This document shows positions 1-43,775 of a stretch of DNA of 43,775 nt, piece after piece. How positions within the stretch are numbered: the stretch's first letter is position 1; each line of letters starts with the position of its first letter. This DNA is from Verrucomicrobiota bacterium (GTDB taxonomy: Bacteria; Verrucomicrobiota; Verrucomicrobiia; Verrucomicrobiales; DEV007). Both the position numbers and the translations under genes were made by a program. A model generated the notes under the pieces. That model was not told the DNA's origin, ran no database searches, and saw nothing but the letters and a program-made list of their open reading frames with translations. The stretch covers positions 1 through 43,775 of the forward strand of contig JAJRVS010000023.1 of NCBI GenBank assembly GCA_024277195.1. Direction: 5' to 3'.

Positions 1-612
1 ATATCAGCTCTGGATGAGCGGACGGGCAAGGTGCGGTGGCAGAAAAAATACGACTATAAGTTTCGTAATATGTTGGGCAGAGGCCCGCTGGCGATCCGAC
101 CCTATGATGACTGGCAGGCTTATAATGCTGAGCACGGTTTGTTACTGACGGGCAAGTCAGCCGAGATGCGGGCTATTGATGTGAAGACTGGTGAAGAAAA
201 ATGGCATTCCGCCAATGCGGGTTTGCAGCCGCTGATTTTGGGAGGAGACAGTTTTATCAATCAGGGAGGGCATCGTTACGAGGTGACAACAGGGAAAATC
301 CTGACCAAAAAACCTTTATTCAAGCGAGGAGCGTGCAACTACACGGTGGGCAGTGACAGTCTGTTGTTTTTGCGCTACAAAAGCGCGGCTTACGTGGACT
401 TGGACAAGGGGCAGCAGTTCAGTCTGCGCAATCTGAGGAGTGGCTGCAGCAACAGCCTGGTGGCGGCGGGAGGCTTGTTGAATGTGCCGAGTTTCGCCAC
501 GGGCTGCGTGTGCAACTACCCTCTGCAGACTTCGTTTTCGATGGTGTATATGCCGGAGACTGGCAAATGGGCGGGGGACAAACCGCTTCCGGTATCGCCA
601 GAGAAAAAATGA
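1..612 (+). CDS. PQQ-like beta-propeller repeat protein, C-terminal part (5' end outside window)
   Basis: The reading frame is open from base 1, so the gene starts upstream of the window. The first visible residues, ISALDERTGKVRW, and the later AIDVKTGEEKW are the 'D..TG...W' blade signatures of PQQ-type (quinoprotein-like) beta-propellers, with the tryptophan that docks neighbouring blades. The rest is beta-rich. It has cysteines near residues 100-165 (numbering from base 31), including a C-x-C pair in GCVCNYPL. It ends with a polar PEKK tail. Many PVC-group secreted proteins carry such propellers. No enzyme motif is visible in this fragment, so the function is not assigned. The stop is TGA. 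The next gene is convergent, 18 bases away. Confidence 0.7.
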   Translation: MSALDERTGKVRWQKKYDYKFRNMLGRGPLAIRPYDDWQAYNAEHGLLLTGKSAEMRAIDVKTGEEKWHSANAGLQPLILGGDSFINQGGHRYEVTTGKILTKKPLFKRGACNYTVGSDSLLFLRYKSAAYVDLDKGQQFSLRNLRSGCSNSLVAAGGLLNVPSFATGCVCNYPLQTSFSMVYMPETGKWAGDKPLPVSPEKK

Positions 613-630
613 GTGTTCTTTCTGATAAAA

Positions 631-1395
631 TCAGGCTTCGTTTTTTTTCTCGGCTAGCACTCCGGTGGGGGTGAAGACCTGTTGGTCGAAGAAGGTGTTG
701 AGTTCTTTGGGATCGCCGAAGTGGTAGGCTGCATAGAAGATGGCTGCGAGGATGAGCGGGGCAAGAATGGAATGCAGGATGATGATGACCAGCCCGTGGG
801 CGACGCTTTTGTGATAGATAATGGATATGAACAAAGCGGCGACACCTAGACTGACCAGGGTGCCTACGGCAAGAATCGCGTTCATTTGCTCAGGGTAACG
901 ACCGAGCAGGAATAAATAAACCAGGATAAGGATGCCGCTCAGGAACCAAGCTCCGGGCAGGGCTATCACTGCACGCAAGGGATTGATTCTGCGAGTGACG
1001 AGGAAGGCGCTGACCCAGAAAGAAAACAGGTAGAGCACAAGCGGTAAAGCTATGAAAATGATCGCCAGATAAAAATGGGGTTGTTGTAATTTATCGTTGG
1101 GCACGCTTTGCAGGAATGCCGGGGAAACCAGCGTCATCCATCTGGAACTGGGTTCGAGTTCAGAACTGGTGAATTTGATTTCATCTTCGGAATCAGCAAC
1201 CTTGACTGTCAAGGTTTTGGTTTCAAAGTCGAAGTGACTCAGGCTTCCGTAAATAGTGTCTTTTCCGTCACGCCGCCAATCAACATTAAACTCGAGAGCC
1301 TGGGACACACATGGTGTCAGCAAAGCGAGCAGCAATGTTAATACAAGGGGCGTGCGATACCAAAAGGGTAAAACAAATCGAGGGCGTGCGGGCAT
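631..1395 (-). CDS. Hypothetical exported multi-pass membrane protein
   Basis: 254 aa, ATG start. The N-terminus is a signal peptide or first membrane segment (basic residues, then LVLTLLLALLTPCVSQA). A soluble domain of about 70 residues follows, then four hydrophobic segments near residues 108-130, 140-162, 170-192 and 198-220, and a polar tail. The soluble part (GKDTIYGSLSHFDFETKTL and the following 'ELEPSSRW') looks like a short beta-rich module in the style of SHD1-like domains of PVC bacteria. That is an impression, not an assignment. I do not recognise the family. It lies downstream of and co-directional with gpsA (50-base gap), so it may be the last gene of a plsY-gpsA operon. Confidence 0.6.
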   Translation of the reverse strand: MPARPRFVLPFWYRTPLVLTLLLALLTPCVSQALEFNVDWRRDGKDTIYGSLSHFDFETKTLTVKVADSEDEIKFTSSELEPSSRWMTLVSPAFLQSVPNDKLQQPHFYLAIIFIALPLVLYLFSFWVSAFLVTRRINPLRAVIALPGAWFLSGILILVYLFLLGRYPEQMNAILAVGTLVSLGVAALFISIIYHKSVAHGLVIIILHSILAPLILAAIFYAAYHFGDPKELNTFFDQQVFTPTGVLAEKKNEA

Positions 1396-1445
1396 TGGGG
1401 GGTAGGAATTAATAATGATAAATAAAAAATCCGCAATGTTAAATG

Positions 1446-2459
1446 TCAGGAGTCTCCCTCGGTTCGCGGATCGCGGTTGAGCAATTCTCCCAGGGCTTCT
1501 TGAGCGGGTTTATTTTCATAAAGCACGGCATAAATCTGATCGATCAGGGGAGTGCGCACGCCTGTTTTTTTAGCAAGTTTATAGACGCTCTCGGTATTGG
1601 GCAAGCCCTCGGCGACTTGGGTCATTTTTTCGAGTGTTTCTTCGACGGTGAGGCCTTCTCCGATCATGCGACCGAAGCTGTTGTTGCGGCTGTGGCGGCT
1701 GTAACAGGTGACGATGAGGTCGCCCACTCCGCTGAGCCCTTGAAAGGTGCTGGCTTTGCCGCCGAGTGCGGTGCCGAGTCTTATCATCTCTGCCAGTCCG
1801 CGGGTGACCATGGCCGCTTTGGCGTTGTCGCCGAGCCCGAGGCCGTCGGCGATGCCTGCGGCGATGGCAAAAACGTTTTTCACCGTTGCTCCGATTTCGA
1901 TGCCCTCCATGTCCTCGCGGGTGTAGGAGCGGAACCACGGCAGAGTGAAAACTTCCTGCAGGCAGACGGCGGTGTCGTGGTCGGGGCAGCCGATGACGGT
2001 GGCGGTGGCCATCCGGCGGGCGACTTCCTCTGCATGGGTCGGACCGGAGAGGGCGGCGATGGGGTTGTCGGGGAAAAATTCACGCAGCAGTTGAGTCATC
2101 GACAAGCCGGTGGCCGATTCGATGCCTTTGGTGCAGGCGAGAAAGATGGTGCCTTTTGACACTCCGGCTTGTTGCAGTTGTTTGATCACCAGACGAGCGA
2201 CCTGGGAGGGCACCACCAGCAAGATGAGCGGGGCATCAGTGATATCTTCCAGACGGCTGGTGGCGCTGATGTTTTCCGGCAGATCAATGTCTGGCAGGTA
2301 ACGGGCGTTCTGGTGGTTTTGGTTGATGTCGGCGAGAGCTTGCTCTTCGATTCCGTAGATGGTGGTGTCCAGTCCTCGTTCGCCGAGCACGATGGCCAGG
2401 GCGGTGCCCCAGCTGCCGGATCCGAGCACAGCGGCGGTTTTGAATTTTGATTCAGGCAT
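1446..2459 (-). CDS. gpsA: NAD(P)H-dependent glycerol-3-phosphate dehydrogenase
   Basis: 337 aa, the usual length for GpsA. The N-terminal Rossmann motif GSGSWGTALA (residues 13-22) binds NAD(P)H. The block GATVKNVFAIAAGIADG holds the conserved catalytic lysine, and RNNSFGRMIGEG is the phosphate/substrate region of the C-terminal helical domain. The enzyme reduces dihydroxyacetone phosphate to sn-glycerol-3-phosphate in the cytoplasm, the first step of phospholipid synthesis. The ATG start lies inside the 3' end of plsY (8-base overlap), so the two are translationally coupled and the product feeds PlsY directly. The stop is TGA. Confidence 0.96.
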   Translation of the reverse strand: MPESKFKTAAVLGSGSWGTALAIVLGERGLDTTIYGIEEQALADINQNHQNARYLPDIDLPENISATSRLEDITDAPLILLVVPSQVARLVIKQLQQAGVSKGTIFLACTKGIESATGLSMTQLLREFFPDNPIAALSGPTHAEEVARRMATATVIGCPDHDTAVCLQEVFTLPWFRSYTREDMEGIEIGATVKNVFAIAAGIADGLGLGDNAKAAMVTRGLAEMIRLGTALGGKASTFQGLSGVGDLIVTCYSRHSRNNSFGRMIGEGLTVEETLEKMTQVAEGLPNTESVYKLAKKTGVRTPLIDQIYAVLYENKPAQEALGELLNRDPRTEGDS

Positions 2460-3099
2460 CAGCTTGTGGTTGTGGTTTTTTAGATTTGGGGGTGAAACGG
2501 TTTTCGGTGCCGTTGCACAGTTTACGAATGTTGCTGCGGTGTTTCCAGGTGGCTAGAAGTGCTAGCAGAACTGTAAAGCTTATAAGCGGCACGTTCCATT
2601 CGTTTTGTGTGGCTTGTTGCACGATGGTTACGATGGGGATCGCCAGGGCGGCGCCAATCGAAGCAACCGATACGTAGCGAGTGGTGAAAAATAGGATCAG
2701 CCAGATGGCGACAGCGATGAGTAAGGGCAGGGGGATCAGGGGAATGAGCGCTCCGGCCGAAGTGGCGATGCCTTTACCGCCTTTGAAACGTAACCACAGG
2801 GTGTAGTTGTGCCCCATGATGGTGGCGAAAGCGGTCAGGATGTGGATCAGGCTTTGCTCGGAAAAGTGTTGGGCAATGAGGACTGGCAGCAGCCCTTTGA
2901 GCACATCGAGAATGAGGACGGGGATGCCGATGCCTTTGCCCAGAGTGCGCAAAACATTGGTGGCGCCGATGTTGCCACTGCCATGCTCGCGGATGTCGAT
3001 GCCGCGTAGTTTTCCGGCAAGAAAACCAAAGGGGATCGATCCGATGAGGTAGCCGGTGAGGATCAGCCCCGCTGTGGTCAATGCTTCGTTTCCCGTCAT
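2452..3099 (-). CDS. plsY: Acyl-phosphate:glycerol-3-phosphate acyltransferase
   Basis: 215 aa from the ATG at 3099. A TTG five codons upstream is in frame but less likely. The protein shows the PlsY signature: YLIGSIPFGFLAGKLRG with the GSIP loop, then HGSGNIGATNVLRTLGK, and the glycine-rich FKGGKGIATSAGAL phosphate-binding loop. Several membrane segments lie between these. PlsY transfers an acyl group from acyl-phosphate to glycerol-3-phosphate in the inner membrane, giving lysophosphatidic acid. It overlaps gpsA, which makes its substrate. The tail is basic and polar (KSKKPQPQADA). Confidence 0.95.
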   Translation of the reverse strand: MTGNEALTTAGLILTGYLIGSIPFGFLAGKLRGIDIREHGSGNIGATNVLRTLGKGIGIPVLILDVLKGLLPVLIAQHFSEQSLIHILTAFATIMGHNYTLWLRFKGGKGIATSAGALIPLIPLPLLIAVAIWLILFFTTRYVSVASIGAALAIPIVTIVQQATQNEWNVPLISFTVLLALLATWKHRSNIRKLCNGTENRFTPKSKKPQPQADA

Positions 3100-3203
3100 G
3101 ATGATAGCAGACAATCATGACAGATATATGGTAAAAGTCGATAGGGATGTTGCCAATCCGTTTTTCGAGGGGGGAGACGGTAATAGATAAGTGCCGCGGC
3201 CCT

Positions 3204-3370
3204 AAGCTGCTGATAGCTACGTGTTTCGCCTTATTAGGGCTGGAAGAGTTGGGTTTTTTACCCAGCGCTTCGCACTGGGCTGTATCATTGAGCACCGTTG
3301 GTGCAAAAGAGATGAAAGCAAACTGCCCTGTAAGGACAAAATGTGATAGCCCGGTGCGAAGTCGCTGGGG
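3204..3370 (+). repeat. Hairpin-rich dispersed repeat, copy A (partial)
   Basis: About 167 bases that closely match 22518-22682. Shared blocks include CCCAGCGCTTCGCACTGGG, a GCACC-GTT-GGTGC hairpin and an AAGGACAAAATGTGATAGCCC stretch. The inner inverted-repeat arms are present, but the right arm carries one extra T and the outer left arm is degraded compared with copy B. It sits in the 300-base gap between plsY and the sco gene, which both read leftwards. The remainder of the gap (3100-3203, 3371-3397) shows nothing else. Short ORFs over it are by-products of the repeat. Confidence 0.8.
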
Positions 3371-3397
3371 AGAACAATGATCCGGGTAGAACTGGTC

Positions 3398-4030
3398 TCA
3401 GGGCTTGGGGGTGTTTTTGCTGATTGAGCTTATGGCGTTTTGAATGGCATCGAGGGGTTTTGAAAGGTCGGCATCGAGTCCTGTGGTTTGCTGCAGCAGG
3501 GTTCCGTCGGCGGCAAGAATAGTGATGATATTGGAATGGGCAAAATCGAGCGTTGATGTTTTGCGGTATTTCATTCCAAGGGCAACCGCTAGTTCGAGCA
3601 CTCCGTCTTCATCACCCGTGAGCAGGGTCCAGTGTTTGGGATCGAGTTGGTAGTTTTTTTCGAGTTCTTTCAAGCGCTCGGGAGTATCGGTTTCAGGATC
3701 AATCGAGATGAAAGAAAAAGTCACATGACTGAGGTCAGTGTTTTTTTCAATGAGGGCACGTTCGATCCGCTGGATGTTGGCGAGGATGCGAGGGCAGGCG
3801 AATTTGCATGAGGTGTAACCCATGGCAAGGATTCTGATGTTTCCTTTTAACTCGGAAAGTTTTATTTTTTTGCCATTTTGATCGAGCCATTCGGAATCAA
3901 GGTCATAAACAGAACCTTCACTCGCCGTTGCGGCCGGTAACTCAAAAGGGGAGGTGTTTGAAGACGGGGGCTGTCCAGAGCTGGAAAGAATGGTGGCTGA
4001 AAAAAACGCGAGCAGGATGAGTTTGTTCAT
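3398..4030 (-). CDS. SCO1/SenC/PrrC-family copper chaperone-like protein
   Basis: 210 aa, with an N-terminal signal segment (LILLAFFSATILSSSG). The thioredoxin-like fold carries the SCO copper site: C75 and C79 in GYTSCKFACP and H165 in LDFAHSNI. The block SFISIDPETDTPERL is also typical. SCO proteins deliver copper to, or keep reduced, copper centres of exported enzymes. It starts 8 bases after the nirV stop and reads in the same direction as nirK-nirV. The likely client here is therefore the copper nitrite reductase rather than cytochrome oxidase; that is an inference from position. Confidence 0.88.
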   Translation of the reverse strand: MNKLILLAFFSATILSSSGQPPSSNTSPFELPAATASEGSVYDLDSEWLDQNGKKIKLSELKGNIRILAMGYTSCKFACPRILANIQRIERALIEKNTDLSHVTFSFISIDPETDTPERLKELEKNYQLDPKHWTLLTGDEDGVLELAVALGMKYRKTSTLDFAHSNIITILAADGTLLQQTTGLDADLSKPLDAIQNAISSISKNTPKP

Positions 4031-4038
4031 GCTGAATA

Positions 4039-4860
4039 TTAGGGTTGGTTGGTTTTGATGTTGCGGGCGCCGCGAAAGCCAAGATTGGATATGGTGTAGT
4101 TTCCCTTGAGGCTGGAGCGAAAGGCGTAGCGCATGAAGGCGGCATAGTTATGGGGATCTGCCGTTCCCAGAGCTCCGCCAGCGCAGAAGAGCGCTCGTTC
4201 CAGTCCGGAATCCCCACGGGATTCCCCAGTGACCATGCCGTTGTTGAAATCCCTCACCCACTCCCAGACCTGGCCATGCAACGCACGAATTCCATAAAAA
4301 TTCGCCGGGGTGGTGGAAGTTTTGGTTTTGCTTGTAGGTTGGCTATACCACCTAAGCAAACGATTGGTAAAAGCGGGATCCTTGGAGGCATTGGCGCGGG
4401 TTTCATCAGCGGCCGCGACGTATTCCCACTCGTCCTCGGTGGGTAGACGTTTGCCTTTTGATTTCAGGTAGGCACGAACGGCAAACCATGAAACATTGGT
4501 GACGGGTTGGTCTGCGATTAAGTTTGCTTGCGCTCCGAGTTCGAGATCTCCCTGCCAATGTTTGAGGTAACCCCTATCAGCAAACAGGCGTTTCACTTGA
4601 GAGCGCCTCCACTTGGGGTGTTGGCGAACAAAGTCCAGAAATTCTTGGTTGCTAACCGGGTTCACATCAATGGAAAAAGACTTCACATTTATTATGGCTG
4701 CATCCTGAATATACAGAGGAGTGTAGCTGCCTGCCGGAACCCTGACCATATCAGGTAGGGGTTCAGAAAATAGTGAAATAAGGGTAAGGTGCAACAAAGA
4801 GAGGGCGATGACAGGGGTGGAACCTGGTATCAAATTCAGGGTAGGATTTTTTATTAACAT
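4039..4860 (-). CDS. nirV: NirV-like formylglycine-generating-enzyme (SUMF1) family protein
   Basis: 273 aa from the ATG at 4860; an in-frame TTG lies three codons upstream. After an N-terminal hydrophobic segment the FGE-sulfatase fold is clear: VRVPAGSYTPLYIQD, then PVSNQEFLDFVRQHP, VTNVSWFAVRAYLKSKGKR, LPTEDEWEYVAAADE and a C-terminal SNLGFRGARNIK. The gene lies 16 bases downstream of nirK and 8 bases upstream of sco. NirV proteins encoded next to nirK are known from denitrifiers such as Rhodobacter sphaeroides 2.4.3 and belong to this fold, but their exact role is not settled. I see no clear pair of the formylglycine-forming cysteines, which argues against sulfatase maturation. The symbol rests on fold plus position. 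Confidence 0.82.
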   Translation of the reverse strand: MLIKNPTLNLIPGSTPVIALSLLHLTLISLFSEPLPDMVRVPAGSYTPLYIQDAAIINVKSFSIDVNPVSNQEFLDFVRQHPKWRRSQVKRLFADRGYLKHWQGDLELGAQANLIADQPVTNVSWFAVRAYLKSKGKRLPTEDEWEYVAAADETRANASKDPAFTNRLLRWYSQPTSKTKTSTTPANFYGIRALHGQVWEWVRDFNNGMVTGESRGDSGLERALFCAGGALGTADPHNYAAFMRYAFRSSLKGNYTISNLGFRGARNIKTNQP

Positions 4861-4876
4861 CAATTCCAATGACTGC

Positions 4877-6376
4877 CTATTTTGCGGGTGTGATGCCCTT
4901 TGCTCGTATGGATTTCACCTGGTCGGGGGTGACTTCTGTTTTATTGTTGTCCCATTGACTATAGACATAGGTGAGAGCATTAGCGATGGATTCATCAGAG
5001 AGTCCCAGTTGTGGCATGATGCTGTTGAAGACGGTGCCGTTGACTTTGACTTCTCCGCTCAGACCGTGCATCACCGTGCTGATCGCACGATTGGTGTCTG
5101 CATTGAGATAGTCAGATTTGGCTAGTGGAGGAAAGGCATGGGGGATGCCCTGACCTTGAGCCTGATGGCAGGCTATACATACTTGATTGTAGATGACTTT
5201 ACCATATTTGATACGCTGCTCCTTGTTTTTTGCGAGTGCTTGAGGTTGTGAGGGTTGCGGCATGGTTTGGACGGCACCGCCCTCTGGTTGATATATGGTG
5301 TCGTCGATTTTTCCGGAATAGACCAAGGGAGTTTCAGGGCCCTCCACTTTGAGCATGCCGAGAGCTCCTTTATTAAAAGCACGGAAGATCGAGTGGTCGA
5401 CCAGGATGTAGGTGCCCGGAACTTCTACTTTGAATTCCACCATGGCCGCGCCTCCTGCGGGAACCAGAGTGGTCTGGACATTGTGGTTTGCCTGACTACC
5501 GCCTTCTGCGTGAACGGTGTCGAAAATTTCTCCGATAACGTGGAAGGATGAAACCAAGTTGGGGCCGCCGTTGCCGATGAATAAACGAACGGTTTCGCCA
5601 GCTTTTGCGGTCGGGGCGTTGTCGCCGGTGAGAGATCCTACTGATCCATTAAATACCACATAGTCAGGATCCTCATGCAGAGCCTTGTTCATATCGAAAG
5701 CTTGCAGTCCGCCCTCGCCATAAGCACCCTGGGTATAAAATTCGCTCTGCATGATATAGTATTCATGATCTACCGGCGGCAGTCCTTCTTTGGGTTCGAC
5801 CAGGATCAGGCCATACATGCCGTTGGCGATATGCATGCCCACCGGAGCAGTGGCGCAGTGATAGATGAAGAGGCCGGGGTTCAGTGCGGTGAAAGAAAAA
5901 ACCGATTCATGACCTGGAGCGGTGAAAGAGGAGGTTGCTCCGCCGCCGGGTCCGGTGACCGCATGCAAGTCAATGTTGTGGGGCATTTTATTGTCCGGGT
6001 GATTGGCCAAATGAAATTCAACATAATCGCCTTCGCGGATGCGGATGAATTTTCCGGGAACCTTCCCGCCAAAGGTCCAGAAGGTGTAGTCGACACCATC
6101 GGATAGCTTGCCCACGACTTCGGTGACTTCAAGGTTTACAATTACCTTGGTCGTGTTCTTTCGTTTGATTGGAAGCGGTACGTTGGGCGCATGAGTGAGT
6201 GTGGCTACTTCTTCGCCTGTTAGTATCTCAGCAGAGTTGTTGTCGTTTGAGCTTCCGATGAAAGATTTTAGTTTCCCCCCTTCGGATTCGTTGGGGCCAC
6301 AGGCGGTGAGTGCGAGTATTGCGACGAAGCCGAAAATTGCTGATATTTTTATTGAGGATGAGGTCATGTTTTTCAT
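4877..6376 (-). CDS. nirK: Copper-containing nitrite reductase (AniA type) with C-terminal cytochrome c domain
   Basis: 499 aa lipoprotein: the lipobox LTAC puts the lipidated cysteine at C26. Two cupredoxin domains (about 70-350) carry the type 1 copper ligands H133, C174, H182 and M187 and the type 2 ligands H138, H173 and H328. The active-site pair is D136 (HNIDLH) and H279 (SFHVIG). The sequence [11 protein letters not shown] and the following stretch match the Neisseria AniA class rather than the Alcaligenes type. After a Pro/Gln-rich linker a class I cytochrome c domain follows, with haem motif C400-IA-CH404 and probable axial M454 (IMPQLG). The enzyme reduces nitrite to nitric oxide outside the cytoplasmic membrane; the fused cytochrome should deliver electrons to the type 1 copper. 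It is first gene of nirK-nirV-sco. The stop is TAG. Confidence 0.96.
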
Positions 6377-6769
6377 GAGAGTTTGGGGAGGTCTTGTTTT
6401 TGCTACATGGTAATAAAAAGACAGATTGTGGCGTAGGCTCCGCTAAAGTTGCTTTTTTATCAGCAGATAATGCTTAGTTCGGGGTATCGCCGCAAATAGT
6501 AGGATGAGAAAAAGGAGAAGCTTCAAAATGGGCATAGGTGGGCTGTAGTGAGGAAGGCAATAAACGCGCAACTCTTCCTATGAGATGCCTAGTCTATTTG
6601 TTTGACAGTATGTCGATTGAATTTTTCCGTATAAAGGTGCCTATAAGCAGAGATTTATACTTAAAGGCTGAGAATGTGATTTTCCGCCAACATTGCATAT
6701 GTCATGAGATAGGTGCACCGATGGAGGAAAAGGTAGATGTCTATATAAACCAAACCAAAATAACAGACT
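6377..6769. other. Intergenic region upstream of nirK and the HTH/SHD1-like gene
   Basis: About 390 bases between divergent genes. It holds the nirK leader and a 5-4-5 inverted repeat (see 6457-6470). A 79-codon ORF at 6538-6777 overlaps the start of the next gene but has no recognisable features and is not annotated. A TTGACA at 6602 and a TATAAA at 6630 are 22 bases apart, too far for a standard sigma-70 promoter. Confidence 0.5.
6457..6470. promoter_or_regulatory. Candidate CRP/FNR-family operator upstream of nirK
   Basis: Perfect inverted repeat TTATC-AGCA-GATAA, about 80 bases upstream of the nirK start. The half-site length (5) and spacer (4) match the geometry of FNR/NNR/DNR boxes (TTGAT-N4-ATCAA), which commonly control nirK. 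The half-site sequence differs from that consensus. A 10-base symmetric match can arise by chance, so this is only a candidate. Confidence 0.25.
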
Positions 6770-7465
6770 ATGAGTAAGGGAAAACCAAACCACTATTCTG
6801 ATTCGCAAAAACGATCAGTTGTTAAGTATGTGAATGATTACAATGTTAAGAACGGGCGAGGAGGGCAGGCTGCGGCGGCGCGCAAGTATGGGGTAGGGTC
6901 TCTGTCTATTGCAAAGTGGTTGAAGGATGGTGAATTAAACGAGAAGGGACCAGTAAAAAAGAAGGTGACCAGAGTTCGCTCACGTGTTCCTGCTGTTCCT
7001 GTCGTTCCTGCCAAGGGGAAGAAAAAAAATGATGCGGCGGTAGCGATTGAGCGGGTGACCGAAATCCGTAACAGGATGAAGGTGCTTAAGGCAGAGGTGA
7101 GCGGCTTGTATGACGAAATGATGCGGCTTGCATCCAAGATGGAAGGGGTTGATCCAGACGCAGGTGAAGTGGCTGCCGATCAAGTGCAGGTGGCGGGGCG
7201 TGAAGTCGAGGTTGGAGGCAATTGGTGGAATTTTCAGAGACAGGATAAGGCGATCGTGAAGGTGGCTCCGCAAATGGCTCAGGAGCGTGAGTGGGCTAAT
7301 CAGGATGGCAAAACGATAGTGGCTTCGCTGCTCAAGCTAAAAGATGGGCTGGCGGTGCTGAAGGTCAAAGGGGGGGCGGTTTACCGCTATCCGGTCGAAG
7401 GTCTGTCGAATGATCATCAAGTAGAGTTGGAAGAACTACGCAAGCGTTTGGCGGCGTCGCAATAA
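6770..7465 (+). CDS. Hypothetical protein with transposase-like HTH and SHD1-like C-terminal domain
   Basis: 231 aa, ATG start without a clear Shine-Dalgarno. Residues 1-50 (SDSQKRSVVKYVNDYN, then AAARKYGVGSLSIAKWLKDG) look like the homeodomain-like helix-turn-helix of transposase/IS3 OrfA proteins. A Lys/Arg/Val/Pro-rich linker and a coiled-coil-prone stretch (about 90-125) follow. Residues 180-225 (REWANQDGKTIVASLLKLKDG, then YPVEGLSNDHQ) resemble the SHD1 module frequent in Planctomycetes and Verrucomicrobia, where a 'W....G....A......' strand pattern ends in 'L...D'. No catalytic transposase domain is present, so this is not an insertion sequence. A DNA-binding structural or regulatory role is possible but unproven. 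Confidence 0.6.
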   Translation: MSKGKPNHYSDSQKRSVVKYVNDYNVKNGRGGQAAAARKYGVGSLSIAKWLKDGELNEKGPVKKKVTRVRSRVPAVPVVPAKGKKKNDAAVAIERVTEIRNRMKVLKAEVSGLYDEMMRLASKMEGVDPDAGEVAADQVQVAGREVEVGGNWWNFQRQDKAIVKVAPQMAQEREWANQDGKTIVASLLKLKDGLAVLKVKGGAVYRYPVEGLSNDHQVELEELRKRLAASQ

Positions 7466-7508
7466 AGGGGGTAATGACGTAGTTAGGAAAAGGGCCTCCA
7501 TGTGGAAT

Positions 7509-7521
7509 GGATTGGCAATCC
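7509..7521. terminator. Short palindrome followed by T-run, probable terminator of the 6770-7465 gene
   Basis: GGATTG-G-CAATCC is a perfect 6-1-6 inverted repeat, followed by GTTTTCTTC. It lies 44 bases after the TAA of the upstream gene, between convergent genes. The stem is short, so confidence is moderate. Confidence 0.4.
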
Positions 7522-7573
7522 GTTTTCTTCGGCCTCGCTGTGAAGCGTGCGATATTAGAACGGTCACGGGTGA

Positions 7574-7590
7574 GCGGAATGGCATTCCGC
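7574..7590. terminator. Palindrome at the 3' end of polX, possible terminator
   Basis: GCGGAATG-G-CATTCCGC is a perfect 8-1-8 inverted repeat immediately beyond the polX stop codon (reading leftwards). It shares the layout GGAxTGGCAxTCC with the palindrome at 7509-7521. No long T-run follows on the minus strand. Confidence 0.35.
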
Positions 7591-7591
7591 T

Positions 7592-9340
7592 TTACGGTTT
7601 GAGCGCTGCGAAGATCTGATCTCGGGGCAGGCAGTTGATGACGTCATGGCGGGTCAGCCAACCTTTGCGGGCGATTTTGATGCCAAAAAAGAGGCTGTCG
7701 AGATCAACGGCGCGGTGGGCGTCGGGATTGATGGCGCATTTGACCCCTTTTTCCGTCGCCAGTTTCCACCAGCGCCAGTCCATGTCGAGGCGCCAAGGAT
7801 TGCAGTTGAGCTCGATGATGGTGCCGGTAGCGGCGCAGGCATCAATAATGTCGGGGATGTTGATCGCGTAGGGTTCGCGTTCGAGTAGCAGGCGGCCAGT
7901 GAGATGGCCGACCATGGTGATGTGGGGATTTTCGATCGCTTTGATGACACGTTTGGTCATCTCTGCTTCGGACAGGGTGAAGGAGCTGTGCACGGAGGCG
8001 ACGGTGTAGTCGAGTTGGCTGAGCAGTTCGTCATCGAAGTCGAGGCTGCCGTCTTTGAGGATGTCCACTTCACTGCCGGCTAACAAGCGGAAGTCGATAT
8101 CCTCGTCTTTGAAGTTTTCATTAATATTACGTATGTCACGTAATTGGTTGAGTAAGCGCTTCTCGTTGAGTCCGTTGGCTTGCACCGATGATTTGGAGTG
8201 ATCGGCGATGCCGAGGTATTGCAGGCCGAGTTCGATGGCGGCGTTGGCCATTTCCATCAGGCTGTTGTGACCGTCACTGGCGGTGGTGTGGTTGTGAAAA
8301 GTGCCGCGCAGGTTTTCGAGTTCGATCAGGCGTGGCAGACGGTGTTCGGCGGCGGCTTCGATCTCGCCCTGATTTTCGCGCAGTTCGGCGGGCGGGCAAG
8401 TCAGACCGAGGGCGGCGTAGAGACCGGCTTCGTCGTGGAACTCGCGCGGGGCGTCGGTGCTTTCGGGATCGATGGGGGCGAGGCGGTATTCGTTGAGGGT
8501 GTAACCCTGGTCGCGGGCGAGTCCACGCAGGGCGACGTTGTGTTCCTTGCTGCCGGTGAAATAAACCAAGGCGCAGGGGAATTCTGCGCTGGATACGGCG
8601 CGCAGGTCACATTGCACTCCGGAGTCGAGGCGCACGCTGGATTTGGTTGAACCCTGGTTGATGATCGAGTCCACTTCCGGCAGGCTGACAAAAAAATCGA
8701 TCAAAGCCTGGGCCTCGCGGGTGGCGACGAGGAAGTCGAGGTCGTGCAAGGTTTCCTTGCCGCGACGGTAACTGCCGGCAACTTCAGCGCGCAGGCAGTC
8801 GGGATGGGACTTGAGTTCGTCGAGAATGAGTTCGGCTTGTCCGGCGACATTGCCGAGGCGGAAGCGATCGGCATTTTGTTCGCAGAAGGCGATGGCTTCG
8901 AGGATTTTGTCCTGGGTTTTTTTACCAAAACCGGGCAATTTGGAAATGCGGTCTTTCTCGCAGGCCGTTTTGAGCCCCTCAATCGAGGCGATGCCGAGTT
9001 TTTTGTAGAGATCCTTGATGCGTTTGGGGCCGAGTCCCTGGATTTTAAAAAGGTCAAATATAGTAGCGGGAAACTCGGCTTTGAGATTTTCGTAAAACTC
9101 GAGTTTTCCGGTGGTGGCCAGTTCGTGCAGCTTGTCGGTCAGGGCTTTGCCGATGCCTTTGGTTTTGATCAGATCTTTGTAATTAGCGGACGCGGCGATT
9201 TTCAGCAGGTCGCCTTGGAAGTTCTCCACCACTTCGGCACCGGTTTTGTAAGCACGGATTTTGAAGGGGTTTTCGTCCTGGAGATCAAGCAAGAGGGCGA
9301 TTTTTTCAAAAATGTTGGCAATGTGTTCACGGGATAACAT
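7592..9340 (-). CDS. polX: DNA polymerase/3'-5' exonuclease PolX
   Basis: 582 aa from the ATG at 9340. An in-frame TTG at 9379 would add 13 residues, but MLSREHIANIFEKIA is the usual family N-terminus. Helix-hairpin-helix segments occur near 60-70 (KGIGKALTDKL) and 100-110 (QGLGPKRIKD). The nucleotidyltransferase palm carries GSYRRGKETLHDLD (189-202) and a third acid at D245 (VQCDLR). The C-terminal PHP domain starts with FHNHTTASDG (H349, H351) and continues with LGIADHSKSS, ELNCNPWRLD and INPDAH, all typical metal ligands. The family fills short gaps in base-excision repair and carries a PHP nuclease. All catalytic residues I can check are present. Confidence 0.96.
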   Translation of the reverse strand: MLSREHIANIFEKIALLLDLQDENPFKIRAYKTGAEVVENFQGDLLKIAASANYKDLIKTKGIGKALTDKLHELATTGKLEFYENLKAEFPATIFDLFKIQGLGPKRIKDLYKKLGIASIEGLKTACEKDRISKLPGFGKKTQDKILEAIAFCEQNADRFRLGNVAGQAELILDELKSHPDCLRAEVAGSYRRGKETLHDLDFLVATREAQALIDFFVSLPEVDSIINQGSTKSSVRLDSGVQCDLRAVSSAEFPCALVYFTGSKEHNVALRGLARDQGYTLNEYRLAPIDPESTDAPREFHDEAGLYAALGLTCPPAELRENQGEIEAAAEHRLPRLIELENLRGTFHNHTTASDGHNSLMEMANAAIELGLQYLGIADHSKSSVQANGLNEKRLLNQLRDIRNINENFKDEDIDFRLLAGSEVDILKDGSLDFDDELLSQLDYTVASVHSSFTLSEAEMTKRVIKAIENPHITMVGHLTGRLLLEREPYAINIPDIIDACAATGTIIELNCNPWRLDMDWRWWKLATEKGVKCAINPDAHRAVDLDSLFFGIKIARKGWLTRHDVINCLPRDQIFAALKP

Positions 9341-9494
9341 GGCGACAAGCAAATGCAGATTTATGGAAATTTCATCCAAAATCGGGTGATTTGTGGAAAT
9401 TCCTAGATTAGAATGTAAGGTTCACGTTTTTTTGTCTCTTGCCTCTAGGCTTTTATCAGATAGAGGGAGGGTGACAGCGTTAATACAGAATATA

Positions 9495-11357
9495 ATGAGT
9501 GCTAAAGCAACGACTTCGAACAAAACCATCACAGGAACTTCCGCCGGAGCCGGCGAGGTGGTGGAGCGCGGTGAAATGATGACCGGTGCGGAAGTGCTGG
9601 TCGCTTGTCTGGAGCGTGAAGGGGTAGATGTGATATTTGCCTACCCTGGCGGAGCCAGTATGCCGATTCACCAGGCGCTGAGCCATTCGGATGAAATTCG
9701 CACGATTTTGCCTCGTCATGAACAGGGCGGCGGTTTTGCGGCTGAGGGTTATGCCCGGGTGACGGGTAAGGTGGGGGTTTGCATGGGGACTTCGGGGCCC
9801 GGGGCGACCAATTTGGTGACCTCGATTGCCGATGCTTTTTTGGATTCGACGGCTTTGCTGGCAATTTCTGGCCAAGTGCCGAGCACTATGATTGGTCGTG
9901 GGGCTTTCCAGGAGACGGATTTTTTCGGCATGACGCTTCCGGTGGTCAAACACAGCTACCTGGTGACGGATCCGCATGACATTCCGCGGGTGGTGAAAGA
10001 GGCGATGTATATCGCGATTTCCGGACGTCCGGGGCCGGTGGTGATTGATATGCCTAAGGACGTGCAGGAGGCCAGGATTCATCCGGTGTTCTGCGACGAG
10101 GTCGAGCTGCGTGGTTATGATCCCGAGCGGCCTCTTGATGAGGAGACTTTGGCTGAGGTGATCGGTCTGTTGAAAAGTGCCAAAAAACCGGTGATTTATG
10201 CGGGTGGTGGAATCATCACTTCGGATGCGCACAAGGCTTTGTTGGAATTTGCCCAACGAGCACAGATCCCGGTGGCGACCACTTTGATGGGCATTGGAGG
10301 TTTCCCTCAATCCCATGAGTTGAGCCTGCATTGGTTGGGCATGCACGGTACGGTTTACGCTAACAATGCGGTGAATGAAGGTGATTTTCTGTTGGCGCTC
10401 GGAGTGCGTTTTGATGACCGGGTGACGGGCAAAGTGGATGAGTTCGCTAAACACGGCACGATCGTTCACATTGACATCGACAACTCTGAGTTGAATAAAA
10501 ACAAGACGGTGAAGTTTCCGATTCTGGCGAATGTGCGCGAGGCTTTGGAATGCATGAATACGTTGCTTGCGGAGGATGGCTTCGAGGAGAAAAAAGCTGA
10601 TTACGATTTGCATCCTGATTGGTTCAAGCAAATCGCCGAGTGGAAACGCGATCAGCCTTTGAAATACACGGACACCGAAGAGGTGATCCAGCCACAGTAT
10701 GCGATCGAGTTGCTCAATGAGATGATGGATGAGGATACGATCATCACCACGGGGGTGGGGCAGCACCAGATGTGGGCGGCTCAATATTGTCAGTTTGATA
10801 AACCGCGCCAATTTTTCACTTCGGCCGGGTTGGGAACGATGGGGTATGGTTATCCGGCCGCGATGGGTGCCAAAGTGGCTTTTCCAGATCGCCAGGTGGT
10901 GGACATCGACGGGGACGGCTCATTTTTGATGAACATCCAGGAACTGGCCACGGCCAAGGTAGAGAAGATCGCGGCCAAGGCTCTGGTATTGAATAACCAG
11001 CATCTGGGCATGGTGGTGCAGTGGGAGGATTTGAAATATGGTGGCAACCGTGCGAACACCTTTTTAGGTGACCCTTCGCTTGAGTATGATCCCGACCATA
11101 AAAAAGAAGAGCTGATCTATCCTGATTATGTCAAGATGTGCGAGTCTTTTGGCATCACTTGCGAGCGAGTGTTACACAAAAAAGATCTGCGTCCGGCGAT
11201 GGAACGCATGTTGGCGTCGGAGGAAGCCTATGTTTTGGATGTGATGGTGCCTTACACCGAGCACGTTTTGCCGATGATTCCGGGCGGGATGACCTATAAG
11301 GATGTCATCACGGACAAAGAGCAGGAAGCTGGAGTGAATGTGCCGAGTGCTTTGTGA
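9495..11357 (+). CDS. ilvB: Acetolactate synthase, large (catalytic) subunit
   Basis: 620 aa from the ATG at 9495 ([10 protein letters not shown]). The reading frame is open another 34 codons upstream, but those residues do not look conserved. The ThDP enzyme signatures are complete: [31 protein letters not shown] with the catalytic glutamate, [23 protein letters not shown], and the C-terminal ThDP/Mg motif [10 protein letters not shown] followed by [13 protein letters not shown]. It condenses two pyruvates (or pyruvate with 2-ketobutyrate) in valine, leucine and isoleucine synthesis. The small regulatory subunit IlvN is not next to it: the next gene is a rhomboid protease. It is divergent from polX. 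Confidence 0.95.
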
Positions 11358-11445
11358 GGGCTGGCGATTTGAAATTTGTGATTTGAAATTGAAGCGTGCG
11401 CGCACGGGCTTGCTTTGGTTGATTGACGGTATAATGTGCTGAATC

Positions 11446-12381
11446 ATGGGAGTTTATGAACGCGATTATATGCGACCGGGATCGCCCCATGGGGGATCGC
11501 CGTCGGGTGGGCCGCGCTCGTGGTCGGTGTTGATCTGGTTGATCGTGATCAATGCGGGATTGTTCATTTTTCGTGGGGGGAACGAAGCGCAGTTGGTGAA
11601 CTTTGGGAGTTTGTCGTTTCAGCAGTTGGCGGCAGGCAAAATCTGGACACCGGTCACTTATATGTTCCTGCATGGTAGCTTGATGCATGTAGGGGGGAAC
11701 ATGCTGGTGCTCTATTTCTTCGGGCGCAACATCCTGCTGATGCTGGGGACACGTCATTTCCTGACCATTTATTTTGTCGGAGGCGTGGTGGGCGGATTGG
11801 TGCAGGTTTTTGTGGGTTTGTTGATTGGTTGGGAAAACCCTTTGATCGGAGCGTCGGCGGGGGTGGCTGCCATAGTGATAGCGCTAACGGCCTTGCTGCC
11901 GGAGAAGAAGGTTTATTTGTTATTGTTTTTTGTCATTCCTATTCGGATGAAAATGAAAACCCTGGCTTTGGTTTTTGTGGGTCTTGATCTGGCCTTGTTT
12001 TTTGCGGATTTGTTGGGCGTGCTGAGTTTGGGGATTGGTAACCTGGCTCACCTGGGTGGCGCGTTGTGCGGCTGGCTTTATATCAAACAAGGGCTTCCCA
12101 ACCATAGGGAGCGTAGGCCTTCCCATGATCAATCGGAGCGTTGGATGAATCGTTTTGGTGAAAACCGGGTGGTGGACGCTGAAGTTTCCGAGCCCCCGGA
12201 GAAAAAATCGTCGTGGTTCACTTCAGCGAAAAACAAGCCTTACATTTCAAAAAGTGTGGATGAGATTTTAGAGAAAATTTCCGAACACGGGATGCAGAGT
12301 CTGACGGATGAAGAGAAACGAACTTTGGAAAAAAACAGTGAGGAGTTGGCGCGAATGACAAGGAGAAGGGGTGGCAAGTGA
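11446..12381 (+). CDS. Rhomboid-family intramembrane serine protease
   Basis: 311 aa. After a Gly/Pro-rich cytoplasmic start, six hydrophobic segments lie between about residues 27 and 218. The rhomboid signatures are present: HGSLMHVGGNMLVLYFFG (conserved H and N), GASAGVAAIV with the nucleophilic serine, and NLAHLGGALCGWLY with the catalytic histidine. The cytoplasmic C-terminus is long and charged, with a VDEILEKISEHGMQSL block seen in many rhomboids of Bacteroidetes and related phyla. Substrates cannot be read from the sequence. The gene starts 88 bases after ilvB. The following gene is 20 bases away and likely co-transcribed. Confidence 0.92.
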   Translation: MGVYERDYMRPGSPHGGSPSGGPRSWSVLIWLIVINAGLFIFRGGNEAQLVNFGSLSFQQLAAGKIWTPVTYMFLHGSLMHVGGNMLVLYFFGRNILLMLGTRHFLTIYFVGGVVGGLVQVFVGLLIGWENPLIGASAGVAAIVIALTALLPEKKVYLLLFFVIPIRMKMKTLALVFVGLDLALFFADLLGVLSLGIGNLAHLGGALCGWLYIKQGLPNHRERRPSHDQSERWMNRFGENRVVDAEVSEPPEKKSSWFTSAKNKPYISKSVDEILEKISEHGMQSLTDEEKRTLEKNSEELARMTRRRGGK

Positions 12382-12401
12382 GAGGGGAATAGGAAATAAA
12401 A

Positions 12402-12902
12402 ATGGCTGAATCGGGTAACATTTGGATGAAGGGGGCGAAGTGGTTATTGCTGGCAGCTTTGTTTATAGCAGCGGTGGTGGGCAGTGGGTGGATGGGGATT
12501 TCCCTGGCTAAAAAAAATCTACCGGATTGGGTGGGAAAAAAAATTGTGGTTTTGAGTGGAACGGAGATGGTGATTGGTGGGGAAGGGCAGGAAATTTATC
12601 TGGCTGAAAAAAACCAAAGTATTAAGGATTTTTTTAATCAATACCCTAGCCGTGAAGAGCGGTTGAAGGCGGATGTTGATAAAGCCAAGGTGAGGCGTTT
12701 CACCGCCGAGGTGGATATTCGGGTTGAACGGCGGGATGCGGGCACGGTTTCTATTGAGGTGTTGTCGGGGCCGTTGAATGGCGAGGATTTCTGGATGCCT
12801 CTGGAGCAGTTGTCTCAAGGTAGGAGTGGAGAGGATATTCCTTTGATAAAGGATGATGGGGGGATAGGAGAACCACGAATGAACACGAATGAACACGAAT
12901 GA
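12402..12902 (+). CDS. Hypothetical membrane-anchored protein
   Basis: 166 aa. One N-terminal membrane segment (residues 12-35, WLLLAALFIAAVVGSGWMG) anchors a small soluble domain with mixed charges (VGKKIVVLSGTEMVIGGEG; later RRFTAEVDIRVERRDAGTV and LSGPLNGEDFWMPLEQL). I do not recognise the family. The last seven residues (MNTNEHE) are encoded by a 10-base tandem repeat that also supplies the stop codon. The natural C-terminus may therefore have been altered by repeat growth. It is probably co-transcribed with the rhomboid gene. Confidence 0.6.
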   Translation: MAESGNIWMKGAKWLLLAALFIAAVVGSGWMGISLAKKNLPDWVGKKIVVLSGTEMVIGGEGQEIYLAEKNQSIKDFFNQYPSREERLKADVDKAKVRRFTAEVDIRVERRDAGTVSIEVLSGPLNGEDFWMPLEQLSQGRSGEDIPLIKDDGGIGEPRMNTNEHE

Positions 12903-12920
12903 ACACGAATGAACACGAAT
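12871..12920 (+). repeat. 10-bp direct tandem repeat (GAACACGAAT)n at a gene end
   Basis: Four perfect copies of GAACACGAAT (12881-12920) are preceded by a degenerate copy AACCACGAAT (12871-12880). The unit is not a multiple of three, so each copy is read in a different frame and a TGA appears quickly. Related text occurs elsewhere in the window (AACCACGAAT at 42647-42656; a CACGAAAG pair near 35790). This suggests a widespread simple-sequence family in this genome. Confidence 0.9.
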
Positions 12921-13043
12921 GAAATGAGCGGGAACAAGACGTCTTATCCCCGGCCATTCATGTTACGAGTTATTTTTTGTCCTGTAGGTGAAAATGAGTG
13001 CTAGAAGTGTTCTCGATTGAGGAAAGATTCGGATAGAATTGTC

Positions 13044-13625
13044 ATGAGAATCATTGCTGGAAGTGCCGGAGGCATACCATTAAAAACGCCGCGTGGAGGA
13101 ACCCGTCCGACGGCGGACCGGGTGAGAGAAGCTCTGTTTGCTTCGTTGGGGATTTTGTTGGTAGGGGCTCGGGTATTGGATTTGTATGCGGGTTCGGGTT
13201 CGTTGGGGATTGAAGCATTAAGCCGGGGGGCGAACAGTGCACTGTTCGTGGAGCAACAGCGGCAGGCAGGTGAAGTGATTCAAGCTAATCTCGATAAATC
13301 GCGGCTTGAGGGAGGGTTAATAAGGCGTTCCGAGGTGATGAAGTTCTTGCGTGGGCACCGTGTGGTGGATGGTGGCGCGTATGATTTGATTTTTGCCGAT
13401 CCTCCTTATGCCAAGGATCAAACGACGGCAGCAGAGTTGCTGGCTTTGTCCACCAACGATGATTTGGTGAACTTGTTGGGTGACAAGGGGGTATTGATTT
13501 TGGAAACGATGGCTTCGGTGGAATTGCCTGAATTGATTGCGCAACGCTGGGAAGTGCGCGATGAAAGGCGTTATGGTGAAACCCGGATTTCGTTTTTGGT
13601 GAAACTTTCTTCGACAGGCGCTTAA
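13044..13625 (+). CDS. rsmD: 16S rRNA (guanine(966)-N(2))-methyltransferase
   Basis: 193 aa from the ATG at 13044; the MRIIAGSAGG start is the family N-terminus, so the nine upstream codons are excluded. Conserved blocks: RPTADRVREALFASLG, the SAM-binding VLDLYAGSGSLGIEALSRGA, and the catalytic DPPY (IFADPPYAKD). The enzyme methylates G966 of 16S rRNA in the small ribosomal subunit. The stop is four bases before waaA, so the two genes form one transcription unit. Confidence 0.94.
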   Translation: MRIIAGSAGGIPLKTPRGGTRPTADRVREALFASLGILLVGARVLDLYAGSGSLGIEALSRGANSALFVEQQRQAGEVIQANLDKSRLEGGLIRRSEVMKFLRGHRVVDGGAYDLIFADPPYAKDQTTAAELLALSTNDDLVNLLGDKGVLILETMASVELPELIAQRWEVRDERRYGETRISFLVKLSSTGA

Positions 13626-13629
13626 ATAA

Positions 13630-14961
13630 ATGAAACTCAGGCAGGTATTATTGATTTATAATTTGCTGCTGCCGCTTGCTTTGTTGTTGGGATTGCCCGG
13701 TTATCTGATCAAGGCGATTCGTCGCGGAGGGGCGCGCGATAATTTTTCCCAGCGTTTTGGTCGTTACGATCAGTCGATGTTGGCACGGTGGCAGCAAGAG
13801 CCGGATGATGGGCAGAGGGTGTGGATCCATGCGGTGAGTGTGGGGGAAGTATTGGTTGGTTTAAAAGTGATCCAGGCTTTATTGGAGGAAAGTCCCGATC
13901 AATCGATTGTGCTCTCGACCACCACTCCCACAGGTTACCGTTTGGCTAAAGTGGAGTGTCCGTCCTTGGTCTGTGTGATCTATAATCCGGTGGATTTGCC
14001 CTGGGTGGTGCGCGGGGCTTTGCGACGTATCCAACCCGGGCATTTGATTCTGGTGGAGGCCGAGGTCTGGCCAAACCTGGTGTATCAGGCCCGGCAGCGT
14101 GGGGTGAGTGTTTCCCTGGTGAACGCGCGCTTGTCCGAGCGATCGGAGCGGCGCTTCCGCAAATTTGGTGCTTTGACAGGACCGCTGTTTGCGATGCTCG
14201 ATCATGTGTGTGTGCAATTTGAGCGGGATGTGAAACGCTGGCAGGGACTGGGGGTGGATTTGCAGCGGATCGAAAAGGTGGGCAGTATCAAGTATGATGA
14301 AGCGGAGCAGCAAGCGCCGACGGCGCAAATCTCCGAGTTGCAGACCGTGTTGCAAAATTGGGGCGTGGGAGCATCGCAGCCGGTGTTATTGGCTGGCAGC
14401 ACGCACGCCGGAGAGGAGGCCTTGATCGGCGGGATTTATCTTGAATTGAAAAAAGAAATACCCGACCTGGTTTATATCGTGGTGCCGAGGCATGTGGAAA
14501 GAAGCGCTGCGGTGGTGAATGATCTGGAGGCGATTGGTTTGCGTGCGGATTTGAGATCAGGGATAAACCAAACGGAGGGAGGGCAAGAAGACGGGGATGG
14601 GCAGGTTTCGTGTCTGTTGGTGGATACCACGGGGGAGTTGCGAGCCTGGTATTATTTGGCTTCGCTGGTGGTGGTGGGAAAAAGTTTTCTCGGCAAAGGG
14701 GGGCAGAATCCGGTGGAGCCGATCATGGCGGGCAAGCCGGTGGTGGTGGGACCGCATATGAAAAATTTTACGGCGGTGATGGAGCAGCTTTTGCAGCAGA
14801 AAGGATTGCGACAAGTGGCGGAAGAAGATGACCTGTCAGCGGTTATTTCAGCCCTGTTGGAGGATCGCAGCGAAGCGGATTTGATGGTCGAGCGAGCCCG
14901 GTTGGCACTGGGTCAGCATCGCGGCGCAGCGCGGCGCACGGTAAAAGTGATTTGCGGATGA
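13630..14961 (+). CDS. waaA: 3-deoxy-D-manno-octulosonic-acid (Kdo) transferase
   Basis: 443 aa, typical for WaaA/KdtA. It has an N-terminal hydrophobic anchor (LLIYNLLLPLALLLGLP), then WIHAVSVGEV with the conserved acceptor-site region, LSTTTPTGYRLA, VEAEVWPNLV, VNARLSERSERR and a GT-B C-terminal domain with LAGSTHAGEEALI, VPRHVERS, VVVGKSFLGKGGQNPVEPI. It transfers Kdo from CMP-Kdo to lipid A precursor at the inner membrane, which implies a lipid A-bearing outer membrane. It follows rsmD after four bases. Confidence 0.95.
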   Translation: MKLRQVLLIYNLLLPLALLLGLPGYLIKAIRRGGARDNFSQRFGRYDQSMLARWQQEPDDGQRVWIHAVSVGEVLVGLKVIQALLEESPDQSIVLSTTTPTGYRLAKVECPSLVCVIYNPVDLPWVVRGALRRIQPGHLILVEAEVWPNLVYQARQRGVSVSLVNARLSERSERRFRKFGALTGPLFAMLDHVCVQFERDVKRWQGLGVDLQRIEKVGSIKYDEAEQQAPTAQISELQTVLQNWGVGASQPVLLAGSTHAGEEALIGGIYLELKKEIPDLVYIVVPRHVERSAAVVNDLEAIGLRADLRSGINQTEGGQEDGDGQVSCLLVDTTGELRAWYYLASLVVVGKSFLGKGGQNPVEPIMAGKPVVVGPHMKNFTAVMEQLLQQKGLRQVAEEDDLSAVISALLEDRSEADLMVERARLALGQHRGAARRTVKVICG

Positions 14962-15069
14962 CAATATCTGCACTTTTGAGGTGAATTACTGCATTTTCCA
15001 CTTGCAGAAAGCTAAAAATATAGTCAGTTGCGCCATTCCAACCGCCGGTCATCCGGCTACCAACGGTAT

Positions 15070-15144
15070 GACCCGTTCGTCTAACGGTTAGGACACCTGG
15101 TTTTCATCCAGGCAATAGGGGTTCGATTCCCCTACGGGTCGCCA
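15070..15144 (+). tRNA. tRNA-Glu (anticodon TTC), CCA encoded
   Basis: The acceptor arms GACCCGT (15070-15076) and ACGGGTC (15134-15140) pair perfectly. The anticodon stem is CCTGG/CCAGG around loop TTTTCAT, giving anticodon TTC for GAA/GAG. The T-arm GGGGTTCGATTCCCC is intact. The discriminator G (15141) is followed by an encoded CCA (15142-15144). Confidence 0.97.
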
Positions 15145-15600
15145 TTTCAATTGGGTTGTGTTGATGGGTTCATCAGTGCGGGAGCCGGTGGGGCTTTGGT
15201 CGGAGTCGTGCTTTTACGAGGAACTTCGTTTGAGGGTATTATTCCCATTGCCGATGCGGGGGTTGTATTGGTGTTGTCCGTGGTGATGATTGGCCAACCG
15301 AGGGGAACCTTTCGCAGCGCTTTGCGCGAAGTTGCCGGTCGTTCTGCGGATGAAAAAACGACGACCAGGGTGCGTGGGCGAATTGAGCAGGTGATTGATG
15401 ACTTGCCTTGTGAATTGCTTGAAGTCGGTGTTACCAAGTTAGGCAGGGGGCACTTTGTGATATGTTACATCAAACCAAGTGGATCCATCACAGCAAGCGG
15501 TCTTGATGGTTTGCGGGAAGAATTGCACAAAAGTTATGCTGATCTATTTACCCAGCTGCGAACGGAAAGGGTGTTCACTTCAGAGGCTCCTTATCAATAG
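15145..15600 (+). pseudogene. 5'-truncated cation diffusion facilitator (CDF) transporter remnant
   Basis: The reading frame is open from the tRNA-Glu 3' end; the first possible start is a TTG at 15151, giving 149 aa. The sequence begins inside what looks like the middle of a CDF transporter: a GCVDGFISAGAGGALVGV helix, a second helix ending IADAGVVLVLSVVMIGQPR, then FRSALREVAG and a cytoplasmic alpha-beta domain (RIEQVIDDLPC, LEVGVTKLGRGHFVICYIKP). This is the order of the last membrane helices and C-terminal domain of CDF metal-efflux proteins, which are usually about 300 aa. The N-terminal half is missing exactly at the tRNA. No Shine-Dalgarno precedes it. The family assignment is moderate; the truncation is clear if it holds. 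The stop is TAG. The 250 bases after it contain no gene I can support. Confidence 0.6.
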
Positions 15601-15854
15601 GGAATCATAACTGGCTTTCAATGGGCAGGAACTGGAAGAAATGATCTGAGACCCTTTGTCCAAAGCTTCGCGCGGGCTGAACCCTGACCGTGCCCGTTGA
15701 AAATTTCCATTGTAGCTTGTCATCTGGTCGCCGCTCTACGAAAGCTTACGTCAGAAAAGTTGGGTTTCTTCTCACCTACCCATCGTCACCTTATGCAAAA
15801 TACCGAAATTTCAGTGCTGTTCGTGCATGGCATCTACTAAAGCTCCGTCCGAAT

Positions 15855-17384
15855 TTAATGAGATGAGGATAATTTGATCGCTGCTTTGCGTGTTTTCTCG
15901 GCCAAGGCAGGGTAATCAATGCTGATGAGCTGTCCCTGATCAACCACTTTTTTGCCGTTGACATAGCTGTAATCGACATAGTCGTTTTGGCATAGAACCA
16001 GCGCCGCCACCGGATCCGCGTGGTCACCAACAAAGGGTCTGCGTTCTGTATCGAAGGCAATGAAATCGGCACACATGCCTTTGGCAAGATGGCCAATATC
16101 GTCCCGCGACAATGCCTTGGCTCCGCCCAGTGTAGCAATCTCCAGAGCTTCCCGCGCTGACATTCCAGTAACATCCTCTTCTCTGGCGCGTGCCAGCAAC
16201 AGTGCCAGCCTCGCTTCATTTATGAGGTTGCTGGTATCGTTCGAGGCCGAGCCATCGACTCCCAGAGCTACGTCCATGCCGGCGTCCCGCATGGCCCGGA
16301 TGGGCGCCGCGCCGCTGCCGAGGCGCATGTTGCTGGCGGGGCAATGGCATGCCGCTACACCGGCTTTGGCAAATATTCCCATATCCTTGTTATCGAGGCG
16401 CACGCAGTGGGCGTGCCAAACCCGGTCATTGAGCCAGCCAACCTTTTCGGTCCATGGGGCCGGCCGCATCTTGTAGTTTTTGGTCATGTAATCGATGTCA
16501 TCCCGGTTTTCGGCCAGGTGGGTGTGCAGACCTACTCCCTGATAGTTCATTGCCAGATTTGCCGATTCGCGCATCAGATCTTCAGAGATGGTGAATGGTG
16601 AGCAGGGGCCCAGTGCCATGCGCAGCATAGAGTGGCGGGAATTGTCATGGTACTGCTCGATAAGCCGTTGGGAATCCTTGAGGATATCGCCTTCGTCCTC
16701 CACCACGGAGTCGGGTGGCAAGCCGCCTTTGCTCTCGCCTATGCTCATGCTGCCGCGCACCGCGGTGAAGCGCATGCCGATGTCGTGCAGGGCACGAATT
16801 TCATCATCAATGGTGCAGTCATTGGGTAGAATATAGAGATGATCGCTGGAGGTGGTGCAGCCACTCAAAAGCAACTCGGAGGCAGCGAGTTGGGCGCTCA
16901 GATAAATGTCGTTGGAGTGCATGTTGGCCCAGATTGGGTAGAGTGCCTTTAACCAGGGAAACAGGGTCCCGTCTGGTTTCACCACCCGGGTCAGCACTTG
17001 GTAAAAGTGGTGGTGGCAGTTCACCATCCCCGGCATGACGATGTAGCGGCCTTTAAGATCGAGCACTTCGTCAGCTGTTTTTGGCAATTGTTCCGTGGTG
17101 CCGACGGCATCGATGATGTTGTCTTTTACAAAAATGGCCCCATCGCGAATTTCGCGTCGCTGCGTATCCATGGTGACCAAGGTATGGATGTTTTTCACCA
17201 GCAAGGTGCGACCACTGCCTTTAGCACTGCTTTTTTTCTGCGCATGAGCAGGAGCACTGGGGAGCATTCCGGAAGCGGCCGCTGCCAGCATGCTGCTGCG
17301 TTGAAGGATGGAACGCCGGGTCATCGGCTTGCTTTGAGAGCTCGCGGGGGTGGTGGTTTTTGACGTATCGGTGTGCTTGGTCAT
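15855..17384 (-). CDS. Tat-exported amidohydrolase, 8-oxoguanine deaminase / hydroxyatrazine-hydrolase type
   Basis: 509 aa from the ATG at 17384. A twin-arginine signal is plain: MTRRSILQRSS, then a hydrophobic stretch to the likely cleavage site APAHA. The amidohydrolase barrel carries the metal motif of the subgroup, MVNCHHHFYQVLTRV, then GLHTHLAENRDD, HAHCVRLD, ACHCPASNMRLGSG and the catalytic aspartate in GVDGSASND. These fit cytosine/8-oxoguanine deaminases and AtzB/TrzN-type hydrolases, which act on purine or triazine rings. The substrate cannot be fixed from sequence. Export by Tat is unusual for a nucleobase deaminase. It is a lone gene. Confidence 0.85.
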   Translation of the reverse strand: MTKHTDTSKTTTPASSQSKPMTRRSILQRSSMLAAAASGMLPSAPAHAQKKSSAKGSGRTLLVKNIHTLVTMDTQRREIRDGAIFVKDNIIDAVGTTEQLPKTADEVLDLKGRYIVMPGMVNCHHHFYQVLTRVVKPDGTLFPWLKALYPIWANMHSNDIYLSAQLAASELLLSGCTTSSDHLYILPNDCTIDDEIRALHDIGMRFTAVRGSMSIGESKGGLPPDSVVEDEGDILKDSQRLIEQYHDNSRHSMLRMALGPCSPFTISEDLMRESANLAMNYQGVGLHTHLAENRDDIDYMTKNYKMRPAPWTEKVGWLNDRVWHAHCVRLDNKDMGIFAKAGVAACHCPASNMRLGSGAAPIRAMRDAGMDVALGVDGSASNDTSNLINEARLALLLARAREEDVTGMSAREALEIATLGGAKALSRDDIGHLAKGMCADFIAFDTERRPFVGDHADPVAALVLCQNDYVDYSYVNGKKVVDQGQLISIDYPALAEKTRKAAIKLSSSH

Positions 17385-17737
17385 GAATATATATTTTTGA
17401 GAGATAGAAAGGGGGTGATTGTCAGTAGTTAGGAATTTGTTCCCTTCCATCTTCGATTTCTGTTGTCGCAGAGTTGGATAGAGCAATGTGGTAATAGCTT
17501 ATATGAAGGAGTTCATGTGCTGGCGCTCATGTTGTGGTGCTAAATAAACGCATTGGCAAAAAAAAGCCATATTAAAAAACGTGGCAGCACGATACCTGCA
17601 GCGATTTCAGGGAAATGGATTGACGAAATTTTGAGTTAGAAAAAATAGGTTTTCTATTAATTACCGTGACTTACAGGGGATGGCGATTTGAACGGTTGAA
17701 CTTGGGGTTGAGGAGGTGAACGTTGGATTTGAGTTGA
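17385..17737. other. Intergenic region with no gene seen
   Basis: About 350 AT-rich bases between divergent genes. I see no RNA gene or long repeat. A TTGACG at 17620 sits in a context (GGATTGAC with nearby AAATT) similar to the TTGACA of the promoter at 18691, but lacks a convincing -10. Confidence 0.4.
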
Positions 17738-18613
17738 ATGAAAATTTCCTGCCACATGAGTTCTATGCGTATTTTTTTCCTACTGTTTGTATTGATCATT
17801 AGCACCCTCGGTGGGCGGCTGCGGGCTGAGGATAAGGTGGTCAAAGTGGGGCCGGCAAAGGGGGCGCTGGTCATTGTCGGAGGTGGCACAACGACTGCAA
17901 TTTTGCGGGAATTTATAAAACTAGCAGGCGGGGTGGACTCTGAGATCGTGGTGATCCCTACTGCGAGTGGTAAAAGCAGTTCGCGGGACGTGGAGTTGTT
18001 TGAGCAATTGGGCGCGACGAAAGTCAGTGCATTGCATAATAATGATCCCAAAGTCGCTGATACAGAGTCTTTTGTAGCTCTCTTGAAGACTGCGAAAGGG
18101 GTTTGGTTCGGTGGTGGGCGTCAATGGCGTTTGGTCGATGCTTACAAAAACACCAAGGTGGAAAAAATGCTGTGGAAGGTGCTTGAGCGAGGTGGGGTGA
18201 TCGGGGGTAGTTCAGCAGGAGCCAGTATTCAAGGTTAGTATCTGGCTCGCGGGGACAGCAAGAATAATCAAATCATGACGGGTGATCATGAACAGGGTTT
18301 TGGCTATTTGAAGGAGGTGGCGATTGATCAACATTTACTGGCGCGTAACCGCCACTTTGACATGTTCACCATTTTAAAAAAGCACCCGCATTTGCTCGGG
18401 CTAGGTATCGATGAACGCACAGCCATCGTGGTGAAAGGGGATCGTTTTCAGGTGATGGGGCTGGGTAATGTTGCGGTGTATGACGGCACTTTCTGGTCAC
18501 GGGAGGGCAGCGAACTCAAGCAGTTGCCGGAAAAGGCCGCAAGATTCTACTTTTTGAAGGCTGGTGACCGTTATGATTTGAGCCAGCGCCGGGTGATTGT
18601 GAGTGGGAAATAA
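17738..18613 (+). pseudogene. Cyanophycinase-like S51 peptidase, interrupted by an in-frame TAG
   Basis: Two reading-frame segments lie in the same frame: 17738-18238 and 18239-18613, separated only by a TAG at 18236-18238. The likely start is the ATG at 17765, giving a signal peptide (MRIFFLLFVLIISTLGG). The first part has ALVIVGGGTTTAIL, VIPTASGKS, VWFGGGRQWRLVDAY and the nucleophile elbow GGSSAGASIQG. The second continues without a gap as YLARGDSKNNQIM, then VAIDQHLLARNRHFDM and LGIDERTAIVV, all expected of one S51 domain. The stop falls right after the catalytic serine motif. A truncated product would lack the downstream histidine region, so the gene is probably inactive unless the TAG is read through or is an error. 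Confidence 0.85.
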
Positions 18614-18690
18614 GAAAGTATGAATGGTTTGGGGAAGTAAAGTGGGCAGGGGCGGGCTATTTTCATTGTGACCGATATAGCGAAATTGGA

Positions 18691-18719
18691 TTGACATTTG
18701 GCGGAATTTCCTGTTTAAA
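18691..18719 (+). promoter_or_regulatory. Putative sigma-70-type promoter of the L,D-transpeptidase gene
   Basis: TTGACA (18691-18696), a 17-base spacer, and TTTAAA (18714-18719), about 77 bases upstream of the start codon. The -35 is perfect and the -10 matches at four of six positions. Confidence 0.4.
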
Positions 18720-18795
18720 TCAGCAACTCGGGATTAAAAAAGGGGTGGCAGTTGTGGAAATGTGAGGATCGAGAGTAAAATTTTTATAAAAAGTG

Positions 18796-19422
18796 ATGAA
18801 AATATTCATTAAAAAATCAGTGTGTGTGGTGACGCTTTGTTTGGCGGCGGCGAGTTTCACTAGTTGTCATGTGAACAAGGATGGCAATCTTTCGATAGGG
18901 AGAAAACGCAGACCTGCTGCGGTGAAAACAACCCAACCGACAACTGCTAGGCATTATCTGTATAAAAACGACAAGGTATTGGAAGCGATGAGTCCGGGGG
19001 ATTCAAAGTTGAAGATCGATTTGTCTGAGCAGCGGGTGAAATTGTTCAGCGGGGATCAACTGGCTTTGGAATCGCAAATTTCAACCGGCACGGAAGGGCA
19101 CCGCACACCTACGGGTAAGTTTGAGATCCTGGAGAAAAAGGTGGATAAAAAATCCAATCGTTATGGCAAGTGGGTGGACAGTGACTCTGGTGAAACCCTA
19201 GTCAGTAACGGGGATTCCTACAAACGTCCTAAAGGTGATGCAGAATTTCGTGGCACGTCGATGCCTTATTGGATGCGGGTGACCTGGCGTGGCGTGGGCA
19301 TGCATATTGGCTATGTGCCGTTGTATGCGGCTAGCCATGGTTGCATCCGGGTGCCGCGCGAAGTGCAGCCTTTGATTTTTGCCAAGACCCAGGTGGGTAC
19401 TCCGGTGGAGATCATCCATTGA
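18796..19422 (+). CDS. L,D-transpeptidase (YkuD domain), putative lipoprotein
   Basis: 208 aa from the ATG at 18796; an adjacent in-frame GTG lies one codon upstream. The N-terminus is basic and hydrophobic and ends in ASFTSCHVN, a plausible though imperfect lipobox. The YkuD domain runs from about residue 75: [32 protein letters not shown], and the catalytic block [14 protein letters not shown] with the active cysteine and upstream histidine (GVGMHIGY). Such enzymes form 3-3 peptidoglycan cross-links or attach proteins to the wall in the periplasm. Its 3' end overlaps the convergent transaldolase gene by 11 bases. Confidence 0.92.
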
Positions 19423-20383
19423 TCGCGGCTTTGACCAGATCCTCGAGGGCGATCATGTCGATAGCAAACTTGCGGATGCCTTCGGCGGTTTTTTCGGTCG
19501 CCATGGCGTCATCGTTGAGCTGGTAGCGGAATGATTTTTCGTCTAGCTGGATGGCTTCGATCGAGCTTGCTTGGGCGTTCTCTTCTGTCAGAACGGCGGG
19601 CACAGGGTCGTTGGAATTTTGCAATTCTTCCAATAATCCGGGGCTGATGGTCAAGAGGTCGCAACCGGCAAGTGCGATGATTTGTCCTTTGTTGCGGAAG
19701 CTGGCACCCATTACTTCGGTCGGGTGATTGAATTTTTTGTAATAGTTGTAGATGCTGACGACGGATTGCACACCTGGATCGTTGGCTCCAGCGTAGTCTT
19801 CTCCGGTGCTGGCTTTGAACCAGTCATAGATGCGGCCGACAAAGGGGGAGATCAATTGCACTCTGGCATCGGCGCAGGCGATGGCCTGGGTCAGCGAAAA
19901 CAGCAAGGTCAGGTTGCAGTGGATACCTTCTTTTTCCAGAACCTCGGCAGCACGGATGCCTTCCCAGGTGGAGGCAATCTTGATCAGGATGCGGTCACGG
20001 CTGATGCCGTCTTTTTCGTAAAGGCCAATCAGGGTGTGGGCTTTTTCGATCGTGCCTTGGGTATCGAAGGACAGCCGGGCATCGGTTTCGGTGGAAACCC
20101 GTCCGGGCACGATTTTGAGAATTTCTTTGCCAAATAAAATCAGGATGCGGTCGATGACCGCTTCGACCAGGGCATCACCACTGAGGGAGCCGCTTTTGAG
20201 TTCCGCGACGGCTTGATCCACCAGGTGTCGGTATTCGGCTTGCTGCGAGGCTTTTAGGATCAGCGAGGGATTGGTGGTCGCATCCTGCGGGCTGTATTGG
20301 CGCATGCTTTCGAAGTCGCCGGTATCCGCTACGATGGTGGTGAGGGCTTTGAGTTGTTCGAGTTGAGATGTGCTGGTGCTCAT
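19412..20383 (-). CDS. tal: Transaldolase
   Basis: 323 aa from the ATG at 20383 ([22 protein letters not shown]); the open frame upstream is not protein-like. Family blocks: [55 protein letters not shown] with the Schiff-base lysine, [31 protein letters not shown] and [12 protein letters not shown]. This is the long TalB-type class. It moves a dihydroxyacetone unit between sugar phosphates in the non-oxidative pentose phosphate pathway. It is divergent from nuoB across a 231-base region with a CRP-type palindrome. Confidence 0.96.
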
Positions 20384-20495
20384 GGATGGGTGTTGGTTAA
20401 AGATTTGAAATGGGTATTTAGCATTAAATTTAATGCAGGATGTCAGGAAATTAGCGCAAAGGCAGGGAAATGCGCGTTTTTTTTGAATACAAAAG

Positions 20496-20515
20496 TTTGT
20501 GAAATTTTTCACAAA
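20496..20515. promoter_or_regulatory. CRP-type operator between tal and nuoB
   Basis: A perfect 9-2-9 palindrome with core TGTGA-AATTTT-TCACA, which is exactly the CRP consensus (TGTGA-N6-TCACA) with extra symmetric flanks TT/AA. It ends four bases upstream of the -35 of the putative nuoB promoter (20520-20547) and is about 113 bases from the tal start, so either or both genes could be controlled by a CRP/FNR-family protein. No such regulator is encoded in the window. Confidence 0.6.
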
Positions 20516-20519
20516 GCAC

Positions 20520-20547
20520 TTGCGAGGCGGGGGCTGAGTCGTATGAT
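20520..20547 (+). promoter_or_regulatory. Putative promoter of nuoB-nuoC
   Basis: TTGCGA (20520-20525), a 16-base spacer and TATGAT (20542-20547), giving a transcription start near 20554 and a leader of about 60 bases. The CRP-type site is centred about 48 bases upstream of that start. Confidence 0.45.
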
Positions 20548-20614
20548 CTGCTTGAGCGAGAAGGAGCAAGGGGTTCCTTAGATTTTAATTTTAATCGCCG
20601 TATTTATTTTTGCC

Positions 20615-21172
20615 ATGGCTGATACTGATAACCAGCAGGCGTCTGTCGCCTATGACTCGAAGATCGAGGGTAATGTGATCTTCACTCGTCTCGATGCGAC
20701 CATCAACTGGATGCGTAAAAACTCGCTGTGGCCGATGCCGATGGGTTTGGCCTGTTGCGCGATCGAGCTGATGGCGACCGGAGCTTCGCGTTTTGATATT
20801 TCCCGTTTTGGGGCAGAGGTGATGCGTTTTTCTCCGCGTCAGGCCGATGTGATGATTGTGGCGGGCACGGTGACTTATAAAATGTCGCTGGCGGTCAAGC
20901 GGGTGTGGGATCAGATGCCTGAGCCGAAGTGGTGCATCGCGATGGGGGCCTGTGCTTCCAGTGGGGGCATGTATCGTTCTTACGCGGTTTTGCAGGGCAT
21001 CGACCATTTGATTCCGGTTGATGTTTACGTGTCGGGTTGCCCTCCACGTCCGGAGGCTTTGTTAGAGGGGTTGATGAGACTGCAGGAGAAAGTGGATGAG
21101 GAAGAGTCGGCAGTGGCTTTGTTGAAAAATCCTGACGTCCGGGCTGAAGAACAGCAAGAAGTGGAAGCCTGA
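20615..21172 (+). CDS. nuoB: NADH-quinone oxidoreductase subunit B
   Basis: 185 aa. The [4Fe-4S] cluster N2 ligands are visible: the adjacent cysteine pair in [13 protein letters not shown], the cysteine in [12 protein letters not shown] and that in [39 protein letters not shown] is strongly conserved family sequence. NuoB sits in the peripheral arm of complex I and passes electrons to quinone. It is followed after 26 bases by nuoC. NuoA does not precede it here: the upstream neighbour is the divergent tal. Confidence 0.97.
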
Positions 21173-21198
21173 GTGAACGACGAGGAAGGAAGCCTAGC

Positions 21199-21759
21199 AT
21201 GAAAAAAGTAATTTCAGGTCTGAAGAAAAAATTTGGCAAAACCATCACCGGGACGATTGAGTTTCGTGGCGAGCATACGCTGTTGGTGGAAAAGGAGAAA
21301 ACCAAGGAATTGCTGAAACATTGCCGGGATGAGTTGGGCTTTGATTATTTGCTCGATGTGAGCAGTGTGGATTATCTGGGCAGCGAGCCGCGCTTCGAGA
21401 TGGTTTATGAATTGTGCCGCTTGGCGGCGGGCGAGCATCTGCGTATCAAGTGTGCGTTGGAGGAAGACGAGCCGATGGACACGGCTTCGGATTTGTGGGC
21501 GACGGCCAATTGGCATGAGCGTGAAATTTACGATATGATGGGGATCAAGTTCGACGGACACCCCGATTTGACCCGTATTTTGATGTGGGAGGGTTACCCT
21601 TATTTTCCTCTGCGCAAAGATTTCCCACTTGCTGGCAAACCCAGTGAAATGCCCGATGTGGCCTTTACCGAAACGGCGCCTTTGGCGGGCGGTCCTTTTG
21701 TGACTAGCCCGACGACGCAGAGCAGCGTGCACCGCGAACCGCGTTCGCAGGAGGTGTGA
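21199..21759 (+). CDS. nuoC: NADH-quinone oxidoreductase subunit C
   Basis: 186 aa, an unfused NuoC (not a NuoCD). Conserved features: the FDYLLDVSSVDYLG block, FEMVYELCRL, and the family signature NWHEREIYDMMGIKFDGHPDLTRILMWEGY, then PLRKDFPL. The last 30 residues are Ser/Thr/Pro-rich and probably disordered. NuoC is part of the peripheral arm of complex I. nuoD does not follow: the next genes are a toxin-antitoxin pair on the other strand. Confidence 0.96.
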   Translation: MKKVISGLKKKFGKTITGTIEFRGEHTLLVEKEKTKELLKHCRDELGFDYLLDVSSVDYLGSEPRFEMVYELCRLAAGEHLRIKCALEEDEPMDTASDLWATANWHEREIYDMMGIKFDGHPDLTRILMWEGYPYFPLRKDFPLAGKPSEMPDVAFTETAPLAGGPFVTSPTTQSSVHREPRSQEV

Positions 21760-21831
21760 GCTAAGCGATCTGCTAAGGTCACGAGTTGTTAGGAGGAATC
21801 CCCTGTCCTATTTGCCTCCATAGGAGACCCT

Positions 21832-22221
21832 CTATCGAACAGTGCGGACAGGATAGCTTTCAAATTGATCATCGACGGTTGCGATTTCCCATCCTTCTAC
21901 GAGAGCGGTGGAGATAAGTAATCGATCAAACGGATCTCGGTGGATGCTTGGCAGTTTGCCTAACATGAAAATGGCTTCGTCGCTGATAGGGTGAAAGGCC
22001 AGCTTAGAATTTTTGATTAAATCTGGTAAACATTGAGCAGGTGGGCTGGGCAAGTGAAGTTTACCTATTTGGTGTTTTATTTGAATCTCCAGGACCGAAA
22101 TTTGACTTAAGTGCCAGCGCGCGTCTTGAGACTGTAGCAGGCTGGATAAATTTGGAGAGAGTTTTGATGGTTCAAACTGCATCCACAAAAAAATGTGAGT
22201 GTCTAGCAGGATGTTTCTCAT
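21832..22221 (-). CDS. PIN-domain toxin (VapC-like)
   Basis: 129 aa. PIN ribonuclease signatures are present: LLDTHIFLWM at the N-terminus with the first aspartate, a central glutamate in SVLEIQIKHQIGKL, and the C-terminal acids in HRDPFDRLLISTAL and TVDDQF. These should form the Mg-binding site of a VapC-type RNase. The start ATG overlaps the stop of the antitoxin gene (ATGA, 22218-22221), so the pair is translationally coupled. The stop is TAG. Confidence 0.9.
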   Translation of the reverse strand: MRNILLDTHIFLWMQFEPSKLSPNLSSLLQSQDARWHLSQISVLEIQIKHQIGKLHLPSPPAQCLPDLIKNSKLAFHPISDEAIFMLGKLPSIHRDPFDRLLISTALVEGWEIATVDDQFESYPVRTVR

Positions 22222-22457
22222 GAACTGTAAAAGTCATTTTCAAATTCCTCCATAGGAGCATCGAAATCGGTAGGGATAGAGAGCTGACCTTTCAGTAAGC
22301 CGAGAACCGGACGTATGCCTTTGCTTTCATCGACACAGGGAGTGAGCATGGCGATGGGACGATTGCGCTCTGCTATGATGAAGTGTTCTCCTTCCGAGGC
22401 TTTGCGTGCGTAGCTGCCGAGATGAGCTTTTGCTTCACTAAGTTTCAGAGTTGTCAT
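22218..22457 (-). CDS. Phd/YefM-type antitoxin
   Basis: 79 aa from the ATG at 22457; eleven in-frame upstream codons are excluded because they run through the promoter. The N-terminus is a Phd/YefM fold: TTLKLSEAKAHLGSYARKA, then EHFIIAERNRPIAML. The acidic C-terminus (DFDAPMEEFENDFYSS) is the likely toxin-binding tail. It precedes and overlaps the PIN toxin gene. A palindrome covers its putative promoter, so it is probably autoregulated. Confidence 0.88.
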   Translation of the reverse strand: MTTLKLSEAKAHLGSYARKASEGEHFIIAERNRPIAMLTPCVDESKGIRPVLGLLKGQLSIPTDFDAPMEEFENDFYSS

Positions 22458-22462
22458 GAAAC

Positions 22463-22490
22463 AGATTAGTATTAGACTAGTAATTGTCAA
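22463..22490 (-). promoter_or_regulatory. Putative promoter and operator of the Phd/PIN module, predicted leaderless
   Basis: Reading leftwards: a perfect -35 TTGACA (22490-22485), a 16-base spacer and TAATCT (22468-22463; three of six matches). The expected transcription start falls on the ATG at 22457, which would make a leaderless mRNA. An imperfect 20-base palindrome (22465-22484, 14 of 20 symmetric, ends ATTA/TAAT) fills the spacer and -10, as expected for an autorepressor site. Confidence 0.4.
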
Positions 22491-22517
22491 GTATGCTGGG
22501 TGTAAGACAAAATAGTT

Positions 22518-22725
22518 AAGCTGCTGACCTCTATGCGTTTCGCCCTTGCAGGGCTGGGAGAATTGGTTTTTTACCCAGCGCTTCGCACTGGGCTATATCA
22601 TTGAGCACCGTTGGTGCAAAAGAGATGAAAGCGAATTGTCCTGTAAGGACAAAATGTGATAGCCCAGTGCGAAGCGCTGGGGTTAAATCGGTTTTATTAC
22701 CAGCCCTAAAAGGGCAAAATGATGT
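22518..22725 (+). repeat. Hairpin-rich dispersed repeat, copy B (complete)
   Basis: The element has nested inverted repeats. Outer arms lie at 22538-22557 and 22700-22719 (17 of 20 paired). Inner arms lie at 22573-22596 and 22659-22683, nearly perfect, built on CCCAGCGCTTCGCACTGGG. Inside are two small perfect hairpins, GCACC-GTT-GGTGC (22605-22617) and GTCCT-GTA-AGGAC (22638-22650). Each arm can also fold on itself. Copy A is at 3204-3370. It carries no protein. It lies between the antitoxin gene and a signal-peptidase remnant; the following bases to 22976 show nothing else. Confidence 0.85.
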
Positions 22726-22976
22726 TGATGGGTGATAAGGTAGCTTTCAACAACCAATGGGTAACTTTTTTGTCCTGCACTCAAGGATGCCTTCTGATGT
22801 GCTTTGAACTGGTCACGAAATGATTCGCTTATTTCTCCTTGGTGTTGTTGTTAATCAACGGCGTCGAAGCTCTCCTTGCTGTCGAGCATAAATTCTGAGC
22901 ACTGCCTCTCTGTGGTTCGGTGTTGCCTAATGTTATTAAATCGGGGGTTAACAGATATTGTAATCGCCGCTTTAAA

Positions 22977-23574
22977 TCACCATATTACTTTCCCTATTAT
23001 AGAAGAGAAGGGGATACAGCCGTATGCTCGGCTGTCGTAGGAGTGGTCGCGGTTGTCGCCGACAAGAAATAATTCATTTTTGCCAACCGTCAAGATGGCG
23101 GAGAGGCTTGCGGGTTTTGTGCGTTTGCTTTCGTAGGCGACTTCGTATTTGCTGCTGAGATTGGATTCCAGAAAGATGGTGAGTTTTTCTTCACGCCGGA
23201 TTTTAGTTAGGAGAAGCTCTTTGTTGTTCACTTTTAATTTTCCCGAGGGGAGCTGGGAAAAGGTGTCACCTGGCAGGCCGATAACCCTGGATATGATGAA
23301 CGAGCTGCGATTGTTATTCGTCTGTTTGAATACTATGATATCGCTGTTTTTGATCTGGGAGACGGAGTCGTAAGGGTGCCGCAGCGCAATGGCTCGAGTA
23401 TTTGGCGGGTTTGCCAGGGTACATTCCGTTGGTGGGGATGATGTAGGGTTGCAGATAAAAACCCCGGGCGATGATAATGGTGGCAAGAAGTAATACAGAG
23501 ACGATAAAAACAAGGGCTCCCCCAATAGCCAGGGTGATGGCTATTTTTTTCTACTTGGAAGCTGTGGGGCTCAT
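22977..23574 (-). pseudogene. Decayed S26 signal-peptidase-I paralogue (amber codon, frameshift, catalytic residues lost)
   Basis: The start ATG (23574-23572) overlaps the TGA of the mscS gene, the usual coupled arrangement. Codon 8 is a TAG (23553-23551). Beyond it the same frame reads KKIAITLAIGGALVF, a membrane segment, then LQPYIIPTNGMYPG. At about 23407-23412 the frame shifts by one base in a short AAA/CCC run, and the sequence continues as NTRAIALRHPYDSVS, DIIVFKQ, VIGLPGD and VGDNRDHSYDSRAYGCIPF to a TGA. The box holding the catalytic Ser-Met reads NGM, and the lysine before R-V-I-G-L-P-G-D is a serine, so the paralogue would lack both catalytic residues even when intact. The S26 fold is certain; activity is very unlikely. 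Confidence 0.8.
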
Positions 23575-24911
23575 TTTTGCTGGGAGAGCTGCACGATCGC
23601 CTGGCTGATGTCGGTTCCGCTGGTTTGCTGGAAAATGCGCAAATCAAACTCCGGGGCGACGGCGAGAAAGTGATCAAAAATGTCGGCTTGGATCCTTTCG
23701 TATTCGACCCAGGCAGTGGTGGTGGTGAAACAGTAAATTTCTATCGGCAAGCCTTCACTGCTGGGGGCGAGTTGCCGCACCAGCAGGGTCATGCCGTGCT
23801 GGTGGATCTCGGGGTGGTTGCGCAGGTAGGCTTCGATGTAGTTGCGGAAGGTGCCGACGTTGGTCAGGCGGCGTCCGTTGACGCGGTTGTTGTGACTGGA
23901 TGTGGCGTGGGTTTTGTTCCATACGGCGATTTCACTTTCCTTCTTTTTTAGATAGTCACAGATGTGCTCGATCTTGCGGAAGCGTTCGAGCATGGCAGGA
24001 TCGGCGAGGCGGATGGAGTTCACATCGATGAGTAAGCTGCGTTTGATCCGACGGCCTCCGCTGTCGGTCATGCCTTGCCAGTTTTTGAAAGGTTGACTGA
24101 TCAGGGTGTAGGTCGGCAGGGTGGTGACGGTGTTATCAAAGTTGCGAACTTTCACTACGGTGAGGCCGACTTCCTCTACGGTGCCGTCGGCGCCATGGCT
24201 GGGCATTTCCAACCAGTTGCCTAACTTGAGCATTTTGTTGGAGGCGATTTGGATGCCGGCGACAAAACCGAGAATGACATCTTTAAAAACCAGCATCAGG
24301 ACTGAAGCGAACATGCCTAGTCCGCCAAGCAACATCAGGGGGGATTTGCCAATCAGAATGGCAATGATAAGGATGAGCGCGATCAGGGTGGTGAACAACT
24401 TCACCACTTGAATGAAGGTGCCGACGATGAATCGCTGCGCCGATTCTCTTTGGCGATAAATAACGTGAATGACGTTCAATAATGAGTCGATGGTGAAGTA
24501 AGCTGCGATCACCATGTAAATCAGGGCAGCTGAATTGGTGAAGGTCACCAGAGTGGGGAAATTCTTGAATAGCCCCGGGGTGATCAGGTAGATGAAAAGG
24601 GCCGGAAAAAAATGGGTGGACCAGCGGAACACGCCGAAGCCAAAGAGTTTGTCGTCCCAGGAGAAGCGGGTGCGTTTGATCACTACGTGCATCCAACGCA
24701 GAAGGAGCGGGCGTAGGATGAGGTAGATCAGCGCAGAGATTAGCACAAGCCCTGAGATCAAGGCGAGTAGGGCGACAGTCGCTTCAAATTCTTCGGCAAT
24801 CCACGATTGTTTATGCAACCATTGGGTAAGATGGTCGCTCACAGCAGAGGCCTGCTGGTCGATCTGTTCCAAGCCTTTTATTGGAGGCGGGTTTGATGCT
24901 TCTACGGCCAT
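23571..24911 (-). CDS. Mechanosensitive ion channel, MscS family (YbdG/MscM-like)
   Basis: 446 aa. Five or so membrane segments lie between residues 45 and 210. The MscS core is clear: the pore helix LLGGLGMFASVLMLVFKDVI, then ASNKMLKLGNWLEMPSHGADGTVEEVGLTVVKVRNFDNTVTTLP in the beta domain, and a C-terminal alpha-beta domain with LRNHPEIHQHGMTLLVRQL. The long C-terminal domain and the insertion around 320-355 fit the YbdG subgroup. It opens in response to membrane tension in the inner membrane. It starts 6 bases after galE and overlaps the following signal-peptidase remnant. Confidence 0.93.
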   Translation of the reverse strand: MAVEASNPPPIKGLEQIDQQASAVSDHLTQWLHKQSWIAEEFEATVALLALISGLVLISALIYLILRPLLLRWMHVVIKRTRFSWDDKLFGFGVFRWSTHFFPALFIYLITPGLFKNFPTLVTFTNSAALIYMVIAAYFTIDSLLNVIHVIYRQRESAQRFIVGTFIQVVKLFTTLIALILIIAILIGKSPLMLLGGLGMFASVLMLVFKDVILGFVAGIQIASNKMLKLGNWLEMPSHGADGTVEEVGLTVVKVRNFDNTVTTLPTYTLISQPFKNWQGMTDSGGRRIKRSLLIDVNSIRLADPAMLERFRKIEHICDYLKKKESEIAVWNKTHATSSHNNRVNGRRLTNVGTFRNYIEAYLRNHPEIHQHGMTLLVRQLAPSSEGLPIEIYCFTTTTAWVEYERIQADIFDHFLAVAPEFDLRIFQQTSGTDISQAIVQLSQQK

Positions 24912-24917
24912 ATTATT

Positions 24918-25901
24918 TTATTTTCCGCTGTAACCGTGGGGGTGTTGATTGTGCCAATCCCAGGCGCTTTGAATGATGGATTCGAGACTGGGGTAGTCGG
25001 GTTGCCAACCGAGTTCGGTGCGGATTTTGCTGCTATCGGCGACCAGGGTGGCGGGGTCGCCGGCGCGGCGGGCAACGGTTTCTGCGGGAATGGCGTGTCC
25101 GGTGATCTCGCGTGCGGTGTCGATGACCTGTTTGACGCTGAATCCGGCGCCGTTGCCGAGGTTGTAGTGGCAGCATTCGGTGTTTTCTAGTGATTCCAAT
25201 GCTAATAGGTGAGCCTTGGCCAAATCGGCGATGTGGATGTAATCGCGCACGCAGGTGCCGTCGGGAGTGTCGTAGTCGTCACCAAAAATTTTCAGGGAAT
25301 CCCGTTGGCCGAGGGCGACTTGCAAAACCAGGGGGATGAGGTGGGACTCGGGAGTGTGATCCTCGCCGCGCTGTGCGGTGGCTCCGGCGGCATTGAAGTA
25401 GCGCAGGCAAGCGTAACGGAAACCTTTGGTGATGCGCAACCAGTGTAAAAAGCGCTCAATGATGAATTTGGATTCACCGTAGGGGCTGCCGGGGACGAGT
25501 CGTTCTTGTTCGTTGATGGGGATGGTTTCCGGATCGTCGAAGAGATTGGCGGTGGAGGAGAGAATAAAGCGGCGCACATTGTGCTGATCCATCACTTCCA
25601 GCAAGTTGAGGGCGTTTTTTACGTTTTCTCCCAGGTAGAGGAAAGGCTGTTCCATCGACTCGCCGACTTGAGTGTGCGAGGCAAAATGCATGACAGCATC
25701 GGGTTGGTGTTGTTGAAAACAATCATTGAGAAGCGCACGATCGCAGAGGTCGCCTTCGACAAAAGCAGCGTCGGGGTGAACCGCCTCACGGTGTCCCATA
25801 TATAGACTGTCATAGACGACGGCGTCGTGTCCTGCTTTGATAATGCATTCGGTGGCGATGCTGCCGATGTAGCCGGCTCCGCCGGTGACTAGAATTTTCA
25901 T
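24918..25901 (-). CDS. galE: UDP-glucose 4-epimerase
   Basis: 327 aa. Extended short-chain dehydrogenase: the NAD motif GGAGYIGS (residues 7-14), [14 protein letters not shown], the catalytic serine region [22 protein letters not shown] with the catalytic tyrosine and lysine, and RYFNAAGA. The C-terminal substrate region has [17 protein letters not shown] and [16 protein letters not shown]. It interconverts UDP-glucose and UDP-galactose for envelope polysaccharide or galactose use. It is followed after 6 bases by the mscS gene. Confidence 0.94.
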
Positions 25902-25962
25902 GGGCGCAGATTAGCTTAAAAAATGCCAGGGCGCAAAGGGTCTTGCCGCGACTCTTGAAAAA

Positions 25963-26730
25963 TCAGAGGAACTGTTTTTGATATTGTAATGGGGTCAGAC
26001 CTATAGCTTTTTTGAATTGTCGGGTGAAGGAGCTTTGATCGTAAAATCCCAGATCAAGGGCGATGTCACCGATGGGTTGGGAGTTTTTTCGCAACAGGGC
26101 GCAGGCGTCGAGGATGCGCATTTTTATGATATATTCCCGCGGACTGAGATTGAAATAAGTTCTGAACTTTCGTTCAAATTGGCGCAGGGAGAGATCGCAT
26201 AGGCGGGCGAGTTTCTGGATGGAGAGTTTTTCGCAGTAGTTCTGGGCGATCAGATCCATGGCGGGTTGGATGTCAGCATGGCTGGGGAGCTTTTTTTTGT
26301 ATTGTTCATAGCTCTGGATGACGCCCATGATGCCGAGCACTTGGCCGTCTTTGCCGAGCATGGGTAATTTGGTGGTCAGGAACCAGGAGGGGATGCCCTG
26401 GCTGTTGAGGAAAAGTTCAACGAGGTTGACCGTGGGGTTGCGGGTTTTCATGATCATGAGATCGTCGCGGCGATACTTTTCCGCCATTTGCATGGGCAGA
26501 AGATCAAAGTCGCTGTGGCCAATCAGATCTTGCTCGCATTGGAAGCCGTAGAGTTTGACGAGGCGTTGGTTGGCTGCCAGTAGAATGCCGTCTTTGTCCT
26601 TGGCAAAGAAGCACAGCCCTTCGACGTAATTGAAGAGGTGGTAAAAGCGGCTTTCCGAAGAGAGGGATTCTAAAATGGTGAGGCGCTTTTTGAGAGTTCC
26701 TTCGGATGCTTTTTGAGTAGGGAGAGTCAT
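25963..26730 (-). CDS. AraC-family transcriptional regulator with N-terminal PAS domain
   Basis: 255 aa. Residues 25-145 form a PAS domain (FYHLFNYVEGLCFFAKDKDG, AANQRLVKLYGF, LIGHSDFDLLP, GQVLGIMGVIQSYEQY). Residues 155-255 form the two-HTH AraC DNA-binding domain: LSIQKLARLCDLSLRQFERKF, SPREYIIKMRILDACALL and DIALDLGFYDQSSFTRQFKKAIGLTPLQYQ. PAS-AraC regulators of this build are common in Verrucomicrobia next to sugar-oxidoreductase genes. It is divergent from the Gfo/Idh gene at 26889, which is the likely target. Confidence 0.92.
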   Translation of the reverse strand: MTLPTQKASEGTLKKRLTILESLSSESRFYHLFNYVEGLCFFAKDKDGILLAANQRLVKLYGFQCEQDLIGHSDFDLLPMQMAEKYRRDDLMIMKTRNPTVNLVELFLNSQGIPSWFLTTKLPMLGKDGQVLGIMGVIQSYEQYKKKLPSHADIQPAMDLIAQNYCEKLSIQKLARLCDLSLRQFERKFRTYFNLSPREYIIKMRILDACALLRKNSQPIGDIALDLGFYDQSSFTRQFKKAIGLTPLQYQKQFL

Positions 26731-26770
26731 GGGGGCCGTTTTTTGGATTTAATATCAATATAATGTCGCT

Positions 26771-26786
26771 TTGATACTAAAATCAA
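26771..26786. promoter_or_regulatory. Candidate operator between the AraC regulator and the Gfo/Idh gene
   Basis: Inverted repeat TTGAT-ACTAAA-ATCAA in the 158-base divergent gap. Further ATCAAT-like and TTGATT-like elements nearby (26755-26760 and 26826-26832) could be extra half-sites. It is positioned for control of both genes but is short and AT-rich. Confidence 0.25.
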
Positions 26787-26888
26787 TCTGAAGCAGCCAA
26801 GATAGTTGGGCTGAGGTGGTTTTGTTTTGATTAAGATCGGAACAGGCAAAAATGTCGTTGCCGGTGTTCATTAAATAAAATCAAAAGT

Positions 26889-28079
26889 ATGAGTGCAGAT
26901 CATCAATACCGGGTAGCTATCGTGGGGCTTAGTTTTGGAGCGGAGTTTATTCCTATTTACCAGAGTTACCCTAATACGGAGTTGGTGGCGATCTGCCAGC
27001 GCACGGTGGAGGAGCTGAATAAGGTGGGAGATGCTTTTGCTATTCCTGAATCTGGGCGTTTCACAGATTTCACCGAGATGCTTAAGGATGAGAACATTGA
27101 TATGGTCCATATCAATACCCCGCCATTTCTGCACGCGGATCAAACGGTGGCGGCTTTGGAGGCAGGCAAACATGTGGCTTGCACGATTCCGATGGCGGTG
27201 TCGGTGGCAGATTGCAAGAGAATCGTCGAGGCGCAGCAGGCTTCGGGCAAACAATACATGATGATGGAGACGGTGGTTTACAGTCGAGAGTATTTGTATG
27301 TGAAGGAACTCTACGACAAGGGGGAAATGGGCAAGTTGCAGTTTTTTAGATCGTCGCATGTGCAGGATATGGGCGGTTGGCCGGAATATTGGGAAGGGCT
27401 GCCTCCGATGTACAATGGCACCCATGCTATTTCGCCGACTTTGGCTTTGGGACGCAATCAGGCGGAATGGGTTCGCTGTATCGGTTCGGGAACGATTGAG
27501 AAAAAAATGCATGACAACTATGATTCTCCGTTTTGTATCGAATCAACCCATATCAAGTTCAAGGACTCGGATCTTTTTGCGGAGGTGACTCGTTCTTTGT
27601 TTAATGTGTCGCGACAGTATCGGGAGAGTTTTGATGTTTATGCCGAGAAGAAGAGTTTTGAGTGGAGCTTGGTAGAGGACGCCGGGCATATTCTCCATAG
27701 TGGTGAAAAGCCGGAGAAAGTTGAGATCCCTGATTATGCACATCGTTTGCCGGAAGAAATCCAGAGTTTCACCACGGGTGGGGTGTATGGTGGAGAGGAT
27801 GGCGAAGAGCATTTGAGTTTCACTCAAGGCGGCGGACATGGAGGCTCTCATCCGCATTTGGTGCATGAATTCATTTCTGCTCTGATGGAGGGACGCGAGC
27901 CTTATCCCAATGCGCGTCAGGGTGCGAACATCACTTGCAGCGGAATTCTTTCGCATGAATCGGCATTGCAAGGGGGCGAGAAGGTTATGTTACCTGAGTG
28001 GACTTTTGTAGAACAACAACCGTCTATAGTGAAAGAGTTGCTAGGAGGCCCGGTTAGTCAATTTGAAAAGGAGGCATAA
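26889..28079 (+). CDS. Gfo/Idh/MocA-family oxidoreductase
   Basis: 396 aa. The N-terminal Rossmann domain starts YRVAIVGLSFGAEFIPIYQSYP, then ELVAICQRTVEELNKVGDAF, DMVHINTPPFLHADQTVAALEAGKHVACTIPMAVSVADCKRIV. The usual EKP motif (E-K-P in most family members) is replaced by T-I-P, with the following MAVSVADC retained. The C-terminal alpha-beta domain has the GTHAISPTLALG histidine region. It should be an NAD(P)-dependent sugar or inositol dehydrogenase, or an oxidoreductase with altered catalysis. It lies directly upstream of the ThuA/dehydrogenase gene, a combination frequent in PVC sugar-degradation loci. Confidence 0.9.
   Translation: MSADHQYRVAIVGLSFGAEFIPIYQSYPNTELVAICQRTVEELNKVGDAFAIPESGRFTDFTEMLKDENIDMVHINTPPFLHADQTVAALEAGKHVACTIPMAVSVADCKRIVEAQQASGKQYMMMETVVYSREYLYVKELYDKGEMGKLQFFRSSHVQDMGGWPEYWEGLPPMYNGTHAISPTLALGRNQAEWVRCIGSGTIEKKMHDNYDSPFCIESTHIKFKDSDLFAEVTRSLFNVSRQYRESFDVYAEKKSFEWSLVEDAGHILHSGEKPEKVEIPDYAHRLPEEIQSFTTGGVYGGEDGEEHLSFTQGGGHGGSHPHLVHEFISALMEGREPYPNARQGANITCSGILSHESALQGGEKVMLPEWTFVEQQPSIVKELLGGPVSQFEKEA
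28068..28074 (+). promoter_or_regulatory. Strong Shine-Dalgarno that sets the start of the ThuA/dehydrogenase gene
   Basis: AAGGAGG ends 9 bases before the ATG at 28084 and straddles the end of the Gfo/Idh gene. It excludes an in-frame TTG at 28063 as start and ties the two genes into one operon. Confidence 0.8.
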
Positions 28080-28083
28080 GATT

Positions 28084-30381
28084 ATGATACGGAAAACTCT
28101 CATTTTTATTATTATCGGTCTTTGTCTGTTAAGCGAGGGCTTCGCGATTGAACCTTTACGGGTTTTTATCCGTGGTGGAGAAAAAACTCATGCGCCTGGA
28201 GCTCACGAATATCCGCAATTTGTGAAACAGTGGAAAAGCTTGTTGGAAGAGCGTGGAGCCGTTTGTAAAGCGGGTTTAACGTTTCCCAATCGAGAGCAGT
28301 TGGCGGAAACGGATGTATTGATTTTGCACGCCAAAGAGGCGGGTAATATTGAAGGGGAGAACCGGAACAATTTAGAGTCGTTCCTGCAACGTGGTGGTGG
28401 CTTGGTGGTGATCCATGCGGGCAGCGTCTCTCGCGATCCGGACTGGTATCGTGAGGTTATTGGCGGTTCTTGGCGGCATGGCACGACACAGTTTTTTGAG
28501 GGTCATTTGAGTTTGTATTTCACGGATCGGAGAAACGCGATAACTAAAGATCTGTCTAATTTTGATCTGAATGATGAAATTTATTATGATATGGACATTT
28601 TGCCCGAGGTTCATGTGCTGGCGGCGGCTTATACTCCAAAGTTGAAGGAGGGAAAATCGGGCAAGGGGAAAGGGGTGAATATTTATGATATTCAACCGCA
28701 GATTTGGACTTATGAGAACAGTTGGCAGGGGGCCGCGGAGTCTTATCGATCTTTTGTGTGCATTCCCGGGCATTGGCAGCGGAATTTTGATCATCTGGGT
28801 ATTCGCACCTTGTTGCTGAGAGGAATAGCCTGGGCGGGCAAGAGGAAAAATGTAGATGAGTTTTGTAAGGCTGAGGAATTGGGTGATGCTTTGCGTTATG
28901 TGCAGGGGGGAGTTCCTCGTCCAGAAAAATTGGTGGAATCTTTGGAGGTGCACCCGGAGTTTGATCTTTCATTGGTGGCTGCCGAGCCCTTGATCAGCAA
29001 TCCGTTGGATATCGATTGGGATGAAAAAGGGCGGCTGTGGGTGTGTGAGTCGCCGGAGTATCCGAATGGTCGTCGTCAGACGGAGGGGGTTACGTGGATG
29101 GATAGCGGTTCGCTGAGTCCTGGTGACTATAATCGTGATGCTCTCGATCGCATTAGTATCTTGAGTGATGAGGATGGCGACGGGGTGATGGATCACAAAA
29201 AAGTGTTTGCGGATAAACTGGAACTGGCAACGAGTTTTGTGTTTCATAGGAATGGCGTGATCGTGAGCGCGGCGCCGGATATTTGGTTGTTCCAAGACAC
29301 TGACGGGGATGATGTGGCGGACAAACGAACCCGGCTTTATAGTAAGTTGGGCAATCGCGATACTCATTCGGTGATCAATAATTTGCGCTGGGGGCAGGAC
29401 GGGTGGATCTATGCGACTCACGGTTACTCGGGCAGTTCAAATGTTACCAGTGGGGATGGCAAGAAGTCTTTTGGTGGTATTGGCAGTGGTGTGGTGCGCT
29501 TCAAAGCTGATGGCTCGGCTTTTGAGCAGTATGCTTCCAAGGGAGGCAATACCTGGGGCTTATCGTTGACCACGGATGGTGAAGTTTTTTATACCCAACC
29601 CACAACGGGGAATCCGCTCGTTCATGTGGTGCTGCCGGAGTATGTCCTTGCCAAAGGGAAACTGCCTGGCTTGGTGGGGACTCAGGGTTTGTTGCCGGGG
29701 GCGAAGGTGTATCCAGCGATGACTTGGGAACAAACCGCCTATGTGCAGATTGACCAAGTGGGGGGGTACACGGCGGGAGCGGGCTGTGTGGTGTATGAAG
29801 GCGGTGCATGGCCGGCGCAGTGGAAATACCGTTATTTCACGACTGAGCCAACGGTTAATGTTGTTGGTAATTTTTTGATTGAGAAAAACGGGGCGAACTA
29901 TCGAGCGAGTCGTGAAGAGGGAACTGAAGGAGGTGAGTTTATCCGCAGTAGCAATCTTTGGTTCCGTCCTATTGGGGTGCGCACGGGGCCTGACGGAGCC
30001 TTGTATGTGGTTGATTTTTGCAATCAGGCAATCATTCATAATGATACCAGAGGGCCAAAACATGGGCCGGGCAATGCGGCGGTAAGACCGGATCGGGATC
30101 ACCACTACGGTCGTATTTGGCGAGTGCAGCACAAACAGGCGAAGGTATTGCCAGCTTTGAATCTAGCTCGTGGTGACAAGGCAGCGTTGGAACAAGCTGT
30201 GAAAAGTCCTAACAAGATAACTCGTAATACAGCGTTGCGCTTGCTGCGGGAGGACCATGGAGTTGCTCCATTAAGGGTGGGTAGCGAAGCGGTGCGCAGT
30301 TATGAAAGGGCGCTGGCCTCACGGGACAATGCGGACGTTGTCAGGCAGGCGGCGACGACCATGGATGATTGGACTTTGTAG
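28084..30381 (+). CDS. ThuA domain / PVC-type dehydrogenase protein, N-terminal part ending at an in-frame TAG
   Basis: 765 codons from the ATG at 28084. A signal peptide (TLIFIIIGLCLLSEGFA) is followed by a ThuA domain (about 22-260: LRVFIRGGEKTHAPGAHEY, VVIHAGSV, FVCIPGHWQRNFDH). A membrane-bound-dehydrogenase beta-propeller (about 285-690) follows: FDLSLVAAEPLISNPLDIDW, GRLWVCESPEYPNG, DEDGDGVMDHKKVFAD, RWGQDGWIYATHG, GPDGALYVVDFCNQAI. HEAT-like helices start after residue 690. The reading frame stops at TAG (30379-30381) inside this helical region and continues in the same frame at 30382. The family normally goes on to a cytochrome c domain, which is encoded just beyond, so this looks like one gene split by a nonsense codon. 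A secreted truncated product is conceivable. Confidence 0.85.
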   Translation: MIRKTLIFIIIGLCLLSEGFAIEPLRVFIRGGEKTHAPGAHEYPQFVKQWKSLLEERGAVCKAGLTFPNREQLAETDVLILHAKEAGNIEGENRNNLESFLQRGGGLVVIHAGSVSRDPDWYREVIGGSWRHGTTQFFEGHLSLYFTDRRNAITKDLSNFDLNDEIYYDMDILPEVHVLAAAYTPKLKEGKSGKGKGVNIYDIQPQIWTYENSWQGAAESYRSFVCIPGHWQRNFDHLGIRTLLLRGIAWAGKRKNVDEFCKAEELGDALRYVQGGVPRPEKLVESLEVHPEFDLSLVAAEPLISNPLDIDWDEKGRLWVCESPEYPNGRRQTEGVTWMDSGSLSPGDYNRDALDRISILSDEDGDGVMDHKKVFADKLELATSFVFHRNGVIVSAAPDIWLFQDTDGDDVADKRTRLYSKLGNRDTHSVINNLRWGQDGWIYATHGYSGSSNVTSGDGKKSFGGIGSGVVRFKADGSAFEQYASKGGNTWGLSLTTDGEVFYTQPTTGNPLVHVVLPEYVLAKGKLPGLVGTQGLLPGAKVYPAMTWEQTAYVQIDQVGGYTAGAGCVVYEGGAWPAQWKYRYFTTEPTVNVVGNFLIEKNGANYRASREEGTEGGEFIRSSNLWFRPIGVRTGPDGALYVVDFCNQAIIHNDTRGPKHGPGNAAVRPDRDHHYGRIWRVQHKQAKVLPALNLARGDKAALEQAVKSPNKITRNTALRLLREDHGVAPLRVGSEAVRSYERALASRDNADVVRQAATTMDDWTL

Positions 30382-33006
30382 GCATTGGTGGCGGCTTCGT
30401 CTGAGTCGGGTCAACGTGCGCTGCAAACGATTGAGCAGGTTTTTGAGGCCGAAGCCAAGCAGGAGTTAGTGAAGTTCGTAGCCGCCTTGATGCCAGCAGT
30501 GGCGAAAGGGGACGTTAAAAAGGATGCGAGTGTCAGGCGTCTGCTGCAAGCTTGTTCTAAAGCGGGTCAAAAACAAGAGTTGCTGGTGGCTACGGTATTG
30601 ACAGCGCTGTCTGGCGAAGGCTTTGAGGGGGCGTCTTTTACTCCTGAGTTGAAATCTCTGTTGAAGACATTTTTGCAAGAATCGGATAGGTCTGCACTTG
30701 TGTTGCCTTTGATCAGCAGGTGGGATCGGAAGGGGGAGTTGGAAAAAGAAGTGGTGGCAGTGATTGATGAAATGCTGATTAAGATTGGGCAAGCGGGAGT
30801 GAGTGAAGGTGAGAAGTTGGCGGCGGCGAGGTCCTTGCTTAGTATGGTAGGAGAAAATGACAAGATTGCTTCAGCTTTGCAGCGAGTGCTACATGGCAAG
30901 GGGACGGATGTTTTTAAGTCGAAGTTGGTGAAGGTGATGGGAGCATCAGAAGATCCGAAGGTGGGCGGGATTCTCGTTGCCCGTCTAGCTGAATTGCCGT
31001 CATCTCTGAGCAGCATTGTTTTTGAACAAGTGATCAAGCGTAAGGGGTGGACGAATCAGTTGCTCGATTGGGTCGATAAGGGGGAATTGAGCATTGTAGA
31101 TTTGGGTCCGGCAAATGTCGCTCGTTTGCGTCGTCATCCGGATAAAATGGTGGCAAGTCGCGCCAAGTTGGTGTTGGGAAGGAAGAGTCCGGAGGTTAAG
31201 GAGAAGGCCGAGCTCATCGCTAAGTTGACTGCCGAAGTTGAAAAATTTGGAGACAGAGAGAAAGGTGAATTGCTTTTCAATGCGTGCAGTGTCTGCCATC
31301 GACTCGGCGGTGTTGGGGTTGAGGTCGGCCCTGCCTTGGATGGTATGGGGGTTCATGGGTCGGCGGAGTTATTGGTTCATATTCTTGATCCTAATCGTGA
31401 AGTGGATCCGAGTTTTTGGGCTTATAATATCACGACAAAAAAAGGGGAGACGTATGTGGGTGTTATCACTTCGGAAAACGCTGCGGCGATTACTTTGGCC
31501 ACTCAGGGCGGAGTTAAGGAGATTGCCAAGAGTCAGATTGTGAAGCGTGAGAATACGCGTCGCAGTTTGATGCCCGAAGGGTTTGAGGCTTTCGGAGCGG
31601 AAGGCTTGAGGGATTTGTTGGCTTATATCTGCGGTGATGCGGCGGAGAAATTTCGGGTTATCGATTTGTCGGAGACTTACAATGCGGACTCGCGCAGCGG
31701 TATCTTTGTTAACAGTGGCTCGAAGGGTGGAGTCTTGCAATTGCCCAAGACCGGTGACCTCACTGTGGGAGGAGTTCCGTTTTATGTTCAACCAGCTGCC
31801 AAGAGTCGAACGGGTGCTAATCTGGTGGTATTAAAAGGTGGGCCAGGTTCGGGGAATTATAGCCAGACTTTTCCTCGTCAGGTCGAAATAGAGACCACCG
31901 TTAGAGCTAGCAAATTGCATTTGCTCAGCGGGATCGGTGGCTGGGCATACCCGGCACAAGCTGACAAGCATCTGCCAGTGTTGCAGGTCGAGGTGCAATG
32001 TGGGGATGGAGATAACAAAACATTCGTTTTGCGTAACGGGGTCGAATTTGCTGACTACATTCGCCGGGTGGACGTGCCGGGTTCGGCTTTTGTGAAAGAG
32101 CTTAGTCATGGCACGCAAGTGAGGTGGATCACTTTGGATCTTGAGCGACCGAGGGATATTAAGAAGATTATCCTGCGGAGTTTTGACAATCGTGTTGCTC
32201 CCGTGGTGGTCGCCATGACGGCTGATGTTGAAGGGATCGGGGCTGCTCCATTGGGGAATAATTGGAGTGGTGTGTCGGAGGTGAAGAAGGGAAGAGAAAA
32301 GCGTGGGGAGAAGGTTCGTCCGGTTTCCATGGCTGCGCTGAAATGGGAGCAGGGCAAGACTCGTGTGTTGTTGATTGGTGGAGGGACTTCACATGAGTTC
32401 AAGAAGTTCTTTGGTGATGCGGACCGGACGATTTTAGAGAAAGCGGGCTTTTCGATTCAATACACTGAAGATCGGGAGCAGGCGATTCGTCACTTAGCTG
32501 GGGTGGATGTGGCGGTGATCAGTGTGAACCGCAAGGGCTTCGATTCTGCTGAATACCGCAAGACTTTGATGCAGCGAATTGCCAGTGGTAAAGGAGTGGT
32601 GATGTTGCATCCAGGGGTGTGGTATGGTTATGCAGATTGGCCAGAGTTGAATGCGAAGGTGGTGGGTGGTGGTTCCAGAGGGCATGATAAGTTGGGCGGT
32701 TTCCAGGTTGAACTAGTGGACACTGAGCACGCGGTTGTGAAGGGGGTGACGGCGAGTTTTGAAGTGATCGATGAGTTGTATCATGTGAATGCGCAATCTC
32801 CCCCAACTGGCACCTTGCCGATCAAGGTTTTGGCGCAAACCAGTCCAAGTCAGAAGTATGGCAAACCTCACCCAAGTGTGTGGGTGGTGGAAAACCCTGA
32901 TGCACGGATTGTGGGGATCGCTTTGGGACACGATGAGCGTGTCCATGGGCATGCTGATTTTCAACGCATTTTGACGAATGCGGTGCAGTGGGTCGCTGGG
33001 AAGTGA
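30382..33006 (+). CDS. C-terminal part of the same gene: HEAT-like repeats, haem-binding cytochrome c, beta-sandwich and second ThuA domain
   Basis: This continues the frame of 28084-30381 after a single TAG; a TTG at 30385 is the only nearby start and has no Shine-Dalgarno, so independent translation is doubtful. About 290 residues of HEAT-like helices lead to a PVC-type haem-binding domain: C301-SV-CH305 (numbered from 30385), GVEVGPALDGMG, ILDPNREVDPSFWAY and MPEGFEAFGAEGLRDLLAYI. A beta-rich region (about 430-640) follows, then a second ThuA-like domain (650-873: VLLIGGGTSHEFKKFF, GKGVVMLHPGVWYG, DELYHVN, IALGHDERVHGHADFQRIL). If read through, the whole protein would have ThuA domains at both ends around a dehydrogenase-cytochrome core. 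Confidence 0.85.
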   Translation, partial: ALVAASSESGQRALQTIEQVFEAEAKQELVKFVAALMPAVAKGDVKKDASVRRLLQACSKAGQKQELLVATVLTALSGEGFEGASFTPELKSLLKTFLQESDRSALVLPLISRWDRKGELEKEVVAVIDEMLIKIGQAGVSEGEKLAAARSLLSMVGENDKIASALQRVLHGKGTDVFKSKLVKVMGASEDPKVGGILVARLAELPSSLSSIVFEQVIKRKGWTNQLLDWVDKGELSIVDLGPANVARLRRHPDKMVASRAKLVLGRKSPEVKEKAELIAKLTAEVEKFGDREKGELLFNACSVCHRLGGVGVEVGPALDGMGVHGSAELLVHILDPNREVDPSFWAYNITTKKGETYVGVITSENAAAITLATQGGVKEIAKSQIVKRENTRRSLMPEGFEAFGAEGLRDLLAYICGDAAEKFRVIDLSETYNADSRSGIFVNSGSKGGVLQLPKTGDLTVGGVPFYVQPAAKSRTGANLVVLKGGPGSGNYSQTFPRQVEIETTVRASKLHLLSGIGGWAYPAQADKHLPVLQVEVQCGDGDNKTFVLRNGVEFADYIRRVDVPGSAFVKELSHGTQVRWITLDLERPRDIKKIILRSFDNRVAPVVVAMTADVEGIGAAPLGNNWSGVSEVKKGREKRGEKVRPVSMAALKWEQGKTRVLLIGGGTSHEFKKFFGDADRTILEKAGFSIQYTEDREQAIRHLAGVDVAVISVNRKGFDSAEYRKTLMQRIASGKGVVMLHPGVWYGYADWPELNAKVVGGGSRGHDKLGGFQVELVDTEHAVVKGVTASFEVIDELYHVNAQSPPTGTLPIKVLAQTSPSQKYGKPHPSVWVVENPDARIVGIALGHDERVHGHADFQRILTNAVQWVAGK

Positions 33007-33067
33007 AGGTATGGTTTGATGCAGAGCCATTCCTAACTGGCCTTTAATTGAAATCTCAGTTATGAGC

Positions 33068-33095
33068 TTGAAAGTATATACATTTTGTATATACT
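33068..33095 (+). promoter_or_regulatory. Promoter and operator of the VapBC module, predicted leaderless
   Basis: TTGAAA (33068-33073), a 16-base spacer and TATACT (33090-33095) put the transcription start at about 33102, the A of the vapB ATG. Two copies of the self-palindromic octamer GTATATAC (33074-33081 and 33087-33094), separated by ATTTT, fill the spacer and -10. That is the expected place for VapB autorepression. Confidence 0.55.
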
Positions 33096-33101
33096 TATAC
33101 C

Positions 33102-33335
33102 ATGGGTCAAGAAACTACAGTTTTCAAATCTGGCAATTCCTTGGCGATTCGGCTGATAGGTGATTGTAAGCTTCCCCTCGGTGCGAGAATCATCGAAAGA
33201 CGTGATGGGAATCGTATCATATTAGAACCTATTAAAGAATCATGGAGTGAGCACTTTCTTCAAATATCGGGTTGCTTAGACGTGCCTCTTGAACGGCCAG
33301 CACAAGATGAAGTTGCGAGGGATCCATTTGCATGA
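33102..33335 (+). CDS. vapB: VapB-type antitoxin (AbrB/SpoVT fold)
   Basis: 77 aa. The N-terminus is the swapped-hairpin AbrB fold: TTVFKSGNSLAIRL, then LPLGARIIERRDGNRIILEPI. The C-terminal part (SWSEHFLQISGCLDVPLERP) should bind the toxin. Its stop overlaps the vapC start (ATGA, 33332-33335). The predicted mRNA start coincides with its ATG, so it would be translated without a leader. Confidence 0.92.
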   Translation: MGQETTVFKSGNSLAIRLIGDCKLPLGARIIERRDGNRIILEPIKESWSEHFLQISGCLDVPLERPAQDEVARDPFA

Positions 33336-33730
33336 AATTCTTGCTCGATACAAATACGGTGAGTTACTTCATGCGTGGAGACGAAAGCGTTACCAAAAAA
33401 ATTCACCAGTCAAATCCAGATGACATTGCCATTAGTGCTGTCACTGTCATGGAACTCGTATTTGGCGCACACAAAAGAGATTCAAAAAGAATCACTAAGA
33501 TGGTTAATGCTTTCATAGAAGAGGTGAACGTATTGCCCTTTGAGGTAGAGGCCGCGCGACAAGCTGGTATCATCCGCGCTCAATTATCAGCAAATGGCAT
33601 TGCTCTTTCATTTCCTGACAGCCAAATCGCTGGGCAGGCAAGAGCGCTCAAGAGGACACTGGTAACGAGCGATAATGATTTTAATGCCATCCCAAAACTG
33701 AAAACGATTTGCTGGCGAAGTGGGGTGTGA
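33332..33730 (+). CDS. vapC: VapC-type PIN-domain ribonuclease toxin
   Basis: 132 aa. PIN signatures: FLLDTNTVSYFMRG with the first aspartate, AISAVTVMELVFGAHK with the glutamate, and the C-terminal LSFPDSQIAGQA and LVTSDNDF with the other acids. VapC toxins cleave RNA, usually tRNA or rRNA. Overlap with vapB couples their translation. The pair is unrelated in antitoxin type to the Phd/PIN pair at 21832-22457. Confidence 0.93.
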   Translation: MKFLLDTNTVSYFMRGDESVTKKIHQSNPDDIAISAVTVMELVFGAHKRDSKRITKMVNAFIEEVNVLPFEVEAARQAGIIRAQLSANGIALSFPDSQIAGQARALKRTLVTSDNDFNAIPKLKTICWRSGV

Positions 33731-33867
33731 GGGAGCGGTCGCCCAATGGGGGATGATAGAGCGGATCCTTAGGCATCGCTAAAACGTGTTTGCTGACAGC
33801 GACCGGGGAAGCTCTTACTGGCTTTTTAGGCTTGAGCATTTTTGAATGTCGTTTAGAACAGTGAGTG

Positions 33868-34974
33868 ATGAATGAAAAATCACTGGGTCAATTGTTGTTA
33901 ACTGGGGTGCCAGGGACTGAACTGGATGCTGAAACGGCGGCGCGCTTTCGTAAATTGCAACCGGGAGGGTTCATCCTTTTTGGGAGGAACATCAAGTCGC
34001 CCCAGCAGCTGCGCAAATTGATCGACGATCTGCGTGATTTGAGTGATACCGAGCCGTTCATCACGATCGATCAGGAGGGCGGGCGGGTGTCACGCTTGCG
34101 CTTGATTGGAAACGAGCCGCCGAATGCCCAAGCTTTGAGTAAAAAGGGTGATCGCGAATTGATCCGGCGTCATGGAGATTTGACCGGACGTATTCTGCGC
34201 ACTTTTGGTTTTAACATGGATCTCTGTCCGGTGCTCGATATTTCTTTTGATGATGAAGCGGACAATTCGCTGAAGGGACGTTGTTGGGGAGAGGATGCCA
34301 AGGAGGTGATCGATAATGCAACGGTGTTCAATCGTGCGATGAGGGGGCAAGGGGTGCTCAGTTGTGGCAAACATTTCCCGGGTTATGCGTCGGCAGAGGT
34401 GGATCCGCACCATGAGTTGCCGGTGATTGATAAAACGCTGGAGCAGATGGAGGCGGCGGAGTTGATGCCTTTCCGGGCTTTGTTGCCGGATTTGGATAGT
34501 GTGATGACTTGTCATTCCCATTATCCGTGTTGGGATGCAGGCCGACCAAGGTGGCCGGCTTCTTTGTCAAAAAACGTGATTGGGCAGTTTTTGCGTAACC
34601 AGTTGGCTTATGACGGGCTGGTGATGACCGATGATCTGGACATGGGAGCTATTTTGAATGAAGTGACTTTTGAAGAAACGATTATCGCGGCGGTGGAGGC
34701 GGGCAATGATCTGGTGATGATCTGTCACCGGGTGGAGTTGGTGGAGCAAGCGAAAAAACATCTACAGCAGCTTGCGGATCCGATTGTATTGGATGCACTG
34801 GAAAGGATTCGGGTTGCCAAGGCCAAAATGGGGGCACCGTTGGAGTTCACGATGGAGGCTTACCGCGAGGTGGACGATGAGATTTGGGATTTGCGGGTGG
34901 ATACGCTGGGAGAGGAACAGGCAAAAATACTCAGTGTGGAAGATGGAAAGCGTTCGCCGGTGGAGACTTATTGA
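33868..34974 (+). CDS. nagZ: Glycoside hydrolase family 3 beta-N-acetylhexosaminidase (NagZ-like)
   Basis: 368 aa from the ATG at 33868; a GTG sits one codon upstream. GH3 blocks: LQPGGFILFGRNIKSP, FITIDQEGGRVSRLR, FNMDLCPVLDI, CGKHFPGYASAEVDPHHELPVI (the NagZ loop with its Asp-His pair), and GLVMTDDLDMGAI with the catalytic aspartate. There is no second GH3 domain, which fits cytosolic NagZ rather than secreted beta-glucosidases. No signal peptide is seen. It removes GlcNAc from muropeptides in peptidoglycan recycling. Confidence 0.88.
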   Translation: MNEKSLGQLLLTGVPGTELDAETAARFRKLQPGGFILFGRNIKSPQQLRKLIDDLRDLSDTEPFITIDQEGGRVSRLRLIGNEPPNAQALSKKGDRELIRRHGDLTGRILRTFGFNMDLCPVLDISFDDEADNSLKGRCWGEDAKEVIDNATVFNRAMRGQGVLSCGKHFPGYASAEVDPHHELPVIDKTLEQMEAAELMPFRALLPDLDSVMTCHSHYPCWDAGRPRWPASLSKNVIGQFLRNQLAYDGLVMTDDLDMGAILNEVTFEETIIAAVEAGNDLVMICHRVELVEQAKKHLQQLADPIVLDALERIRVAKAKMGAPLEFTMEAYREVDDEIWDLRVDTLGEEQAKILSVEDGKRSPVETY

Positions 34975-35058
34975 TTGTCCTTTCGGCGTGGAATGTTTGG
35001 ACAATAGGGGCGAATGATGGCAGAACTTGAGTAGAGGAATAACAGGATAAAAATAACG

Positions 35059-35763
35059 ATGCAGGCCGAGATAGAAACATTGCTGATTGTACAAGACCGG
35101 GATCAGAAGATTAGTGGGTGCAGCAAGCAACTGGCTCATATCCCGGATGATGAGGCTGACGCAAAAAGGCGCTTGCAGGGTGATGAGAAGGCGCTGGTTG
35201 AATGCAAGGCTGAGATTCAGGCCAATGAGATCGAGATGAAAAATCTCGAGTTGGATATCGATACCCGCAAGGAGTCCGTCGCGAGACTGAAGGTGCAGCA
35301 GTTTGAGACCAAGAAAAATGAAGAATTTCGCGCCATGGGCGTAGAGATCGAGAGGTATGGGGATGAAGTGGCTGCGCTGGAGGATCGTGAACTTGAGTTC
35401 ATGGAAATTGGCGAGCAGTTGAAAAAGAAGCTGGCCGGGGCAACTGCGGCTTTGGCGGCGACCCAGGTTTTGGTGGATGAGGAGTTGGCGGATTTGGAGA
35501 GCCGGACGGAGAATCTCAACAAGGAGCTGGCTGATTTGGAAAAGGAACGGAGCGAAATCGCGACCGGGCTTGACGAGGATATCGTGGAGGTTTTTGATCG
35601 TTTGATGAAAAATAAAAATGGCGTGGCGGTGGTGGCCCTGAAGGAAGGTCAGTGCAGTGGATGTCATGTCAGGGTGATCAGTGCCACGGTGGTGGAGGCG
35701 AAGGCGGAGAAGGGATTGACTCACTGTGAGAACTGCGGACGCATTGTGTATTTTGCGAATTAG
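35059..35763 (+). CDS. C4-type zinc-ribbon coiled-coil protein (COG1579 type)
   Basis: 234 aa. Residues 1-185 are almost entirely a charged coiled coil (LEEL/EKE-rich, with several Glu/Lys heptads). The C-terminus holds a zinc ribbon: QCSGCHVRVISA, then LTHCENCGRIVYF, giving two C-x2-C knuckles. Proteins of this build are widespread in bacteria and proposed to bind nucleic acid; their role is not known. Starts 84 bases after nagZ. The stop is TAG. Confidence 0.88.
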   Translation: MQAEIETLLIVQDRDQKISGCSKQLAHIPDDEADAKRRLQGDEKALVECKAEIQANEIEMKNLELDIDTRKESVARLKVQQFETKKNEEFRAMGVEIERYGDEVAALEDRELEFMEIGEQLKKKLAGATAALAATQVLVDEELADLESRTENLNKELADLEKERSEIATGLDEDIVEVFDRLMKNKNGVAVVALKEGQCSGCHVRVISATVVEAKAEKGLTHCENCGRIVYFAN

Positions 35764-35838
35764 TGGGATAACAAATAACAAAGGGCTCACACGAAAGCAC
35801 GAAAGAAGAGGAAACGGTGGGTAATGTTTTTAAAGTAG

Positions 35839-36033
35839 ATGGAACTGTGTGAGGTAGTTTGCCCAACGTGTTTTGAGGCTTTCGAGGTGGTGGGGCCTGT
35901 GATAGAAGAGAGTGACTTTCCTGTGGAACACGATTATGATTGCAGCGTTTGCTGCCGACCTATGTTGATCGTTTTTGAATGCAGCTACGGAGGTGATAGG
36001 GTGAGTGCGAGTGCGCACGGACTCGGAGATTAG
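35839..36033 (+). CDS. CPXCG-motif cysteine-rich small protein
   Basis: 64 aa. Two metal-binding knuckles are visible: VVCPTCFEAFEVV and DYDCSVCCRPMLIVFE, with a VEHDYDC lead-in typical of the CPXCG family (here CPTCF instead of CPxCG). It probably binds zinc. Function unknown. Its TAG stop lies directly before the glycosyltransferase start, so the two are translationally linked. Confidence 0.82.
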   Translation: MELCEVVCPTCFEAFEVVGPVIEESDFPVEHDYDCSVCCRPMLIVFECSYGGDRVSASAHGLGD

Positions 36034-36035
36034 TG

Positions 36036-37070
36036 ATGAAAAGAAAACCTTTGATTTCCATTTTATTACCTGCCCGCAATGCGGAGAAGACTTTGCCATT
36101 GGCGATTGAGTCTTGTCTGGCCCAGACCTTGCCGGATTTTGAATTGGTATTGGTGGATCATCGCTCAACGGACAAGACTTTTTCTTTGATGAAAAAGTAT
36201 GTAAAACGGGATCAGAGGGTGCGAGTGGCGCGGGCGCCTGCGGGTTCGACTTTTGTGCAGGCGCTCAATTTTTGCACTCGGGAAGCGGAGGGGGATTTAT
36301 TGGTGAGGATGGATGCGGATGATTTTTCTTATGCAGATCGTTTGCAGCGTCAGGCGAGGTATATGCAGGATCATCCTGAAGTCGGGGTATGTGGAGCCTT
36401 GGTGCGGATTCGTTTGCGTCAGGCGGACATGAGTGTGGCTGATCCTTTGCCGGGATATGCAGATTATGAAAAATGGCTAAATGCTCTGGTATCGCAGGAA
36501 CAGGTGGCGACGGAGCGTTATATCGATAGCCCGATTGCTAATCCCACGGCGATGATTCGTCGTGAGGTGATGGAAAAGGCGGGCGGATACAAAGAGGTGG
36601 AATGGGCGGAGGATTATGATTTGTGGCTGAGGATGTTGCAGTCAGGAGTGAAAATTGGCAAGGTGGAGCGTGTGTTGTTGGATTGGTATGACGGGGATAC
36701 TCGGGTGACCCGCACCTCCCAGCGCTACAGTCAGGATAATTTTCTCAAGGCTAAGGCCTTTTATTTATCACGTGAGCCGGTGGTGGAGAAAAATGGGGTG
36801 TCGGTGGCAGGGGCGGGACGGATTGGTAAAAAATTGGCGCGCTGGTTGAAGGAGTTCGGAGTGAAGGTGCATTGTTTTTTTGAAGTGAACGAGCGCCAGG
36901 TGGGAAATAAAATCGGTGGTATCATGGTGAAGGGAGAAGCTAGTATGGCTGAAGCCAGGGGCACGGTGTTGATCGCGGCGGTAGGCGTGGATGGGGCGCG
37001 CGGGATTATTCGGGATCGGGCGAAGGCAGCGGGTTTTGTCGAGGGGGAGGATTTTTTCTGTGTGGCTTGA
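36036..37070 (+). CDS. Glycosyltransferase family 2 with C-terminal Rossmann-like region
   Basis: 344 aa from the ATG at 36036; a GTG one codon upstream is also in frame. The GT-A domain (1-235) shows PLISILLPARNAEKTL, LVLVDHRSTDKT, the metal-binding LVRMDADDFSYADRL, NPTAMIRREVMEKAGGY and WAEDYDLWLRML. From about 250 the sequence changes to a nucleotide-binding style: KNGVSVAGAGRIGKKLARWL, GVKVHCFFEVNERQVGNKI, ARGTVLIAAVG. The glycine motif GAGRIG suggests a Rossmann fold, as in some PglD-like or dinucleotide-sensing domains. It adds a sugar to an unknown cell-surface acceptor. The fusion is unusual for GT2. Confidence 0.85.
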   Translation: MKRKPLISILLPARNAEKTLPLAIESCLAQTLPDFELVLVDHRSTDKTFSLMKKYVKRDQRVRVARAPAGSTFVQALNFCTREAEGDLLVRMDADDFSYADRLQRQARYMQDHPEVGVCGALVRIRLRQADMSVADPLPGYADYEKWLNALVSQEQVATERYIDSPIANPTAMIRREVMEKAGGYKEVEWAEDYDLWLRMLQSGVKIGKVERVLLDWYDGDTRVTRTSQRYSQDNFLKAKAFYLSREPVVEKNGVSVAGAGRIGKKLARWLKEFGVKVHCFFEVNERQVGNKIGGIMVKGEASMAEARGTVLIAAVGVDGARGIIRDRAKAAGFVEGEDFFCVA

Positions 37071-37108
37071 GGAAGGGGGCAGGATTCAAGAGATAGGATT
37101 CAGAATAC

Positions 37109-37115
37109 AGGAGGT
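37109..37115 (+). promoter_or_regulatory. Strong Shine-Dalgarno of hisA
   Basis: AGGAGGT, three bases before the ATG at 37119. Upstream are two direct AGGATTCA copies (37081-37088 and 37095-37102). Confidence 0.75.
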
Positions 37116-37118
37116 AAG

Positions 37119-37886
37119 ATGACTAAGTTTCGACCATGTATTGATTTGCACGAGGGCAGGGTGAAGCAGATTGTGGGGGGGACTTTGGATGCGGTCGGTG
37201 AAACGCTGCGGACTAATTTTGTCAGTGAGGAGGAACCTGCTTATTATGCTGAACTTTATAGAGGTGATGAACTGGTCGGTGGGCATGTGATCAAGTTGGG
37301 GGCGGGGAATGAAGCGGCGGCGCGTGCGGCTTTGGCGGCGTACCCCGAGGGCTTGCAGATTGGCGGAGGCATTACGAGTGAGAATGCGTCGACTTGGCTG
37401 CAAGCGGGAGCGAGCCATGTGATTGCCACGTCGTGTCTTTTTGACCAGCAGGGTCATTTTCAAAAAAACGAGTTGGATCGTTTGGTAGCTGAGGTGGGAA
37501 AGGGCCGTTTGGTTTTGGATCTCAGCTGTCGACGAGTAGAGGACGGCTGGGTGGTGGCGATGAATCGCTGGCAGACTTTGACGGATTTGCAGGTGACGGA
37601 GCAAACGCTTGCAGGGCTGGGAGCTAGCTGTGCGGAGTTTCTGATTCACGCGGCTGACGTAGAAGGCAAGTGTGAGGGCATTGACGAAGACTTGGTTTCG
37701 TTGCTGGGAGAGTGGGGGGGCTGCCCGGTGACTTATGCGGGAGGGGTTCGTGCTTTGGAGGATTTGGAATTGGTACAGCGCTTGAGTGGTGGGCGGGTGG
37801 ATTTGACGATTGGCAGTGCACTCGATATTTTTGGAGGTTCACTTGTTAAATACCTGGATTGCGTTGAGTTTAACCGGAAGAAATAG
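37119..37886 (+). CDS. hisA: Phosphoribosylformimino-AICAR ribotide isomerase, eukaryote-type HisA
   Basis: 255 aa. The protein matches the HIS6/eukaryotic-type HisA rather than the usual bacterial HisA: FRPCIDLHEGRVKQIVGGTL with the catalytic aspartate, YYAELYRGDELVGGHVIKLG, LQIGGGITSENASTWLQAG, GRLVLDLSCRR, VAMNRWQTLTDL, EFLIHAADVEGKCEGID, CPVTYAGGVRALEDL, DLTIGSALDIFGG. It performs the fourth step of histidine synthesis as a TIM barrel in the cytoplasm. No other his gene is nearby. It lies between a glycosyltransferase and an M16 peptidase. The stop is TAG, five bases before the next start. Confidence 0.93.
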   Translation: MTKFRPCIDLHEGRVKQIVGGTLDAVGETLRTNFVSEEEPAYYAELYRGDELVGGHVIKLGAGNEAAARAALAAYPEGLQIGGGITSENASTWLQAGASHVIATSCLFDQQGHFQKNELDRLVAEVGKGRLVLDLSCRRVEDGWVVAMNRWQTLTDLQVTEQTLAGLGASCAEFLIHAADVEGKCEGIDEDLVSLLGEWGGCPVTYAGGVRALEDLELVQRLSGGRVDLTIGSALDIFGGSLVKYLDCVEFNRKK

Positions 37887-37891
37887 CTTTT

Positions 37892-40800
37892 ATGAAAAAT
37901 AAATTATCACTTGTTTTGAAATCGTCGTTGCTGCTCGTATTGGGCTTGGTTTTGTTGGGAGGCTGCCGAGAGGCTACTGAAAAAAACGGCTTGCCACAAA
38001 CGCAGGAGAAGGAGGAATCGAAAACCACGCAGCATGAGAAGGGCGAAGCGGGTGCGGTAAAGGCGAGTGTGGCGGGGCCGATTCCGTTGGCTCAGGAGAG
38101 CAGTGATGTCAAAGCCGACCCAGCGGTGAAGTGGGGTGTTTTGGAAAACGGCATGCGTTATGCCATCATGAAAAACGCGGAGCCTCCCAAGCGAGTGAGT
38201 ATGCGTTTGTTTGTTGATGCGGGTTCGCTGATGGAGCACGACAACCAGCAGGGACTGGCTCACTTTCTGGAGCACATGGCTTTTAATGGTTCGAAGCATT
38301 TTCCGGCTGGTGAGATGGTCGAGTATTTCCAGCGTCTGGGCATGGCTTTTGGAGCGGATACCAATGCTCATACGGGGTTCAAAGAGACGGTGTATAAATT
38401 GGAAATGCCGGATTCGAATCCTGAGTTGTTGTCGCAGGGTTTCCAGTTGATGCGCGATTACGCGGACGGGATGTTGCTTGGCGGGCCGGAGATCGATAAA
38501 GAGCGTGGGGTGATCATGAGCGAGAAACGCACTCGGGACTCGGTGGGTTGGCGGACTTTTGTGGCGCAGTTGCAGTTCATTCTGCCGGAGGGGCTGATCA
38601 GTCAGCGTCTGCCGATTGGCAAAGCCGAAGTGATCAGCAAAGCGCCGCGTGAGCGTTTTGTTGAGTTTTATAAAAAGTGGTATACCCCTGACCGGATGGC
38701 CTTCATTGTGGTGGGCGAAGTGGATGAAGCGGAGATCGAGGCACAGATCAAAAAATACTTCACCGATTTGAAGCCGGCGGAAAAGAAAATGGCGGAGCCG
38801 GATCTTGGAAAGCTGGCCAGCAGGGAATTGGCGGTGCATTTTCATCCGGAGTCGGAAGCGGGGGAGGTTTCGGTATCGATCGATACGATGAAACCTGCCA
38901 AGGATACCGAGGATACGCTTGAGCACCGAGCGCGGGATTTGAGATTGATGCTGGCTAATCGTATTATTTCCAGACGACTGGGGATCTTGGCCAAAAAAGA
39001 GGGCTCGGCGATTTTGAGCGGAACGTCACACAGCTACGATCTCTACGATCTAGGTTTTGTTCGCTACGCATCGATTGGAGTGGAATGTCGCCCGGAGAAT
39101 TGGCAAAAGGCACTGCAGACGGCGGATCAGGAACTGCGACGGGCGTTGCAGTTCGGGTTTACCGCGGCGGAGCTGAAAGAATCCAAAGCTAATGTGAAAG
39201 AAAAATACTCGCAGGCGGCGAAATCGATGGGGACACGGAAGTCGCGGGTTTTGTCCAGCGCGATTGCCAGTCGGATTGGCAGCCGCGAGGTGTTCACCAA
39301 TCCTGCGGATGATCTGGTGTGGGTGAAGGCCGAGTTGGAAAAAATAACTGCGGAGGAGTGTCAGGCTTTGTTGGAAAAAGCCTGGACGGGTAATCAGGAA
39401 ACTTTGGTGATGGTGACAGGTAACTTGGAACTTGAAAATGCGGATACGGTTATTCTTGATGCTTATAAAGAGAGCCAGTCGGTGGCGGTCGAGGCTCCGG
39501 TGGTGATCGAGGACAAGGCTTTTGCTTATGGTGAGTTGCCTGAGCCTGGCAAGGTCGCCAAAAAAACGGTGATCGAGGATTTGGAGGTGACTCAATTGAT
39601 TCTGGAGAACGGCGTGCGGGTCAATTTGAAAGTGACGGATTTTGAAGATCAGACGATTCACGTGAAAGCGAGGTTTGGAGGCGGGCGTCTGGTTGAGCCG
39701 AAAGACCAGCCTGGTTTGGCCTTTTTTGCCGGCAGCACTTTTTCAGATGGAGGCCTGGGCGCGCATGACATTGACCAGATCCGTCGTTTGTATGCAGGCA
39801 TCACGGCATCGGCGAGATTCGGGGTGGAGGACGATTCGTTTGCGATGAGCGGCAAGACCAATTTGGATGACTTGCATCAGCAATTGTTGTTGCTGAGAGC
39901 CTACTTCACCGATCCAGGGTTTCGTCCGGAGGCGGCGGTTTTGTTCCGGAGAGGTTTGGATCAGATTTATCAGCAGATCAAGCGTACTCCGCAGGGTGTG
40001 ATGCAAAGCAAGGTCAGCCAGTTTTTGCACGGAGGGGATTCGCGGTTTGGATTTCCGGCGAAGGAAGAGATGGAGAAACTTTCGGAGCATGATGTGCAGC
40101 AGTGGCTGCAAAAACCGCTTGCCAGTGCGTATTTGGAACTCACTGTGGTGGGGGATTTTGAGATGGAAAAAATGATCGACGAGGTGCTGGCTACTTTCGG
40201 TAATTTGCCAAAACGGGATAAGGAAAAACCGGATTATACCAAGCAGCGCAAAGTGAGTTTCCCTGAAGCGGATGACGTGCAGATCTTCAAAGTGGAGACG
40301 GCGATCCCCAAGGCCATGCCATTGGTGTATTGGCCGACGGAGGATATTTGGGATATCAAGCGCACCCGCCGTTTGAGTGTATTGTCGCTGGTGCTGGATG
40401 ACCGTTTGCGGAAAAAAGTGCGTGAGGAATTGGGCGATGCATACAGTCCTTTTGCCCACAATTTGCCTAGCGATGCGTTTAAGGGTTATGGTTATTTGTT
40501 TGCTTCCGTTACTGCCAAGCCGGATCAGGCAGCGATGTTGATTGATGTGGTGAAGGAGATAGGTAAAGGTTTGTCGGAGGGAACAGTGGATCAGGATGAG
40601 CTGGAGCGAGCTAAAAAGCCGCAGATCAATCAGATCGAAGAATACCGTAGAACCAACCGTTACTGGATGAATTCGGTGTTGCAGAGCAGTCAGGAATATC
40701 CGCAACGATTGGACTGGGCACGTAGCTTTATTTCGGATTACCAGGCGATAGGCTTGGACGAGATCAATGAGCTGGCAAAAAAATACCTGACCGAGGATAA

Positions 40801-40909
40801 AGCCTTGAGTGTATTGATCGAGCCGAGTGGTGAAGCGCAGGCGGAAGAAAAAAATAGCAGAAAAGCCTGTTACTTTTTCTTGCGCATGGGGCAAGGAGAG
40901 GGAATATAA
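37892..40909 (+). CDS. M16-family zinc metallopeptidase, two-domain lipoprotein
   Basis: 1005 aa. The lipobox LLGGC gives a lipidated C25. The linker to residue 80 is Glu/Lys-rich. The catalytic M16 domain (80-330) has the inverted zinc motif [13 protein letters not shown] (H124, E127, H128) and the distal glutamate in [15 protein letters not shown] (E204). Inactive M16 repeats follow: a second around 560-760 lacks HxxEH ([14 protein letters not shown]) and a C-terminal one has the conserved [14 protein letters not shown] region. The family closes like a clamshell on peptide substrates. Lipidation implies the periplasm or outer membrane. It starts five bases after hisA. Confidence 0.94.
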
Positions 40910-40921
40910 GGTTCCAATTCC

Positions 40922-41009
<88 letters not shown>

Positions 41010-41054
41010 TTAAAAGAGCCCTTTGCCCGCAACTCGGGTGGAGGGCTCTTTTAA
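41010..41054. terminator. Terminator hairpin after tRNA-Ser
   Basis: A 13-base perfect stem, TTAAAAGAGCCCT with AGGGCTCTTTTAA, encloses a smaller CCCG/CGGG stem. AATTTT follows. It starts immediately after the tRNA. Confidence 0.85.
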
Positions 41055-41066
41055 TTTTGGAAATAA

Positions 41067-41152
41067 GGGTTCGAATACCGTTCGACTCGTAGCGAGTCCG
41101 CGAGCGGAGACAGGCGGAATGAAATGAAGCCAATCCCACCCTCTCCGCCATT
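41067..41152 (+). repeat. Partial duplicate of the tRNA-Ser 3' end, interrupted by a short insert
   Basis: GGGTTCGAAT (41067-41076) repeats the tRNA T-loop at 40984-40993. AATCCCACCCTCTCCGCCATT (41132-41152; 21 bases) repeats 40991-41011, the tRNA 3' end and first bases beyond it. The two pieces are contiguous in the tRNA. Here they are separated by about 55 bases (41077-41131) with a GACTCG-TAG-CGAGTC hairpin, and AAT stands at both junctions like a short target duplication. Confidence 0.75.
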
Positions 41153-41196
41153 CAAAACCCTATCCACCCGCAACACGGGTGGATGGGGTTTTGAAT
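41150..41196. terminator. Very stable hairpin after the tRNA-Ser remnant
   Basis: A 21-base stem (41150-41170 with 41176-41196; a single T-G wobble) closed by CAACA. The centre CCCGCAAC..CGGGTGGA is shared with the hairpin at 41010-41054. It could end transcription of the acyltransferase gene that reads leftwards from 42611 as well as rightward transcripts. The bases from 41197 to 41309 hold no gene. Confidence 0.7.
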
Positions 41197-41309
41197 ATCA
41201 AGGATGAGGCACGGTTCGATCTGCACGAGTAAAGTGGGTGCTGTGAGCTTCGGTTTTTGATTTTTGTTGCCTGACCCCATTTGGAGTTGGAGGTTCCCCA
41301 TTTGGAGGT

Positions 41310-42611
41310 TCAGATTCGCACGAAGATTTTTTGTTTGTATAGATACCAGCAGATCAGCCAGAAGAAGAGGCCGACGGCGGAGGCTTGGATGAAGGGGGCG
41401 TTCATTTCGCCGAGTGCGTTGAAAATTTCCGGGTCGAGGTGTTTTTTCAACAGGGCGGTGGTCCAGGGGACCATGAGCATGGCCATGAAATACATCAGTA
41501 GGGAATTCATTCCGACTATGATGAGGGGGAAGGCGCCCCAACGCCATTTGAGGACGTCGATGATGCCGTAGAGAGTGGCGAGGATGAGGCAGCACCAGCC
41601 GGTGGAAAAGAGCACCCAGGACGGTGTCCAGATGCGTTTGACCATGGGGATGAAACCGGAGAGATGGAGGTAGTGCCCGACGATGAGTCCGATGATTCCT
41701 CCGAGAACCAGGGTGAAAAATTTGCGCTTGTGGCTATGCTTGGAGCGTAATAGTTCACCGCACATGAGACCAAAGATCATGGTGGCCAACGAGGGGATGA
41801 AGTTGAGGGTTTGGTAACCTCCGGCGCTGAAGGTGAATGGTTCGTTGCGCGGGAATTGGTTGATCAGGTAGAGGTCGATATGATGCCCGACATTGGCATT
41901 TTTGTGCCAGGCGGGGGCGATGTCCTTGAGATTTTTTTGTGACCATTCGGCGCTCACGCCTACTTCGGGCGCACCTTTTTCGATATCGAGCCCGGTATTG
42001 GGTTCGTAGCTGTAGAATGCCCAGGTGCCGACTAATATAAGGATGACTCCGAGGGCTTGGGCTTTCCATGGGAAACCCCAGAAAATGAACAAAAAGCTGT
42101 AGCCGAGTCCGATTTGGCTAAGCACGTTCATGAACCACCAGTTGGTGTGGTCTTTGCCGTTGGAGCTGAGCAATACGCCTAATAATATAAGCACGAGGGA
42201 TCGCCACAGGGCGTGTCCGAACATGCGAAACCAGGAGTGCCCCATGGAGGCGCGTTTGGTATAGGAGTAGGCCATCGAGACGCCGACCATGAACATGAAC
42301 GAGGGTTGGATAAGATCCCAGTAGCCGAAACCTGTCCATTCGACATGATGGAAGTTGTGGAGAATGCTTTGCCACAGATTGGAATCTGGATTCTCGACCA
42401 GATGGTTTTTGGCGGTGCCGTAGAGTCCGAATCCGCCAAAGGCCAGGGAAATCATGATCAGGCCGCGATAGGCATCGAGAGAGTGCAGGCGAGGGTGTTT
42501 TCCCTTGAGCTGCTTTTTCTTGGAGGGTGTTTTTTTCCCAGGTGAGGTGGGGGCTGGAGGGGTTGCCTGCTTTTCAGCAGACTCCGAGGGGGTAATCTTG
42601 GTCGTGGCCAT
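41310..42611 (-). CDS. DUF5009 / heparan-alpha-glucosaminide N-acetyltransferase-like membrane protein
   Basis: 433 aa. A Pro/Lys/Ser-rich cytoplasmic start leads into RLHSLDAYRGLIMISLAFGG, the signature of this acyltransferase group (LDAxRG). About ten membrane segments follow, with conserved HHVEWTGFGYWDLIQPSFMFMVG, RSLVLILLGVLL, QIGLGYSFLF, GYQTLNFIPSLATMIFG, WTPSWVLFSTGWC and NSLLMYFM. Related proteins transfer acetyl groups across membranes to terminal sugars; the substrate here is unknown. It stands alone, 171 bases after the redoxin gene. Confidence 0.88.
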   Translation of the reverse strand: MATTKITPSESAEKQATPPAPTSPGKKTPSKKKQLKGKHPRLHSLDAYRGLIMISLAFGGFGLYGTAKNHLVENPDSNLWQSILHNFHHVEWTGFGYWDLIQPSFMFMVGVSMAYSYTKRASMGHSWFRMFGHALWRSLVLILLGVLLSSNGKDHTNWWFMNVLSQIGLGYSFLFIFWGFPWKAQALGVILILVGTWAFYSYEPNTGLDIEKGAPEVGVSAEWSQKNLKDIAPAWHKNANVGHHIDLYLINQFPRNEPFTFSAGGYQTLNFIPSLATMIFGLMCGELLRSKHSHKRKFFTLVLGGIIGLIVGHYLHLSGFIPMVKRIWTPSWVLFSTGWCCLILATLYGIIDVLKWRWGAFPLIIVGMNSLLMYFMAMLMVPWTTALLKKHLDPEIFNALGEMNAPFIQASAVGLFFWLICWYLYKQKIFVRI

Positions 42612-42782
42612 AGGCGGAGAATGTAGCGGGAGGAATCCGATGTGGCAACCACGAATAGCCTCCTTCGCTAAGCCTCCTTCGCCAAGGCTTCGGCGGCCAG
42701 GGCCTTCGATTAGTGTGTTCCACCGAGGTTTTTGCGGCTAAGTCTTCATCGCCAGGGTTTTGGGCGGGAGGGGAGGCTGGGG

Positions 42783-43385
42783 TTAATTGAGGTCGGGGAT
42801 GTAGCAACCGATGGCGGTGGTATGGTCGGTGGGCGGAGCTTTTCCGCTCAATAGGGCGTCGAGGGTGTCGCGCAGATTGTGCTCGGTGGGCCGGGCACGA
42901 CGCTTGCCGTAGTCGGTCCATTGATTGTTGATGCGGCCGCTGTACACCAGTTGGCCGTTGTGGTTGAAAACGGCGCATTGGGGGGTGACGCTGGCCTGGC
43001 TTATTTTGACCAGTTGATGTTTGCGGTCGATGACGATGGGAGGCTTGAGTGAGTAGTCCTTGGCGTGTTTCTTGGCTTTGGCGGTGCTGATTTCGGGATC
43101 GACGTGGGCGAGGGTGAAGGGGATGCCGAGAGCGTGGTAATGTTGGTAAAGACGATTGATTTCCGGAGCTAGAGCATTGGCGATCGGGCAGTCGGAGGTG
43201 ATGAAAATGATCACCGAGGGTTTGTTTTTGCCCGATTCGTTCTGCTTGGATTCCAGTGGTTTGATATTTTTGCCATCGAGGGTGGTGAGGCTGATTGGGG
43301 CAGGAGGAGAATCCGCCAGACTGAAATGAGGAGCAATAACAAGCAGGGCAAGGGACAGGGACAGGGCTGCGATTTTATGTGGCAT
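42783..43385 (-). CDS. Exported redoxin-domain protein (PVC type)
   Basis: 200 aa with a signal peptide (ALSLSLALLVIAPHFSLA). The thioredoxin-like fold shows VIIFITSDCPIANALAPEINRLY with a single peroxidatic-type cysteine, a YSLKPPIVIDRKHQLVKI segment, VTPQCAVFNHNGQLVYSGRINNQ and a conserved C-terminal cysteine in TTAIGCYIP. In PVC bacteria such redoxins are commonly fused or adjacent to cytochrome and copper-monooxygenase modules. It lies 11 bases after the copper-monooxygenase/EF-hand gene. Exact activity unknown. Confidence 0.86.
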   Translation of the reverse strand: MPHKIAALSLSLALLVIAPHFSLADSPPAPISLTTLDGKNIKPLESKQNESGKNKPSVIIFITSDCPIANALAPEINRLYQHYHALGIPFTLAHVDPEISTAKAKKHAKDYSLKPPIVIDRKHQLVKISQASVTPQCAVFNHNGQLVYSGRINNQWTDYGKRRARPTEHNLRDTLDALLSGKAPPTDHTTAIGCYIPDLN

Positions 43386-43396
43386 GTTAATATCCC

Positions 43397-43775
43397 TTAT
43401 TTTTTATCCAGAAAGGCGCCGGCTTTTTTGATTTCGTTCACATCCACGACTTGGTCTTTATTTTGATCGAGGCGGCGGAAAGCTTGGTGATGTTCTGCCG
43501 GGGTTTCGGCTAGGGTCACGCGGTCATCGTTATTTTGATCGAGTAAAAGAACGGTGTGCAAGCGGCGCATAAGTTGGCGCGATTGGGCAAAGCGTTCTTT
43601 GGATTTCTGAACCTGTTGTTGTAGGCCTTGGGCGATGCTTTTTTGTTGGTTTTTGTTTTTTGCCACGCATTGAAAAATGATGCTGCCCATTTCATCGTCG
43701 GATTCCTCGCCCCAGTGGATGCGACGTGGCGGGGAGTTGGGGTTGTCAATGTTATCAGCTGAATTGTCATAAGTG
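43397..43775 (-). CDS. C-terminal end of a copper-monooxygenase-like protein with two EF-hands (5' end outside window)
   Basis: The frame is open to the window edge through an in-frame ATG at 43690, so the gene starts beyond 43775. The visible upstream residues, TYDNSADNIDNPN then PPRRIHWGEESDDEMGSI, are the end of the copper type II ascorbate-dependent monooxygenase C-terminal module found in PVC redoxin/cytochrome proteins. A Gln/Lys-rich stretch follows, then two EF-hand loops, DQNNDDRVTLAE and DQNKDQVVDVNE, with Ca ligands at positions 1, 3, 5 and 12 largely kept. It is co-directional with the redoxin gene. Confidence 0.75.
   Translation of the reverse strand, partial: TYDNSADNIDNPNSPPRRIHWGEESDDEMGSIIFQCVAKNKNQQKSIAQGLQQQVQKSKERFAQSRQLMRRLHTVLLLDQNNDDRVTLAETPAEHHQAFRRLDQNKDQVVDVNEIKKAGAFLDKK

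What the first reader, a model, noticed from the sequence alone, without database searches (positions are those of the whole stretch)
22518..22725. Multi-branched hairpin repeat in two copies 19 kb apart
Nested outer and inner arms enclose two perfect small hairpins, and each arm also self-folds. The copies keep long identical blocks though they code for nothing. The build fits a REP/BIME-like element moved by a Y1 (RAYT) transposase, or a structured RNA. Copy B sits in the decayed accessory patch.
Basis: seen in the sequence. Interest (0 to 1): 0.6.

Follow-up and report, generated by a model that had tools for sequence, protein, structure and literature searches.

The report
Promoter-seeking MITE with REP hairpin core
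The hairpin repeat is the core of a 285-base parasitic DNA element, present in about 50 places in an uncultured Verrucomicrobiota genome, that is moved by the enzyme of an ISKra4-type jumping gene, tends to land a fixed distance upstream of promoters, and carries inside it a pair of hairpin repeats of a second, independent kind.

Summary
The structure is real, but it is the interior of a larger unit. The full element is window 22498-22782 (285 bp) with 19-21-bp terminal inverted repeats (TIRs) and a 9-bp target duplication (AAGTATGCT/AAGGATGCC, 7/9). The genome holds about 50 copies or remnants; at least 22 have both TIRs. A sister species (G055) has a diverged subfamily with exact 9-bp duplications, and one of its insertions is an empty site in a third species. 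The mobiliser is almost certainly an ISKra4-family (Mutator-type DDE) insertion sequence: a partial copy here carries the same 28-bp end (27/28), and an intact 1,856-bp IS in a related genus carries the same TIRs. A -35-like TTG lies exactly 27 bp outward from 21 of 80 element ends (background about 2), so insertions concentrate at a fixed distance upstream of promoters. This specificity class is published for ISKra4-group transposases, at a different distance. The hairpin interior is a head-to-head pair of REP units. The same REPs occur without TIRs, including beside Y1-transposase genes, and show compensatory changes.

The parts
22498..22782 (+). full-length element (MITE), 285 bp
   Evidence: boundaries from alignment of genomic copies; TIR hits at both ends
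22498..22525 (+). left terminal inverted repeat GGGTGTAAGACAAAATAGTTAAGCTGCT
   Evidence: 27/28 to the end of the ISKra4-family IS fragment at L089:2077-2104; 19-nt core pairs with the right end at 84%
22762..22782 (-). right terminal inverted repeat (GAGTGCAGGACAAAAAAGTTA read inward)
   Evidence: nearly identical to both ends of the intact IS L124
22489..22497 (.). left target-site duplication AAGTATGCT
   Evidence: 7/9 to the right flank; population test
22783..22791 (.). right target-site duplication AAGGATGCC
22538..22618 (+). REP unit 1: hairpin A (22542-22554), hairpin B (22574-22592), hairpin C (22605-22617)
22636..22719 (-). REP unit 2, head-to-head with unit 1: hairpin C' (22636-22652), B' (22663-22681), A' (22703-22715)
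3203..3370 (+). truncated second copy in the window (element positions about 21-186), no TIRs
22463..22490 (-). putative promoter (TTGACA, 16-nt spacer, TAATCT) reading away from the left end towards the Phd-like antitoxin gene; 7 bp from the element end
   Evidence: flank printed; hexamers read by eye, not found at the thresholds

Best explanation
[quoted passage not shown] The ISKra4 transposase recognises the GGGTGYARGACAAAAWAGTTA ends, excises or copies the 285-bp unit and inserts it with a 9-bp target duplication, preferentially with one end 27 bp before the -35 box of a sigma70-type promoter and with either end facing the promoter. TIRs, duplications, parent IS and promoter spacing are shown by sequence; transposition itself is inferred. 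The interior hairpins are cargo: a head-to-head pair of REP units (a BIME) of a family that also exists free of TIRs in this genome and in relatives that lack the MITE. How the BIME came to lie between ISKra4 ends (capture, or REP insertion into a MITE) is inferred and not resolved. Any effect of the hairpin block on the adjacent promoters is a hypothesis.
For: Copy number and ends. 9-bp duplications: 147 of 225 matching bases over 25 copies, against a re-paired mean of 61 (maximum 95 in 20,000); exact 9/9 duplications in several G055 copies. Empty site: the flanks of a G055 insertion (L110) are contiguous in G056 at 78% through the junction. Parent IS: ISKra4 transposase C-terminus next to a near-identical TIR, rest of the gene on C45; intact 1,856-bp IS in G015 with TIRs matching 20 and 21 of 21 positions, an exact 10-bp duplication, a DUF6788 ORF and a 441-aa transposase above the NCBIfam ISKra4 cut-off. 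Promoter spacing: TTG at position 28 in 21 of 80 ends, next best position 6, shifted controls at most 12 in 3,000; TA of a -10 at 51-52. REP core: 127-135 model hits in the genome, TIR-less doublets, REPs in MITE-less relatives, covariation. Family literature: IRs of 18-39 bp, 8-9-bp DRs, insertion upstream of sigma-A promoters, both orientations for ISKra4 members with nearly symmetric IRs (PMC3942029).
Against: No complete ISKra4 element is assembled in this genome: the two pieces lie on different contig ends and the C45 piece lacks a recognised left TIR. None was found in G055, which is 73% complete. Several older copies have poor duplications (L012, L003, L099). The window copy itself does not show the 27-bp spacing: its best promoter starts 7 bp from the left end. 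Published -35 spacing for this specificity class is 15-17 bp, not 27.
Confidence: 0.93

Rival explanations
1. A REP/BIME element dispersed as such by a Y1 (RAYT/IS200-like) transposase, with the apparent TIRs incidental.
For: The interior is a REP doublet; the genome has 28 Y1_Tnp matches, one intact 152-aa gene flanked by related REPs and a broken one with REPs on both sides.
Against: The copies share TIRs and 9-bp duplications outside the REPs. HUH Y1 enzymes are known not to make target duplications (established knowledge). The same TIRs bound an ISKra4 IS. The TAG that precedes hairpin A in 17 of 36 free REPs is absent from the MITE-embedded units listed. The Y1 gene is IS200-type and below the RAYT model cut-off.
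Confidence: 0.04
2. A structured regulatory RNA or small-RNA gene family.
For: Strong fold (z -11) and compensatory changes in the hairpins.
Against: No Rfam match. The element inserts at unrelated loci with target duplications; most compensatory changes are in free REPs (28 cells in 36 units) rather than MITE copies (11 cells in 108 units). DNA hairpins of mobile elements also keep pairing.
Confidence: 0.02
3. The REP core was domesticated: MITE copies kept upstream of promoters act as regulatory insulators or attenuators for the host (compatible with the MITE origin; an added function).
For: Fixed promoter spacing at about 40% of copies; strong hairpins.
Against: The spacing is explained by transposase targeting alone; copies decay, lose ends and are species-specific; no conserved orthologous insertion was found.
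Confidence: 0.08

Closest known systems
ISKra4 group of prokaryotic Mutator-like (p-MULT 4) insertion sequences
   Same: TIR length, 8-9-bp direct repeats, insertion upstream of sigma-A/70 promoters in both orientations (PMC3942029); shared TIR with an intact NCBIfam ISKra4 element
   Different: No coding capacity; -35 spacing of 27 bp from the element end, against the reported 15-17 bp
Bacterial MITEs such as Correia/NEMIS, RUP and MITEAba12
   Same: 70-300 bp, TIRs, target duplications, moved in trans by an IS transposase, foldable
   Different: Another IS family; the interior is a REP doublet rather than IS remnant or unique sequence
REP / BIME / REPIN sequences with RAYT or other Y1 transposases
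   Same: Short palindromes in head-to-head pairs, many copies, free-standing relatives beside Y1 genes, known in the PVC superphylum (PMC3733652)
   Different: Here enclosed in DDE-type TIRs and spread with duplications; no GTAG/TAG foot in the embedded units; three hairpins per unit

Membership tests
MITE | short, non-coding, terminal inverted repeats at both ends | tested here: met
   285 bp, TIRs 84% complementary, 61 TIR sites in the genome against 3 for the reversed pattern
MITE | target-site duplications | tested here: met
   9 bp
MITE | ends shared with an autonomous IS | tested here: met
MITE | empty site in a relative | tested here: met
   L110 site empty in G056; not available for the window copy
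ISKra4-group element | ISKra4 transposase in the element or in the parent IS | tested here: met
   parent IS L124 above cut-off, 247.6 bits; own-genome pieces partial, 163.9 and 102 bits, below cut-off
ISKra4-group element | insertion at a fixed distance upstream of sigma70-type promoters | tested here: met
   position-28 TTG peak; distance differs from the published one
REP/BIME (core only) | palindromic unit in many copies, also in inverted pairs, independent of the element | tested here: met
REP/BIME (core only) | compensatory changes in stems | tested here: met
   39 cells against 4.0 +/- 1.8 shuffled
REP of the GTAG class | conserved GTAG-type foot beside the palindrome | tested here: not met
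   TAG in 17 of 36 free units, in none of the MITE units listed
RAYT-mobilised REPIN | cognate REP-associated tyrosine transposase | tested here: inconclusive
   REP-flanked Y1 gene matches IS200 (60 bits, cut-off 55) and scores 19 against an 80-bit RAYT cut-off
Rfam structured RNA | match to a described family | tested here: not met
   only two tRNAs in the window

The most novel reading that the evidence does not exclude
A two-system composite: a promoter-seeking DDE transposase system acts as a delivery vehicle that parks REP doublets (substrates of a separate Y1/HUH system) at a fixed helical distance upstream of host promoters, so that the hairpin block influences those promoters and the REPs can still be processed by the Y1 enzyme.
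Probability: 0.12. Interest if true: 0.75.

Novelty: new variant of a known kind. Interest (0 to 1): 0.5.

Why it matters
The element joins two kinds of bacterial repeat normally treated apart, MITEs and REP/BIMEs, and shows REPs being amplified by a DDE transposase instead of a Y1 enzyme. It also shows a MITE with its parent family's promoter-upstream targeting, at a new spacing of 27 bp, about one helical turn beyond the published 15-17 bp. That gives about 20 natural insertions with which to test how such transposases find promoters and what a hairpin block does to them.

Tried and rejected
An exact-pattern scan of GTDB contigs found no close copies. Rfam gave nothing but tRNAs. The empty site for the window copy could not be shown, because G056 lacks the entire TA/SPase block and G055 has no match to the flank. 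The C45 IS copy has no recognised left TIR, so the own-genome IS could not be closed. G095 and G059 ISKra4 elements have only weakly similar ends. Searches of open papers for an ISKra4 MITE or for REPs inside a MITE found no precedent; most subscription papers are not held. An internal intrinsic terminator is not supported: one site found against 0.7 expected.

Full report
OBSERVATION. The nested arms and small hairpins are present at the stated place and fold far better than dinucleotide shuffles (z -8.4 as DNA, -11.1 as RNA). The 3.2-kb copy is real but is truncated at both ends. A search of the window's own genome (5.49 Mb, 422 contigs) gave 114 matching pieces that resolve to about 40 substantial copies at 78-94% identity. 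A search with the end sequence found 61 sites against 3 for the reversed control. With remnants, about 50 places carry it.

TRUE EXTENT. The unit is window 22498-22782. Its ends are imperfect inverted repeats, 84% over 19 nt. At least 22 copies here have both ends at 17/21 or better (my count). The nine bases on either side match each other: 147 of 225 positions over 25 copies, where re-paired flanks average 61 and never exceed 95 in 20,000 trials. The alignment of a few flanks is one base off in that test, which makes it conservative. The window copy has AAGTATGCT/AAGGATGCC. A sister species, G055, has a diverged subfamily (74-87% identity) with exact 9/9 duplications such as GGGACGCAA and CCAGGTGTC. 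One of these insertions (L110) is an uninterrupted stretch in G056, 78% identical through the junction, and G056 has no detected copy of the element. The element was found in 2 of 75 genomes of the family, both in this genus.

MOBILISER. One TIR site (C260:16276) is followed not by the repeat but by the 3' end of a transposase gene that runs off the contig. It matches NCBIfam ISKra4. The rest of the gene is on C45 with a 141-bp identical overlap at the protein level (47 residues). Its outermost 28 bp are shared with the MITE left end (27/28). In G015, another genus of the family, an intact 1,856-bp IS is bounded by GGGTGCAGGACAAAAAAGTT(G/A) at both ends. It has the exact 10-bp duplication ATAGCGTCAG, a DUF6788 ORF and a 441-aa transposase with 247.6 bits to ISKra4 (cut-off 205). 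That establishes the parent family. An active parent in this genome is inferred, because only pieces are assembled.

TARGETING. Guerillot and colleagues (PMC3942029) report that elements of this superfamily have 18-39-bp IRs and 8-9-bp direct repeats. They also report that ISKra4-group members insert upstream of sigma-A promoters, on both sides when the IRs are nearly symmetric; the -35 spacing they give for the specificity class is 15-17 bp. I tested this on 80 distinct ends. TTG begins at position 28 outward in 21 of them, no other position exceeds 6, and independent circular shifts reach at most 12 in 3,000 trials. In those 21, C precedes the TTG in 12, and T and A are the commonest bases at positions 51 and 52, where a -10 box would lie after a 17-nt spacer. 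Both left and right ends face promoters. The spacing, 27 bp from the element end, is about one helical turn beyond the published one. In the G015 IS, which has a 10-bp duplication, a TTG begins at 29, and in a G095 element a TTGACT begins at 28 (my reading). The window copy departs from the rule: a TTGACA/TAATCT promoter for the Phd-like antitoxin begins 7 bp from its left end.

THE HAIRPIN CORE. Each half of the core has hairpin A (GCCCTnnnAGGGC), hairpin B (CCCAGnGCnnnGCnCTGGG followed by CTATnTCATT) and hairpin C. A covariance model of A plus B finds 135 units in the genome. Of these, 36 units at about 20 loci that I read have no recognisable TIR (best 12-16 of 21, with L087 and L062). They occur singly, head-to-head and tail-to-tail, like REPs and BIMEs. 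Two lie beside an intact 152-aa Y1 transposase gene on C301, and three surround a broken one on C72. Relatives without the MITE also have them: G060 21, G066 10, G067 17, G079 25. Stems covary: 39 cells with changes on both sides against 4.0 +/- 1.8 in shuffles; counted separately, 28 in the 36 free units and 11 in the 108 embedded ones. Shuffles do not remove shared ancestry, so this supports pairing but is not a probability. The embedded units lack the TAG that precedes hairpin A in 17 of 36 free units.

SYNTHESIS. The evidence fits a MITE of the ISKra4 group whose interior is a BIME. The DDE system spreads the unit; the REPs are cargo. Shown: ends, duplications, parent family, empty site, spacing, independent REPs. 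Inferred: transposition in trans, origin of the composite, and any effect on neighbouring genes. The organism is an uncultured Verrucomicrobiota bacterium, judged from a window protein whose closest named relatives are MAGs of that phylum at 81-82% identity. No earlier description of an ISKra4 MITE or of a REP doublet inside a MITE turned up in the open library, but that library is partial.

Noticed in passing
window 21832-22490 (-): PIN-domain toxin with Phd/YefM-like antitoxin; the element ends about 40 bp upstream of the likely antitoxin start and 7 bp from a TTGACA. The block 21.76-23.60 kb (TA pair, element, signal peptidase) is missing from sister species G056.
   Followed up: partly
L082 (C343:10377-10519), L083, L127: Three copies share the same internal deletion joining CTGTCCTG of hairpin C' to the last bases of the right end; L082 has a perfect 9-bp duplication (GGCACTGAT), so the short form may itself be mobile or the deletion recurs at the GTCCTG microhomology.
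   Followed up: partly
L106, L108, L110, L118, L086 (right arm); L112, L114, L116 (left arm): The short loop of hairpin A is replaced by a roughly 31-nt module GAGCCGGAGCGnAGCGnAGACAGCCGrAGGCAAC in either arm; related sequences also occur in G056, which has no detected MITE.
   Followed up: partly
G000, many contigs: 28 matches to Y1_Tnp, most in 250-418-aa open frames matching only the N-terminal half of the family: an unusual set of long Y1 proteins.
   Followed up: no
L092 (C111:8486-8682): A 197-bp deletion derivative with both TIRs and an exact 9-bp duplication GACCCTTTT in which the two B hairpins have collapsed into one palindrome.
   Followed up: partly
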